The notes under the pieces were generated by a model that was not told the origin of the DNA, did no database searches, and saw only the letters and a program-made list of their open reading frames with translations. A program made the position numbers and the translations under genes. Of a DNA stretch of 64,000 nt, positions 1 to 64,000 are shown in pieces. The DNA is from Saksenaea vasiformis B4078 (lineage: Eukaryota > Mucoromycota > Mucoromycetes > Mucorales > Saksenaeaceae), in contig JNDT01001794.1 in the NCBI GenBank assembly GCA_000697055.1, forward strand, positions 83,864 to 147,863, read 5' to 3'. Position 1 is the stretch's first letter. The number at the start of each line of letters is the position of its first letter.

Positions 1-1
1 T

Positions 2-578
2 ACTGAACGTCTATGCCTTTTGCAACACGCATGATGTAAGGTATGCAGGACAATGAAAAATTGCCTTTTCTCTTTACATTTCTCCTAGTTGGGGAACAAA
101 GGGAGATAACACGTTGCAGATGGATCTCGGCGTAGCCAACAAAGCAAGGAGTATAGAGGGAGGTGTTGAAGCCGTCGAGGTTGAATTAGCAGATGAGATT
201 GGATTAATTGATCGATCCTATGACGATGCAATTGAGCGTTTACAAAGTAAACCGGATATAATGAAGCAGGTTGGAGTAAAAGGAAAAAAATCATGCCTTT
301 TTGACTTATGCAAGCAACTTTAGAGCCGCCCTCCGAAAACCAAACAAGAAGATTATTACAAAGGATTTCGCACACGTTTAGTTCTGACATGGATCGGATG
401 CAACGCACTGCTTATCCTTTTCGTAACAAGTAGCACCTTCCAATCTTTAGTACAGCAGAAGGAAGCGTCTGCAGCTGTAGGAAGTGCCTATACCGGATTT
501 ATACTTTGGACAGTAACAGCTACTGCTGCTTTTCGATTTTTTGGGAGTCTTGCCTATTTGGTCTCACGATGCATGTAA
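2..578 (+). CDS. Chitin synthase, C-terminal part (3' end of gene)
   Basis: Membrane glycosyltransferase that polymerises UDP-GlcNAc into chitin for the cell wall; only its C-terminus lies in the window. Three exons fit: 2-40, 89-269 and 324-578, with introns 41-88 (GTATGC...CTAG) and 270-323 (GTTGGA...TTAG, a weak donor). Spliced reading gives the family hallmark NVYAFCNTHDVSWGTKGDN, split by the first intron. After an acidic linker comes EDYYKGFRTRLVLTW and two hydrophobic membrane segments ending FRFFGSLAYLVSRCM before TAA at 576-578. The hallmark motif and the terminal membrane segments are standard for chitin synthases; the class cannot be decided from this part. The catalytic domain lies upstream of base 1. 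The gene looks intact as far as it can be seen. Confidence 0.9.
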
Positions 579-699
579 CCTGTTGGTGTATGAAAAATAG
601 ATAAAAAGAACATTTTTCGTCCAATGATAATTGCTTGAACACATAAACGATGGTTGCTGGGACAATCAAATTCATTGCTTTGAGCTGGTTCCTGTGATA

Positions 700-895
700 G
701 GTACTGGATTTTTCCTAATGAATTGCGCTTGACATTTTTGATCCTGGCGTACACGAATTTCCATTTGGCGTTGCTCAAATTTTCATCTTCGCTGAATGTG
801 TTTCATGCCGCACTTTATGCATGGCGTTCCATCAGTTTCACTTTGCAGTGATGCGCATATCACTTTGGCACCCCACTACTTAAACAGTGGCGCGA
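700..895 (-). repeat. Left inverted-repeat arm
   Basis: Its reverse complement aligns with 3253-3485. Shared blocks include AAGTGATATRCGCA, GTGAAACTGATGG, ATGCATAAAGTGCGGCA, AATTCGTGT and CATTAGGAAAAATCCA. By eye, similarity is about 80-85 percent in the inner half, with several indels in the outer half. Confidence 0.75.
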
Positions 896-1704
896 GAAGT
901 AAATCAAATCAGTATCTTGGTTGATCATGGTAACAAAAGCTACAATTTCTACTCTTCTAAGAGGCATCTTGGGAAAAAGGTAACGAGTGATTTATCCGCC
1001 GTTTACCATTGTCGACTGATGGATGTGATGTGGCGAAAGAAGTTTTCATACAACGGTATTATTTCGCCTCCGACCAGATATACAATTCATGAAAGTGAGA
1101 GCCTTTGATCTTCAGCAAACACGAGTCATGCATAGCTAATACCAACTTACTTCAGGGCTTCCCTTCTTGCTTTTGATAGATCTAAGTTGATAGTTGAGAC
1201 AGAGAGCATATCGAACCATTCTCCCAGTGACGCTGGATTCATTTGACATGCTATCGGATTGCGTTTAGCGAGGGATTCGAATGGGAGTTGGCGCTTAAAC
1301 TACAAAAAAACACAGGAAGGATAAGGATGATACTTCGCTACTTCAACCAAAGAATAATCCACTTACTGATTGGCACCCAGGTCGGAAAACCATGTTTCTA
1401 ACTTCTTCGGAGATAGCCTCTTCTGCTGGAGGTTCAGGGAGGGAACGAAGCGACCCGTTTCGGGGAGTAACGATATATTAAAAATTATACCTTATGTCAA
1501 CTTCTAGACATCTAAGTAGCACGACGATGGTCTGTGTTGATGTATTGTTTGGTAAGGGCAAGGGCGTTTACCTCAGAAACAATGAGAAAATAAGAAAAAT
1601 ACGGCAAAGACTTTCATCAGTACAATGTCGGTGGCAACTTATACTACTGACCTTTTCTTGCTCATGCATGTCTTGTGTTGAATAATGTCACTGGTAGAGC
1701 TTCG
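896..1704. other. Inner left part of the inverted-repeat element, no gene seen
   Basis: Only short open frames without recognisable domains occur here. The stretch separates the left arm from the tandem duplication at 1705. Confidence 0.4.
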
Positions 1705-1995
1705 CGGGAGTCACGCGCGTTGAAGCGGATGGCATCTCCATCAATCTGGGGGAGCACAAGGCATGTACCCAGAGCTAGCAGAAGGGGACCTTTCGTACAA
1801 GCAACAATCTGTTGAAGAAGGGTGCAGCACGCCAGGTTCTCTACCACAAGAAAGCCTTCACGGGAGCCACGCACGTTGAAGCGGATGGCATCTCCATCAA
1901 TCTGGGAGGAGCACGAGGCATGTACCCAGAGCTAGCAGAAGGTGACCTTTCGTACAAGCAACAATCTGTTGAAGAAGGGTGCGGCACGCCAGGTT
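1705..1995 (+). repeat. Imperfect tandem duplication, 134/135 bp copies
   Basis: Copy 1 is 1705-1838 and copy 2 is 1861-1995, with 22 bases between them. They are almost identical, for example both contain TTGAAGCGGATGGCATCTCC. Copy 1 lacks one base in a G-rich run, so the two copies encode the same peptide in different frames. Only copy 2 is continuous with the open frame beginning at 1812. Confidence 0.85.
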
Positions 1996-2952
1996 GCTTT
2001 CTTGTTGTGACATTGATCGGACAATTGCTAGTTAGGAAATCCAGTCTACGTGGGGCGGGAAGCTGAAATTGCCGGTTTGGGTGTCAGATGTGCCGTGTGA
2101 GCGGTTCATCGCAAACATCATCAAGAGTAGCCCCAATCCTCATATACTGCGTTTCAAAACACGTCAACGGGAGCCTGTGCTATCGGCTGACCATTTCGAT
2201 ACCTTTGTGCACTACGATTTGCGCGCCCTTGAATTAATAACAGAAGCGTGCCTCGATATCTTACAAGCACCGAGAAACATAATGGATCACGAAGTCGGCG
2301 AACGAACTCTGGCCGTCAATTTTACGATACCTTTTATCAATGCTTTGTTCCGATGCTTCAACGATATCGTCGAACTAAAATGGTAACATCCTCGTCGCCG
2401 AAAGTGCCTTCTCACTGTATGTAAATCATGACTGAACAAAATGCTGCTTTACTTAGGTTGGAAGTTGAAAACGAAAATTTGAGAAGACACAAGTGGGATG
2501 GCCTTGGATTGGCGAAAAACTGGAACCAAGAAGTAGTCAGTTTCTTGCTGGAGTTATCGGGAGGAACGTTTGCCAATGATGGAAAAGTGAGAAGCGATGA
2601 AGTAAAGCTTTATTGAAACGCACAAAGGTCAGTCAACCTTGTATCCAATTATCTCAGCGGTCAGTACCCGATCCGAACGTTCTGCTGCCAATATCATAAT
2701 AAGGTGCTGTACTTTGAATCACTCACGCTCGTCGACAATCGAAGATATATCCGACAGCGCCATGCTGAAGTTAAGATACCTCAGAATGGTCAGGAACTCA
2801 AGGGTTTATTGCAAAAAATGCACCTTGTGTTTGGTTGGAGGGATGCGATTGTCCAGCTAGCTCGGAATTTGAAAGATGCTCGGCCGCTGGAACAAGACAG
2901 CTTGCACAGCGAGACTTACTTTGACACAACTTCACCGCCAAGCAGCCAATGA
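1812..2952 (+). pseudogene. Uncharacterised gene inside the inverted-repeat element, broken
   Basis: Several plus-strand open segments succeed one another: 1812-2066, 2069-2386, 2428-2616 and 2704-2952. The last contains YFESLTLVDNRRYIRQRHAEVKI followed by a predicted helical stretch. I do not recognise the protein. The pattern of a central helical domain and a C-terminal VDNRRYI-like strand recalls large uncharacterised protein families that recur in Mucoromycota genomes, which is an impression only. Frames change between segments, and not all changes are explained by introns. The upstream tandem duplication introduces one of the shifts, so I treat the gene as degraded. A spliced but functional gene is the alternative. 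Confidence 0.35.
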
Positions 2953-3252
2953 TTCAAAGGCACCCATCATGTATATCCCCTGTCACAGAATTGGAATATG
3001 TACATAAAATTAGTGAATTATCCTGATGTCATATCGTTTGTTGACTTGTGTTTGAGATACCAAAACGTTAAAGTATATGTAGGTTCTTGTACAGTTTAGG
3101 GATACAATTATTTTGCTTCCCAGGTATGTTAGTGCAAAGGGAGCTGATGATAAAATGAAGCATGTGACAACAATGCACATCGAAAAAAAAAGGATTTTAT
3201 AGAAACGTAGCCATCTAGTCCTACAGTTGAGAAGGAACTTTTTACGGTAATT

Positions 3253-3485
3253 TGCGCGCCAGTGTTGAAGTAGCGGGGCGCCAAAGTGATATACGCACCA
3301 CGCCAAAGGTGAAACTGATGGGACGCTATGCATAAAGTGCGGCAGCGCCAAGCTGAAACGACAGAACGCCATGTATTAGACATCTTCAGCCAAGATGAGA
3401 CTCAAGCAGTGCCAAATAGGAATTCGTGTCACGCCAAGGTTAGAAAAAACCAAGCGCCATTCATTAGGAAAAATCCAATATGACG
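3253..3485 (+). repeat. Right inverted-repeat arm
   Basis: Mate of the 700-895 arm. About nine GCCA-core motifs (GCGCCAGT, GCGCCAAAG, CACGCCAAAGG, GCGCCAAGC, AACGCCATG, GTGCCAAAT, CACGCCAAGG, GCGCCATTC and a weaker CAGCCAAG) fall within about 220 bases. This arm is longer than the left one through small insertions that themselves carry the motif. Confidence 0.75.
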
Positions 3486-4644
3486 ATATATGCATGATGA
3501 CTTTGCTTCCCAAATATCTTTTTGTACGAGGTCGGTAACATGCTTCCGAAAGCGAAAAGCACGTCTGACTACCAGTTGCTGAAAGCTATATGTCTGCTTC
3601 GTACTGCACACTCGGGAGTAGCCAATAAGTTGATAGAATTCTCTTATCTGCTGTCGAAGAGACAGCAGAAAGACATCTGTATAGTGTAAACCGATCACAT
3701 ACAGTCATCCGTTTACTGCCCTGTTATCGGAACGAGACCTGCATGACGGTCCCTGCTCCTATCTTTTAACATCATCTCCGAACGAAGTGAAATGGGGCTT
3801 CTCTCCGACGCATGCATTTTATGATCAGACAACGACGACTTTTTGTCCGATTGTATCCTGTCGAGAGATTAAAAGGAGCGTGCTTCTCTGTCATGCTGCT
3901 CTTTCGAACGAAAAACTTAATAATAGGAGCTAATCGAGCTTTTCTCCCATGTCTGCAATATCCTGTTCAACCGCAGGATACTTCTCAAGGAAAACTTTAT
4001 CATTTGATTCTGTCATGGACGTTAAATCCATCCTTTACGATGGGATGCAGCCTCACTCCTCTTGAGCTCTTTCACTTGCAGAAATTGAGGAAGTGTTATC
4101 TAGAGAGCTCCTGTATCGTAGCAGACTTCTCGGAGCTGAGCAAAAAGTGAACATCAATAAACTTAGTGAGACGCTGCTTCTCGTGTTGGGATAACTTTAT
4201 ATTCACTTTTTCCCACGAGGATCGACGGATACTTAGAATAATGGCATGATGAGCAACCAAAAGGTGATCGAGGTTTACTTGCGCTACACTTTCTGCAATG
4301 ATCCGCTTTCCATATCCATCTGTCGGAGTTTTGAGGCTCCAGATCTTGGGAGTAAATGCATGGGTGACACAAACGGAGAATTTCGTAGCGGGAAGAAGGC
4401 GGGATCCATGCTGTTGGCCAATAAATCTGGCTCGTTCGCTATGACACATAAAACTTTGCTGAACAATGGCTACAGCCGCTTCAGCCAATAAAATAGCTGC
4501 ATTAGCAATGATTCATAGTTCTGTGAGCCACTCGGGGTTGATTTTCCCACAATGAAAATTGAGTGTCTGGACACAAAAAAAAATTTTATGTACACATCAA
4601 CAGCTAAAAAACTATGTACAAAATACTAAGAAAGTAAAAGGAAT
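3486..4644. other. Intergenic stretch, no supported gene
   Basis: Overlapping open frames at 3812-4150 (+) and 4096-4488 (-) lack recognisable domains and repeat structure. Bases 4560-4640, rich in A and T, probably hold the 3' untranslated region of the CSL gene that ends at 4645. Confidence 0.4.
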
Positions 4645-6645
4645 CTACACGAGACAAGAAGGACTATTGGAGGCTGCAACAACTGACCATCGACCAGCAT
4701 CATGATTCACCAAGATATCGCAGATCAGGGCTTTACCAGAGTGATAGACCATGCCGTCTTGCCGAGCCAGTAGCAAGGGTAATTCAAGGGACCGTCGGCC
4801 ATTGGGTTCCGAACTTAGAAGATCATGGTTGGCAACCAGTAAATCGCGTGTGGAAGGGAGTTCGATAGTAAAGTGTTGGGATGAACCAAGCCGTCGAGTA
4901 GGCAATGGACCATGTGTTCCTAGCCAACATTCAAGCAAGCGTGGGGTTGGGGCAGCCTGGATCAGATGTTGTCCGACAATTTCGAGTGTGTGTGATGTAG
5001 CGTGGTACTGAATTGAAGAGAGAATTGGAAAAGGTGTGATCGAACGTGAAGGAGAAGGTGGTGGTGAGGAAGGTCGCGAAGTAGCTGCTTTCATGTCCTG
5101 TTCTCCTTCCTCGTCATTGTCTTCGTCCTCAGGATGTGTAAACGTTTGTTCAAATTTAGCAATGCCAACGATGGTCCAGCATAGATAATCGTCGACTTCT
5201 TCGTGTGCCATGTCGAGACTATTTCTGTCCGGTTGTACCAAACGAGAACGAGCAAAGTCCAGCCATGCACTTGTATTGTTGCATCCGTTGTCGCCATTTC
5301 CCTCGCAATTTTCGTTCATCGTACCCGCAGCACTGAGATAAACCGGTTGATCGTCAACAGAAGATGCGAGTTGTAAGGCGATCTTTTGCATCTGGCTGAC
5401 TGGTCCGAAAGCACAGGAAGCAATTCGCCCCTTATCGACCTTGCGAATGATCATGGCCGGGGAGGCCACACCCGTGTGGGCATCTTTGAGGATGATCTCC
5501 GTTCCATAGTTGATAGGAACTGCTGCGGTCGACGAGGGGTAGTGTGTAGGTGCGTGTTGCTCTCCTTCGCCACCGCCACCACTGTTACTGGTACTAGTAG
5601 TACCACTACTACTGCTACTACTGCTACCGCTCGTAGTACTGTTGTTTATCGGCGGCGTCGCTTGTTGTTGATTTGGCTGACGTACGATAATAATGTCAAA
5701 AGGAGACCAGGTTGAATTTTTTGCGCAGAGTTGATAATCTTCGGTTGTCATGTACTTTGTTCGAACGGTTTGCGAATTAATTCGGTTGAACAGCGAAACG
5801 GGTGCATTAGCTAAGATACAGGTGGAGATATTGCGGGCTTTTGCTGTTTTCTTTGAAGGTTTTGAGATGATCGAAATTGGGTTGGATAGGAAGGAGGCGT
5901 AGGGTTGTGAAGGTGGGGGTGAGGGTCTCGGGCTCATCGTTTGAACATCTGTTGAATGTTGATCATTGTCGTCATTGGGGCGATAGAGATTAACGCGCAG
6001 ACTAAACTGCTTAGCCTTGGCGGTGCCTGTGACATGTAGATACTTGAAGCTACCACACATATTCTCATCCAAGAGAGTGCGTTGTTCCAATGGACGTTCA
6101 TTGGATGTGTTATTATTATTTTCACAGACGACTGCCATAGAAACTTGTGGTTTCTTGTCAATTCTGTCCTTTGAATGTAACACGACAAGGGGTGGGGGAC
6201 ACAGGAAACGTTTCTCGGAGCCATAGGATTTCTGAGCAACCGACGCATGCAGACAGGTGACGGTGGTCATGCGTTTTGGTAGGGCAGGTTTTTCCATTTT
6301 TTCGCGAATACAACGGCGTATCTTTGTTGATCGATCTGTGTCTTGAAATTCGTCCAGTCGTTGACGTTTAATTGTTGATTCGGTAGCCACCGAGGGCGTA
6401 ACGTGATAGCGAGCGTGTTGTTGCTGTTGTTGTCGGTCACCGTTTGAATCGAGCAGCGATTCGATCGACATTGAGCTATGACCAGCTGTAGTATGATGAT
6501 GATGATGCTGAGGATCTGGTAGATGGATAGGTTGTGCTTGGTCGATTGCACTTAACAATGAATCCATTGGTGATAAGCCGATAAATTGGATTTTTCTGCT
6601 AGAGCCGAATACTTCTTCTGATACAACGTGAGATCGTTGTTCCAT
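4645..6645 (-). CDS. CSL-family (CBF1/Su(H)/LAG-1) transcription factor
   Basis: Sequence-specific nuclear DNA-binding protein; fungal relatives are Cbf11/Cbf12 of fission yeast. It is one exon of 666 residues. Residues 1-120 are low complexity (His-, Gln- and Ser-rich). An N-terminal Rel-homology-type DNA-binding domain spans about 125-255, with the signature HASVAQKSYGSEKRFLCPPP at 133-152. The beta-trefoil domain follows from about 256, with ISKPSKKTAKARN at 260-272 and NRINSQTVRTKY at 287-298. A Ser/Gly-rich insertion at about 328-372 interrupts the trefoil. A C-terminal Ig/IPT-like domain probably covers 540-650 (PFPILSSIQYH...). The start ATG at 6645 follows a purine-rich leader. Family assignment is secure from the signatures; the target genes are unknown. 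Metazoan Notch partners are not expected in fungi. Confidence 0.93.
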   Translation of the reverse strand: MEQRSHVVSEEVFGSSRKIQFIGLSPMDSLLSAIDQAQPIHLPDPQHHHHHTTAGHSSMSIESLLDSNGDRQQQQQHARYHVTPSVATESTIKRQRLDEFQDTDRSTKIRRCIREKMEKPALPKRMTTVTCLHASVAQKSYGSEKRFLCPPPLVVLHSKDRIDKKPQVSMAVVCENNNNTSNERPLEQRTLLDENMCGSFKYLHVTGTAKAKQFSLRVNLYRPNDDNDQHSTDVQTMSPRPSPPPSQPYASFLSNPISIISKPSKKTAKARNISTCILANAPVSLFNRINSQTVRTKYMTTEDYQLCAKNSTWSPFDIIIVRQPNQQQATPPINNSTTSGSSSSSSSGTTSTSNSGGGGEGEQHAPTHYPSSTAAVPINYGTEIILKDAHTGVASPAMIIRKVDKGRIASCAFGPVSQMQKIALQLASSVDDQPVYLSAAGTMNENCEGNGDNGCNNTSAWLDFARSRLVQPDRNSLDMAHEEVDDYLCWTIVGIAKFEQTFTHPEDEDNDEEGEQDMKAATSRPSSPPPSPSRSITPFPILSSIQYHATSHTLEIVGQHLIQAAPTPRLLECWLGTHGPLPTRRLGSSQHFTIELPSTRDLLVANHDLLSSEPNGRRSLELPLLLARQDGMVYHSGKALICDILVNHDAGRWSVVAASNSPSCLV

Positions 6646-7361
6646 TGTTAAAGGTAAAGAAGAAAGAAAGAAAGGAAAAAAGGGGGTTAAATGGGTAAAA
6701 AGGAAAAAAAAAAGGTAAAAAGAAGAAAAAGAAGAAATTTGCAGTTCCCTTGTTAGTTGGGGAATTCCCCCGTATTTCTTTTATATAGTTCCATCAAAGA
6801 GCGGATTTTTTATTTAGGCAATGACCCGAAAATGGAATTGATAAGATGCAGTTTGATCTTATCACGTGCGAATTTCGCACTGAGCTTCGATTTTCCCACC
6901 GATTTTCCCAGGAGGGTTTTTGCGGGTGCAACATTGTTGATTTTTTACGCAAAAAACCAAAAAATCTTAGGTTACCAGTAAAGAAAAGTACGCCGCAAAT
7001 GCATGCAGGAGTTCAAACTAAACTTCCTTTTTTTCCATTTTTTCCTTTAACCTAGTTGTTTCTATTCGACGCATGAAAAAGAAAGAAAGTAAGAAGAGAG
7101 GAACGAATAACTACTATATACAGCAATGATAAGCAGTTCTCCCCAATTACATTGGATTGAATAAGTTGACAGGATCGCATGTGACAAGAAAGTTTTGGTT
7201 TACCGCATATGGACGAGCATCTATTTTAACAAGATCACGCTCCTCTCGAGCAACAAGACACCTTCCCTTTTCGGCTGCGTGGGAAATGAACGATGCGCAA
7301 GGAGAGACTGTAATTCTTTTCGGTTTCAGATGAAAAGGAATGTCGTCATTTTGTTCCACGA
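6646..7361. other. Upstream region of the CSL gene
   Basis: About 700 bases between the CSL start codon and the stop of the next minus-strand gene. Bases 6655-6735 are a purine-rich run on the plus strand, so the CSL leader would be pyrimidine-rich. No coding signal was recognised. A minus-strand open frame at 7147-7359 lies just downstream of the Arf-GEF stop and is probably its 3' untranslated region. Confidence 0.4.
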
Positions 7362-9667
7362 TTAGTTGAGTTTGGCATGACGTTGAAGTATATCACTATA
7401 ACAACGAAACCGTTGTAGTTCGAACACAAGTTGATCTTGCTGGATTGGTGGTAGTATCTTCGGCGGGAAGGATGATGTTGGTTATTTTGTACAACTTCTA
7501 TAGTCATCTTACTTTGAAATGACGATCATATTCCTCATCAAGCCATACGATGTATCTCCTGATTGCTTCCCACTGGTCTTTTTCCTCCAAGAGACTTGAT
7601 CCAGCCGACGGCATCAATGGAGGCCAACACTTTGTGGGACAAGGTAATTTACTTTCAATGGCTGCCCAGTAATTGCATTGATCGATCCACAAACGGACTT
7701 GGCATTGTGACCCACAGTCGAAAAGATAAAGACCATTGACTTGTTTGAGTAAAAAAACATGTGGTCTTCCCTTGTCATCCGCCTGTGCTAATGTGTTTGC
7801 GAGATGGATCTCGACGCGCCTATGCTTTTTTGGAACGGTGAGAATATTTTCTTCACTATCTCCAACCTTTCTTCTGTCTTTACGCTATCATTCTGTGACC
7901 CCTTCTCTCTTTTTTTTTCCGCATGAATCGAAAGGAAAAATGATTGGTTTACGGAATGTGCAACCTACCTGATGACTAGCACCTCCGCCGCCGCCGCCAT
8001 CATGAACGTAGATGAGGAGATAACCCCGGGCGAGGATGACCCAACATGCCTGCCAATCATCATTCGCCTTACAAAATGCGAGTGGTCCTTCACGATAAGG
8101 CCCTTGTTTCTCACGGTGTTTCTGTCGTAATCTTGTCCAGGAACTGCTTCTTCTTCGCGTTACCGTATCACCTGATGGAAATGAATTCTCCTAAAAGAAA
8201 AAAAAATCAGGAGGAAAAGCGATACAACATTTCAATTTTTACTTAATCCAATCACGAACCTGTGCTTTACTTAATCTTCTTGCACCCTCTGCCCCAGTTT
8301 CCCGCGACAGTGACACTGAGAAAAGACTCCGTTGTTTGACAGAAAAATACATATCCTAAATTAGGGATTCATCTAATCAATAAACATACTGTCATCTTAA
8401 AAAAAACATACCTGCAGGTAATTTGTCGCTTCTACTCGCCAACCACCTGACACATCACCACTACTGCCGAGCGCGTGCATGTCACACAATCTTCTCATGG
8501 TACGTTCACAGAACATACTGCAGGTCATACGCTTTGGTGGTTGTTGAATATGCAACTCTATATCCAGCAAGACAAGGGACTGAATGACCACCAGTACTGA
8601 AGCTAAGCGTTGTGTATTTTAAAAAATGAGTTTATCTATGTTTTTTGTTTACCTTGATCTTTAAATGGGCCATGAGGGTTACATTTGTAATATTGGTATG
8701 CAAAAGCCTCCAGCACCTGCTCTATCCTTCTTAATATCTTTGTGATCCGTATTTTCGAATAAAACTCCCTATACTGATGAATTTAATACACCTTTGATTG
8801 TTGCGCATTGTATACTCTTGTTTCTTACCGAAATGCTTCGTCAAGCGGCCGTGCGGTACAGACATGGGTTGGAAACCTCGTTTCCGTTCGATTCGAGTGA
8901 TCCTTAAGATTGACGAACTCCTCAGAAAACCTGGACTCTTGCTGCTTGTCTGATTGTATGCAAAATAAACCGCTCCAATCAATGTTTGAAGGCAAAGCTT
9001 GCTTCCATGGGTGCAATCCAGATTCAGCCTCGTTGGTCATCCGACTCGGCGTGGCATCATCCGAAAGAATTTCATTCCCGTGCGTTAAGTTGAGGCTCGA
9101 GTAAAGTTCATCAGCTGTCTCATACTCGTCGCTATCAGCGTCGCTACTCATGAACCACGATTCATGGCGACCATCCTCGTCAATTGTCGCCTCATCCGTT
9201 TTTGCTGTCGTCTCGGGACTCCCAGGGCGCAGCGGCGGAGTGTGAATTATCCAAGTAGTACACGGTCTCTCTAAGCGAGCAGAGGATCGTACAAAGTCCT
9301 CTGCCTTGTCAGCAGGCTAATTTTTTATTTCGGAGGAAATTAAACGCTCAGCTTAATCATAATTCGCGCGTAATAGTGTCCGAACGGTTGGAACAAACTA
9401 CCTACATTTTTGCGCCTGACTGATTTCCACATACTCCGCCGAACCTGTTCAAAAACATTAGAATATACACAAACAGATGCGCCCCGTGCGAACCTTCTCT
9501 TGTTTTTTTCCTTTCTTTAACAGACTGCTGCTACTACTACTGCTGCTGCTGCTGATAGGTGGCGTAGGCATCGATTCTATAGCCGGATGGTCCCTTGCCT
9601 GTTTAGATCGCGATCCTGTACTTACAGATGAAGAGGACGACAATACTGAAGAATTACAGGACAGCAT
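7362..9667 (-). CDS. Sec7-PH protein (Arf-GEF-like), about nine exons
   Basis: Sec7-PH proteins of the Syt1/EFA6 type load GTP onto Arf GTPases at membranes. Exons (approximate): 9667-9471, 9447-9405, 9316-8829, 8768-8655, 8597-8412, 8359-8259, 8197-7979, about 7890-7513 and about 7440-7362. The N-terminus is Ser-rich, with a ten-Ser run. The Sec7-like part reads RPLDEAFREFYSK across intron 8769-8828, then RRIEQVLEAFAYQYYKCNPH, LLDIELHIQQ and MTCSMFCERTM. The PH domain begins GPLAF, contains CWVILARGYLLIY, and ends with a Trp-containing helix (RLWIDQCNYWAA). A short C-terminal helix follows, ending HAKLN. The fold is identified from the order of motifs. Both diagnostic Sec7 motifs are altered (see findings), so exchange activity is doubtful. 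Exon borders at the 5' end are uncertain. Confidence 0.75.
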
Positions 9668-10070
9668 GATACTGCAATGAAAAAGGTACGAATGTCCACG
9701 TTAAAGGAAGATAGGAAAAAAGAAAAAGGGAAAATCGCGTGAAAATGGTAGCTCAATAGCGTAAACTTTATTTCTCGTTTTTTTGGATTACATCCTTTAA
9801 TTTTTGTGTCCAAGAAAGCTGCTCTTTCTCTTTCTTTTAACATGCGATTCTAACATTATCTACGCTGCGTTTGGTATTTTTATGGCGTAGCTTTCCGCTT
9901 GTTCGTTTTATATACGTTCAATGTATCAATGGACAATATGTTACTACACGATAGGTTTTTGGTGCTCTTGCAGATGTTTGTAGATGGCTGTGTCCGCTGT
10001 GCTTAATTTATGGATCGGAAATACAAGAGACGTCTGGAACAAGTACGACATTATCACATTTTCACATGGC
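9668..10070. other. Spacer between the Sec7-PH and FHA genes
   Basis: Upstream region of the Sec7-PH gene and downstream region of the FHA gene. AT-rich runs are present; no gene was seen. Confidence 0.4.
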
Positions 10071-11359
10071 TTATACATCTCGAAACAATTCTCCCACCTC
10101 TTGATCACTCACGCCTCCACTACTACTTGACCGAAAATCCTCCTCATCATCCTCTTCCTCACGATTCTCTTCTGCATGATGATGAGATACTTTCCGCCTC
10201 TTCTTATTGGCTGGTGCTGGTGGTGGTACATAGGATTTGCCCCGATGATTTGGCAATTTTGGCGGTATCTGAAAATAAATGCTGCTGGTCGGTGCTTCAT
10301 CTTGACATGAACCAAAAAAACCGAGAATGCAACTTACCCTGAAAAAGTACTGGGTATCCTTCATTGTGCATTTGCGTGCACCACGTCCAACTTGTGAGTA
10401 CTGCTTTTTTCTTTCGTGAACCGGGTCCTGTTCGGCTTGATAATAAAACAAATCTTCCTTCGGTGATCCATCCGCGGTCTTCCCCGTTCGCTTGATGCGA
10501 CCGATAAATAATGCATTGGTCACCACTTTTACTACTTCATCGCTTGATACTGAATTTAAGCGGTCCGTAATTTCTCGAACAGTCATGGAGCTTTTCCGTG
10601 AACATGCTGCAATAAAGTTCAGTAGGGTGTCCGATCCCTGGGAACCTTTCCTTTTCTTTTTACCTAGGATTTGGACGATGGAATCGGTCAGATTAGTAAG
10701 TTTTTCTGTTTCTTTTGTTATTGAGGGTTCAGGAGATGTAGTGTGACGGTTGACAGGTTGTTCTGTGGGTAATGATGGTGATTTTTGCTGTTGTTCTTCC
10801 TCTTTTGCTTTATCGTCTACTCCGCTGTCTTCTTTCGGCCCGAGAAAAATTAACCGGGTTCCCAGTATCTCAATGGTTGTGCCCTCTATCAGTGGCACAT
10901 GCTCTCCTGCGACAAATACAATGCGATCAATCAATGCACCGTTGGGTGATAGGATAGTCAGTTCAAAGCCGTCAAACTGCGGTTTATGCTCTATCACAAC
11001 ATGTTCTCGTGATACCCGCTTATTACTCCTGCCGATTTGAACCGTCGCGTCATGACCTCTTCCCACTGTTGTGCGCATCCACCTTGACCCTCGAATCAAA
11101 ACCGGCTCTGTATTCGGTGCAGCCGCGTGTATTGTGGCAGCTAGTCCCGGGTCAACCTGTAGATATGCCGCTTGTGCTTCAAATAGCTGGGATCGTCTCC
11201 GATGCGATTTCCGATTCCCTTCGGGAGCAAGCCAATGTCAACACAACATCATCGTCATGAGCAAAGACGGACTCGAACAATGAGGAAGAAAGGGAGAAAC
11301 ATACACACACCTGGTGATTCTGTAGTGATGGGAGTGGCCGTTGTCGTAGTATGCGTCAT
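10071..11359 (-). CDS. FHA-domain protein
   Basis: Forkhead-associated domains bind phosphothreonine peptides, usually in nuclear signalling or transcription proteins. The main reading frame runs to the TAA at 10071. It contains the FHA signature IGRSNKRVSREH followed by strands ending LGTRLIFLG. A basic and Ser-rich linker comes next, then a helical region (TLLNFIAACSRKSSMTVREITDRL) of winged-helix appearance, and a basic/acidic tail. No ATG lies in the frame near 11099: reading continues upstream through AAYLQVDPGLAATIH. A first exon beginning at ATG 11359-11357 (MTHTTTTATPITTESP) can be joined through an intron of about 85 bases; its acceptor is uncertain. A 69-base segment, 10269-10337, has perfect intron ends (GTAAGT...TTTCAG) and no stop codon. 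The regulated targets are unknown. Confidence 0.7.
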
Positions 11360-14104
11360 GGTCGTGCTGGAAACAAACAAAAATGATACGTTCCGTGATG
11401 CCGCCCGCCCGTTTCCCCTCAGCGATGGCGTGACTTGAAAATCGAATCACCAAGAAAACGTTGAGACTTGTGTCCAATTCGTTCAGATCCGCTATCCTGT
11501 GTTAAAAAAGAAGTTCTTAGATTACTTCATGATTTCCTGTTTGCCCAAGCTGTCAAACGTAAAACCGAAGATAGGCAATTCTTGAAGGGAAATCACCCTT
11601 TTTTAAGGAGTTTCCCCTTAGAATCGGAGATCAATCCTCTTCACCTACAGTGCATCTACTTAGTGGAATATCAAACGGGGAATGAAAAAACAGCTATGAG
11701 AGATTTAGCGAGACGATGTAGACTTGTTCTTCATTGAACAAAATCCGTTGTGTAGACGGATCGGACTGCGACCATGGAAGAACGGATATTGGTTTTCCGC
11801 GTTGTTAGGATCAGATTTCTTTGCTGCCATGTGTGCCCTATATCTGAATACGGAAACTCGGGGAAGTCCATGGCGTATAAAAAATTTGGTACTAGGATCG
11901 GTCAACACTTACATAAGTCCATTTCGAAGTTCACCTTCACTCCGTTCGACATGAGCGGAGCAAAGAGTATCCATGCACATCTACATGATTTCAGCATCAA
12001 ATTCGTGCGATAGCGAAACTTTTTTGCACACATCCGAGCTTGGAAATATTGGATCCATAGGAATCCTTTGTTACTCTCGCAATTATCATATTCTTCTTTT
12101 TTTTTTATCAATGCCATGCCTCTACTGTCAGCGGGAGATCAATATCTGAGATTAAAAAACAAAAACTCCCTACAATTGCTGTAGCAAGTGCCTCAACATT
12201 AGGAACCAGAAATTACAAAGCAACAAGACTGCGAAACTTCTGGATCTAGACGGACCTGTTATGACAGCATACAGTAGACTCTCCGTTACTTGAGGAGACA
12301 GAGCTGGAGGTGGTCAGAGAAGTTTCCGAGTAAGTCCCTTATAGATCACATCGCAGAGTTGATAATATGTACGATAGCTCGCTGCAGGAAATGGATTTCT
12401 CTAATATATAGCCAACTACTGGTTATATGCAAAATTAAAAGAATCCAGAATTTCCACATATGCGTTTAAGCATATCCTTGGTCCTTTTTTTTCTTGGATG
12501 CTGGCAGAGCTGCCTTTATCAAACATGTTACGCACATCCCCAATTACACGACCACATTTTATCAGATGTTCTATGTACTTACCAATAATAGCCCTTAGAG
12601 CCTTCATTGCCAGGATTTCTGTGTATATTTCCAGTAGCAATCTATCACTGCAAATATGCAACCTACATTTTATGTTGAACAATGAACACATTATCAAAGA
12701 CCGTTGATCCCTTTTACATCGTTTAAAGTGGCCGGAATGTACACATCCTGTTAGTGACGAGGATCTTATCTGGTAGCTTATGTTTATATCTGTTTCTTAG
12801 GATGACCTGTTTCTTCTATTTGATCAGTTCTGCAAAAGATCTTCTGGAATTCGCTTTATCCACCAACATAACTGATGCCTCAGGAGGACGGCCAGAAGAA
12901 TAAAATACCGATGGTGGATCTCTATGTCTTGGGAACCGACCAAGACGCAAAAAGAAAGGTAATTAGCATCAAGGCTCAAAATTGGGGTGGAGCGACCCAA
13001 GACCCAGCCCATTAAGCCCAAACCACCAAGGCTCGTGCTTTAATAGCCTTATGCGAATGTCAGCCCTCGAATGCATAAAAGGATAAACTGAGTTTGGTTT
13101 CACATGATAAGCAATCAACTGGATACACATACATTGAATTGACATCTCTGAGACTACCTCCGCATCCGCTGAACTGATACCCTACTGGATCTAGATCTCT
13201 TAAACCTCAAAGTCAACACAAAAAATTCGTCTCTCGATCTGAAAGGTGACAATTACATAGACAACGCCCAAGCACTCCTTGACGTTGTAAAAAAGTACTA
13301 AATTGAAATCACCATTGCTGTCCGATAACATTGGTACTTTTTCTTTTTTGTTAAAAGAAGAGATCACTTGTTTGATCCAGAAAGAGACTTCCATGACGTA
13401 TGGCATGTGAATGTATCAATAACGGACGTTGTGGATAACTTGATCGTCCTCTTACGTTATCGCTCATAAAGATAGCGTGAACGAGAACACTGTCAGACGA
13501 AATTTTACTCTTCTAAAAAGTTAGAATAAAAGCAATCTCAAAATCACCTCTCGATGCAAAGTTGAAAAAGTATGGACCTTTTTACAGTGCCATACTATGT
13601 GAATAACGTAGCATGTGCGCTATGTAGATCTAGGAGGCTATATCGTCAAATCAGCCATGTGTTCTGGCTGCTGTCTCCCTACATGCAACATAAGCCGGTG
13701 TCATTTACCGCTAGGAACATGTGAAGGACACAGCTCATGGAAAAATGAGGGATCATGAGTGATTTGCAGTAGGATGCCATACGCGGTCACCATGGCTGAA
13801 AGATGGACGTTTTTCGAACAAGCTAAACTACTCAGCAGATCGATTTTCCCTCCACCATCAGATAGTTGACATATAGCCATAAGGATAACATGACAAGAGC
13901 AAAAGGCTCTGTTGCACACGCGTCATCTACTTTTTTTTTCCGCAATGGCTACGACATCAAAATCTCGGTAATCACAAATATTGGCTTCCGTCGTTTTGAT
14001 GTTTTTTATTTGATAGTCAAAGATTTCTCGAAGGAACAGGTAATCCTTATTTATTTCTCCTACATGGCCAACATCAATATCTTGGAAGTAAAACAAAGTT
14101 TTGG
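11360..14104. other. 2.7 kb without a supported gene
   Basis: Several open frames of 60-100 codons (for example 11468-11737 plus, 12416-12697 minus) show no recognisable domain, no splice-consistent continuation and no repeats. The first part probably holds the promoter of the FHA gene. The last 200 bases are likely the 3' untranslated region of the ribosomal protein gene. Confidence 0.4.
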
Positions 14105-14710
14105 TCAACTTACAGGAATCTCGACCTCACCAGCATCAATGGCATCGCAAAGGTCCTTGGGGCTCTGACCATCGACAGTGCAACCAACAGAGTTGGCAGT
14201 ACCGAGGATCTCCTTCACGGTACCCTTGAGCTCACGAGCGTAAGACTTGAAACGCATGGTGCGGGCAATCTCAATAATGTCATCAAGCGAAACGTTACCA
14301 CTGTGCTTGACTAACAAAATAATGACATTTTAACATTCCATGCTTCCGCAATCATTTGGTCGACTTACTGTTCTTGTCCTTCTTGCGGTCTCTTGGGGGC
14401 TCCTTCAAAGCCTTGATAACCAAGGAAGAAGCGGAGGGGACAACAGAAACCTGAGCTTGACGGTTCTGGATAGTCAACTGGACGGTGACACGAAGACCCT
14501 TCCAATCTTTGGTACCCTTGGCAATGTCTTCACCGACCTTCTTGGGTGAAAGACCCAAGGGACCGATCTTGGGAGCGAGAGCGCTGGATGCACCAACTTC
14601 ACCTCCTATACTTTTGTGTTCAGTCCAATGGGTTTGGCTTCAATGGTCAAATTACCGGTAGCGCGAAGGTAGATGATCTTCACCTCATTGGGATCGAATT
14701 TGGGAGGCAT
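14105..14710 (-). CDS. RPL12: 60S ribosomal protein L12 (uL11)
   Basis: Component of the large-subunit stalk base that contacts elongation factors. Three exons: 14710-14656, 14605-14369 and 14310-14105. The introns of 50 bases (14606-14655) and 58 bases (14311-14368) both have GT...TAG ends. The spliced product is 165 residues, the usual eukaryotic length. It begins [20 protein letters not shown], contains the family blocks [34 protein letters not shown] and [11 protein letters not shown], and ends EVEIPVS before TGA. A possible donor overlaps the stop codon, but the family's usual end is reached without further splicing. The gene is complete, highly conserved and certainly functional-looking. 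Confidence 0.97.
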
Positions 14711-15349
14711 CTGTCAATATAATCGTTAATCAATTAGGTTCATCTTGCTGCAGTCGCGTCATTGGATGGATGCGTGTGGATACCTTGGGACTGAAAGGAG
14801 GGAACACGCATCACTTGCTGGTGAGTCTCAAATGATGGTTTGCCCGGTGGCGGGCATTCAATTTGTTCAACACGGTTTCGACTTGCCTCTTGCTGCGATT
14901 GGCTGATCTCCGCGAAGGGTGGAAAGTAAGTGACATTGGATGCGTCTTTTATGCTGTTCTATTATTACATTACATTCGAGTAAATGAATTTTGAGCTGGA
15001 AAGTGATGCATCTTTGCGGTGGAAAGTAGGTCGTTTTACATTAATCCAAGGAATAGTTCGCGCCTGGATAACCAGAGGCCTGTATTGGGGCGTTTAAGCG
15101 ATAATGGTGCGGGGTGCGGCTCCCACAAATGTGTAGGATTACCTTCGGGGTAAGTAAAATGACATCCAAATATTATTCCAGTTATTTTCGTTCTTGCGTG
15201 CACATATCTTTTGTACTTAGTTGTGCGAAACTACACTACTCCTGAAAAAGTATCCGGATTAAAATAGACCCGGGGTTAGCAAATAGAGTAGACATGTCAA
15301 TAGCGTTTACCTAAGCAGTGTAAACATCCACGCGTTTTTGATACGCGGA
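14711..15349. other. Upstream region of RPL12
   Basis: Contains the presumed RPL12 promoter and the 3' flank of the Fanzor relic. No coding sequence was recognised. Confidence 0.4.
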
Positions 15350-18300
15350 TCAATGTGGTGGCGACTGTGGTTCGGTTCGGCTGAAAATCAACGGTCGCGC
15401 GCCAGAAAGGATACATGATATAGAAATAGCATGCATATTTCGCGATGCATTGTGAACCCTTTGCCAAATAGTTCCGCAACTTCTACAGCTCAGAATGCTA
15501 TGCAAATGTTGATTAGCACCGATCGCAAGGTTGTCCAATTCTTGGGCGCCACACTTTGAACATACTTGAGACGTACAATATTCATCGACGTGTATGACCA
15601 CCAAACGTCCCTCGCCTTCTGCTCGTTTCATCAGCCTTTTGCAACGGTTTGCCAACCCGGCAGGTTTTGCCCCATATGAGTTACGTCCAAAGTTGGCGTT
15701 ACCAAAACAAATCAGGGGAACTTTGGAGCTGTCATTGTCAATAGGCGCCTTTTTCCATTTGCTATTGAATGCAACAAAAGTTAAATACCGATATACTGGA
15801 ACAAACGAATAGTTACTCACTTTTGCCTAACCGATCGCTCCATTTGGGGGCACGTTGGAGTTGGTCAGCGGTTTCCGACGTCTTTTGCGTCTTGTTCCGT
15901 CTGGTCTCACACTTTGCTGGTAGCTCTCGGGAGATAAACCTGAACGGCTTCCTTGAGCGCCACTATAACTTCCGTACTTAACACCACTATCAGTTAGCAT
16001 ATTGACAGCTCCGCGTCCATTCGCTGACGTCCGCGATAATTGTTAAATTTCATTTGTTGGAAATCTTTGTCGTAAAACTGGATCAGCGTAGGAAAAACTT
16101 CAAGAGCCCTGCCAACATAGTCCCGGATTCCTTCTAGTGTCGACACCTTTGCTGTAGGCATACCTGACTCTACCGGACCAATATCGGCGTCATCTTTCTT
16201 TTGCTTTGTTTTTGCAACTGTTTTGTCGAATCCGGCGCGCACGTAATATTCGGCGGAAGATATGCGGCGTATTTCATGAGCGCCGTTCTGTTCATCATCG
16301 GATTCGTCAGATGAAAGCTCAGGAAGCTCCCGTGCTCCAACTGAGTCAACACTGGTATAAGCGTCCAAGTTGCTCCCGTCGCTGCCAACAAAAATCTCTG
16401 TCACGCCGGGATCGACGCCCCATACCCTAAAGTATTCCAACTCCCATGGTTGGAAATCCTCAAAATCAAGGGCTGGCAGTACTTCATGACCGGAGATCTT
16501 CTTGTTGAACAAGACCGATACCGCATACCCATCCGTGTCGATGCTATTGTTGAAAAACAATCCTGTATTTCTATATTTGTCCATCCAAATTTTAAAAAAG
16601 TTAACTTTTATAATTGATAAGTGCTTCGTTCTTACCTATGCGGACCGTGACGGACTGTGGATAAATCAAAGACATTAGTGAAAATGGGCAGAGGCATTAA
16701 TGGATCGGTTGAGGTGCCCCTTCTCGGAATATAATCGCTGAGATCGGCTGCTCGAAGTAGCTGTCCTAAGATCTGCTGGTCAATATGTATGTGCTTTTTA
16801 GTGAACTGGGGCTTTGGGACCAGAGAGAGAAGACGTTCGGTCTTGGCTACGTGGTGCAATTCTGGACGGAATGTAAATGGCAACAGCTCTCTATTTCCGA
16901 TATGATCCTCGAGATAGACACCAGAAACCTCGATTTGAACCTGTGCCTCGTTCACGGCATCACGAAGCAGTCGCACGGACTCCTGAGAAATGTTTGTGAT
17001 TGCCTGCGCGTCAAATGGACGTTGCTGATCCACAAGCCGACATAACAAATGGGAAAGTGATTGTTTGCGACGACGACCCATAGTGCTGTGTTTAGGTAAC
17101 GTCTTGAGGACGTCCCTCGCCCAGCCAATGGGGGCTTCAACTTGCGCATCATCTGCTGAAATTACCTGCTGCTGGTTGTATTCCTCGAATTGTTGCTGTA
17201 TCCGAAAGGCGAAGTGGACGAAGAACTGGGGATATCGGGATAAAAGCATTGTTGTTAAATGTTTTCTTGAGGACTCTTGCCCATCAGCAACGGTAAGCCT
17301 CCTAATTTCACGCAATAGTCCAGTATCACCAAATACATCCGCCGTCATGGACATATGAGCAGCATAGTCTGCGTGTCGTCGAACACGATTAGCATTAGCA
17401 ATGGCTTGATGATAGGTATTCATGGAGATCATCAACGCTTCGGTTGATGCATTGACGGAGATATTTGCTGATAGTACAGTCGGTGTTGCATCTTGATCGA
17501 CTTCTGTCAAAGCCGAATCCACGAGCGATCGTAACTGGGTCATTATTTGGAGGCAACCATGGAGGATTCCATGCGTTAAGGAGAAATCAAAGCCGTCTGT
17601 GTTCTGTAAGCTCAAGGCACCAATGATGGTATTCAACGCATGTAAAACAGAGTCAATAAGAGCCATAATGGTAGGAATATGGTGGAATTGGAAAGAAGCT
17701 CCAGGATAGCTGAGAGCGATGAAACCGAGGTGTGTGCTTCAATAACAGCAAATATGGTTTCGAAATCAGTCGTTGTCCCATCCACTAGTCCTTCAACAGC
17801 GTCATTGATATTATCCGCCATGCTTTCATCGATGTGAGTACTATCCGGCCATACCGGAGGGAAGAGTACATCATCAGCACAAGTCTGATAGATAAATCTG
17901 GCCAGCTTGTATGCATCATTTTTTCGAAGGTCCTAGGCATCGATTAATATGAATATAAGATGCGCTACAAGGTGCTCACTTACAGGAACTAGTTGCCGTA
18001 ACAGCAATTGTAACGACGATGCAGTCCATGCGGCAAAATTCTCGACAATATTGTTAGTCATGCAAGCGCTATATGTTTCCGCTGTTGAAGAAAGCATATG
18101 GCTGTACCGTTGTTCGCCATGAATGGGTCGGACCCAGCAGGTTGGGAACTCGACAAGGAACTCTCGAAAGCTCAATGTCAGTGATCCTCTCAGTTCGTCC
18201 GTGATAACCACAGTGTTTGTTATTTGCTGTCCCGTGATGAGCTGGAAAACCGAGTAGAAGAAATCTTTGCTGAAGACCAGTGCGGGTAACGGTTGCTGAT

Positions 18301-19314
18301 TGTTCAGTTACCGATACACAAAGAAATTGACAAACAAATGGCTCTTGATTACGACCTCCCGGTTGTAATCAACTACATCGTCAATCACGCTTATCAGTGT
18401 TTTTCTCAGAAGATGGTAGACTTATAAACTTGTCTAAACCGGTTTTCCTGACAGTCTTTCGGACTTTGCCTACTTCCTGGCGAAGTTGCGCGATATTCCT
18501 TAGCTTCTGGTACGGGCAAAGAAGAGAGGAGCTCCTGCTATGTGTTTTGGCGGTATCAAAGCTGTTATTTCTCAAGCACGTGGGACACTGCGGACGAGGT
18601 TTCTGTACATCATCTTTCCATCGAAGGGAACGGGCAGTGCTCTTTTGCAACGTTTCGTCGGAATTTTGCTTCCGCTTTTGCGCTCGTCTTCCAGCCGGCC
18701 GTTGACGTCGCTGCCTATCCGATGGGCCAGGTTGATCATCGCTTTGATTGCCAAGCTGTTGTTGGCGTTCTTCTAACAGCTCCATATTAGCGATTCGTGT
18801 GAATATACTGCTCCTCTGTACTCACCCTCTTTTGCCGCTAACTGCTTTTTTGGCCGTTTTTTAATAGGATTATATCTCGGTGAGATATTCCTTCGTAACT
18901 GATCAATCGTGGTAAATCCATAAGTTTTTGATAATGAGAGCTCTGACAGGAAGGAGAGGGAAAGAGTGGGAAGGTACAAGGAAAAGCCCTTGATAAGAAA
19001 GTTGCCTTTTCTTCCAGTCAGAAACCAGTCATCCAGAAAAGAAAATAGTCTTTCCAATCTATCAGAAACCGATCACGCAGAAAGACATTCTTTGTTTCAT
19101 CAGATACTGTGAAATCCAAGTAAACTTCAAAAGAATGAAAAACATGTATAACAAAAATAAGTCCTTGAAAGGGATCGTAGTAGTTTCGTGAAGTGTCACG
19201 ATAATAAGAAATAGGAGATTTTCTGCGAGAAGGACCAATGGCCGAAGTGTAAAAACACTTACTAAGTTGCGTCGTTTCCCGTCTTTTGCTGTACTGTGCA
19301 ACACGTTTGGTCAT
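15350..19314 (-). pseudogene. Fanzor (eukaryotic TnpB-like) nuclease gene, copy 1, decayed
   Basis: Fanzor proteins are RuvC-fold, RNA-guided nucleases carried by eukaryotic transposons. The minus-strand segments line up in family order. First come a possible first exon at 19314 and a Cys/His-rich motif (CPTC...SSSLLCP) near 18600. A helical N-terminal region covers 18211-16632, with intron 17933-17983. The RuvC-I strand reads VWGVDPGVTEIF near 16420. Last are ICFGNANFGRNSYG and a CxxC...CxxC zinc ribbon (VCSKCGAQELDN...CRSCGTIWQR) near 15720-15440. Decay is visible as an in-frame TAA at 18308-18310, frame changes near 17660, 16000 and about 15850, and the motif RVHNASRNM where the family has R-D-x-N-A-A. 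It is therefore probably non-functional. Family assignment rests on the RuvC and zinc-ribbon motifs. Confidence 0.8.
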
Positions 19315-19333
19315 TGTACTTTACGTGAAGTAT

Positions 19334-19749
19334 TATTTTGAAGGAAATTGCTACGGACACTCAGCGTCTGCGTCTTAGGGACACTCATGTAACACAATTT
19401 AGAGAACTGTTAGATAGATAGCTTAGAATTCTCTAATGAAGTCTGATCGTATGCGAATACTAACAAGTGTTTGATTCTCCATGGATCGGCTGTTTAGGCT
19501 TAAATAGATGAACGGGATGATATCTGCATGTAGGCGCTCGATGAGGGCTTAACAGGCAGACATTCAGCTCATAGGCACTCATCCTATGGACGTTGGCTTC
19601 AGGGATACCCACGCCTTGGCTTTTATTTGAGCACAGGCATACTTGCATCAAAATTCGGGAAGACCTTTGCACAGCCGCAGGCGAAAACGCGTTACATGAG
19701 TGTCCCTAAGGGGTAGATTCTGAGTGTCCGTAGTAATTCCCTATTTTGG
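19334..19749. mobile_element. 400 bp MITE-like element with 8 bp target duplication
   Basis: The element proper is 19342-19741, exactly 400 bases. Its ends are imperfect inverted repeats of about 50 bases: the left contains CTACGGACACTCAG and TTAGGGACACTCATGTAAC, and the right carries both in reverse complement. Flanks TATTTTGA (19334-19341) and TATTTTGG (19742-19749) look like an 8-base target duplication with one mismatch, as expected for hAT- or Mutator-like transposition. It has no coding capacity. It sits 20 bases beyond the likely 5' end of Fanzor copy 1. Confidence 0.75.
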
Positions 19750-20569
19750 ACCTGTTTGTGAGCAGCAAAAATCTGGCTCGTAGGTTTAAGTTCCTGAGAT
19801 TATTTGTAGTTGTGAGTCTATGTTGTTAGCTAACTACCAAAATAAAAGAATAAGCGTATTCTCTAATGACTTTTGCATTTTCAAAGGTTCTCATTTGCTC
19901 TTCTACGTGTTTTGTCATGCTTGTTGAAAATTAAGTTTTTGGGACTGAATTTTTCAATCCAGATACTTTTTCGGGGAGACTAATTTGTACAAAATACAGG
20001 TCCGAGATCACACTCTACCTGACAAACCTGGATCACGACAGATTTTATGCCACGTTCGAAATTGGGCACCTTGACTTTCCGTATCCTTTGGCACGGTTTC
20101 CTACATTTATGATCCTCAAAAACCTGCATACTTTACTCCTTGTATGCCAAGCTTTCTGGAAATATTGCACAAGTGTCTCATCTACTTGGTATCATCCAAC
20201 AACGCCGTCGGTCCTCATTGCAACGCGGTGATTTGATAAACATCACGGATCCAGCAAGCGGTCGAGACGGAAATTGTTTCATTCGCTTGCGTACATTTTA
20301 GCCTCAATAAACGAAATTTGTAGATGCAGTACTGTACTCTATACACATACAATCCCGACATTCTCGACCATGCTAACTGTCCTGTCGCGCTCGATCTCGG
20401 GACAAGGAAGTATTCCAACTTAAGTGTCCCGACCGAGTTCAAGAGAAAGGTGTGTCCTGTCTCGTCTTGTCCTGTCTTGCGCATCCGGTAGCTATTGAAA
20501 GGGCCATCTCAGATCACGCTGTAGCAGTTGGTCACGCGATACCAGTAACCGTAAATTTGAGGGATTGCT
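19750..20569. other. Spacer between the MITE and the CxxC fragment
   Basis: Nothing coding was recognised in this roughly 800-base stretch. Confidence 0.4.
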
Positions 20570-20806
20570 ATGTGTGTCAACTGCGCCCATGAGAACACCT
20601 CACTGGAGATCCACCTTCAAGCTCTATCTTCCATAACACCTTTTGCAAAGGTTCTTCGAAAACGCCAGTATGCAGAATTATCTGGCGAGTTATGTAAGCT
20701 ACTCAACAAGCATTGGAAGTTTCACCCTCACGCAGCGTTCACTCAACCTTCGGACGTTCTCAGATGCAGTAGTGATGGGCACATAGCAATAAACGATGAA
20801 CAATAG
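20570..20806 (+). pseudogene. Fragment paralogous to the hypothetical protein at 27.0-27.4 kb
   Basis: The 78-codon frame encodes CVNCAHENTSLEIHLQALSS and later ELCKLLN and FHPH. This matches the minus-strand protein near 27.2 kb (CTHCANVNIPPNVHIKALLS, ELCDLLN) position by position. Only this module is present, and it is in the opposite orientation. It is either a duplicated fragment or one exon of a gene I cannot complete. Function unknown. Confidence 0.45.
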
Positions 20807-20825
20807 TTGAGTTTTTTTTTCTTTT

Positions 20826-20890
20826 CTCCTCGGATTACATGACACAATATCAAAAACAAAACCGGATCCAGAGACCGAAGAAAGTAAAAT
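20826..20890. repeat. Dispersed repeat, copy A (downstream flank)
   Basis: Shares ACACGACAC-like, TGTCAAAAACAAAAC and GAGACTGAGGAAA blocks with 24391-24454 and 25826-25890. All three lie just downstream of a minus-strand SEL1 gene or relic, so this is the duplicated 3' flank of that family. Confidence 0.7.
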
Positions 20891-20937
20891 AAAGTAAAAC
20901 CGTCAATTATTTTTATACATTTTCCATCTTTCTCTCT

Positions 20938-23900
20938 TTAAATTATCCAGTGGCCATGTGCCCGCCGATTTCTTTGATCCACTGCTTTTTTGTACCATTC
21001 AATAGCTTTGTCGATGTCTTTCTTTTCATCGAGGTAAATATTTCCAAGCGTGTATTGCGCATCTTCATTTCCTTGATCCGCCGCTTTTTGGTACCATTCA
21101 ATTGCTTTGTCGATGTCTTTCTTTTCATCGAGGTAAATATATCCAAGATTGATCTGCGCACCTTCATTTCCTTGATCCGCCGCTTTTTGGTGCCATTCAA
21201 TTGCTTTGTCGATGTCTTCCTTTTCATCAAAGTAAATATCTCCAAGTGTGCATTGCGCATCTTCATTTCCTTGATCCGCCGCTTTTTGGTACCATTCAAT
21301 TGCTTTGTCGATGTCTTTCTTTTCATCGAGGTAAATATATCCAAGATTGATCTGCGCACCTTCATTTCCTTGATCCGCCGCTTTTTGGTGCCATTCAATT
21401 GCTTTGTCGATGTCTTCCTTTTCATCAAAGTAAATATCTCCAAGTGTGCATTGCGCATCTTCATTTCCTTGATCCGCCGCTTTTTGGTACCATTCAATTG
21501 CTTTGTCGATGTCTTTCTTTTCATCGAGGTAAATATATCCAAGATTGATCTGCGCACCTTCATTTCCTTGATCCGCCGCTTTTTGGTGCCATTCAATTGC
21601 TTTGTCGATGTCTTCCTTTTCATCAAAGTAAATATCTCCAAGTGTGCATTGCGCATCTTCATTTCCTTGATCCGCCGCTTTTTGGTACCATTCAATTGCT
21701 TTGTCGATGTCTTTCTTTTCATCGAGGTAAATATCTCCAAGTGTCTTTTGCGCATCTTCATTTCCTTGATCCGCTGCTTTTTGGTGCCATTCAAATGCTT
21801 TGTTGATGTCTTCCTTCACTCCATGTCCCCAACGGTACATCTCTCCAAGTGTGTATTGCGCATTTTCATTTCCTTGATCAGCTGCATTTTTGCACCATTC
21901 ATACGCCTTGGAGAACAATTCCTCTGCTTTCTCATCGTCCTCCTCCACACCCCACCCAGACCAATACATCGCTCCTAGATTGTTTTGTCCAATTCCATGT
22001 CCCTGATCTGCTGCTTTTTGGTACCATGCAGCTGCTTTCTCATTGTCTTCGCGCACACCTCGTCCGTGATAGTACATATCGCCCAGTTTGATTTGTGCAT
22101 CGGCATTCCCCTGCTCCGCTGCCTTTTTGTACCGTTCAGCTGCTTTCTTGCTGTCTCGACGTACACCTCGTCCATGTTTATACATATCCCCAAGTTTCGT
22201 TTGTGCGTCGCTATTTCCCTGGTCAGCCGCCTTCTCGTACCACTCGTGTGCTTTAATGTAGTGTTTATCCGCACCAACATCCGAGCAGTATATATCTCCA
22301 AGCGCGAGTTGCGCCCATTCATTACCGTGATCCGCTGCTTTCTTGTACCATTCAATTGCTTTGGTATCGTCTTTCTTTACGGCAAGTCCGTAGAAATACA
22401 TATTTCCAAGGTGAAGTTGCACATCCTCATTTCCTTGGTCAGCTAACTTCTCATACAACGTAATATCGTTGGTGTAATCTTTGCCCTCGTCGCTGTAAAT
22501 AACTTCAGGTCCTTCCTTAGTCTCGTTGCTCAGTTTGGGGTCTTTGTGATCTCTTCCTCTCCTATCGCCGTGACCATGTATATCTTCATTTCCTAGACCT
22601 ACAAGTCTTCCATCTAAGTTCACAGGGTCTTCATTTGTTGCGCCCTCGTGATTAAATACATCTTCTTCAGGCTCGTTTTGCACATATTCACTTTCTTGAT
22701 TGGCAGCTTCTGTGCTCAGACTGACGTCTTCCTGATATTCATGCAAGCTGCCTTCAGGGCTCGGTATGTGACTAGAATTGTTTGAAGTCTCTCCACTTTC
22801 TCGAGTAACAACTTCCAGTTCTATATTAATATTGTCGTTATCATCAGAATCGTCGCTGAATATATCTTTTTCAGGTTCGTTTTGCAAGTTTTCATGTCCA
22901 TTGTCTATGGCTCTGTTGCTGCCTTGGTCCAGAACTTGCATCCAACTCATGTCTTCAACCTTGTCTACCGTACCTTCATTGCTTTTGGCGAGCGTTTTGA
23001 AGACTTCTATTGCATTTTCTTCCACCACGTGTCCAAGCTTATTATCCGAAAATGCTCTGTCGTAGACCTCCTCCACTTGAAGCCGTTCATTCTCCCCAAG
23101 AATGCTATATATCGGCTTCACATCTTTGAACTGAATAATGGCTGGCCTGGATCTCGTAGTTTCTTTCCAGTTTCCTAGTCCGTCTACGAAAAATGTTCCG
23201 GGATTGCCACCTATCACAAGTTTACTTAGCAACAATCAAAGTTATGTGATGGAAAATACCTATAACTTCCCAGTATTTATGATTTCTGATAGCGTTTGTA
23301 ACGTTCTCTGCTACATTTTCACTGGACTGTATTTCTTGACGCTCGTTCTCTAGTCCACAACCGTTTCCATCCTGTATCCTTGAACTCGCATTCTTACAAG
23401 CAAGTAGACCACCTGAACCATGAGACAGTTAGATAATGTTACACATGTATTAATCACAGTACCAAGTAATATTTTGTACGGATAGTAGTATCCGAATCGT
23501 CCAAACACTGTTTGCAGGGCTTCATATTTCTTCGTATTGGTACCTTTCTCCAAAGCATGTTGCACAGCTTTCCTAAAACGGTCCGCTGCTTTGACATGTT
23601 CCAAAGACAAGTGTACCTGTAGAAAATATGGAATTGAATCGTCCATAAATTCCTAGCTGATTCCTTACTTCTCCCCAAGAAACATAAGAGACGATGTATT
23701 CGACCGAGTCTTTTCCAAAAGACCGTTGGCGTTGTTGACGTGCGCTGCAACTAGATTCCGCAGCAATATCATAAGCAAACGTTTTAGACGGCAAGCGGTG
23801 AAAGCTGTCATCCATCAATAATCTGTTCATGAAACCATCCGTTTCTATGGCTTTCGTACACGTATATTCCACAAATGGCTTTTCGCAGGGATGAGTGTGA

Positions 23901-24116
23901 ACGAGTCTTAGAATATTTTCTTTCCCTTCTTCAATCTCTATTGCAGAGTATTCGGCTGTGTATCCGTCAAAATGGATGCCTCGGGTGCATCGGTTGACAG
24001 CATCGTACGTCAAAAATTGACTAAGCTATTGGAAATCTTAGGCGACCGCATGTAGAAAGACCACTTCGCCTTGTTACATTAGATGATAATTTCTCTGTCG
24101 TGTCGTGCAAGACCAT
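20938..24116 (-). CDS. MACPF-like domain plus SEL1-repeat protein
   Basis: SEL1 repeats are TPR-like helical pairs that act as protein-binding scaffolds. The long last exon ends at 20938 and holds an acidic linker (about 22460-23000) followed by about 15 SEL1 repeats of the pattern A-EWYQKAADQGNEDAQ-LGDIY. Upstream exons lie near 23222-23350, 23440-23640 and 23660-24005, joined by short GT...AG introns. They encode FGYYYPYKILLG, a GG-containing strand, WEVIGGNPGTFF, then IIQFKDVKPIYSIL. This order resembles the second half of membrane-attack-complex/perforin domains, in which a conserved V-GG strand precedes a PI-LL motif. That part is inference. The first exon is unclear; ATG 24116-24114 is one candidate. 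No function was tested or assumed. Confidence 0.65.
21060..21720 (-). repeat. Near-identical 198 bp coding repeats, three copies
   Basis: The block starting CTTTTCATCGAGGTAAATAT recurs at 21121, 21319 and 21517, exactly 198 bases apart. Each unit codes for two alternating SEL1 repeats of 33 residues (…DIYFDEKED… then …YIYLDEKKD…). The copies are almost identical in DNA, unlike the SEL1 repeats on either side. Confidence 0.95.
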
Positions 24117-24390
24117 TGAAAAGAAGAAGGGGACGTCGTAGAGTCTGTCATCCTTTTATTAAGAAGAGCGCTCGGAATGGCGCCATTTAAGTTCCGTTCA
24201 GGTGCATGTAAGCCGACGTGAGACAACGGACGCCTATCATCTTAAAGTGGAAAGCAAAAACACTCTCAGACGCGGAAGGTCCGTATGTTGGCCAGTGAAC
24301 CGGTGATGGGCACACAACCGCAAATATGTGCCTTCCATTCAGAGAATGTGGCAAAATGTTGAGCACAAATTGAGCGACGTGCATCTCTCT

Positions 24391-24454
24391 TCCTTCATTT
24401 ACACGACACAATGTCAAAAACAAAACTAAATCAAGAGACTGAGGAAAATAAAAT
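24391..24454. repeat. Dispersed repeat, copy B
   Basis: Second copy of the sequence at 20826-20890, located just downstream of the SEL1 pseudogene at 24.5-25.5 kb. Confidence 0.7.
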
Positions 24455-24486
24455 CATTATCTATTTTCTATCTGTAGATCTAACAG

Positions 24487-25515
24487 TCTCGCTTTCGCCA
24501 ACCAATATCCTTGATCCGCTTCTTTTTCGGTACTATTCAACTGCTTTGCCGACGTCTTCCTTTTCATATCTGTAAATATCTCCCAATCTATATTGCGCAA
24601 TATCATTTCCTTGATCAGCCGCTTTTAGGTACCATTCAACTGCTTTGTTGATGTCTTTCTTGCTTTTTCTGTAAATATCTCCGAGATTGAGCTGCGCATC
24701 TTCGTTTCCTTGATCCGCTGCCTTTTGGTACCATTCGATCGCTTTGCTGACGTCGTTCTTTTCATCTTTGTAAACATTTCCAAGTCTCCATTCCGCCCGC
24801 ATACATCCTTGATCCGCTCCTTTTTGGTACCATTCAATTGCTTTGTCGATGTCCTTCTTTTCATGTCGGTAATATATCCAACCGCGAGTAGCGCGTCTTC
24901 ACTTCCTTGATCTTCCGCTTTTTGGTACCATTCAATCGCCTTGTCCATGTCTCTCATTTCATACCTGTAGATATCTCCAAGTCTCATTTGCATATCTTCA
25001 TTTCCTTGATCCGCCGCTTTTTGGTACAGTTCAATTATTTTCCTGTAATCTTTAGCTACACCGCGTCCATATTCGTTCATAATTACAAGCTTGGTTTGTG
25101 CACCGTCATTTCCTTGGTTTGCTGCATTTTCGCACCACTTAACCGCCTTGCAGCACAGTTCCTCCGCTTTCTCTTTGTCTTTTTCCACACCCCATCCAAG
25201 AGAATACATGACTCCAAGATTGTGCTGCCCAATTCCATATCCTTGATCAGATGCTTTTCGGTACCATTCAACTGCTTTCTTTCCGTCTACATGTACGCCT
25301 TGTCCGTGATAGTACATATCGCCCAGTTTGGTTTGTGCATTGGGCTTCCCCTGCTCTGCTGCTTTTACGTACCATTCAGCTGCTTTCTTTTTGTCTCGAT
25401 TTACACCTCGTCCATATCTGTGCATATCTCCGAGTCTGGTTTGCGTCATGCTATTACCCTGACCAGCTGCCTTTCTGTACCATTCCGTTGCTTTGAGGTA
25501 GTCCTTATCGGTGAT
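24487..25515 (-). pseudogene. SEL1-repeat gene copy 2, decayed
   Basis: About nine SEL1 repeats are readable on the minus strand from 25515 downward, with motifs such as GDMYYHGQGV and GVMYSLGWGV that parallel the intact gene at 20.9-23.2 kb in the same order. A frame change near 24870 follows a one-base loss. A conserved Trp codon has become TAG near 24531, where AVEW would continue. The MACPF-like exons were not found upstream. It is most simply a 5'-truncated duplicate that has lost function. Confidence 0.8.
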
Positions 25516-25825
25516 AGCTTGGTTTAGCGAAGGGTAATACGGTAAATATCAATACAAGTATTTTATCTGGAAAATGCTCGACTGGACATTATCGTGGTGT
25601 CCTCCTCTCATACTTTTTTGGCGTGGTTAGCGAGCGTTGATTTGCCCAAACTCAACTTTGATTGGGTGCTTTCAATCCGAATAGAAAGCGGAAGCACCAT
25701 CAAACACGGAGATTCGTATGTTGGCGGGTGAACCAGTGATGGGAGCTTGTAATAATCATGTACCTCCTATTGGAAGAATATATACAAACGCTGAGCATAA
25801 GCGTTAACGGAAACATATCTCTTTT
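25516..25825. other. Spacer between SEL1 copies
   Basis: Contains a stretch near 25710 (CGTATGTTGGCGGGTGAACC) similar to 24282-24310, another piece of duplicated flank. No gene was seen. Confidence 0.4.
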
Positions 25826-25890
25826 TTCCTGAGTTACACGACACTGTGTCAAAAACAAAACGGAGTCCAGAGACTGAGGAAAACGAAAAC
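25826..25890. repeat. Dispersed repeat, copy C
   Basis: Third copy of the 20826-20890 sequence, downstream of the shortest SEL1 relic. Confidence 0.7.
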
Positions 25891-25929
25891 AATTATTTAA
25901 TCAATTATCCCTTTTTCAACTTGTAAGGC

Positions 25930-26115
25930 CATTAGGCTCGCTTCGCCAGCCAATATCTTTGATCCGCTGCCTTTTGGTATCATTCGATTGCCTTGCTAAT
26001 GTTGCTCTTTTCACAATAGTAAGTATCTCCAAGGTAGAATTGCGCACATGCATTCCTTTGATCCACTGTCTTTTGTTACCATTCAATTGCTCTGCTAATG
26101 TCGTTGTTTTCATAA
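25930..26115 (-). pseudogene. SEL1-repeat relic, copy 3
   Basis: Less than two SEL1 repeats remain. The pattern DISRAIEW, DQRNACAQFYLGDTYY, KAIE, YQKAADQ is readable, but a Tyr codon and a Trp codon have become stops. With the downstream repeat C it marks a third, almost erased member of the tandem family. Confidence 0.7.
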
Positions 26116-26150
26116 TATTAAAATTAAAAGTAAAAAATAGGGATGATAAT

Positions 26151-28275
26151 TTAGTCGATGACAAATGCAAATGAGTGTGCAATCGCATTTTCCACAGACT
26201 TGTTGCCGTTTGTGATATAAGGCTGCAGTAGATCAGCCAATTCCTCCAACTTCCTATTCAAGCCATTATTCTTCAAGATCGTAATCGTCATAGCGTTTTG
26301 AAAGAGATTCATGATTTCTTGCAAGGAGGTCCGTATTTTTCCATTGCTGCTTGACAAACATTCATCTACTAGATTTCTGTCAAGCAAAGCATGATCACCA
26401 TCTTTCAGCACATTGATTGCAACACTAGACAAAACTCGAGTAGCAGAATTGCGTCCACGGTCGAGATCAGCCAACGTAAAAAGGGAATATGGGTGGCACT
26501 GGTGAGCTCTGGTTATTGGGCCAGATGCACGACACAGGTAATACGTTGAAGGTACGTGGAATTTTGTTCGCAATTGTCGAAGCTGGCTCATGATATCACT
26601 TCTGGTAATAGATGTTGCATCAATGTTTTTGGCCAGTGCCAGCGCTTTGTCCACAGATTCTAGATCAAGGTAGATGCAGGTTGAGAGCAAATCCGTAATG
26701 TTGGACAACTTGAAGATTGTAGTGATGGCACCGACGCTAGGCTTTACCACTTGATCAAGATGCATCGCTGAGGTAACTAGTGCGTTGTGCGATAGTGTGC
26801 CAATTACTAACTTTGGTCCTTCATTGGTGTCAAGAGTGGTTGGCCACACGTCTGGATACCTTGTTTGAATGGGTGGCGGTAATGAAGTAGGAATGACAGA
26901 TTACTTTCTAGTTCCAAATGGCTCACGGTGGGCATCTACACCCTTTTTTCTGTCATATACCTCGATCGTATTGGCCATAATCGCAATACCAGTAGTGCCA
27001 TCGCGGATGATTGAACCTGCAAGCAATTGAGCGGCGGCATATTTCATATGAGGATGAAACGTTCAATCGTGTTTAGTAGGTCGCACAACTCGTCAGATAA
27101 GTCTGTGTACCGGCGTCTTTGAAGAAGCTTTGCGTATGGCGAGATCGAAAGGAGGGCTTTAATATGAACATTTGGTGGAATGTTGACATTGGCGCAGTGG
27201 GTACATATATCAGTTTCATCAAATTTCCGTTTCACTGGTAGTGTTTGTGCGACTGTTATATTATCGTCTGAGATGACTTTTTGAATGACAACGGGATGCG
27301 CAAGTGCATTATATTCTATGCCACTCGTGTTTACCATTGAAAATGGTTGTAAGTTGAGGGTATCAAGGGTATACATTGTCTTTTTCTTGGATTGATTAGG
27401 CGGATGTCCAGAAGTTTTGTAGATATGAGATTGTTTTCCAAATCAAAAGATGACGAATAAATATGCAACGTTTCAACGGCCGCTGATGTTTTAAGAAATA
27501 TGATTGATTGAAATGATCGCCGATGTACGAGTAGCATAAACGCTTCTAAAGAGGACGCACTCGTTTTATTTAGAAGGGGTCGTTTGAAAGAAATGACGTG
27601 TGATGTGCGAACATGCAGCATTTACTAAACTTTCGGACGTTCCGATGAGACACGACCATCCTCCTTATCTGTATCAACTTGTTGGCATGCATATTAAGTC
27701 GCATTTTCACGGTTTCGTTGATAGTTTTCGGCAATGTTGGATGTAGGCTCTTTTAAAGTTGGTACAGATACTACTCGTGGGACTGTAACCATATTGCGAT
27801 CGCTGTCTAGTTCATTATCTGTGAGCTGTTCGAGTACTTTGTGCTGTTCACTACATGGAAACAAAACAAACAATGAGTGCATTGCCTCCCTTCAGTTTTC
27901 CTACTTGTTATATGTACTGTCAACTGGAACGTCTGTACTAATTGATTCATCATGCACAGTAACATGTTCAGCAACCTCTTCAAGTGTTTCAAACTGAGAA
28001 GTACAGCTTGGACATAAATAATAAGTACATATTTTCAATGTTGCTTGAGAAGAAGAGGTTTTATCTTGGGTGGGTCTGCCAATATAAAATCGCTTCAGGC
28101 ACAAGTTATGTTGTTTCTTCACATGGCTTCGAAGTTTAGTTCGATTACAATATTCATCATCGTCTCTGCATAAATGGCAAGCTAACACAGAGCGGGTGAT
28201 TCCAAATCCACTGCCATGCCTGTTGTTTGCATGATAAGATGAAAAGAGAAGTTGAGTACTGTTTTCCTTTATCAA
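26151..28275 (-). CDS. Uncharacterised protein(s) with C2H2 and CxxC modules
   Basis: Minus-strand open segments follow each other: 28275-27901, 27882-27694, 27376-27044 and 26849-26151. The first has two C2H2-like fingers, CHLCRDDDEY...HVKKQH and CPSCTSQFETLEEVAEHVTVH. The third starts at a true ATG (27376) and has CTHCANVN. The last is a helical domain of about 230 residues that I do not recognise. Whether they form one gene or two is unclear. Around 27055 the frame appears to shift by one base relative to the paralogous fragment at 20570, where ELCKLLN is followed by FHPH. The finger region suggests nucleic-acid or protein binding; the rest is unknown. Confidence 0.4.
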
Positions 28276-28421
28276 GTGTTTTTTATCTTCTATTTTTATT
28301 TTATTTTATTTTTTTTTTTACTTGAGTCGCGTTTTACTTGGTCGGCCTTCCCTTTTTTTCTCTTTTCATGTGTCCGCGTTTCTTTTACTTGGCCTCTTCT
28401 TTTTTTTTTTTAATTTTTTTC

Positions 28422-28585
28422 TTATTGGCCGGTAGCCTTTTCCTTATTGCCTGGTAGCCTTTTCCTTATTGCCTGGTAACCTTTTTCTTATTGGCCGGTA
28501 GCCTTTTTCTTATCACTGGTAGCCTTTTTTTTATTGGCCGATAGCCTTTTTCTTATTGCCTGCTAGCCTTTTTCTTATTAGCTGA
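28422..28585. repeat. Minisatellite, about 22 bp unit, 7-8 copies
   Basis: The unit is approximately TTTTTCTTATTGGCCGGTAGCC, with variants GCCTGGTAACC, CACTGGTAGCC and GCCGATAGCC. Spacing is 21-22 bases without unique spacers. Confidence 0.9.
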
Positions 28586-28589
28586 TGCT

Positions 28590-29765
28590 AGGGGTCGGCG
28601 CGAACAGATACGACAATAATAGATATCCGTATTCGTTAGTCAAATAAAATGGATGTCCATATTTGTTCGATTATTCGAGTAGTGCAGCTTTATGCTGTAA
28701 TTAACGAGATGTCATGTAAGCGAGAGGTTCAGTAGAGGAACATTACGTAGTTCGCAAATGCTTTAGTTAACGAGTGGCCGTTAAGTTATAGGATCAGTGA
28801 AGCAAAAAGGGAAAGGCATAATTCGGAAACGTAATCTAAGAGTGTAATATTTAAGTGACTTAAACAAAAGGGAGACGGCGTAACCTCCACTTTTTTCCTC
28901 TTTCTTATTTTAGCCCTTATACTCAACTGAAGTCATTGACTTGCATGAAGAACGACGACAGTCATATTCAACTCAAAAATGATGCATCAACACACCTCGA
29001 CAGTCATACCGAGGTCAGAATTAAACTTCGACACAGCTCGACAGTCATACACGAGTCAGAATTAAAGTTCGACATACACTAGCGGTCATACTGCATTGAC
29101 GAGTCAAGCAAGTCATGCCGCTTCAGAATAGTATTCCCTTTTCTTGCATTGATGAATTTTGTATAAATACCCCAACCTTTCATCAATAAATCGACAGGTT
29201 ATTCAAAGCTTAAACACAAGCTATTCTAAGGCTATTACGCCTCTCAAGCAATCTTCTCAAGGCTTTCTCTAAAGGTTTTCTTATTACACCTGCCTATTCG
29301 CTACACCTCCGTTGGTCACTCTCAAAAGAAACCACCGTTAACCCGAATCTTTTGATTCTCCTTTTTTTTTATCCTTTTCTTTTCTCTTTTCTTATCTTTT
29401 CTTTTATTTTTACCGAGATCTTATTTCTCCCGATCCAACTCGCTGATAACCAGAGTAATACTTATACCTCACACATACATTCCTATTTGACAATCCAACA
29501 CGAGATCACAGGTAATCTTAAACACGATCTAACTAACAATCGGATTCCTTTATCAAATAGAATCTCGCAAGTCTTGTCTATCGACGACTTCACCCCTATT
29601 TATCTTCTCTGATAAATATCTTAGTCTTGGTGTTTGACTAAAAACCACACCTGGTGCTCACACTTAACGGAATCTGAATATCTGAAGTCTATCCAAAATT
29701 TGAATCCCTTTTAATCCGAAACTTGAATAATTGAACTTCTCCGGTAAAATAACAGCGTTCACAAC
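28590..29765 (+). mobile_element. Possible solo LTR or LTR-like promoter region
   Basis: The stretch has a TATAAATA box at 29162 followed within about 25 bases by AATAAA at 29185. Direct repeats lie upstream (28955-29110), and the region ends abruptly where homology to the 24 kb gene begins at about 29766. This arrangement is common in fungal LTRs. No matching second LTR, primer-binding site or polyprotein was found, so the call is weak. The minus-strand relic next to it appears cut off at this edge. Confidence 0.3.
28955..29110. repeat. About 42 bp direct repeats, 3-4 copies
   Basis: CGACAGTCAT recurs at 28955, 28998 and 29039, and in altered form near 29082. The last copies share CGAGTCAGAATTAAA. 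Possibly an upstream activating array. Confidence 0.8.
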
Positions 29766-29975
29766 GGGTACATCGATCGACAACATCATCCGCCAAAATT
29801 GACTGAGTCATTGGGAATGCTAGGTAAAAAGGTCATTTTGTCTTGTTACATTATATAATAATGTCTCGTTTGAACTGTAGAAACTCGTCGAGAGTGAAAA
29901 AAGAAACGTTTTAGCGCCTATCACCCTTTTATCCACATGAGTTCTCGGGACTGCTCCGTTTAAATCCCACAAGGT
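29766..29975 (-). pseudogene. Relic of the 5' end of the MACPF-like/SEL1 gene
   Basis: Minus-strand sequence here matches about 23988-24190 (for example AATGTAACAAGRC, CTTAGTCAATTTT versus CTCAGTCAATTTT, CCGATGCACCCG versus TCGATGTACCCG). It covers the promoter-side and first coding bases of the MACPF-like/SEL1 gene and stops abruptly at 29766. It is degraded. Confidence 0.6.
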
Positions 29976-31342
29976 CTATGTTAAGCTCAGTATATCAACT
30001 ATTAGCTACTGCTTTCTGGACAAATTTCTACGCTACTCTAAACAACTTTTGCATCCAGAAAGAACCAATCTTGCGCTGAAAAGAAGTGAGCGTACGCAGT
30101 TAATATACCAATTATGGCAGAAAGACCGTACATTACTTACATGAAGTTTGTCCTCCCGCGGACGCAAGGTTTATTGGAATGGCGTAGAACATATTTCATG
30201 ACTAGTAAAATGAAACGAATGGTGGTATATTTTACTTACCCCTAAGGTATACTGCCGCTCGTGCCTGAGACATATCTCTTTTGTATTTTATAAAGACAGG
30301 ACGTTAATGATCGGTGCTCGTTGCCTCAAAGATCATAATCTGAATTCGTGCTCAGATATACTGGAGTCATACAGTTGCATGACGTTTTCATCACTTCTAC
30401 GGCTACATGTTTCGTTTACCAGATTATTTGCCATACGTTGGATTGACAAAGAAGGCGAAGAAATGTATTAAAAAAACAAAACTTAGTATTCCCCTTAAGT
30501 ACACGTTACTTCCTGTCACCCGGAACATAACTTTTGCGTGAGACGATAGGACTCTATCACCGACACGATTTTTACATGAGTCAACGGAATCCCTGCTTAT
30601 GACATACCGCTTGCATGACATAACAAAATTCGATCACTGATACACCTTTTGCAAGAGACAAAAGATCCCTATTTGCAACACAAAGCAATCGACATGAACG
30701 CAACATGAAAGAGTATGACACGCAAATCATAGTGTTGAATAAACGTGGAAGGCCATTCTTCAAAACGCAGACCTCATCTGGAGGATCTCAATCAAAATAT
30801 CACCGATGTGTCCCGGCAGACCAATCACATCCAGATATTGATGGTGTCCATTCACACTGTCATTCCATCTGCCTTTGCACAACAATGCCATAGTCAGTCA
30901 AACTGTCTCTTTAGGTGTCCTTCATCTCTAAACGCAAGTCGATTATTATTAATGAAACTATCAAAGGGTTATTATTGACCGTTCCATCGAGATAGATACA
31001 CAGTAATCACTGTCAAGTAGTTGCATCTTCGATATGAAGCAATGGATAAAGCCACTGTAAAGATTATGCGTTGCACCATCCTCTGCAAACTGACGATTGC
31101 TGCCGACCTAGGCTCCTATTAGCAATACTAAAAGGTCAGGAGCTTCTATTGAAAAATAATTATCATTATGATATGAAATAGAATCATCTTTGCTATCCAC
31201 GCATCTCTTTCACAGAGACAAGCTCGTCGTAAGTCCAACGTGGAATGTGACTCGGAGATGCAACTCCCGAGAGCGGATGTCGAATTGAACCAATGAAGAC
31301 GGTGTGAGGAAGAAGCACGAACGTGCATACAGTTCTCTTTCT
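29976..31342. other. Intergenic, upstream of the exocyst-like gene
   Basis: No gene or repeat was recognised. A divergent open frame at 31210-31479 is antisense to the exocyst gene start and is not considered real. Confidence 0.4.
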
Positions 31343-34302
31343 ATGAATCCAGCTAGTGCTCTACGAAAAAAGGCGACAGGGGTTGATGCGTTTAGGAGAA
31401 AAGACAAAGATAAAGAACGATATGGAAAAGGAACCCCGTATGCAATGGCAACGTCATCCAGTAATTTATCGCCACCCATGACGATGCAAGCGAGATCGCG
31501 TGTTTCGGGAAACTTTCCGACAGCTACTGGACCAATGACATTAGATATTCATCGTTTCGCAGACGACAACTGGCAGCCCGAGGAGTGTATGTCTAAGTTA
31601 TCATTTTCTGAGTCGATGGCACTTATGCTTTTCCCGAGCCAGATGTCCGACGAGCGCTCGCTGATGCCAACGAAGAATCTATTCGTGGATTCCATAGATC
31701 GCTTGTAGATGCAAAACATGTTGTAGGCGGTGATTTACAACGCAATGTCTACCGGAATTATACGGAATTCGTAACGATTTCTAAAGAAGTCTCCAATTTG
31801 GACAGTGATGTGTTACACCTCAAAGGTTACTTGAATGAGCTGCGAAGCATTTGGGAGGGGATTTCTACATCTGTAGGAGCCTCCGACGAGGTAGTTCCAT
31901 CGAGTAAGGCTTATAATAGAACAATGCGACCACGGGATCGTTAATTGATTGTTTTTTTTTTATGCAGATGCAACTGGCCTCCATAGGTCGATCCTTCCGC
32001 ATCGCAGACGAAGCGAATTTATGGCAACAGATATGCAAAGTATCTACCGAGCACAGATCATGGATCTTTGGGAAAATGTGGAAGGATCACAGGTGAAGGC
32101 AGTAAAAGGGGTGGATTTTTTCTTTACCGTGTTATCGATCGTAGAGATTCGTGACTTATGCACCCCATCGACATATCATTCGAGAATGCGTCAACTTTTT
32201 CGAATTGAACCCACAGACACTTCAGCCTCGACAAGCGATCCATTTCATTTTGTTAAATGACTGTCTCCTCGTGGCATCCCAAAAAAGACGCTCCATGTCA
32301 AACACGTACAGATTAGTGGCTGATCATTGCTGGAGTTTGCAGGATATGACAATCGTTGATATCAGAGACTCAGCCGGTTTGTAGGAAAAAGCGTGATTAC
32401 GGAAGAACTGATCAATGGTTCCGAGTAGAGCTAACCAATGCTTTCAAGATCGTGATATACCCTCAAACATTTTTATACCGATCGGAACAGCCGGAGGATA
32501 AGTATGGATTGATGCATGCATATCGTTTGGTGATGAATGAAAATGAGGATCAGCAGCAAGAGCTGCTACCTCCAGGTGAGTAAATATTATTCTTTTTGTT
32601 TTCCTATATTATGACAAGCAAATTCTCTAATGTTACGTTGATGAAGTTTCCCAGGCAAGTTCCATTTCCTTTCATTCCTACAGATACTGATGAACGCTAC
32701 TTTGCTACAGAACACAACTTCAGAAAACAGTGCCAGACAAGCTACTGATGTCAACCTCAGTCCCGCTGATCAGAAATGGCTGACGGAGTTGTCAGACGAG
32801 TTAGAAGTGATGATTGCACTCCGAGAATTTGAAGAGGCTGTAAGCAGCATCGAAAAAGGTACACTGGTGACATGTGCCTGCATGTGTTATAATGTGGTTG
32901 ATACTTTGTTTATCACAGCACGGACGTTATTTGCTACATGTCATACGGACGCCCCTTTCTTGCGTGAAGCTCAAGCAGGTGTGAAGAAATACACAGACTC
33001 GTTATGCACCATGATAAGTCATGACCTCGGAAATACGCTATTAACCAAGCTGCAATTCCAACGATTTGTGGGATGGTTATTACGATTGGACAAAGGGAAA
33101 CAGGTACTAGATTCACGGGACATGCATCCATCCCGTACTGATAATGGCATAGGCGCGGGAAGTGTTCTTAGCGACGCGATCACTGATTATTAAAAAGAGG
33201 ATAAGGAAAATAACATATGTCCTAAAAAATGGCTTACTGATCAACTCACAGACAGCTGGTGTTCGAAGGCGATATCCCTACATACATCAGTGAACTTGCA
33301 CTTGTTGTGTTCACACTGATACGAAACACATGTGGATGGTATCGTGACTCATTCAAACAGAATGATATGGCCTCTGGCTTTGTTACATGGGTGAAGGAAC
33401 AAACAGAGATTTATGCCGAGATCTACAAGCGACAAGTCTTCAATAACAATCAAATTGACTGCCAACTTATTGCCGATTGTTTCAAGTCGACATTAGAACA
33501 ATGTGCCATAGTAAGCTTTTGACGAATGATGAATGTATGCTAAAGATGACGTTTTTAGCTACGCAAAGTGGGACTTGACCTTAAATTTCTACTAGAGGAT
33601 TTGTTTCAAGAAAATATCAAGACAACAATTCTTACATATGAAGCTCGAAACAAAGAGAAAGTGGAGAAGTTCGCATTATCAGATAACTTCGCCGTTGTTT
33701 CCAGTCAAAGCTTGGGTAAAATGACTCAGATTGCACATCAACGGAATGATCTTATCAGTTTGAACAAGGCCCTAACGTTAAGGTGACATCGAGTGTTGTG
33801 AGCTTTTATAATCTGCTCATGAAATTTGTAAACGACATCTGTCTTATTGCGAAGCTCCAGGTAAGACGATTCCAAGACATGCATGATCCTCTTCTGTATT
33901 AGTACTTACTTTTTTCAATACAGCTGTACGATACTGTTGTCGGGAGTGTCTCAAGGCTATCTGAACACTATCTTCAGACCATGATAAATCAATCACGCGA
34001 AAGAGGATCTTCCAGGGATGAGGTAATAGCAGAACCATGAACGATCCATGATGTTGGTATTAACTATATCTGTAGCACACTGCTGCTTTAAATTTGGCTT
34101 TTGTTCTAGATAATATTGTGCCGCGAGTTTCGTCGCAGCTCGATGTAAGATTCCGTTGACGATGTCAAAAGGGTATATAACGATATTCTTTTAGTATCAT
34201 TTTGATCGTCCAATACCTGAGCTTGATTCTCTCCGTGCGAGATTAAGATGTAAGATGCAAAGGGTTAACAACTGTGATCTAAAGCATAGCTATCCATTTT
34301 GA
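31343..34302 (+). pseudogene. EXO84: Exo84-like exocyst subunit, frame-interrupted
   Basis: Exo84 is a subunit of the exocyst, which tethers secretory vesicles at the plasma membrane. Family features appear in order. After a disordered N-terminus come HVVGGDLQRNVYRNYTEF, FVTISKEVSNLDSDV and LKGYLNELRSIW, then the PH-domain part (MDLWENVEGSQ, RQAIHFILLNDCLLVASQKRR). The helical C-terminal bundle includes YISELALVVFTLIRNT, SSVVSFYNLLMKFV and PELDSLRARLRCKMQ. Normal introns separate the exons (for example after VEGSQ, GTGAAG...GTAG). Three frame changes are not explained by splicing: near 31630, near 32383 (one extra base at a GTTTGTAGG run) and near 33777. It is either a pseudogenised duplicate or a real gene with sequence errors. 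Other genes in the window read cleanly. Confidence 0.75.
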
Positions 34303-36693
34303 CATAGTAATTGCTCAACGAGGTTCAAAGTAAAACGCGAATTAAAAAAATTGTTGCACATTATCAAGAGAAACAAAGGAAAAAAAGAGACATGGTTACA
34401 AAAAGATCGTTTGCTTGCGGTATAGAGACGGATAATAGTTATGTTCTGAATACTGCTTTGGTTTCAAAAGCGGTATATCGTTCAACGTGCTATTTGGGGT
34501 ATACGTCGACTGTCGTAATGCCCATCCTATACAATTGTGTTCCATAACAGGAAAGATCGAGGATTAATTGTGTTTCCATATACAGTGAACTTCTCCACTG
34601 GAACACCAACTGAAATCTTATCATCTATAATTTAGACTTATCACCGAGTTCAGTACAACAAGGTAGCACACCGTCATCACAGTAATTGATCCATTCCATA
34701 ATCCACACCTAATACCGAGAAGAACGTTCACTAATCCTTATTTCCGATAAAAGACTGAAGCATATAAATAGGCAGACAATCTAATTGAAATAAAGACATC
34801 CAACAGTCTCAAAGGATTCTATCCGTCTACTATCTCAATAACTTACCCATACAACACTATTGAAGTATCAGCCATGATTTTGAAATCCGAGTGTACCATA
34901 CGTACAGAAATTCTTCGACGTGACTTTCCGCGCAGAGGCCATCGCCAGAACTGGCGGAGCCAAACGCTTTCCGTTTAAATGCCTAAAACTTTAACTGATA
35001 CAAGTGGGTTAGGGCTTGTGTGGTGTATGTACTGTGACTTGTATCGCGGAACGTCGATCATCACGGGCTGCACTTTTATCGATTTTCTCATCCTTATGCT
35101 ATTTTCTCTTTGATGTTTGTCTCTTCTTAACGATCTTTGGCATTTTGGAGCTAATCAATGACAATAAAAGCAAGGTTCTAGTCACCTGTGAAAAGGAAAG
35201 CTGGAATCATCGTCGCCGTTGGATATGATAGGTAGAGCGAAGTCAGTCGCCAGTTCCCACCCCCGAGTGTGTATAAACATTGTAGTCGTATCTTGAGTAG
35301 TTGGTCAGTCAGAAAATGAAGCAATCAAATAAACGTAGGTTCGATATACTTCATGCTCATCATAAGACCAGAGATAATACGTAGAGGCCATATTCAGAAA
35401 ATGAATAGAAGATAAACCAGCAGGTGTAGGTGGAAAGGTGAAACTCGCGAATGGACGCTGAGGGACTAGCTGGGACGACACCATACTAGTTATTCCACGC
35501 CCACCACTCGGAGCATACTCTGGGCGTACCATGAGCAGTCCTTAAAAAAAGAAGGAAAAAAGGGAAGGGGAAGAATCAGCATGCACGGTTAAAATTTGTA
35601 TCGGATTTTCTATTTGCGTCCCCGACTTCAGTCCCCAGCCAAATGGGGCACTCCGCCAAACTAAGCTTTCCAAGCTTTTGACCTGCCAATTTTTTTTCCT
35701 CTCGAGACGTTTCTGTTCGCTTTTTGTATTGTATCCCATCAGATAACGTGGTTGTTGTCTCTCTGCAATTGCGTACTTCAGTCTTTGAATTTTTATGTCC
35801 CTGATTGATTTGCTTATAGCTGATGTGCATTACTGCGTTTAACGGCCAGGTTTCTTAAGGAACGTTTGACAACTGACTTCAGCTGACAATCAATTCGACG
35901 TTGAATCCAGACAAAAAGGGCGTTTCAGCATTAAACACTAATCGGAAGACGTACGTAAGAAACCGCCGTCCCTAGAAACCTTAACGCGATTGCGCTAGAA
36001 GTATCTCATTTCCTTCTTCGAATAAAACTTACAAGCGTACCAATGAACATCGTTTTCTTCAATCACATCATCTCTAGCCTGCTTCCGATTCACCAGAGAT
36101 GAAATGTCAGGTAGAAAAGTGAAGGAGATAACAGTAACGACGCCATTATTCGCTGGCGGGGCTTCAAATGTGGGGACCTCTAGGGACTTTCGGGGACTTG
36201 CCCAAAAGATAAAGTAGCACTATTATTGATGCCTCTCTTCTGGTATGTTCATTCTTCTTACAGCTTTTGCCTTTGTCTGTTTTTCCACTTCTTTTATATC
36301 CTACTTATGTGCATGTTATTGCGTACTTTACGTTATCTGGATGGCGTACGGCAATAACCAGGTACTCCAGCTGCATGGTTCTTGCTGGGTTTCAATAAAA
36401 CCTAAAACGAAACTGGCCAATCAAAAGTTAGATCTAGTAGGTTCCATAGCCCAGACCAACGGATGTGGACCTATCCGAACGAAGAGCGATCACCGTTTGA
36501 AATCAGCACCATGACAACTTCGATGACGCGTCTATTTGGTTACCAAGCACAACATATAATTAAACATAGACGATAGTGATTGCTCAAGGAGAAATTAGCG
36601 ATCTTAAAACGGAGAGGACTTGCTGCGGAAAGTTCAAGAACAACAAACATCTCGTGTAACCATTTGCGCTTCTTCCCTTTTTCTCACCAAAAT
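34303..36693. other. 2.4 kb without a supported gene
   Basis: Two adjoining minus-strand open frames, 35305-35532 and 35542-35830, contain many Pro, Ser and aromatic residues and might be exons of a small gene, but no domain is recognisable. The rest shows nothing. Confidence 0.35.
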
Positions 36694-38719
36694 ATGTCAA
36701 CTGCGTCCACTGAAGAAACTCTTAGCCCTTCTGTTTTAGAAGGTAGGCCACCTTTATAATGCAATATATATGATCGATATCGAGTGATTACCTGGATATC
36801 AAAGTTTTCCGGCAATACTTCGCGTCCGAAACTGGGATACCGAGCTTGGCGGGCTTCTGTGACAAGAACTATGAATATATCTTGAAAAGCGATGGAGATC
36901 CATCCGTAATAGCGACGTGGAAGAAGCGATTTGCGACGGCAACTAAGATGCTGAAAATAGGAGTAGGTGGCGAAGATGGAACACTTTTTTTTTGGTCGAC
37001 GTTAGCTGATTCGTAAAGCAGAAATACTCAAAAAAACAACCCGACTGGGGAAGAATTTTACAAGCTAAGCTTAACGCAAGTGCCCTTACATGTTCAGTGA
37101 TATGTTAAAAGTATTATTTTAGAGGATAAGAAAACCAGATGATAGTGATGCCACAGAGAGCATCGCACCTTCAACACCTTCCAGCAGCGGTTCACAATCG
37201 ACTAAAAGCCGTGCATCCAAGGTTCAACAATCGATTCGATGCGAGTAAACTGTCATGCTAAAGTTTTGAAAATACAGTTAAAACCGCTGACGAAAGAGCA
37301 GTGGCAATCGTTTGAGCAGAAGTTCCTGCGAATGAAGACAGAAGAAAAGTGGGAGCTATGTCCAGGTGTATTTGTCGAAGATAGGATCCATGAATTTGCA
37401 AAAACGTGCAGCTACGAACAGTGAGTATCCAAGGGATTCTTAATCAGTAATCATTTATCACATACGGATATAGTGCCGCGCACTCTTTTATACTTGACCT
37501 CGCGGACAGTTGCTGGGAGTCGGTCTTTACGACCAATGAACGCGAAACTTTGCAGCGTTATAGGGCTCCTGTGCTGGAAGAGATTCCAGAAGGCTTGCGC
37601 GAGTATCTTGCGACGTTTGAAAATAAGGTGCAGTGAGGACTTGCAATGTGACTATGTTGCTGACTCGCCCAAGACAACGTTAGGAGAACTCTGGGATGCA
37701 GCGGACTGTAGCGAAAGGTTCCACCCAGTCGAACAATTTGACGAGGATTGGTCCCGACGCACGGCTCTGGATCTCCTTTCTGCGTATCGATGGGGGGTAA
37801 TCTCTAGAATCGCCAGTGTCGGCCTAGAGCGAGACCTAGTGATACGGATTTGGCGTTGCATAGATTTATGCTTTGACAATATCCACGTCGAGACCTGGAG
37901 GCATGTATAGTATTTGATGGATATGGTATACGTGTTTGTCTAACTTGTGACATGATATTTATGGTCTCGTGAAGGAGCGACCAGCAATGCATTGCAACTT
38001 CAATGCGAACCAATGAGAATAGGAAACGTGCTGATGGATCGCTGTTACCAAAGCTACGCGCTTTGAAGCCGGACTTGATATTGTGCAAGGATTGCGTGGA
38101 GTATGGCTGTTCTGAGATTGGCACCTTGGACGAAGCAGGCGTTGGTACGAAGGAATTGCTTGAACGTGATATCAAATTGCCGAAGGTGATGAAAGATATG
38201 TTTTTAAGAGCCTGCTCGTTATTGGAAAATGATTTGGACGCAGTAAGAAATTTGCGCATTGTTGGTTTCTCTCATACGCGTAAGAGTTTTGGTCTTCTTA
38301 GCAAATGACAATCCGTAATTCAATGTTATGTAGATTTGCGTATGACTCCCATGGTAATGGACAATCCGAACGGTTATGTCTGCCGACTGCTTCGGCTAAA
38401 CGAGCAACGCATCCCAATCCAACCAAGCCTATTTTCGAAGTGTGTGGTACCGCTACTAGAAGCGATTTGGACAGTTAAGGTAACCAGTTGTGAAGAATTA
38501 TTGGATTCCAAGCGTTACTCAAACCGTGGTTACTTTCAGTCCTTGGTAAAAAAAAGCATTGGAACCATGGAGGCTGGGCCCAGTCAGCGCAAGAGCACCG
38601 GTTTCCAATTCAGCGAAACAAACACGAGGAAGGCAGATATACCATTTTGTTTGAACACACCGACACCAGCATCATTGAAGAGGAAGCGAAGTGATAACAA
38701 TGAGCCTGAAGAGCAATAA
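36694..38719 (+). CDS. Uncharacterised multi-exon protein of a Mucoromycota-type family
   Basis: The probable start is ATG 36694 (MSTASTEETLSPSVLE, then a GT donor). Later exons encode RQYFASETGIPSLAGFC, a Ser-rich linker, and a core domain containing HSFILDLADSCWESVFTT. They continue with GVISRIASVGLERDLVIRIW and IDLCFDN, then LILCKDCVEYGCSEIG, KMPKV-like LPKVMKDMF, NGYVCRLLRL and a basic tail KRKRSDNNEPEEQ. I recall similar cores in many large, uncharacterised Mucoromycota proteins whose Asp/Glu-rich EYGCSEIG strand resembles restriction-nuclease-like folds; that is memory, not search. The frame near 37240 (…IRCE stop versus MRVNCHAK…) and near 37650 does not splice cleanly, so the gene may be damaged. 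Confidence 0.5.
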
Positions 38720-40372
38720 AGATCTTATACGTTTGGTTCTCGGGTGTGCAGGCACTGCAGCTGATGAGGTTTTCTTTTTTTTTTCAGCCGAACGTTCGTC
38801 ACCATTACAGCCCACAAAATATGGCATAAATGGACCTCTTGTTATCTTACTTCCACCAGGCTCTGCAATCGCCTGCTATGTAATAGTTCAGCCGTCTTTC
38901 AAACGTTTCGGCTGCTGTTAGAGTATGTAGACACTGAAGCACCATGTACCACCGTAAAGGCGTCGTTCTGTCTCAAGCGGACCCAATTAGAATCTGGCGC
39001 TTTGCAATTCCAAAAACTGTCTCAATCTTCATACATCTCTGCGAGAAAGTTGCCTTCTCTCCTTACTGCATATTTATCTGGTGCTTTCCCACCAAGCGGT
39101 AATATATCTTTTACAATTGTAGACTTTACTTCATCATGCACGCAGAAAAGTAGCTTCCCGTGACTCCGACCAAACACAACACTCCTTCTGATCTGAGGAT
39201 CTCCTTTTGGGATGCAGGTTGATCCCCCATGATCATTAAACATAATACGTTTGATACAATCTAGTAACAATGCAAATCTTTGTGAAAACTGTACTTGCGT
39301 TTTCGCTATGCTTTCCATCGTAAATTGAGCGGTGAACATTCTGAGTACAGACATATATGTCGGTGCTACGCGCTCAGTAGCACATATAACAGGAGAATTA
39401 CGAGTCTGGGCGGAAAATAATCTCTTTCCAAAGAGTTCAATAACCGGGTGGCATTACTTGACAGAAAATGATGTTCAATTTATCTGTGATTACAGTAATT
39501 GAAGCAGCCAGAAACTAATTGGTGTTATGCAAAATATAGAAACGCTTTCCTTAGATCTTGAACCACTGTACTTCTGCACTTTTCCCGGAGGGCCTCGAAT
39601 CTGGGTATCTCCGTATGTGGTGTATCTCTTAGACACGTCTACATTATCTATTTAGCTCTTGTGATTCTCTCATTTCTACGCGATTTCCTTTTTGTCTATT
39701 ATCTAGACACAGTAGCCATACTTTCTCCGTGTCTCATTGAAAATAGCTAAGACGGTTTCGAGACAGTCGTAATACCAAGGATTAACATGAGATCATCTAC
39801 GTTTAACGACCTGCTTTCAGTGGAATGTGAGTAGGAGCAGGATGGTGTTAGGAATGCCTCGGTCCTTGCAACAGCTTCTATAGCGATTCTATAGTTCTAC
39901 GTGGCTATATTCTATAAACATGCACTGAAGCAGCGAATGTAATGGTGTGCACATTCGAGTCTGACCGACTTTCTGAATTTTTTGTGCTTCACTAATCAGC
40001 TTATACACGCGGAATTTCTTGGGTATCTTACTCATCTTTATACCCATCGTTTTTACTGCTGCCATCGCCCGTTCCACGTTGTGAAAGATTGACGGATTGT
40101 CGCAGTAGGAAACTGAGTTCACAAAGGAGGAAGACATTGACACGTGAAATTGCTGAAACCTACTGTCATTTTTTTACAGGTTTCCGGCGGGTCTGTTTCA
40201 CTGTTGCTCCTTTTTTTTTTTTCCTTTTGTTTGTTGTACGATCAAACATCTTTTCTCCTTTTGCAACTTTTCTGTAAATGCCTCGATTTTGTACAGCAAC
40301 CGTTTTTTTTTAATTTCCTCTCCAATCCTTTTGTGTGTCCGATAGATATTTATATAGCCATACCTGCGTTTA
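38720..40372. other. 1.65 kb without a supported gene
   Basis: A minus-strand frame at 39022-39354 (110 codons, HDEVKSTIVKDILPLGG) has protein-like composition and might be an exon of an unrecognised gene. Bases 40200-40360 are pyrimidine-rich, probably the leader of the hydrolase gene. Confidence 0.35.
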
Positions 40373-42052
40373 ATGTTGATACCTGACACAGGTTCTACGC
40401 GGACGCTCGTCCTTTCCGCCATACTTCTTCTATCTGCCATAGCACCGGCTTCGTGTGCTTATGCTACCATTTACATTACGAATCGCCAAGCTCTACTTCC
40501 GATACTACTGTCAGTTATTTGTCAGACAATGATACCTCTTGTGTCAGCAATCATCCATATCTGGTTGGCACTGGAAATTGCTTTTTGGGTGTATTTCCTT
40601 ATCACGCGAAAACGTCTTCAGAAAGAACGGATACCAGTCCGTCGACTTACATCAAAGGAGAGAACCGCAATATTTTGGAACTGTCTTCACACGATTCCGG
40701 ATATCAAAATATGGAGTGTCGGTTGGTACTACGACGCTGAAACTAAAGAACACCCAGAGTTCGAAGAAATCAAACGAGAAAATGTTGCACTATGGTAACA
40801 TTGATCATGCATTACGAAGTTCCTTGTTAACTAAGAAAATAATAGGTTTGCATGGGCCTTCTGGCATGATCAACTTGCACGAGTGCGACAGACAGCGGAG
40901 CACAAGGCAGAACTCGACTGGATGATCAGTACTGCCGAAAAACATTTTCATGTTCAGTTCGCCGAGGGTTACAACGACAAATTACAATGTATTCGCTTGA
41001 ACCTGGATCCGGTGCAAGCCATACATAGACCATTGATTTTCTACGCTGCTATTTATGTTGCTACCATTGTGTTCAATGCTACTTTTCTCAAAATGGTTTG
41101 GGGATTTCGACAATACAGAGCTTCACCTGGTATTGTCTGGGGCGGTTTCTTCTCATGGATCGATCAATGGCGTTGTCATGACATGAAGTCATTGTCTTCG
41201 CATCCACTTGCCTACTGGTACCGCGATGGAACTGATCCAAACAGAACACCTATTATCTTTATTCATGGCATTGGTGCTGGTCCCATGTGCTATGGAGAGT
41301 TCGTTCATCACTTGGCTCATCTCGATCGACCAATCTTCTGTGTTGAGCTGCCCTATGTATCCATGCACTTGGTTGAAACGGTACCGACAGCGGACGAAAC
41401 TGTCAAGGCCATTGAAGCAATGCTTCATACACATGGGTATCAGAATGCCACCTTTGTCTCACATTCGCTTGGTACAGCTGTGACAAGCTGGATGATGTCC
41501 AAGGCACCGACCTGCATAGCTGGTGTAGTCATGATAGATCCCATTTGTTTCTTGTTGCACTATCATCATGTTGGATTCAATTTCGTCCACCGCGTACCAA
41601 GACGGGCACTAGAGGTAAAATTCGTACGTCTTCTTTTAAGAAAATTGCTAACCGATGCTTGGTAGCATATCTTGTATTACTGCGCGTCTCGGGAACTCCA
41701 TATTAGCCACTATATCTCGCGTCACTTTCAATGGTTTGAATCCATCTTTTTTGTCCATCCGGCTACAACATCCAAACCACCACCTCTTCCAGCAACCGTC
41801 GATCCAAATGGTCCATTAAGTAACGCTGTCATTTTTCTATCGGAACATGATGGAATTGTTGATGGACCAACCGTCACCAGTTACCTAAAAGAGCGAGGAG
41901 TGGATGCACGACTTATGCCAGGAATGGAACATGCAGAATTCTTACTGAACTGGCGATGGCGCAAACAAATTTTAGAGCAGGTAGAACAGGTCGCGAAAAA
42001 CGCAGATGACGAAGGCGTGATCATCATAGACAAATCTAACAAACTAAACTGA
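40373..42052 (+). CDS. Membrane-anchored alpha/beta-hydrolase
   Basis: Three exons (40373-40794, 40846-41614, 41666-42052) give 525 residues with introns of 51 bases each. Hydrophobic segments near residues 11-85 suggest two or three N-terminal membrane helices; a further one is near 203-223. The hydrolase core has the oxyanion-hole motif HGIG at 281-284 and the nucleophile elbow S-H-S-L-G with Ser348. A probable acid is Asp459 in SEHDGIVD and the His is His486 in MEHAEF, so the catalytic triad is complete. The family includes lipases and esterases; the substrate cannot be told from sequence. All splice phases agree and no stop interrupts the frame, so it looks functional. Confidence 0.9.
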
Positions 42053-42206
42053 ATCGTTATTTTTTTTTGTATAAGGAATGGTAATAATAAATAGTAATAT
42101 TAATCATCACAAGCAAGAAGAGAGAAAGAGACTAAGTAATGTATAAGTAAATGCTGACGCGTTTTTAAGGTATAAAGACAAGATAAGGTGGTAATGTAGT
42201 TTGTGG

Positions 42207-43560
42207 CTACGCAGCATGTTCCAGAACGTTAGTTTCGGATGATCTTTTTTCGGCATCTTGAATCAGCTCCATATCCATCGATGTGAGGGCTGCATCCAAA
42301 CTGGTGATACTTGTCCCTCGGCTTAAACGTCCGTGATTTGATCGTGAGTTGTGTGTAATGCCAATCACAGGACTGTTGCTTCTAACAGGGCTTGGAGGTG
42401 CGCCGCTGGTTGCAGATGATCTTGGGCTGTGACTCGACGAGGTTGGACTTGTCGGTGCACTATTAAGCCGTTGCTGATGATGGCTATATTCCAGCAACTC
42501 AGCCTGTGAAAGTCTGACAGAGAGACGTGATTGATGCCCTGTTGGCGAACTGGGCGATCTGTAATAGTTATTGATTGGTGTGAGAGAACGTCCAGATCGA
42601 TAAGATCGGATGGAAGGCGGTCGTGAAGGAGGTCTTGGCTGATTTGAAAGATTGTGTTCTTCCAGGAACTGTTCCAAAAAATCAACAATCAAAGGTTCCT
42701 TCATTGCCGATAAGCGATACTCTTCAAATGACTGCGTAGGAAAGAAAATTTAACCAAGGATATCCTTTGCATGCAACTTTTACCAGCTTTCCGTCGTTGT
42801 CTACGTCCAAATCGTCAAACATATGGGAGACAATTTGCTTGATTTCATTTGTCTGATCTTCCTCGGAAAAAGCGTTCGACTATAAATGAAAATAGAGTTC
42901 TCAATTTTTTCGTAGAGCTTATGCTTTCGGAACGTACCAATTGCAGCATCACGCGTTCTAGTTCGGTCTTAGTCAGGTACCCGTCATGATCTGCATCATA
43001 CAGCTTGAAAGACACTAAATAAAATCATTATTTTTTGTTTGGGAATTCTCCTGCTTTACAAGCTAGTTTCTCGTCGGGGTTTCCTTTCATAAAGACACTC
43101 AGGCCATCAACAAATTCGCTGAGTTTATTTGTTAGGTTTGTTTGGTGCTTTTTTTCGGTCACATACCCAAAGTCGATAGATTTGTTATTATGAACATCAA
43201 ATGCAGCATACAGTCGTTTCAGGAACACATCGTCATTTGGAGATACAGAGGGGACACACTTCTTCACTGTCTATTATATTTGAAAGAATACTTGGTACAC
43301 AATAAGTACACACTTTATATGAAGTACCTGGGCAAATACATCCTCGGTAATATTTGCTTTGTCTGTCTTTTTGCAAGAAGCTGCCTCAAGATTTTGACGG
43401 AGATGGTGGATTTCCTTTGGCGAGACTATTGAAAAGCAGGAAAAAAAAAGTGTTGAATGAGTTACATGACTCCTCAGGGGAATTAAAGCGAAAGCCGTAA
43501 TGCCATACAATGCGTTTTCTTCGCCAATGCTCGGTCCTCTTTACTTTTTGTTTGACCCAT
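42207..43560 (-). CDS. EF-hand calcium sensor with N-myristoylation signal
   Basis: Seven exons (43560-43509, 43425-43328, 43270-43167, 43118-43060, 43014-42938, 42879-42784, 42731-42207) give 336 residues with consistent phases. The N-terminus MGQTKSKE fits an N-myristoylation signal. Three 12-residue calcium loops are complete: DVHNNKSIDFGE at 75-86, DADHDGYLTKTE at 111-122 and DVDNDGKLSFEE at 155-166. The core resembles neuronal-calcium-sensor, calcineurin-B or calaxin-type proteins. From about residue 185 to 336 the protein has a Ser/Pro/Arg-rich, apparently disordered tail, not usual in those families. The gene ends 155 bases from the hydrolase stop, in convergent orientation. The partner protein is unknown. 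Confidence 0.9.
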
Positions 43561-45029
43561 GGAGAACACAAGAAAAACAGTAGTCGAAGAAAATCGTTGG
43601 CTGAGTTGTAACAACACCATGCGTCCATTGCCAGTGGTGAAGCGTGACCGTTCATCGGCATTTGAGCAAACTGCCTTCTGACACAGCGGGAAATTCAGTA
43701 TCGTACAAAGTCCGCCAAAATCAATAAAGATTTGCCGAGAGGTCATAGCTTTTCTGAAGGCTATAAATCATCTTGTAGTCCAGATGGATACTTATAAGAA
43801 ATATAGATGAAATATCTTTGGAAAATGTCGCTCATCGTTTCACATGATCTGCGTCTGTAAAGAAGTGAGAAGTGAAAAGCATGCTTGAGCTCCAACTTGA
43901 TTCACCTTTTCCTGGCTTTATAACAAGTTTATTTTCCCCGGATACATTCTATGAATATGAATGATGTTATGAAGTGCTATTATACGCGACAAATGTTTAT
44001 CTTGATAAACGAGATAGTCATGGACGGGACAGGGAAGAACAGTAGTTTCATCCTTCATCATGCTTACGCACCCATTGACCGCAAACAATACATTAGCTCA
44101 TATTGCTTATTATGAATAATTAATCTTTACCTTTTGAAAGCGACGGGAAGCTAAAAAGAAAACAGGGGAAAATGTGCAGAAATGCTCGCATCTTTTGTTG
44201 TACCCCCAGAAGAGATACGACTGTCGAAGTTATCGATTTTGTCCTCTGATGTCTACTGACATAAGCTCTAAAGGTCTTGCGACGTTTATCAAACTTTAAA
44301 TTCTTTAATTCATCTACTATTGAGAAGGTCCATACAGCCATTTACAACGGAAAAGAGGTGTGCTTGAGAAAGCAGGAAGGGGAGAAGGCGAGCGATAAAG
44401 GTCTTTTGAACTATGACGGTGTACACCATTGATGTACCATCAAAGATGATCACAAATTGGGCGCACCGGTGGTAGGAAGAGATTGCTGATGATTCGTTGT
44501 GATACTGCTTGAACCGTCTGATTGGAAGGTGCTGATCCCTTGTTATAATGGCAGGTCCTTTGCGAGCCATGACGTATAGCACTCTGGAAGACGATCGTGG
44601 ATTCTGTCATCCATGTGTAATAACCAGGTTGGAAGAAAGAATAAGATATTCTTGATGCTCTTTTACTGAAACGTACCATATTACTTATTGAACTATCTTT
44701 TGCATTACTCTACATTAGTTTTTGCTTGAACCCAGCTTACGAGTCCTAGCAAAACTTCAATAGGACCCCGATGCAAGCTGTGTATCACTGATGAAAGATA
44801 AAACAAAACCTACAAAAGTATTTATACCCACTTCTCGGACTGGCCGCATGTCAATTTCGCCCCACTGCTTTGATATCGATTAATCCAAAACTAGCGCAAC
44901 ACTGCTAGGGGAAATGCGTTCTTCCGCCCTTTTAGTCCTTGACACAGCTCAAGCGGAATTCGGACGGGCAAGGCGCATGATTAACCAGAAAATTCAAGGT
45001 GCCTACTCATAAGCTATTACAAAAAAGTT
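43561..45029. other. Upstream of the EF-hand gene, no gene seen
   Basis: Short open frames only (for example 44310-44582 minus). No repeats or domains were recognised. Confidence 0.4.
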
Positions 45030-46360
45030 ATGCGACACATTGTCAATCTTCCTACTGTGGCAGCGCGCATTATGATCTTCCAATCGAAATTAACCCTCTT
45101 TGCTCTCCCGGTCACCACACTCTTCCCTCACTCCATACTCGAGCTTTCTACCATCGCTTGTAGTCAATGGTACTATCACATTCCCAAAGATTTGAAACGA
45201 ATGATACCTCCCACTTTTTTTTCATCGAGATCCTTTCCACACGCCTCGTGTTACCAAGCATCAAATACCTGGAGGTATTTTAATGCGTCCCAGGCATTGT
45301 CCAGCCTGTGATTGCCAATGAGCCGTAGGGAAAGGAACCATTTCGCCCGCTCTAGTAAACCTCGTCTGGTCATCCGCTCACGTATCCACCGGCGTCCGCG
45401 AGCTTCTTCATTCCTGCACTCTACGTCCTGAACACGCTCGCAAAGACGTTACCATTCATATACGCATGAACGCGGCTGTGCGGATCACGTATGGACAGTC
45501 TTGTGGCAAGCCCTTCTCGAGATCTACGTTACGTTTGCGTCGTCGATCCAGTCACTAGGAGTAACGTAAAGTGATCAAGTATAAGTAGAAGGCTATTCAG
45601 TCGGCTAAGCACGTGAGAGATTACGCCATTGGACCGTAATGCGCTGACAGATTGTGGATTACATGTTCAGGATCGAAGCTGGGACTGATACATCAACTCC
45701 ATTGGTTTCTCTTCGCTAATCGGTGGAGGACTAAACAGATCCGATATCGTTGCTGAAGCTAAGGTAATGTAACGGGTCGCCGAGGTCAGGTTGCCGTAGC
45801 GACATCGAACATAGACCAAAACGTGGAGCGAACCATACTGCTCCGTATTTCCTACAACCATACTATCTCGGCCTTTTGTCTCCCAGCCGACATGCTCCTC
45901 GCCTCAACTCCTACCCGAGATCTCCATAAACTCATCTGCGCCAATCCGCGCAACTTGATCCCGACAAAGAAATTTGCAACGCGTGACCCATCCAGCTTAG
46001 GCCTACCACGATACCTGGATGCTCACCTGGCCTGCTGCCGGTGACCTACAGGGAACGTGGCTTTTCAACGACCGGAACCGATTAAGCGTGCCTGATCTCT
46101 TTCGGTCTCAGAGGCAGAAAGCGTTGAGAGAAAAAAAGGAGGGGATACTTACGAAATGTGGTACAAGGCGGAAATCCACGCGTTGGGCGGCCGATGTAAA
46201 TCGAAGCGGGAGAGGATACACCAGCTAGTTCGTTTCTATTCACCGGTAGTCGGAGGACCGAATCAATGCCGACTGGCTGACGTTCCTCGCCTATTGGTAT
46301 GCTCCCCTTCGCGTCCGCTTTCTTCATCGATCGTTTTTTTACAGCTTCGCCGAAGCTAAA
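45030..46360 (+). mobile_element. Probable non-LTR retrotransposon debris
   Basis: The frame at 45030-45311 encodes HIVNLPTVAARIMIFQSKL followed by SQWYYHIPKDLKR. This resembles the region behind the reverse-transcriptase domain of LINE-type elements in Mucoromycota (a pattern N-LP-AR-ILQ-KF...SQWYKL). Downstream frames at 45823-46359 are short and broken. No catalytic YADD region or intact 3' tail was identified, so the call rests on one motif. Confidence 0.3.
45741..45873 (+). repeat. Imperfect direct repeat, copy 1
   Basis: Shares GAAGCTAAGGTAATGTAACGG-like, GTCGCCGAGG and TATTTCCTA blocks with 46331-46465, roughly 75 percent alike by eye. Confidence 0.6.
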
Positions 46361-46465
46361 GTAATATAACGGGTCAGCGAGGCCACGTATACTGTAGCGA
46401 CGTCGAAAGTAGACTAAAAAGATCGAGCGAGAAAACCCTTTATTTCCTATAGCTATACTAGTATT
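46331..46465 (+). repeat. Imperfect direct repeat, copy 2
   Basis: Mate of 45741-45873, 590 bases further on. Both probably derive from the same transposon family. A short related GGAAACTAAAGTAACGTAAA string occurs at 48417. Confidence 0.6.
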
Positions 46466-46608
46466 TTACAGAAAGGTTGCCGAAGAAGATCTTCGTGCCG
46501 CGACCGATGCAAATAGTGTGATACTCCCGCTCCCGTTACGCTGCTTTGCTCGGCTGGTTGTTCGCCTCGTTGATTGGCATGCCTGTCCGCCACGCTTGCC
46601 CGCCACGG

Positions 46609-46705
46609 TTGTTCGCCTCATTGTTCGTCTGGTTGTTCGCCTTGTTGTTCGCCTTGTTGTTCGTTTTGTTGTTCGTTTTGTTGTTCGCCTTATTGTTCGT
46701 CTTTC
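46609..46705. repeat. 12 bp minisatellite, about eight copies
   Basis: The unit is approximately TTGTTCGCCTTG, with variants TTGTTCGTTTTG and ATTGTTCGTCTGG. Because the unit is 12 bases, all frames stay open and give artificial repetitive peptides. Confidence 0.9.
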
Positions 46706-49311
46706 TGAACTCGTTCGCCAAACGATTCATTCATCCGGCGGCATCATCCCATCGCCGTGACAGATGCATCGGGAACCCATGGGTTGATCGTTGGCGAGAT
46801 TCAACCCACCTCCAGAATGGCCCCCCACAGAGCCAGAACCGTGCACCAACTGAACCAATATGGACGTCACCCAGCCCAACAGGCAAATGCCATCAGGACC
46901 GTGCCGGGGTTTGCCAACTCTTACCTCAAGAGCCAGCGGTTGTGCACGAACTTTAGAAATGAATCTCTGGCGTCATGCAAACCAGTTCGAACCAGGAGCG
47001 CACAACCAGAAGAGCATACACCCAACTAATCATACGTCAAGCTCTAAAGCGCATGTCGGCTAACACACCGGAGTGAAAGCTATTCAGATGATTCAGCGCC
47101 TAGAACCAGTCTGACCCTGTAGACCGGACCCACAGGAACATACGTTAACCGACTTTCAAGGCAAAGCCAGCTAAAACGGAGGTATTTTAAAGAATCATCT
47201 CTGGGAACCTACCATCCCCACAAGACAGAAGTCTTGAGACGTGCGCAGGCTAGCCCAATGAAGGGATAACCAGCCAAGCAAGATGCTTAACCCAAAGAAC
47301 AATCAATCCGGAGACCAACTGCCCTAAGAACGCACGCTGCCACGTAGTTTAAGGATAGCTCCTTGGGAACATGACCTGCCCGCGCGTGTTGGCAAACTCC
47401 ATAAAGGTGAGAACCAGTCAGCTGAAGCTCCAATCCAGAAATAAACCCGGGAAGCCGTTACCCAACCCAAAGGAGCACGATGATCCAATGGACACGCGAA
47501 ATCCCAAAAAAAAGATCACCTTAAGACCATGTAGAGTCATCCCGGGACGGGAATCATCAAATCCTAAGACAATGCGCCAGATAACAGAAGTTACCTACTA
47601 ATAAGTTTCCTCCTCCTTCAGAAACCCATCAGCCAAAAGGACCGAAATCCTTAGGGACGACTTTGAGGTTTGGCACGGCAACTAGCGTACTAGTTACTGG
47701 ACGGCGACCAATCGAAGGACCAGCGATGCATATGGTGTCAAGCCTCGGTCTTGGTTTGCATAGTCTAACTTCCCTGAGTATCTAAAAAAAAAAAAAGGAA
47801 TGGATACGTATGGCGGGTTGTTATGTACCCACTATACCGTAGTCCGTAGCGCAAGGTCTATTTAAAATAATTAGTTTAAAGAAAAAAATTAAGCGTAATA
47901 AACATACCTTTGAAGAAGATGACCGATCATGGAATACTCAGTAGACTATGCAGGAATATGGCACCAATCTCTGTGGGGAATCATCCCGGAAGCGAAAGGA
48001 AGGTCGATCTGCGCCGTAACTCCAACGTACATGAGGTCCGTTTATGGTCCCTGCCCCGGAGTGGGAAGCTAATAGCTGGGTTACACTTTGTGAAACAAGC
48101 ACTACTAAAAGCGTACCTGATTGATCGGCATTTGTGTTCTTGCATAACACCGACGCAGAGGTGTATGGCGTAATGTCAGTGACGATCTGTAGTTGACATG
48201 TGAATGAATGGGAAGGATCAAGTGAATGGTACTGCCCTCGACCAAAGGTGGAAGTTTCAGAGCCCGACGTCTAAATGGAGACTGTACTCTTGAAAGAGCA
48301 TGTCGAGATCCGAAATGGGAGTTAATTAGAAAAGAATAAATGATCGAACGATTCCTAAAGCATACCTTGTTGAAATAAATAGAAACGCGTCGAAAACGCG
48401 AGATACGGGTGGTTCCGGAAACTAAAGTAACGTAAAAAAAACGATTTTGTTTGGAATATAGCTTACCGGAAAGTTTTGTTGCAAGAAGGGAATAATGGAA
48501 GGGTGAAAGATAAAGTTAAAAAAGAGTAAGGAAAAAAAGAAATGAAATATCAAAAAAAAACTCGTTTGTCGGCATCATCAGCAAAGAGTGGCCAGCTCTT
48601 TGCAACGTCTTGTATGTCTGGCCAGGACAACAAGAACGTATAATGATGATGTTGGCCTCCGACATTGAGTACAACAAGAAGTATAAAAAGGAAAGAAGAA
48701 AAGAAAAACTTACCAAAAGAAAGATATAACGAAAGAGAAAAGAAAACGAAAAGGAAAAAAAAAACGGCCTTTTTAAATGCCTCTTGAGAAATCAACCTCA
48801 GCGCGGTATGTCACTCCCCAAGATAATGCACCTTTACCAAAGAAACAGAAAAAGGTGAAAGTATTGAAGTGATTTCTTATGTCGAACGTTTGTTGCAAAC
48901 AGCATTAGCTCATTCGAATGTCATTTGGTTTGGTCATTCAGTTGAATGCAACGGAATCGCGATTATAAGAACAGTCGAATGTAACCGGTAATTACATTGC
49001 GCTTTCCCGGTATTCATTCCCAGTATGTTTTAGCTATGGTAAGTAACTTAATCTTTCTCCTGTATTATGCTAGTGCCGGTATTAATAATAACTGCACAGA
49101 GATTAATCTATTACTGCGATCGGATTTTCATTAAAGCAAGAAAAAAAAAGTACCTTTCAGCATCAACTGCCGTTTCGCATTACAAAAGGGATTTGCTTAG
49201 TTGAAGTGATCTACTGTTTTCCCAAAATGAGTGTCGCAAAGGAAAGAAAAAAGTTGTCGTTAGAGAACTACAAAAATGGAAACCGATATTTTGTGATACT
49301 TACGACATCGT
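46706..49311. other. 2.6 kb without a supported gene
   Basis: Contains a poly(A) run at 47785-47797 that might be a retroposon tail, and purine-rich stretches at 48440-48770. Short frames between 46757 and 47601 have no recognisable domain. Confidence 0.35.
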
Positions 49312-51800
49312 CTAAACGTCGCGAGCTTCTGTTGCTCGGATTGGTTGGAAGCTGTGATTGAACGCCGGTGGACGACTAGTTGGCTGATGGGCACCTTCAA
49401 TTGCCAGCATGGCCAAAGCGTGGATATTTCTTGCGGCATTCAGATCTCGTTGCCAGAAGCGTGAGCAGCTGTTGCATACTACCACGGAATGCAAGTTCGA
49501 TTCTTCTATTTGCAAGTTGTCCAACGACCTCGTTCCACAGATATTGCAGACCTTGCTTGAATATACTTCATTTGCCGACACCATGATCAAACGCTCTTCT
49601 GTCTCTGCTCGTTTCAGCAACTTCCGAAGTCTGTTTGCCGGACCGTGGGGTTTCCCCCTGAACGTATGCCCTGAACGTACGCCGATCGTACCTTCCGTCA
49701 CCAACACAGACTACATTTACCACAGCATTGTGGGTGCGAAGGAACCCTGCCTTACGCCATTTGTTACTAAGCGAACATGGCATGAATCAGTTTTGTCTTT
49801 CAAACACGCAATTTACGGTTTGGGAACGGTTTGGGTTTGGGCAACGGGTGACGTCCGTTGCTTGCGCTTGCGACGCATCGTTACATCAGCTCTAGTTCTT
49901 GCCGCAAGTACTTCCCGGCTCACAATGCTCGGACTTGCGTTATACTTCTGCCACCTCGGAGAAATATGTTCACAATTTCGTCATCCACCTTTTGGCGTCC
50001 ACGGTAGTTGAGAAAACGGAACTTTTGGACCTCGATGCCATAGAATTCGGTCAACACAGGCAGACGCACCAGAAGGCCAGCAATGTGTTCATCCAATCTT
50101 GCAAGATTCGTCGTTTTGGCTGTGGGTATTTCGCTTTCAATACGGTCAATGCCTTGTGCTTTCTTCCACTGCGTGATCTTGGCGTTTGTCTTTTTTAATC
50201 CTGCCTTAACATGATACTCTGCTGCCGAAAATTTTCGTACTTGATGTCGATGGTTGCCCATGTTCTGGGCAGGCATAAACGGCCCTATCACTGTCATCAA
50301 CGGCAACAAATACTTCATTGACCCCCGGATCCACTCCCCAGATTTTGCAGTGTTGGAGATCATCCAAATTGACGTCGTCCAATGCAAGGGATGGTAACTA
50401 GTCTTCTGGTACGGGCTTGAGAAACATCAAGGAGGTGGCATAGCCGTCCGTGAGAAAGGCGTTTTGGAAGATGCCGTGTCTAAACCAAACAAATCAGTGC
50501 CTCACGTGTTTTTATGCTTCATCTTACCGCTTCATTTTGCCCATATCAAACATGTTGAAATTGGCATGCGGGCGATCAACAGGTACAGGAGTCCCAGATC
50601 TTGCAGCATGGTGGCCAAGGCCAAAGTGACGAAGTATGGTTCCCATGGTATCATGGTCAATACTGATATACTTTAGAGTAAGACCAGACACAGGGGCAAG
50701 GGTGAACAATCGTGTCTGTTGTCTAGTCAGGTACCCAGGTGGGGTGAAGACGCCATTATCCAGTTGCTGCTTAGCTTCGGTGATGAACGATTGCATCTGA
50801 TCGATAGAATTTTGGCTGAAACCGACTGGAAGACGTCCAGGTTCAAAAGCACGACGTTCATTGATGATCTTGGTTATGGCACGCACGAGGTTGGTGCGGC
50901 GGCGATAGTTCAGAGAGACCCATTCAGGTAAACTTGACAGCTTATGGCGTGTCCATGCGAATCCGGCCTTTTTTTGCACTGTAGCTAGGGGGCTCTTCTT
51001 CCTGATTGTTCCAGAGTTCCATATGACCAAGTATTTCATACAGGATTGGTAAAAACAGATGAGGATATCCCGTCAATGTAGCAGCTGTAATTGATTCATC
51101 CAGAACAAGCTGAGAGAGACCTAGGCTACCAACAGTAGTCATACTGAGAGCGGGCGACGGGGCGTCCGCCGGGCCAGGCGTGAGCGCTGGGGAATAGTCC
51201 ATAGCTTGTGTTAACGGGATTGAAGAGAAACTTGCGACAGCTGAAGTTCTGGCTTGTTGTCTCCGGGTTGGACGTCGATGAGCAAGTCGTATTTGATCAA
51301 AGATGTGATCCCAGCGGTCGCTTGCTTCGTCGATCAGAGCCAGTAGCGTGTCATTGAGGTCGTTGTCATCTATGCCAGCATTGTCATCATAATAGACTGT
51401 GGGCCATTCGGGAGGGCATTTAGGGTCTCTTGTGGTAATATCGTAAACGTACTGTGCGTACGCAACTGCTTGATCGGCCTTGAGGCGCTGTACGGATAAA
51501 AACAGCAATGAGTTTTCAGCTTTACCTATCCAGCTAACTATACATACCGGGAATTGTCGCAGGAGTGATGCTTGCAAGTAAGAGGTGTAATAACCATCAA
51601 AATTCTCAACAATGTGGTTGGTGAAATTGCTGGCGCATTGAGAGGCAGTGGACGAAAGCATGTGACTGAAGGATACTGGTCCTTTTCCCGCAACTGGAGA
51701 TGCAACCTTGTTGCATCGGGCACTGGGATGCTCCTATATAAATTGAGAAAAGATATGAAGGAGATCCTTCCGAAGTTCTTGAGATAATATTGCCTTCAAT
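49312..51800 (-). pseudogene. Fanzor (eukaryotic TnpB-like) nuclease gene, copy 2, frameshifted
   Basis: Minus-strand segments again follow Fanzor order. The N-terminal helical part (HMLSSTASQCASNF, SLLRQFP, then after an intron RLKADQAVAYAQYVYD) is followed by the basic motif GFAWTRHKLSSLPEW. Next come the RuvC-I strand IWGVDPGVNEVF near 50340, VVCVGDGRYDR near 49690 and a zinc ribbon VCNICGTRSLDN...CNSCSRFWQ. The RuvC-III motif RDLNAARNI keeps its Asp. Frame changes occur at an A-run near 50975, near 50250, and at a 13 bp tandem duplication at 49657-49682. An in-frame TAG lies near 51735 unless an intron ends there. The N-terminus seems missing. It differs strongly from copy 1 in sequence, so it is not a recent duplicate. 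Confidence 0.8.
49657..49682. repeat. 13 bp tandem duplication causing a frame change in Fanzor copy 2
   Basis: CCTGAACGTATGC at 49657-49669 is followed directly by CCTGAACGTACGC at 49670-49682. The length is not a multiple of three. The reading frames on the two sides of the duplication are the two halves of the same Fanzor domain. Confidence 0.85.
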
Positions 51801-53527
51801 TCATACGAGATTATTCTAAGACATGTTCACACACAGAACACAAAGTGGGGCATGTCGTTCATGATCCAGTGACGGGAATTTCGAGAGCAATGATATCCAC
51901 TTTTTGCAGTCCTAATCAACTGCATCTTTAGGATCGTACTATCTCGTCGTTCCTGCATAATGCTAAACTTTATTGGCTCCATGAGACAGATTTGCATAAA
52001 TCAAACCAGTTGATGAGAATAAGTATATTACAAACACCAGTCACCACCATTTTCCCACGTAATTGAGGAAAATGATGCCGAATCAAAAATTTATCTACGT
52101 TCGGTAATATATCAGCGTTGGATGGCAATGATCGCCTACCGTACTGAAAGGAGAGAGTCTCACGGACGCTTAATTGTGGTCAACGTTGGAGAGGCATTCA
52201 TAAACCCACTTCCACATGTCCTCTCTGATGATTGAAAATCAAATAATCCGAGCAACAGAAGCTCGCGGTTTAGACAAAGTCGTAAGTATCGAAAAAAAAA
52301 AGAAGGACGTGAATCAGGATATTGAAACAGGGTAAAAAAAGTTTCATACTAAACTGACCCGAATCGATTTCCGTAGTTCAGAGCTAATTTAACACGTAAA
52401 TTCAAGGTAAACGTATTTGTGGATTCCAACTGCCCCTTTGCACCCTATAAGTCACAATCGCATAATCTACCTTGGCTTATTTTCGCAGGTATTCTATCAT
52501 GCGTGAATCGGACGGAATCTCAACGAAAGCACCCCGACTCTGGCTTAGTTAAGATAACCCATCGTATGGAGTCTTTAGACCCAACCTGAGCAGGACCAGT
52601 TCATTAAATCCCGACCATTAAGAGCCCTGCAGTAGATATGCATGTGACGAGAACAATGATGGACATCCTAGCAGGCTATGTTGTTCTGCTTAACCTTGCC
52701 CGGAAAACGGATTCTATTCAGCCAAATCTTTTCCATTGATTTGTCATACACCTTGAACAGATTTGGAAATTAATGGACATCCTTATTCAATCATTTTATG
52801 GCTCAATACATTTTACCATACAGCTGACAATTAGCACCTCTTGGAACCCATCATCGATATTATCTTGGGTAAAGATGGTAACTAATCCAAAGGAAGTCCA
52901 AAATCTAAAAGCTTCGCTAGTTTTGGCTACATCGGATAAAATTTCCTTTATTAGCGGTCATTCTGGCTAGAGCCGTTACCTGATTACTTCTTTTATAGTG
53001 CCAATGTTTATTTGTGAAGAAGCTACTATTAGCTAGCTTTGAGAACTGCCAAATGGGTGCGTCGTCAAAATAAAAGAAACCAATAATTCTCCATTGCTGC
53101 AACCGGCAAAAAGTTCAATCTCACCTTGTTTGAGTCCTACTTTTTTAGAAAATGACGAAGCTAACTTGGCTTAATCAGATATGCACCTGATGGAACAACC
53201 ATATCTTAGCAAAGGCACCACGTGCGCCAGAGCGTCCTTTGCCAAGATGCGTATTGAAGAAATAGTATGTGCTATTCTTTGCAAAATTGTGAACAGAAAT
53301 GAAAAAGCAGAAAATAACCGCGTAGTATTGATACAGTGTTCACCAATGCAAGCAGCTGTTCTTTCTTTCAGACGTGCAAGTTTGTTGCGTTAAAAATCTT
53401 CACCAACCGGGAATCAAAGATTCAGGTGACGGTCCCAATAGCTGGCCTTTATTGGATGAATTTCGCCAATGTAATTCTGTGTCTCTTTCCCTCTCTTGCT
53501 TCTTTGATTCAACCCACCTCTCTCGTC
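51801..53527. other. 1.7 kb without a supported gene
   Basis: Only short open frames were found. The last 100 bases are presumably the promoter and leader of the R3H gene, with a pyrimidine-rich stretch (CTCTTTCCCTCTCTTGCTTC) just before the start. Confidence 0.4.
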
Positions 53528-54462
53528 ATGGCCATTGACGATTCGTCAGTTTTCTTTGTTGAATGGAACCAACAAACATCAGCAAATACGTTTGCTGATG
53601 TTTCAGCAGCTCTGGCGGCGTCTGCCATGACGTCCCTGCGACCAACAAATGAGGAGATAAAGACTGCCCCAAAGAAGCCAAAAACAAAACGGTTCCACAA
53701 TCACCGAGATTCACTTGCACGGAGAACCCAATTACTGGTCGGAAAGGAAGGAAGTCGCAGGCGACAGCGTTGGGATAACAGTAAGCATTGGGAGCACAAA
53801 CTACTGGATACGTATGTCTGATGGATTGTAAAAAGGTAACTTTTCCGACCATCCATCAGCAGTACTGTATACAGAGGATCTTCGTCCACCTGGTTATGAT
53901 GAACGCCCAACATTTCATTGGGTTCATGACAATGAACCTATCGATGCATTGTTGGAGGACGAGGATGTGACGCCGGTGGAAGAAAGCGATCCGTGTTTTG
54001 AAAACTCGGTTCCCCTAAGTCGAAAGGCACGACAGATGCTGAAGAAATCACGAGTTCCAAAAGGCTTGGTTTCTCTTTACGAACAGAGGTTACTGACCTT
54101 TATGAAGACATGGCGGGATGGGAAGGAAGATGTCGACATGTACCTAATTTTTGAAATCGGCAACCCTTTTACGCGGTGGGTGATCCATACCATGTGTCAA
54201 TATTATCGTTTGTCTTCTTTCAGTAAGTCAAGTTTATCCCAGTGACAGCAGGCTGTAATTAACAAAATTAAAAACCATAGGCAAGACGATTAGGGATGGC
54301 CGTCGATTGATGTATATATGCCATCAAGCGCACCTTTCTTATATCATGAATGACGACGTCAAGTACCGTTCGCGAAACGATTGTGATCACCTAAAGGATC
54401 TGCCAGCGGATTGGGACGTTCCCGAGAAACTTTTCTCTGACTATTTATTCTCTAAATCTTGA
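53528..54462 (+). CDS. R3H-domain protein with R3H-associated N-terminal domain
   Basis: R3H domains bind single-stranded nucleic acid. Exons 53528-53780, 53860-54222 and 54281-54462 give 265 residues. Introns of 79 and 58 bases have GTAAGC...CAG and GTAAGTC...TAG ends. The N-terminal part has RRTQLLVGKEGSRRRQRWDN then LYTEDLRPPGYDERP, which fits the R3H-associated domain. The R3H core follows: NPFTRWVIHTMCQYYRLSSF, with Arg190 and His194 as the name-giving pair. A charged C-terminal tail ends FSDYLFSKS. The choice of donor at 53781 over the one at 53815 is decided by phase and by continuity of the conserved block. The gene looks complete. Its RNA or DNA target is unknown. Confidence 0.85.
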
Positions 54463-57400
54463 ATAGACTACACACAAATCATTCGGCTTGTAATGCGCCA
54501 AGAGATGGGGTGATACTCCGAAACGATCACTAGCTATCTTTTTGTGCGGCACAAAAATTTAATCTCCAATATGAAGTTTTGAACGTCATTTTCATTGCCG
54601 AATTCCCGACTCTTGCTACATGTTGGGGGCATCTTGAAACAAATGATTATGTCGCGCGGTGCGACTGACAGTGGAAAACGCAGCTTAGGAATAAGCACCT
54701 CTCGTTAGATACAGGATTGAATCATATAAACTGCGAGCGTTGGAAGTCAAAGATTGACTGTAACCGGTGACACCGGGCGTTGCATAAAGGTGGTGTCAGC
54801 AACAAAATGAAACTAACATAGAATGTGCTCCAAACCTTTTTACCAAACCGTATAGGGATAGTTTGGAAATCGGTAAAGTTTTTTGTAAATCCGAAGACGC
54901 TGGCGTTCGCTGCAGGAGACCAGATAGGTGCAAACATACGGAAGCTCCAGCTCTTGCACCATGCATTGAAAGCAGACAGGATCTAATACCTACTGTTAAT
55001 ATGGACAATGATATTGAGGCATTATATGAGTCACATATCAAACCCTTGTCTATTCCAATAGTACGTGCATACTTGTTTGTATGATATACAGTCAAAACAA
55101 ATACATATCTCAGCAGCGATAGGCGTCTGGTGCGGCGTAATGAGTAGAGTCATTTAGCTCGAGTAGACAAATGACACAACTAAGTGCCATTATTATCATG
55201 TAGGGTCAGATTCGACCCCGCAATCAGCAGGATTATTGGCGTCACATCCTTCAAAAAGGGCAAGCCGTTGCAATAGTGGATTAGTTTTGAAAATGCTCCC
55301 AAATCACTTAGTCCCCCTTGTCATTGCCGTGGTACATGCCTTGATATTATTATTGTCATCGTGATGATGTATGAAGCGGATACAAATAGATGCAAGAAAG
55401 CCCTGATTAGCATGACGTTGAGTAACTACAGTTTGTGTTTTTGTGTTCCTGAACGCAAATCTGTCATCTGATGCGAAGTGTACCTTTTCCTATTTTGGTA
55501 TATGATACTGCAAACCATTTGAGTTTTAGATCTGTGTATGGTTACTACGCGTTTCAAAGATGAAATTTAGGAAACATAACTACGATTAAATTGGGACGAC
55601 ACGTCTTGCTTACATTGCGATAAGAAGAGAGCTCCGACCAAACGCAGTCAATTAAGTGATGCAGTGTAAAGCATAGTTACACCTGCATCGTATGCAGGAT
55701 AAACTGTAAAAAAACAAGAAAGAAATAATGCAAACAGCGCTAAATTTGAGTTTTTGTTCCTGCTGACCATGTGTAAATGAAAAATAACAGAATAGATAAA
55801 AAATACATGAAATAGTACCGTTTTACAAAAAACGGGAAAAAGAAGGGAGGAAGTATATGTATCTGTAATATGAGGACGAAGGGTAAAGATCGGTCAGTGT
55901 ATTATTATAGCAAGTGCGGCGGAGTCGTACGGGACACTGTAAAGGAGTACATCTCACACAGATATGTCAAAAAGAAGATCGGCTCTAAGCAATAATTGAT
56001 TGTTTCTCCATCCTATATAGGCAGCATCTTGTGCGAGGAAGTTGAATTCCTCTGTAGTGCATATTTTCGCGATTCCATGTATGCGAAGGACATTCTTGAT
56101 TCCCTATTCCCCTTGCAAGTCGGTCGCGAATATGGAATTGATGGAATGCGACTTCAAGATGACGATTGTAAGTTCTGCAAGGCTTGCAGAGGCCCTCCAT
56201 TAGTAAGTATGATAACATGCGTAGATGTTCTCCGCTGTGACAACCACCCTGGACGAGTGGTGATGGTACCTGGTGCTGTTACCCGTACAGATACTACCAT
56301 CGCGTCATAATCTTGTTTCTTAAATAAACGGAACTGTAAAAGTAGCTGATCTAAGTTACCAATATTTTTCTAAGACTTACATACTTAAAGATTGCTCCTG
56401 AGCTGGCGGTTACGGTTAGAACCTATAGCTTGAAGCTAGAAGCTTTGGGCAATAGGTAGAAAAGGAGCAAAAGCCCAAACGGTGACAAGTCGACTGCCTC
56501 ACTCGGTTTTTCTGCGACATTGCAATCCTTACCACAAAATAAATGAGGGATATAGAGCGGAGCATTGAGATCCATTAGAACCAAATGTGTGTTATCGGCC
56601 ATTAAAGATGCAGATGGATCGGTCGCTTGTATAAGCCAAAATCTGCCAAACTATTCGAGGTATATGCTCATTATTAGGTTTTTGTAGAATCTAAAATCAA
56701 GTGTCGGTGGCCTTTAGCCTGAAACACCTGCTTGTATTCCTTATTCTGTGTAGCCTACATGACAGAACTTATGTGCTACTTTGTGCATTATGGAAGTAAC
56801 ACGTCTGCTTGTATTCAATAACATAAGCTTCATCTAGTTGGGAGGTTATGTAATAGCGAAGAGCAAGGGTGATGACCATGTCAAATAGTGAATTCTCGTG
56901 ATTTGACGATACTATTTTCGGCAAGTGAACTGAAAAGGCACAAAAGACGGAGAATGGAAACGCCAAGAAAGGAGACTGAATTTCCGCCCTCATTGGCTCT
57001 TGTGATGAATAGGTTCTTTGAAGAAACTGGTGACATGTGTAATGTACCAATCACATTCTCGCCTATTTCTAGCCGTCTTCTTTGTTAGCGGATCAGTTTG
57101 AAAATATTAACGTCTGCATTTGTCTTTCTTTTCTTTCCGAAAGATTGCCAATCGTAGGATAAGCGATTCAATTATGCAGCTTATCACAATTGATTTAGTT
57201 TGCAGGATAGCAGATAAATATACATGTGACCTTCATTTTGTCATGACGTTAGATTAAAAAGAAAGTTACGATGATCAAGGGTATTTCATATGAAGAAGCA
57301 AAATGGGTTTGTTTGGTGTTTTCTTCAAAATAGACTTTTATTTTATGAATTCTGCCATAGATTAAAAAAGAAAAAAGGTCTCATTGGCGTTAGTGTTACC

Positions 57401-57517
57401 GACCTATCGGATCGGTCTCGATCCAAATTTAAAAATATTCAGCGCACGTTGTTTTAAAAAGGTAAACATTCGTACAGACACCTCTTTGTTCTCCTTCCTT
57501 CTTTCTTCATTCACATC
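54463..57517. other. 3 kb without a supported gene
   Basis: The frame at 55996-56310 (+) has a Cys-rich stretch (CKFCKACRGPP), and one at 54796-55095 (-) is hydrophobic. Neither can be assigned or extended by splicing. Bases 57230-57500 are the AT-rich upstream region of the arrestin gene, ending in the pyrimidine-rich CTCCTTCCTTCTTTCTTC. Confidence 0.35.
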
Positions 57518-58880
57518 ATGACAAACCACTGTTTGAAAATACACGTGGAAAATCACACACTAATTCTTCGAGGAAGTGCAGACGAATCTGCAGGCTGTGT
57601 CCTTCGTGGCTGCGTTGTGTTGAATTTGCGAGAAAAAATCCGTGCGAAGTCCTTCACCTTACGATTTTCAGGTCGAATGAAAGTCCAATGGAGTGAAAGT
57701 AGGTTCTTTTGCCATCTTCCAAACTATTTCTAAGATGTCGTCTATAGATAGTTCCCTTAATCGATGGTCTTCCCGTCCATTGCCGATCAGCAATCCAGCA
57801 AACTCATCCCATCACCAACATCGCAAAATCGATACCAATATTATCGAACATGATTGGGTTTTTCTGCCACCCTCCGACAAGTGCCATGTCATACAAGCTG
57901 GGCACTATGTATACCCATTTGAACTTATTGTACCGGGAGATCTCGCCGAATCAATTACGGATAATCCCTATGGCAACATCACCTATAAATTGAAATCCGT
58001 CGTTGAACGTCCTCCACTCCATGCCAACTTTGTAGATCGAACACATCTTACAGTTGTGCGGCAAGTCACGCCGCGTCTTTACGACATACCACTGCGAATA
58101 TCAAATACCGATTGGGCGAACACTATGCAGTACGAGATCAATATCCCGAAAAGGAGCTTTTGTCGAGCGGAAACCATCCCGATAGAGTTTATTGTGCGAC
58201 CTAACGTTCCTGGTGTGATGCATGTTCGTTATCTCTCATGCATCCTAAAGGAGTACACTACGTTTGCCACCAACGTTGGCCAACAAGCATCGCCCCCTGA
58301 GCACAGGACAGAAACGCGCATTGTGCAGTTTTCCCGAAACGAACATTTTCCCGACAGTGGCTCAGAATGGCATACGATAGAACGCTTGACTGTTCCACGG
58401 GCATTCCAAGCTGTCCATCGTGACACCGATAACGCTTTTTTCCATGTTGAACACAAACTTGTGTTTACCATGTCCCTTATTGATTTGCAGGGACGCCATT
58501 CCGAATTGCGTGCTTCGATGCCGATCACAATCAACCATGGCGTTTACGATCGGATGATAACCAATACACAAATAGACCTGGATGATGGCAACATCCTTCC
58601 AACATACGAAGCAGCTTCACAATCCATTCCTTATGATCCATCCTCAGCATTACATGTCGATAACCATAGCGCTCCTTCCTCTGGCATCAATACACCTTCG
58701 TCTGAAGGAGCAGACGAATGGTTAGCTATTCCCGTCGATTCTCATTTTTCTATGGACACTTATCTTCTTGATCTTAACCGCTTACCGTCGTATCACACAG
58801 CACTTCAATCTCATTCTGCACCAATCAATGATGGAGAAGGGCTACTGCCGTCTTACGAAACCTTGTGTTCCATGGGTTGA
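57518..58880 (+). CDS. Alpha-arrestin (ART-type trafficking adaptor)
   Basis: Fungal alpha-arrestins recruit Rsp5-type ubiquitin ligases to membrane transporters. Two exons, 57518-57698 and 57748-58880, give 437 residues; the 49-base intron is GTAGGT...CTATAG. The N-terminal arrestin fold begins LKIHVENHTLILRGSADES, with VLRGCVVLNL; HVIQAGHYVYPFELIVPGDL is the typical arrestin-N strand pair. The C-terminal arrestin half covers about 165-330. Three LPxY motifs lie in the tail: LPTY at 344-347, LPSY at 406-409 and LPSY at 427-430. They match the variant PY motif read by WW domains. The motifs support the adaptor role; the cargo transporter is unknown. The gene is complete. Confidence 0.9.
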
Positions 58881-59641
58881 TACGGAAAAAAAATTTTTTT
58901 TCTGCATGACTTTATCGTCTGTTGCTGTTCCTGCTGAAAAAAACACTGAAAACCTTGTATAAACAAACGATGTCATTATTCATCAAGATTTGTTTCTATT
59001 TATTTACCTGTACTTTCTTGATGTAATGAGATCATGATACCCTCATAATAAACGTTCATTTAAAATCATCTTACAAATACTGATTATCCGTAGACTGCTT
59101 CCCGCTGTGTTCAAGTGTTACCGCCAACCTGTCTCTTATTTCCGTTTATAAGTACAAATGCATTGAATATATTAACCTTAGCATTGCGTCCAAGTTGGCG
59201 AGAGGCCGCACGTGGGCCCGTTTGTAGAACCTTGTTTTTGGGCGATCATTCTGACTCGATTGAGCGGAGTTCTTCCCATCTACAAGAAGGCAAAACGCAG
59301 CCACATCGCTTTTACTTCCGTAATCGGATGACATTTTTGCCTTCCAAGCCGAAGATAACCGTACCTTGTGTATCTGACATAACTTAACGGCTTCAAAGGA
59401 AGATGTTATAGATTTTTTACCATGCCCTAGGTGAAGAAAAAAAAAGGAAAGAAGAAGGCTACCCGTCAGGTACACATACACCCAGCAATATAAAGAATGC
59501 CTTGAGATGTCCCGTAGAGACAAGCACGCTTTTTACAAGGTTACCACTGCAAATTGGCCTCTTTTCAAATCTGGAGGTTTGGAATAATTAAGATGTATTA
59601 TATGATAAAGGTAAGAGAAAAGATAAAGGAGAAGGAAAAGC
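58881..59641. other. Spacer between the convergent arrestin and sterol reductase genes
   Basis: A minus-strand frame at 59146-59523 has no recognisable domain. The rest is AT-rich 3' untranslated sequence of both genes, with an AATAA-type run near 59047. Confidence 0.4.
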
Positions 59642-61303
59642 TTAGTAGACATAAGGAATAAAAATATAGGGGACTCTTTCACAGTATCTATCCCAGTCTT
59701 TGCCATACTTCTTGGCGCAGCGCTCCATGTCTCTGGAAACGCGGTGAGTAAGGACGATGATAAAGAAGGTGAAATAAAAGTAAGGCAAGTAGGAACCAAA
59801 ACCGGTGATTAATCCCCACGAGAGAGCCATGACGAGATCAGCAGTGTAATGTGGCTTGCGTGCAATGCCCCACCATCCAGACGTGAGCAACAGATTTCCA
59901 TGCTCGGTTTTGATGTATTCTGGGTTCTTGATATGACCCCAGGGCAGCTGGGGAAACGCGTTACGGGTCATGAACGATCCATTCTGCTCCATGCGGAAAC
60001 GGTTCTTCTGGGAATTGCCGGTGTCAAACACGTAGTAGGCAGTAAGCAATGCAACGAAGAGAGAAACGGTGTAAGGAAGCGAATGAGTAATAGCCGTTCC
60101 AGTCGTCAACTCGTGCTTGATCAAGTAAACAGACGCATAGCAGTAGCTGAATGGAACGCCAGCCATATTCCAGAAAATCAACATGAAGCCTAAAGTAGCG
60201 TTGCACGGTTTAGATGACACAACGTTATCGCTCAAAGTTTGTCTTACCATCTTTCTCGTAAAAGATATCCCAGGAGGTGGGGATGCACTCCTCACCTTTC
60301 TGGCATGCATTGACGTACAAAAAGTGGGCAAGCACCATGAAGCAGGAAGGCGCGGTAACGAATCCACGGAGTTCGTACTGCTTCAGCAAACAGGACAGAG
60401 AAATGTAGAAAAGGACTGGCCAGGGTACACGAATCTCCGCCCACATCTTGAGATCGACATGACCGACGCGTGGGTTCAAACAAGCACCCATGAAGTAATC
60501 GTAGAAGAAGTTACCGGACATTCGATGCTGTAATCCCATGGCTGTGCTGATCACATACACGAGTGTTGTCATGGTAAAGCCCCAGATGATGGCCACAGAC
60601 ATAATACCGCCAAGGTTGTCGATGATTTGTGTCAAACGGAAAATACCGGTGATGTGAAGAACGGCAGACAAGGCGAGCGTCAGGTACCATGCTGACAGAC
60701 CATTGCACAAATATTTGAGCTATAGAATGGGTTGCATGAGTTGTAGAGTCCTTCTGTGTCACGTAGCGGATGAACCGCTGCATGGGCCCCCTCTTTTCCC
60801 AAACCCCCGGTTTTCCATGTCACTCACCCTTTTGCCACCCAGAGATGGGATAGGTAAACCTAGAACAGTGATTAATTTCGTTTCATAATGTTCAATGCTG
60901 TAATAAGAACCATCATCTTACCTTCAACCACGGGACCTGGCATGATGTAAGCTAGTACAAACGAAAATACCACGTATCCCATGTAGATCTTCACTGCTGT
61001 CCAAGTTGGGTATGCACCGAGGACAACCTTCGCCCATACTTCTTTGGTGACAAATTCAGAGATGGCATCCACAGTCAAAGTATCAGGATAGATGAGTTTT
61101 CCTTGATGGTACTCAAGACACACCCAGAAGTAATACATGAGACAGGGGAAGAACGCCATCAGTGCAGTCACTCCCAATGGACCTCCAAACTCGTAGACCA
61201 CCTCGTTGTCAAGTCTCTGGTCCAGCTTGGTCACGCCAGATTTGAAAAGAGGAACACCGTTCTTGTTGACTTTCGGCTTATCCTTATCGTCACCGTTGGA
61301 CAT
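59642..61303 (-). CDS. ERG4: Delta(24(24(1)))-sterol reductase, Erg4 type
   Basis: Erg4 carries out the last step of ergosterol synthesis, NADPH-dependent reduction of the C-24(28) double bond, in the ER membrane. Four exons (61303-60922, 60859-60828, 60719-60248, 60189-59642) give 477 residues, close to the usual length. The introns of 62, 108 and 58 bases have consistent phases. The N-terminus has YEFGGPLGVTALM, then about eight hydrophobic segments. The conserved C-terminal block is GWWGIARKPHYTADLVMALS, followed by LPYFYF, RDMERCAKKYGKDWDRYC and the end VPYIFIPYVY. The ERG4/ERG24 family is certain. Erg4 is preferred over the C-14 reductase Erg24 from the N-terminal EFGG-GVTA region and the C-terminus, but related Erg24 or DHCR7 enzymes are the alternative. 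Confidence 0.85.
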
Positions 61304-63965
61304 GTTTGAAAAAAGAGAAAAGAGAGGTCAAAAGAGAGGAGAACAGAGAAGAAAAACTTTTTTTCGGTCAGGATATATAAATTCTCCGTGTTCGTAGTGC
61401 GGAAATTCACTAGTACTATTTGTGCCACAATGCACGCCCATCATTACACCAACGAGCCTACACAAGCTTTCAAGTCTTATATTATGCGTTTCCTTATTTT
61501 CTCCAAGGACACTCTTGACAAAACCCACCCACTGCACTTGAGAAGTATGTCGTTGGTAAGAGAATGACAAATCCATTGATGGTTTAAGGCTCCGATGTCG
61601 CGCTCAAAAATCCGATTAGATTGACTGACGGTGCATGCTGACTTGTAAGCGTAAAGACCTTGTTTTGTCAAAATTTATGTATTTCAAATACAGACGGCGC
61701 CGTGTCACCTAGCCATTTCCAGAATTGACGTTGCTATAGGCTGGCTCTATACTGTTTATTGTAAAAATTCAAGACATGCAGATCAATTTTGGAAAGCCTG
61801 AGTCTCAGCCTCAATGCGGGCGTTATTGACATGAGGTGTTTCAAAGCAGTATGTAATCTTTTCCAACAAACACAGAGTTGTCCGAAACACACTAACGGTA
61901 TCGGCTAAAAGTTTTCGGCTCGGTACCTGGATCAGTTTCAACCGTTCATTTCCGCTCCTCAAAGCTCCGCACGGGTGATCTTACTGGATTTATCGTCCAC
62001 ATTGACACTTCCTCATATTTTTTGACGTGTTTTAAAAGAGCGGATTTGCGCGGACTCAACTTGTGTTTGGTTCTCAATGCTGATGGAAATGCGTGTATGA
62101 TTGGAAGACTTGCGTTAAAAAAATTCCATATCTGGGCGTACTTCATCCCATGCACAGTCATTGTGATAGTCTTTAATATCGTGTGCATTTAAGAATACAC
62201 TTCAATTCTAGACGTGAATGCCACTGTCTTGGACAGGCAGCGTGTGAAGGATTCCACGAGGTTTCAGATGGCTCCTTTATAAGCAGTCCAGCAAATGTTG
62301 CCCGTTTGTCTTCTTTACCTTTCGTGTATTGTTGCTTTTGCTTTATTTCTTCGGTAAGCCCTGCTGCAGTAATCCATCCATATGAATTAACTGTGTGATT
62401 GATAGCTCGAGTTGGTTGAGGTGTGTTTTCGTCCCCGTAGCCCTCCCACTCACTTCTTTCTTTTTTCTTTTCTTTCTTCATCTTGTAAGGACCGCAGCTC
62501 TTCCAATGGTCATCACATACTAATTTCATCCTGCACAGGCTTCTCATGTCCGTCTTCTGCTTTGCTTTCTCTCTTTGCTGTTTCCATTTCTTTTTCCCCT
62601 TCTTTGTAAGTGCTACAGTTCTTTCAATGATCGTCATAACTAACTTCATCCTGCACAGGCATTTATTTCTTCTTCTCTTCTTTCGCCCCAGGAAAGCACC
62701 AGCCCCTCCTAACGGAGTGGGTATGCCCTAGATGGGGAAACTGTGTCTGTAAATGCTTATCTTTGGATTGACTGAGCAATTTCATACTGGCGACATCTTT
62801 TTTTTTTAGCTCCTGGCGGCTCGCTTCTTACCAGCTTCTTAGCTGTTTCTTCAAACAATTCGTACTCGTACCGTGTGCCACCCGGGATGGGATGCGCCGT
62901 GGTTCTTTACCAACGCGTCGGGATTACACCAATGGTATCGTGAATGGTTTTTTATGCCATTCTGATACATTTTGCGCCTATGGGAAATCAAGTTTCACAT
63001 AAGTAAATTTTTACTTATTCTCATGATTTTATTTTTCTCTCAGCGCAAACTTGATTCCTTCAGGGACGCAGAATTTATTTAGAATAGCGTAGATTAACAT
63101 TCGATAAACTGTAAAACGAGGAGAACAATATCATCCAAATCATTGAAGACAGCAAAAATAAAAAAAATCGAAACTCAACTTCCTTATTGACTGATACCTC
63201 GACACTTACGTGGCGTAATAAAGAAGAATGATCAACGCTTCATCAATTCCAAAGTGCTGTAGTAACTTCACTTCCTGAATACGACGAAAGCAGTATTTTT
63301 TTTCCTAGTCGTTGCAGTACATTATTGACATGACGCGTTTCAATAATCTGTATTTAAGAGCGCGTCGCGTTATCTTTAGATTGAAGATGGAGCAATAGCC
63401 CAGCTAAGACGTACGCCAGGCACATCGGATGCATCGAGACGCCGACACTTATGACTAGCCAGGTAACACGGAAAGTACGAGAGGCCTAAGGTCGAAAGAC
63501 CGAAGTTCCAGAAGCGTTTGATTGGCGCTGACAGACGAAATCAAGTAAAGACCTTCACGGAATTTATTACCACAGGACTTCGCGCGCATGTCCTAAACCT
63601 GATCACTTTCTTCCAAGCTGCTTTCATACGAATAAAATCAATCTCTGAGAATGAATCAATAATGCGAACGCTAATGCACCATTCGAGAGTGCACAACTTC
63701 CCCATCGCCGCGGCTGGCGTTCTCATTGACTCCGAGAAGCATACGACTGCGTCCACGCCGATTTCTTATGTTATGGTTTTATACATGTTGGCATACGATC
63801 ATCTTTGATCGCCTCTATGTTGTCTGTCTTGTGTATCACGATTTCCATCCCAAGCATCATCGCCCAACCAGCATTTCCCAATAACATCGCCTGAATCCTT
63901 GATTATTTCTGTCATCTGCTCTTTAAATTCACCTGCGGGCTATTCTTGCGGGATGCCCTTGTCAG
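61304..63965. other. 2.7 kb at the window end without a supported gene
   Basis: The first part is the ERG4 promoter and leader (purine-rich 61310-61365). A 158-codon minus frame at 62173-62649 is rich in Lys because of pyrimidine tracts on the plus strand and holds the 120-bp-spaced repeat below. Nothing else was recognised; tRNA-like cloverleaf boxes were looked for near 63400-63510 and not found. Confidence 0.35.
62482..62660. repeat. Two imperfect direct copies, 59 bp, 120 bp apart
   Basis: Copies 62482-62540 and 62602-62660 both end in TTCATCCTGCACAGGC and share TTGTAAG at their beginning. They are separated by pyrimidine-rich sequence that is also similar. Confidence 0.75.

Positions 63966-63997
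<32 letters not shown>
63966..63997. repeat. Run of 32 C residues
   Basis: An uninterrupted C homopolymer three bases before the window end. It may be real or an assembly or sequencing artefact near a contig edge. Confidence 0.95.

Positions 63998-64000
<3 letters not shown>

Follow-up and report, generated by a model that had tools for sequence, protein, structure and literature searches.

SpuFz1, a Fanzor1 nuclease of Spizellomyces punctatus, is described as a single ORF within Spu-1, an element with terminal inverted repeats (TIRs) and a TA target site duplication (TSD) (PMC10432273, PMC3627910). According to Saito et al. (2023), a CA dinucleotide is conserved just upstream of the left inverted repeat and the target-adjacent motif (TAM) proved to be CATA, a 75-nt block is conserved between the stop codon and the right inverted repeat, and S. 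punctatus has 42 Fz loci and 134 ghosts, which lack the Fanzor gene (PMC10432273). Bao and Jurka (2013) reported Fanzor1 on Mariner-type elements with TA TSDs, some of them without transposase, gave about 150 copies for CMe-1A and recorded Fanzor1 in Rhizopus, Phycomyces and Mucor, on elements described as MuDR-type or unclassified; MCi-2 of Mucor has the TSD pattern ATAATTNNNN(N), which contains AATT (PMC3627910). In a related fungus, Parasitella parasitica, the Fanzor1 protein PpFz1 is described as RNA-guided with a 5'-ATN TAM (PMC11423790).

The Fanzor copy studied here lies in a window of 64,000 nucleotides (the whole stretch of Saksenaea vasiformis DNA that was analysed). As described for Spu-1, its Fanzor1-type gene sits in a TIR element with a TA duplication, a conserved block (here of 86 bp) lies between the stop codon and the right repeat, nucleotides matching the (here predicted) TAM are conserved upstream of the left repeat, and Fanzor-less derivatives occur. 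It differs from the published account of Spu-1 in that (i) the gene family has introns, (ii) the predicted TAM is AATTA, not CATA, and (iii) the same genome has Tc1 relatives in which a transposase gene is present, as well as two subfamilies that differ in their terminal repeats. The Mariner-type elements of Bao and Jurka that lack a transposase are alike in kind, whereas those reported from Rhizopus, Phycomyces and Mucor differ from the Tc1 element of the window. The ATN motif of PpFz1 and the MCi-2 pattern, as published, are parallels to AATTA and not tests of it. With the TnpB proteins of IS200/IS605 and IS607 the window Fanzor has the arrangement of RuvC and TNB in common; it differs in being eukaryotic, in its introns, in its TIR element with a TA duplication and in its long N-terminal part. 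The gene itself is an unremarkable example of a kind already known, and no description of this family was found in a literature search that left out most subscription journals and the preprints outside PMC.

The Fanzor1-type gene and its decay

The earlier note, made from the letters alone, had read the locus as a dead, intron-containing Fanzor gene with a RuvC-I strand, an ICFGNANFG strand and a CxxC...CxxC ribbon, and this reading was confirmed. The following features of the gene were recognized:

15350..19314, minus strand: decayed Fanzor1-type gene with introns (open frames, Pfam match)
15994..16632, minus strand: RuvC-I exon with WGVDPG, catalytic Asp codon at 16411-16413 (open frame)
15353..15826, minus strand: open frame that contains the CxxC...CxxC ribbon, the RuvC-III segment and a Glu at 15581-15583 presumed to be that of RuvC-II
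18308..18310, minus strand: in-frame TAA stop
17702..17708, minus strand: point at which 95-97 bp are deleted, as compared with the seven other copies that span it

All three motifs are on the minus strand: VWGVDPGVTEIF lies inside the ORF 15994-16632, and the ORF 15353-15826 carries ICFGNANFG and CSKC...CRSC. The gene has a candidate start ATG at 19314, and introns of the GTAAGT...AG form can be seen in it. A profile search, of the kind that the note had proposed as a check, gave a match of Cas12f1-like_TNB (PF07282) to 15353-15826 (E 2.2e-10), which, scoring 41 bits where the cut-off is 26.3, is above chance; the RuvC exon alone had no match in the Pfam search, and NCBIfam guided_TnpB matched the last exon with an E value of 4.5e-7, under its cut-off. 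The segment TSQVCSKC...CRSC is a C4 zinc ribbon preceded by [TS][TS]xx and fits the motif of Bao and Jurka. The RuvC-I motif WGVDPG with its Asp is unchanged in all seven aligned sequences, namely the window copy, five other loci of the same genome and a Halteromyces radiatus protein. Searched against the PDB, the RuvC-exon profile made from these seven sequences had SpuFz1 as its top match (E 2.6e-5), and so had a Hesseltinella homologue (E 6.1e-4); the TNB-exon profile found TranC, TnpB and Cas12 proteins, with TranC and TnpB ahead of GtFz1 (0.029), and no chain named PpFz1 was among the matches of the profile and Hesseltinella-homologue searches. Two protein homologues were retrieved with the full-length gene model of the C544 copy, from Hesseltinella vesiculosa (45% identity) and Apophysomyces sp. 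(54%), and an earlier search with a single exon, limited by its length, also gave two matches; Hesseltinella and Halteromyces are Mucorales, and by these homologues alone the genome would probably be placed in the same order. The structure predicted for the Hesseltinella homologue from 14 aligned sequences (mean pLDDT 46.9, pTM 0.32) was too poor for a fold comparison.

The window copy is dead, as judged from its lesions. In addition to the TAA stop, which is real, and to the frame changes that separate its successive open frames, both already seen in the earlier note, the analysis added the 95-97-bp deletion and the loss of a catalytic residue: RuvC-III reads WQRVHNASRN, with Val at the third catalytic position (15455-15457) and no RD motif, while 6/6 other aligned sequences have WQRD.NA. 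This Val is read as decay of the window copy and not as evidence against membership in Fanzor1. That the gene is a domesticated or functioning nuclease of the host, and not a decayed transposon passenger, is scarcely credible: long open exons do persist, but the lesions listed above already refute such a reading for the window copy, and the gene furthermore lies between TIRs and a TA duplication and belongs to a set of many dispersed copies.

The host element and its Tc1 relatives

Alignment of copy flanks, the note's suggested way to the element ends, delimited an element larger than the gene, since homology among copies breaks off at 15234 and 19980. Its parts are:

15234..19980, minus strand: transposase-less element of Tc1/mariner type that carries the Fanzor gene; 4747 bp, of which 0.4 kb is a nested insertion
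15232..15233: TA duplicated at the target site, right copy
15234..15264, minus strand: right terminal inverted repeat, CACTACTCCTGAAAAAGTATCCGGATT reading inward
19342..19742: nested MITE-like insertion of 0.4 kb with 59-nt inverted ends (83%)
19819..19951 (approximate), minus strand: left-end stretch in common with Tc1 transposons
19952..19980, minus strand: left terminal inverted repeat
19981..19982: TA duplicated at the target site, left copy, in a register made uncertain by a left terminus about 2 bp short

The inverted-repeat arms of the window element agree over 24 nt at 88%, and the terminal-repeat pattern was found at 22 sites genome-wide (reversed control, 0). The C88 copy has the nested insertion as well, whereas C522, C201, C382 and C310 lack it.

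The left end of the window element matches two Tc1 relatives, C322 over 136 bp at 79% and C538 over 133 bp at 74%; for the C145 copy the match to the C538 Tc1 reaches 216 bp at 87.5%, and it is shorter in some other copies. In C538, a terminal-repeat pair (about C538:76830-78180) flanks a transposase gene in which HTH_Tnp_Tc3_2 and DDE_3 domains were matched. The transposase genes of the C538 and C322 Tc1s are each spread over more than one frame and look decayed; the C538 Tc1 was for that reason dropped as a candidate autonomous element. No DDE transposase of its own was seen inside the Fanzor element. With its Tc1-like ends and the shared left stretch, the element is best read as a non-autonomous Tc1 derivative that lacks a transposase. 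At least 157 DDE_3 matches are present in the genome, among which none was found both intact and using these ends, and an automatic TIR search at ten DDE_3 loci gave paired ends in one (L030). At the left end of the C428 copy (L023:1001-1658) lie 0.67 kb of Tc1 sequence that include part of the transposase gene; this copy may be a capture intermediate, but its near-identical duplicate C29 differs at that place.

Around the element, an 80-bp repeat lies just outside the right end (15103-15184; at least 18 further matches at 85-90%), a ribosomal L11 RNA-binding domain (PF00298) is encoded near the insertion at 14105-14329, and an open frame at 20938-23235 has 14 Sel1 repeat matches (PF08238).

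Genomic copies and the conserved 3' block

The Fanzor family is abundant in the 38.7-Mb genome, with at least 207 RuvC-exon matches (150 of 253 candidates scored) and at least 137 TNB matches (PF07282; 150 of 388 candidates scored), 131 of them above the cut-off; these are lower bounds, yet exon-wise matching can divide one gene into several. The copy numbers published for S. punctatus and CMe-1A are comparable. The earlier note had allowed for intact relatives in the same genome: relatives there are, and several keep open RuvC and TNB exons, but a fully intact gene was not among the copies read closely, which have stops or frame changes elsewhere. Subfamily A comprises the window copy, C522, C201, C382, C613, C310, C88 and C484; subfamily B is the C145/C29 type and subfamily D the C418/C85 type, for which left ends were looked for and not found. 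Subfamily C, with terminal repeats unlike those of A, comprises C533, C360, C544, C262 and a second copy in the window:

49212..52400 (5' limit approximate), minus strand: second Fanzor copy, subfamily C, with the RuvC-III Asp present and an eroded left terminus

Its right end is GGGAAAACAGTA. The motif GTAAGTAT follows its stop codon and its right end reads CAG-TA, so that its 3' block could also be an intron that ends at the transposon end.

The note had further suggested looking for a conserved non-coding RNA at the 3' end of the gene, and a block of this kind was found in ten copies:

15262..15351, minus strand: 3' non-coding block, conserved and with two predicted hairpins; a candidate for the omegaRNA scaffold

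In all pairs of these ten copies, the 86 columns between the stop codon and the right end are 84-99% identical, whereas the last coding exon falls to 66-70% identity between two exon types, a contrast to which recombination may add because three copies are mosaics. These mosaics (C522, C201 and C310, at L009, L010 and L013) combine a window-like upstream part with a last exon of the other type, which suggests exchange between Fanzor subfamilies. The window copy and L009 are identical at 82/86 positions of the block and at 277/402 coding positions, and for L021 the corresponding figures are 76/86 and 288/411.

The same block could have been kept as a subterminal region bound by the transposase and not as RNA. 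It adjoins the right TIR, and its fold is without statistical support: the two hairpins pair 98.8% of cells, against 28-57% when slid, with no excess over shuffled alignments, both sides have changed in 0/17 pairs, again with no excess over shuffles, and single-sequence folding was not significant (z -1.62, 0.82 and -0.86). An Rfam search of 15000-20200 gave no match. In subfamily C, the equivalent block (at least 41 matches; 40 of 52 candidates scored) occurs also within the left terminal repeat, and deleted derivatives contain it too; it was dropped there as a Fanzor-specific feature, and its conservation, inseparable in that subfamily from repeat function, may reflect transposition. In the subfamily of the window, by contrast, a genome search with the block gave 17 matches, all 17 of which adjoin Fanzor coding sequence, and the Tc1 relatives match the block model only weakly, through the terminal repeat (27-29 bits; the Fanzor copies score 116-159). 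A role in transposase binding is on balance rather unlikely; the subfamily A block is a probable candidate for the guide-RNA scaffold, and its fold is plausible.

Left flanks, the predicted motif and a proposed mechanism

Insertion flanks are asymmetric in subfamily C. All 35 ends found by pattern were read and sorted, according to the base at position four of the terminus, into 14 left-type ends (TAC[AG]G or TATAG) and 21 right-type ends, two of the latter having lost the TA; the sorting was done by eye once the rows had been seen, with the Fanzor copies C533, C360 and C262, whose left ends were known, as the guide. The trinucleotide AAT precedes the TA at 13/14 left-type and 2/21 right-type ends (Fisher p 9e-7). 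The two right-type ends with AAT are both on C265, and one is by position a probable left end. A cruder, scripted grouping rule gave AAT at 8/10 left and 7/25 right ends. When the side was instead set by neighbouring Fanzor sequence, AAT was present at 7/8 left ends (C533, C360, C262, C447, C265:2246, C626:172082, C626:270918 and C469:12982) and 0/10 right ends (C533, C360, C262, C544, C46, C66, C565:216471, C626:173604, C626:272383 and C469:11594; p 2.5e-4). In the window, AAT precedes 123 of 7321 TA sites.

In subfamily A, the three clean left ends (C201, C310 and C596) all read GAAT-TA; the termini of the window copy, C382 and C480 are shortened or altered and stand next to AAT only if small deletions are assumed, and in C522 and C88 the left terminus is gone. 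The right flanks of A and B with a TA have AAT in 0/8 cases, a count that leaves out C74 and C428, which share the C29 site, and C613 and C484, which have no TA. The two left ends of subfamily B, which read ATAG-TA and CGAG-TA (AAT 0/2), count against the pattern.

These AAT-TA left flanks, together with the SpuFz1 precedent, predict AATTA as the target-adjacent motif, and the following positions are proposed for the window:

19981..19985, minus strand: predicted target-adjacent motif AATTA, left flank
15212..15231, minus strand: predicted guide, the first 15-20 nt or so of the flank past the right TA, by analogy with SpuFz1

The AAT might instead belong to a longer left end of the element or reflect a target preference of the transposase, without any role of the Fanzor. 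No empty site was found for the window insertion or for the C533 insertion, so that AAT as pre-existing host sequence is unproven, and the same left flank occurs in Fanzor-less elements, two of them internally deleted (C626:270918 and C469) and one a 0.2-kb end pair (C617). C469 and C626 were no longer counted as independent ghosts, both being internally deleted Fanzor elements. This explanation is nonetheless unlikely: AAT is common to two subfamilies that differ in their terminal repeats, beyond AAT the 14 left-type flanks show no relation to each other (at most 12/27 identical), a TA-targeting transposase offers no obvious cause for a one-sided AAT, and in a small sample of ends from Tc1 relatives with family A repeats (both ends of C538, one of C322) and from the Tc1-like L030 (both ends) AAT is found in 0/5.

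The reading preferred here, in which a nuclease selects for AATTA, is probably correct in outline: the window holds a dead copy of a Fanzor1-type element whose living relatives would have moved and persisted as follows. A Tc1 transposase would have moved the Fanzor element in trans; an RNA made of the block between the stop codon and the right end, extended by roughly 15 nt of the host sequence downstream to serve as guide, would have loaded the Fanzor protein; the complex would have recognized AATTA and, after it, the guide sequence, together precisely the site as it stands without the element, and cut there; and repair from an element-bearing copy would have restored or spread the element. 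Insertions with AATTA on the left would have been kept and others lost, leaving asymmetric flanks.

In summary, host element, ends, Tc1 relatives, candidate guide-RNA scaffold and predicted TAM (AATTA) are defined for a multi-copy fungal Fanzor family, and each predicted part is testable in standard Fanzor assays. The flank signature in the relatives is, as read from their sequences, unusually clear, and it opens both the TAM and the homing model to direct tests. There is about an even chance that the insertion sites of one genome record Fanzor activity, with retention only at AATTA left flanks, across subfamilies with different TIRs and across Fanzor-less derivatives helped in trans, the nuclease and not the transposase determining the TAM. 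If the reading preferred here is right, it is natural evidence of Fanzors shaping where transposons persist.
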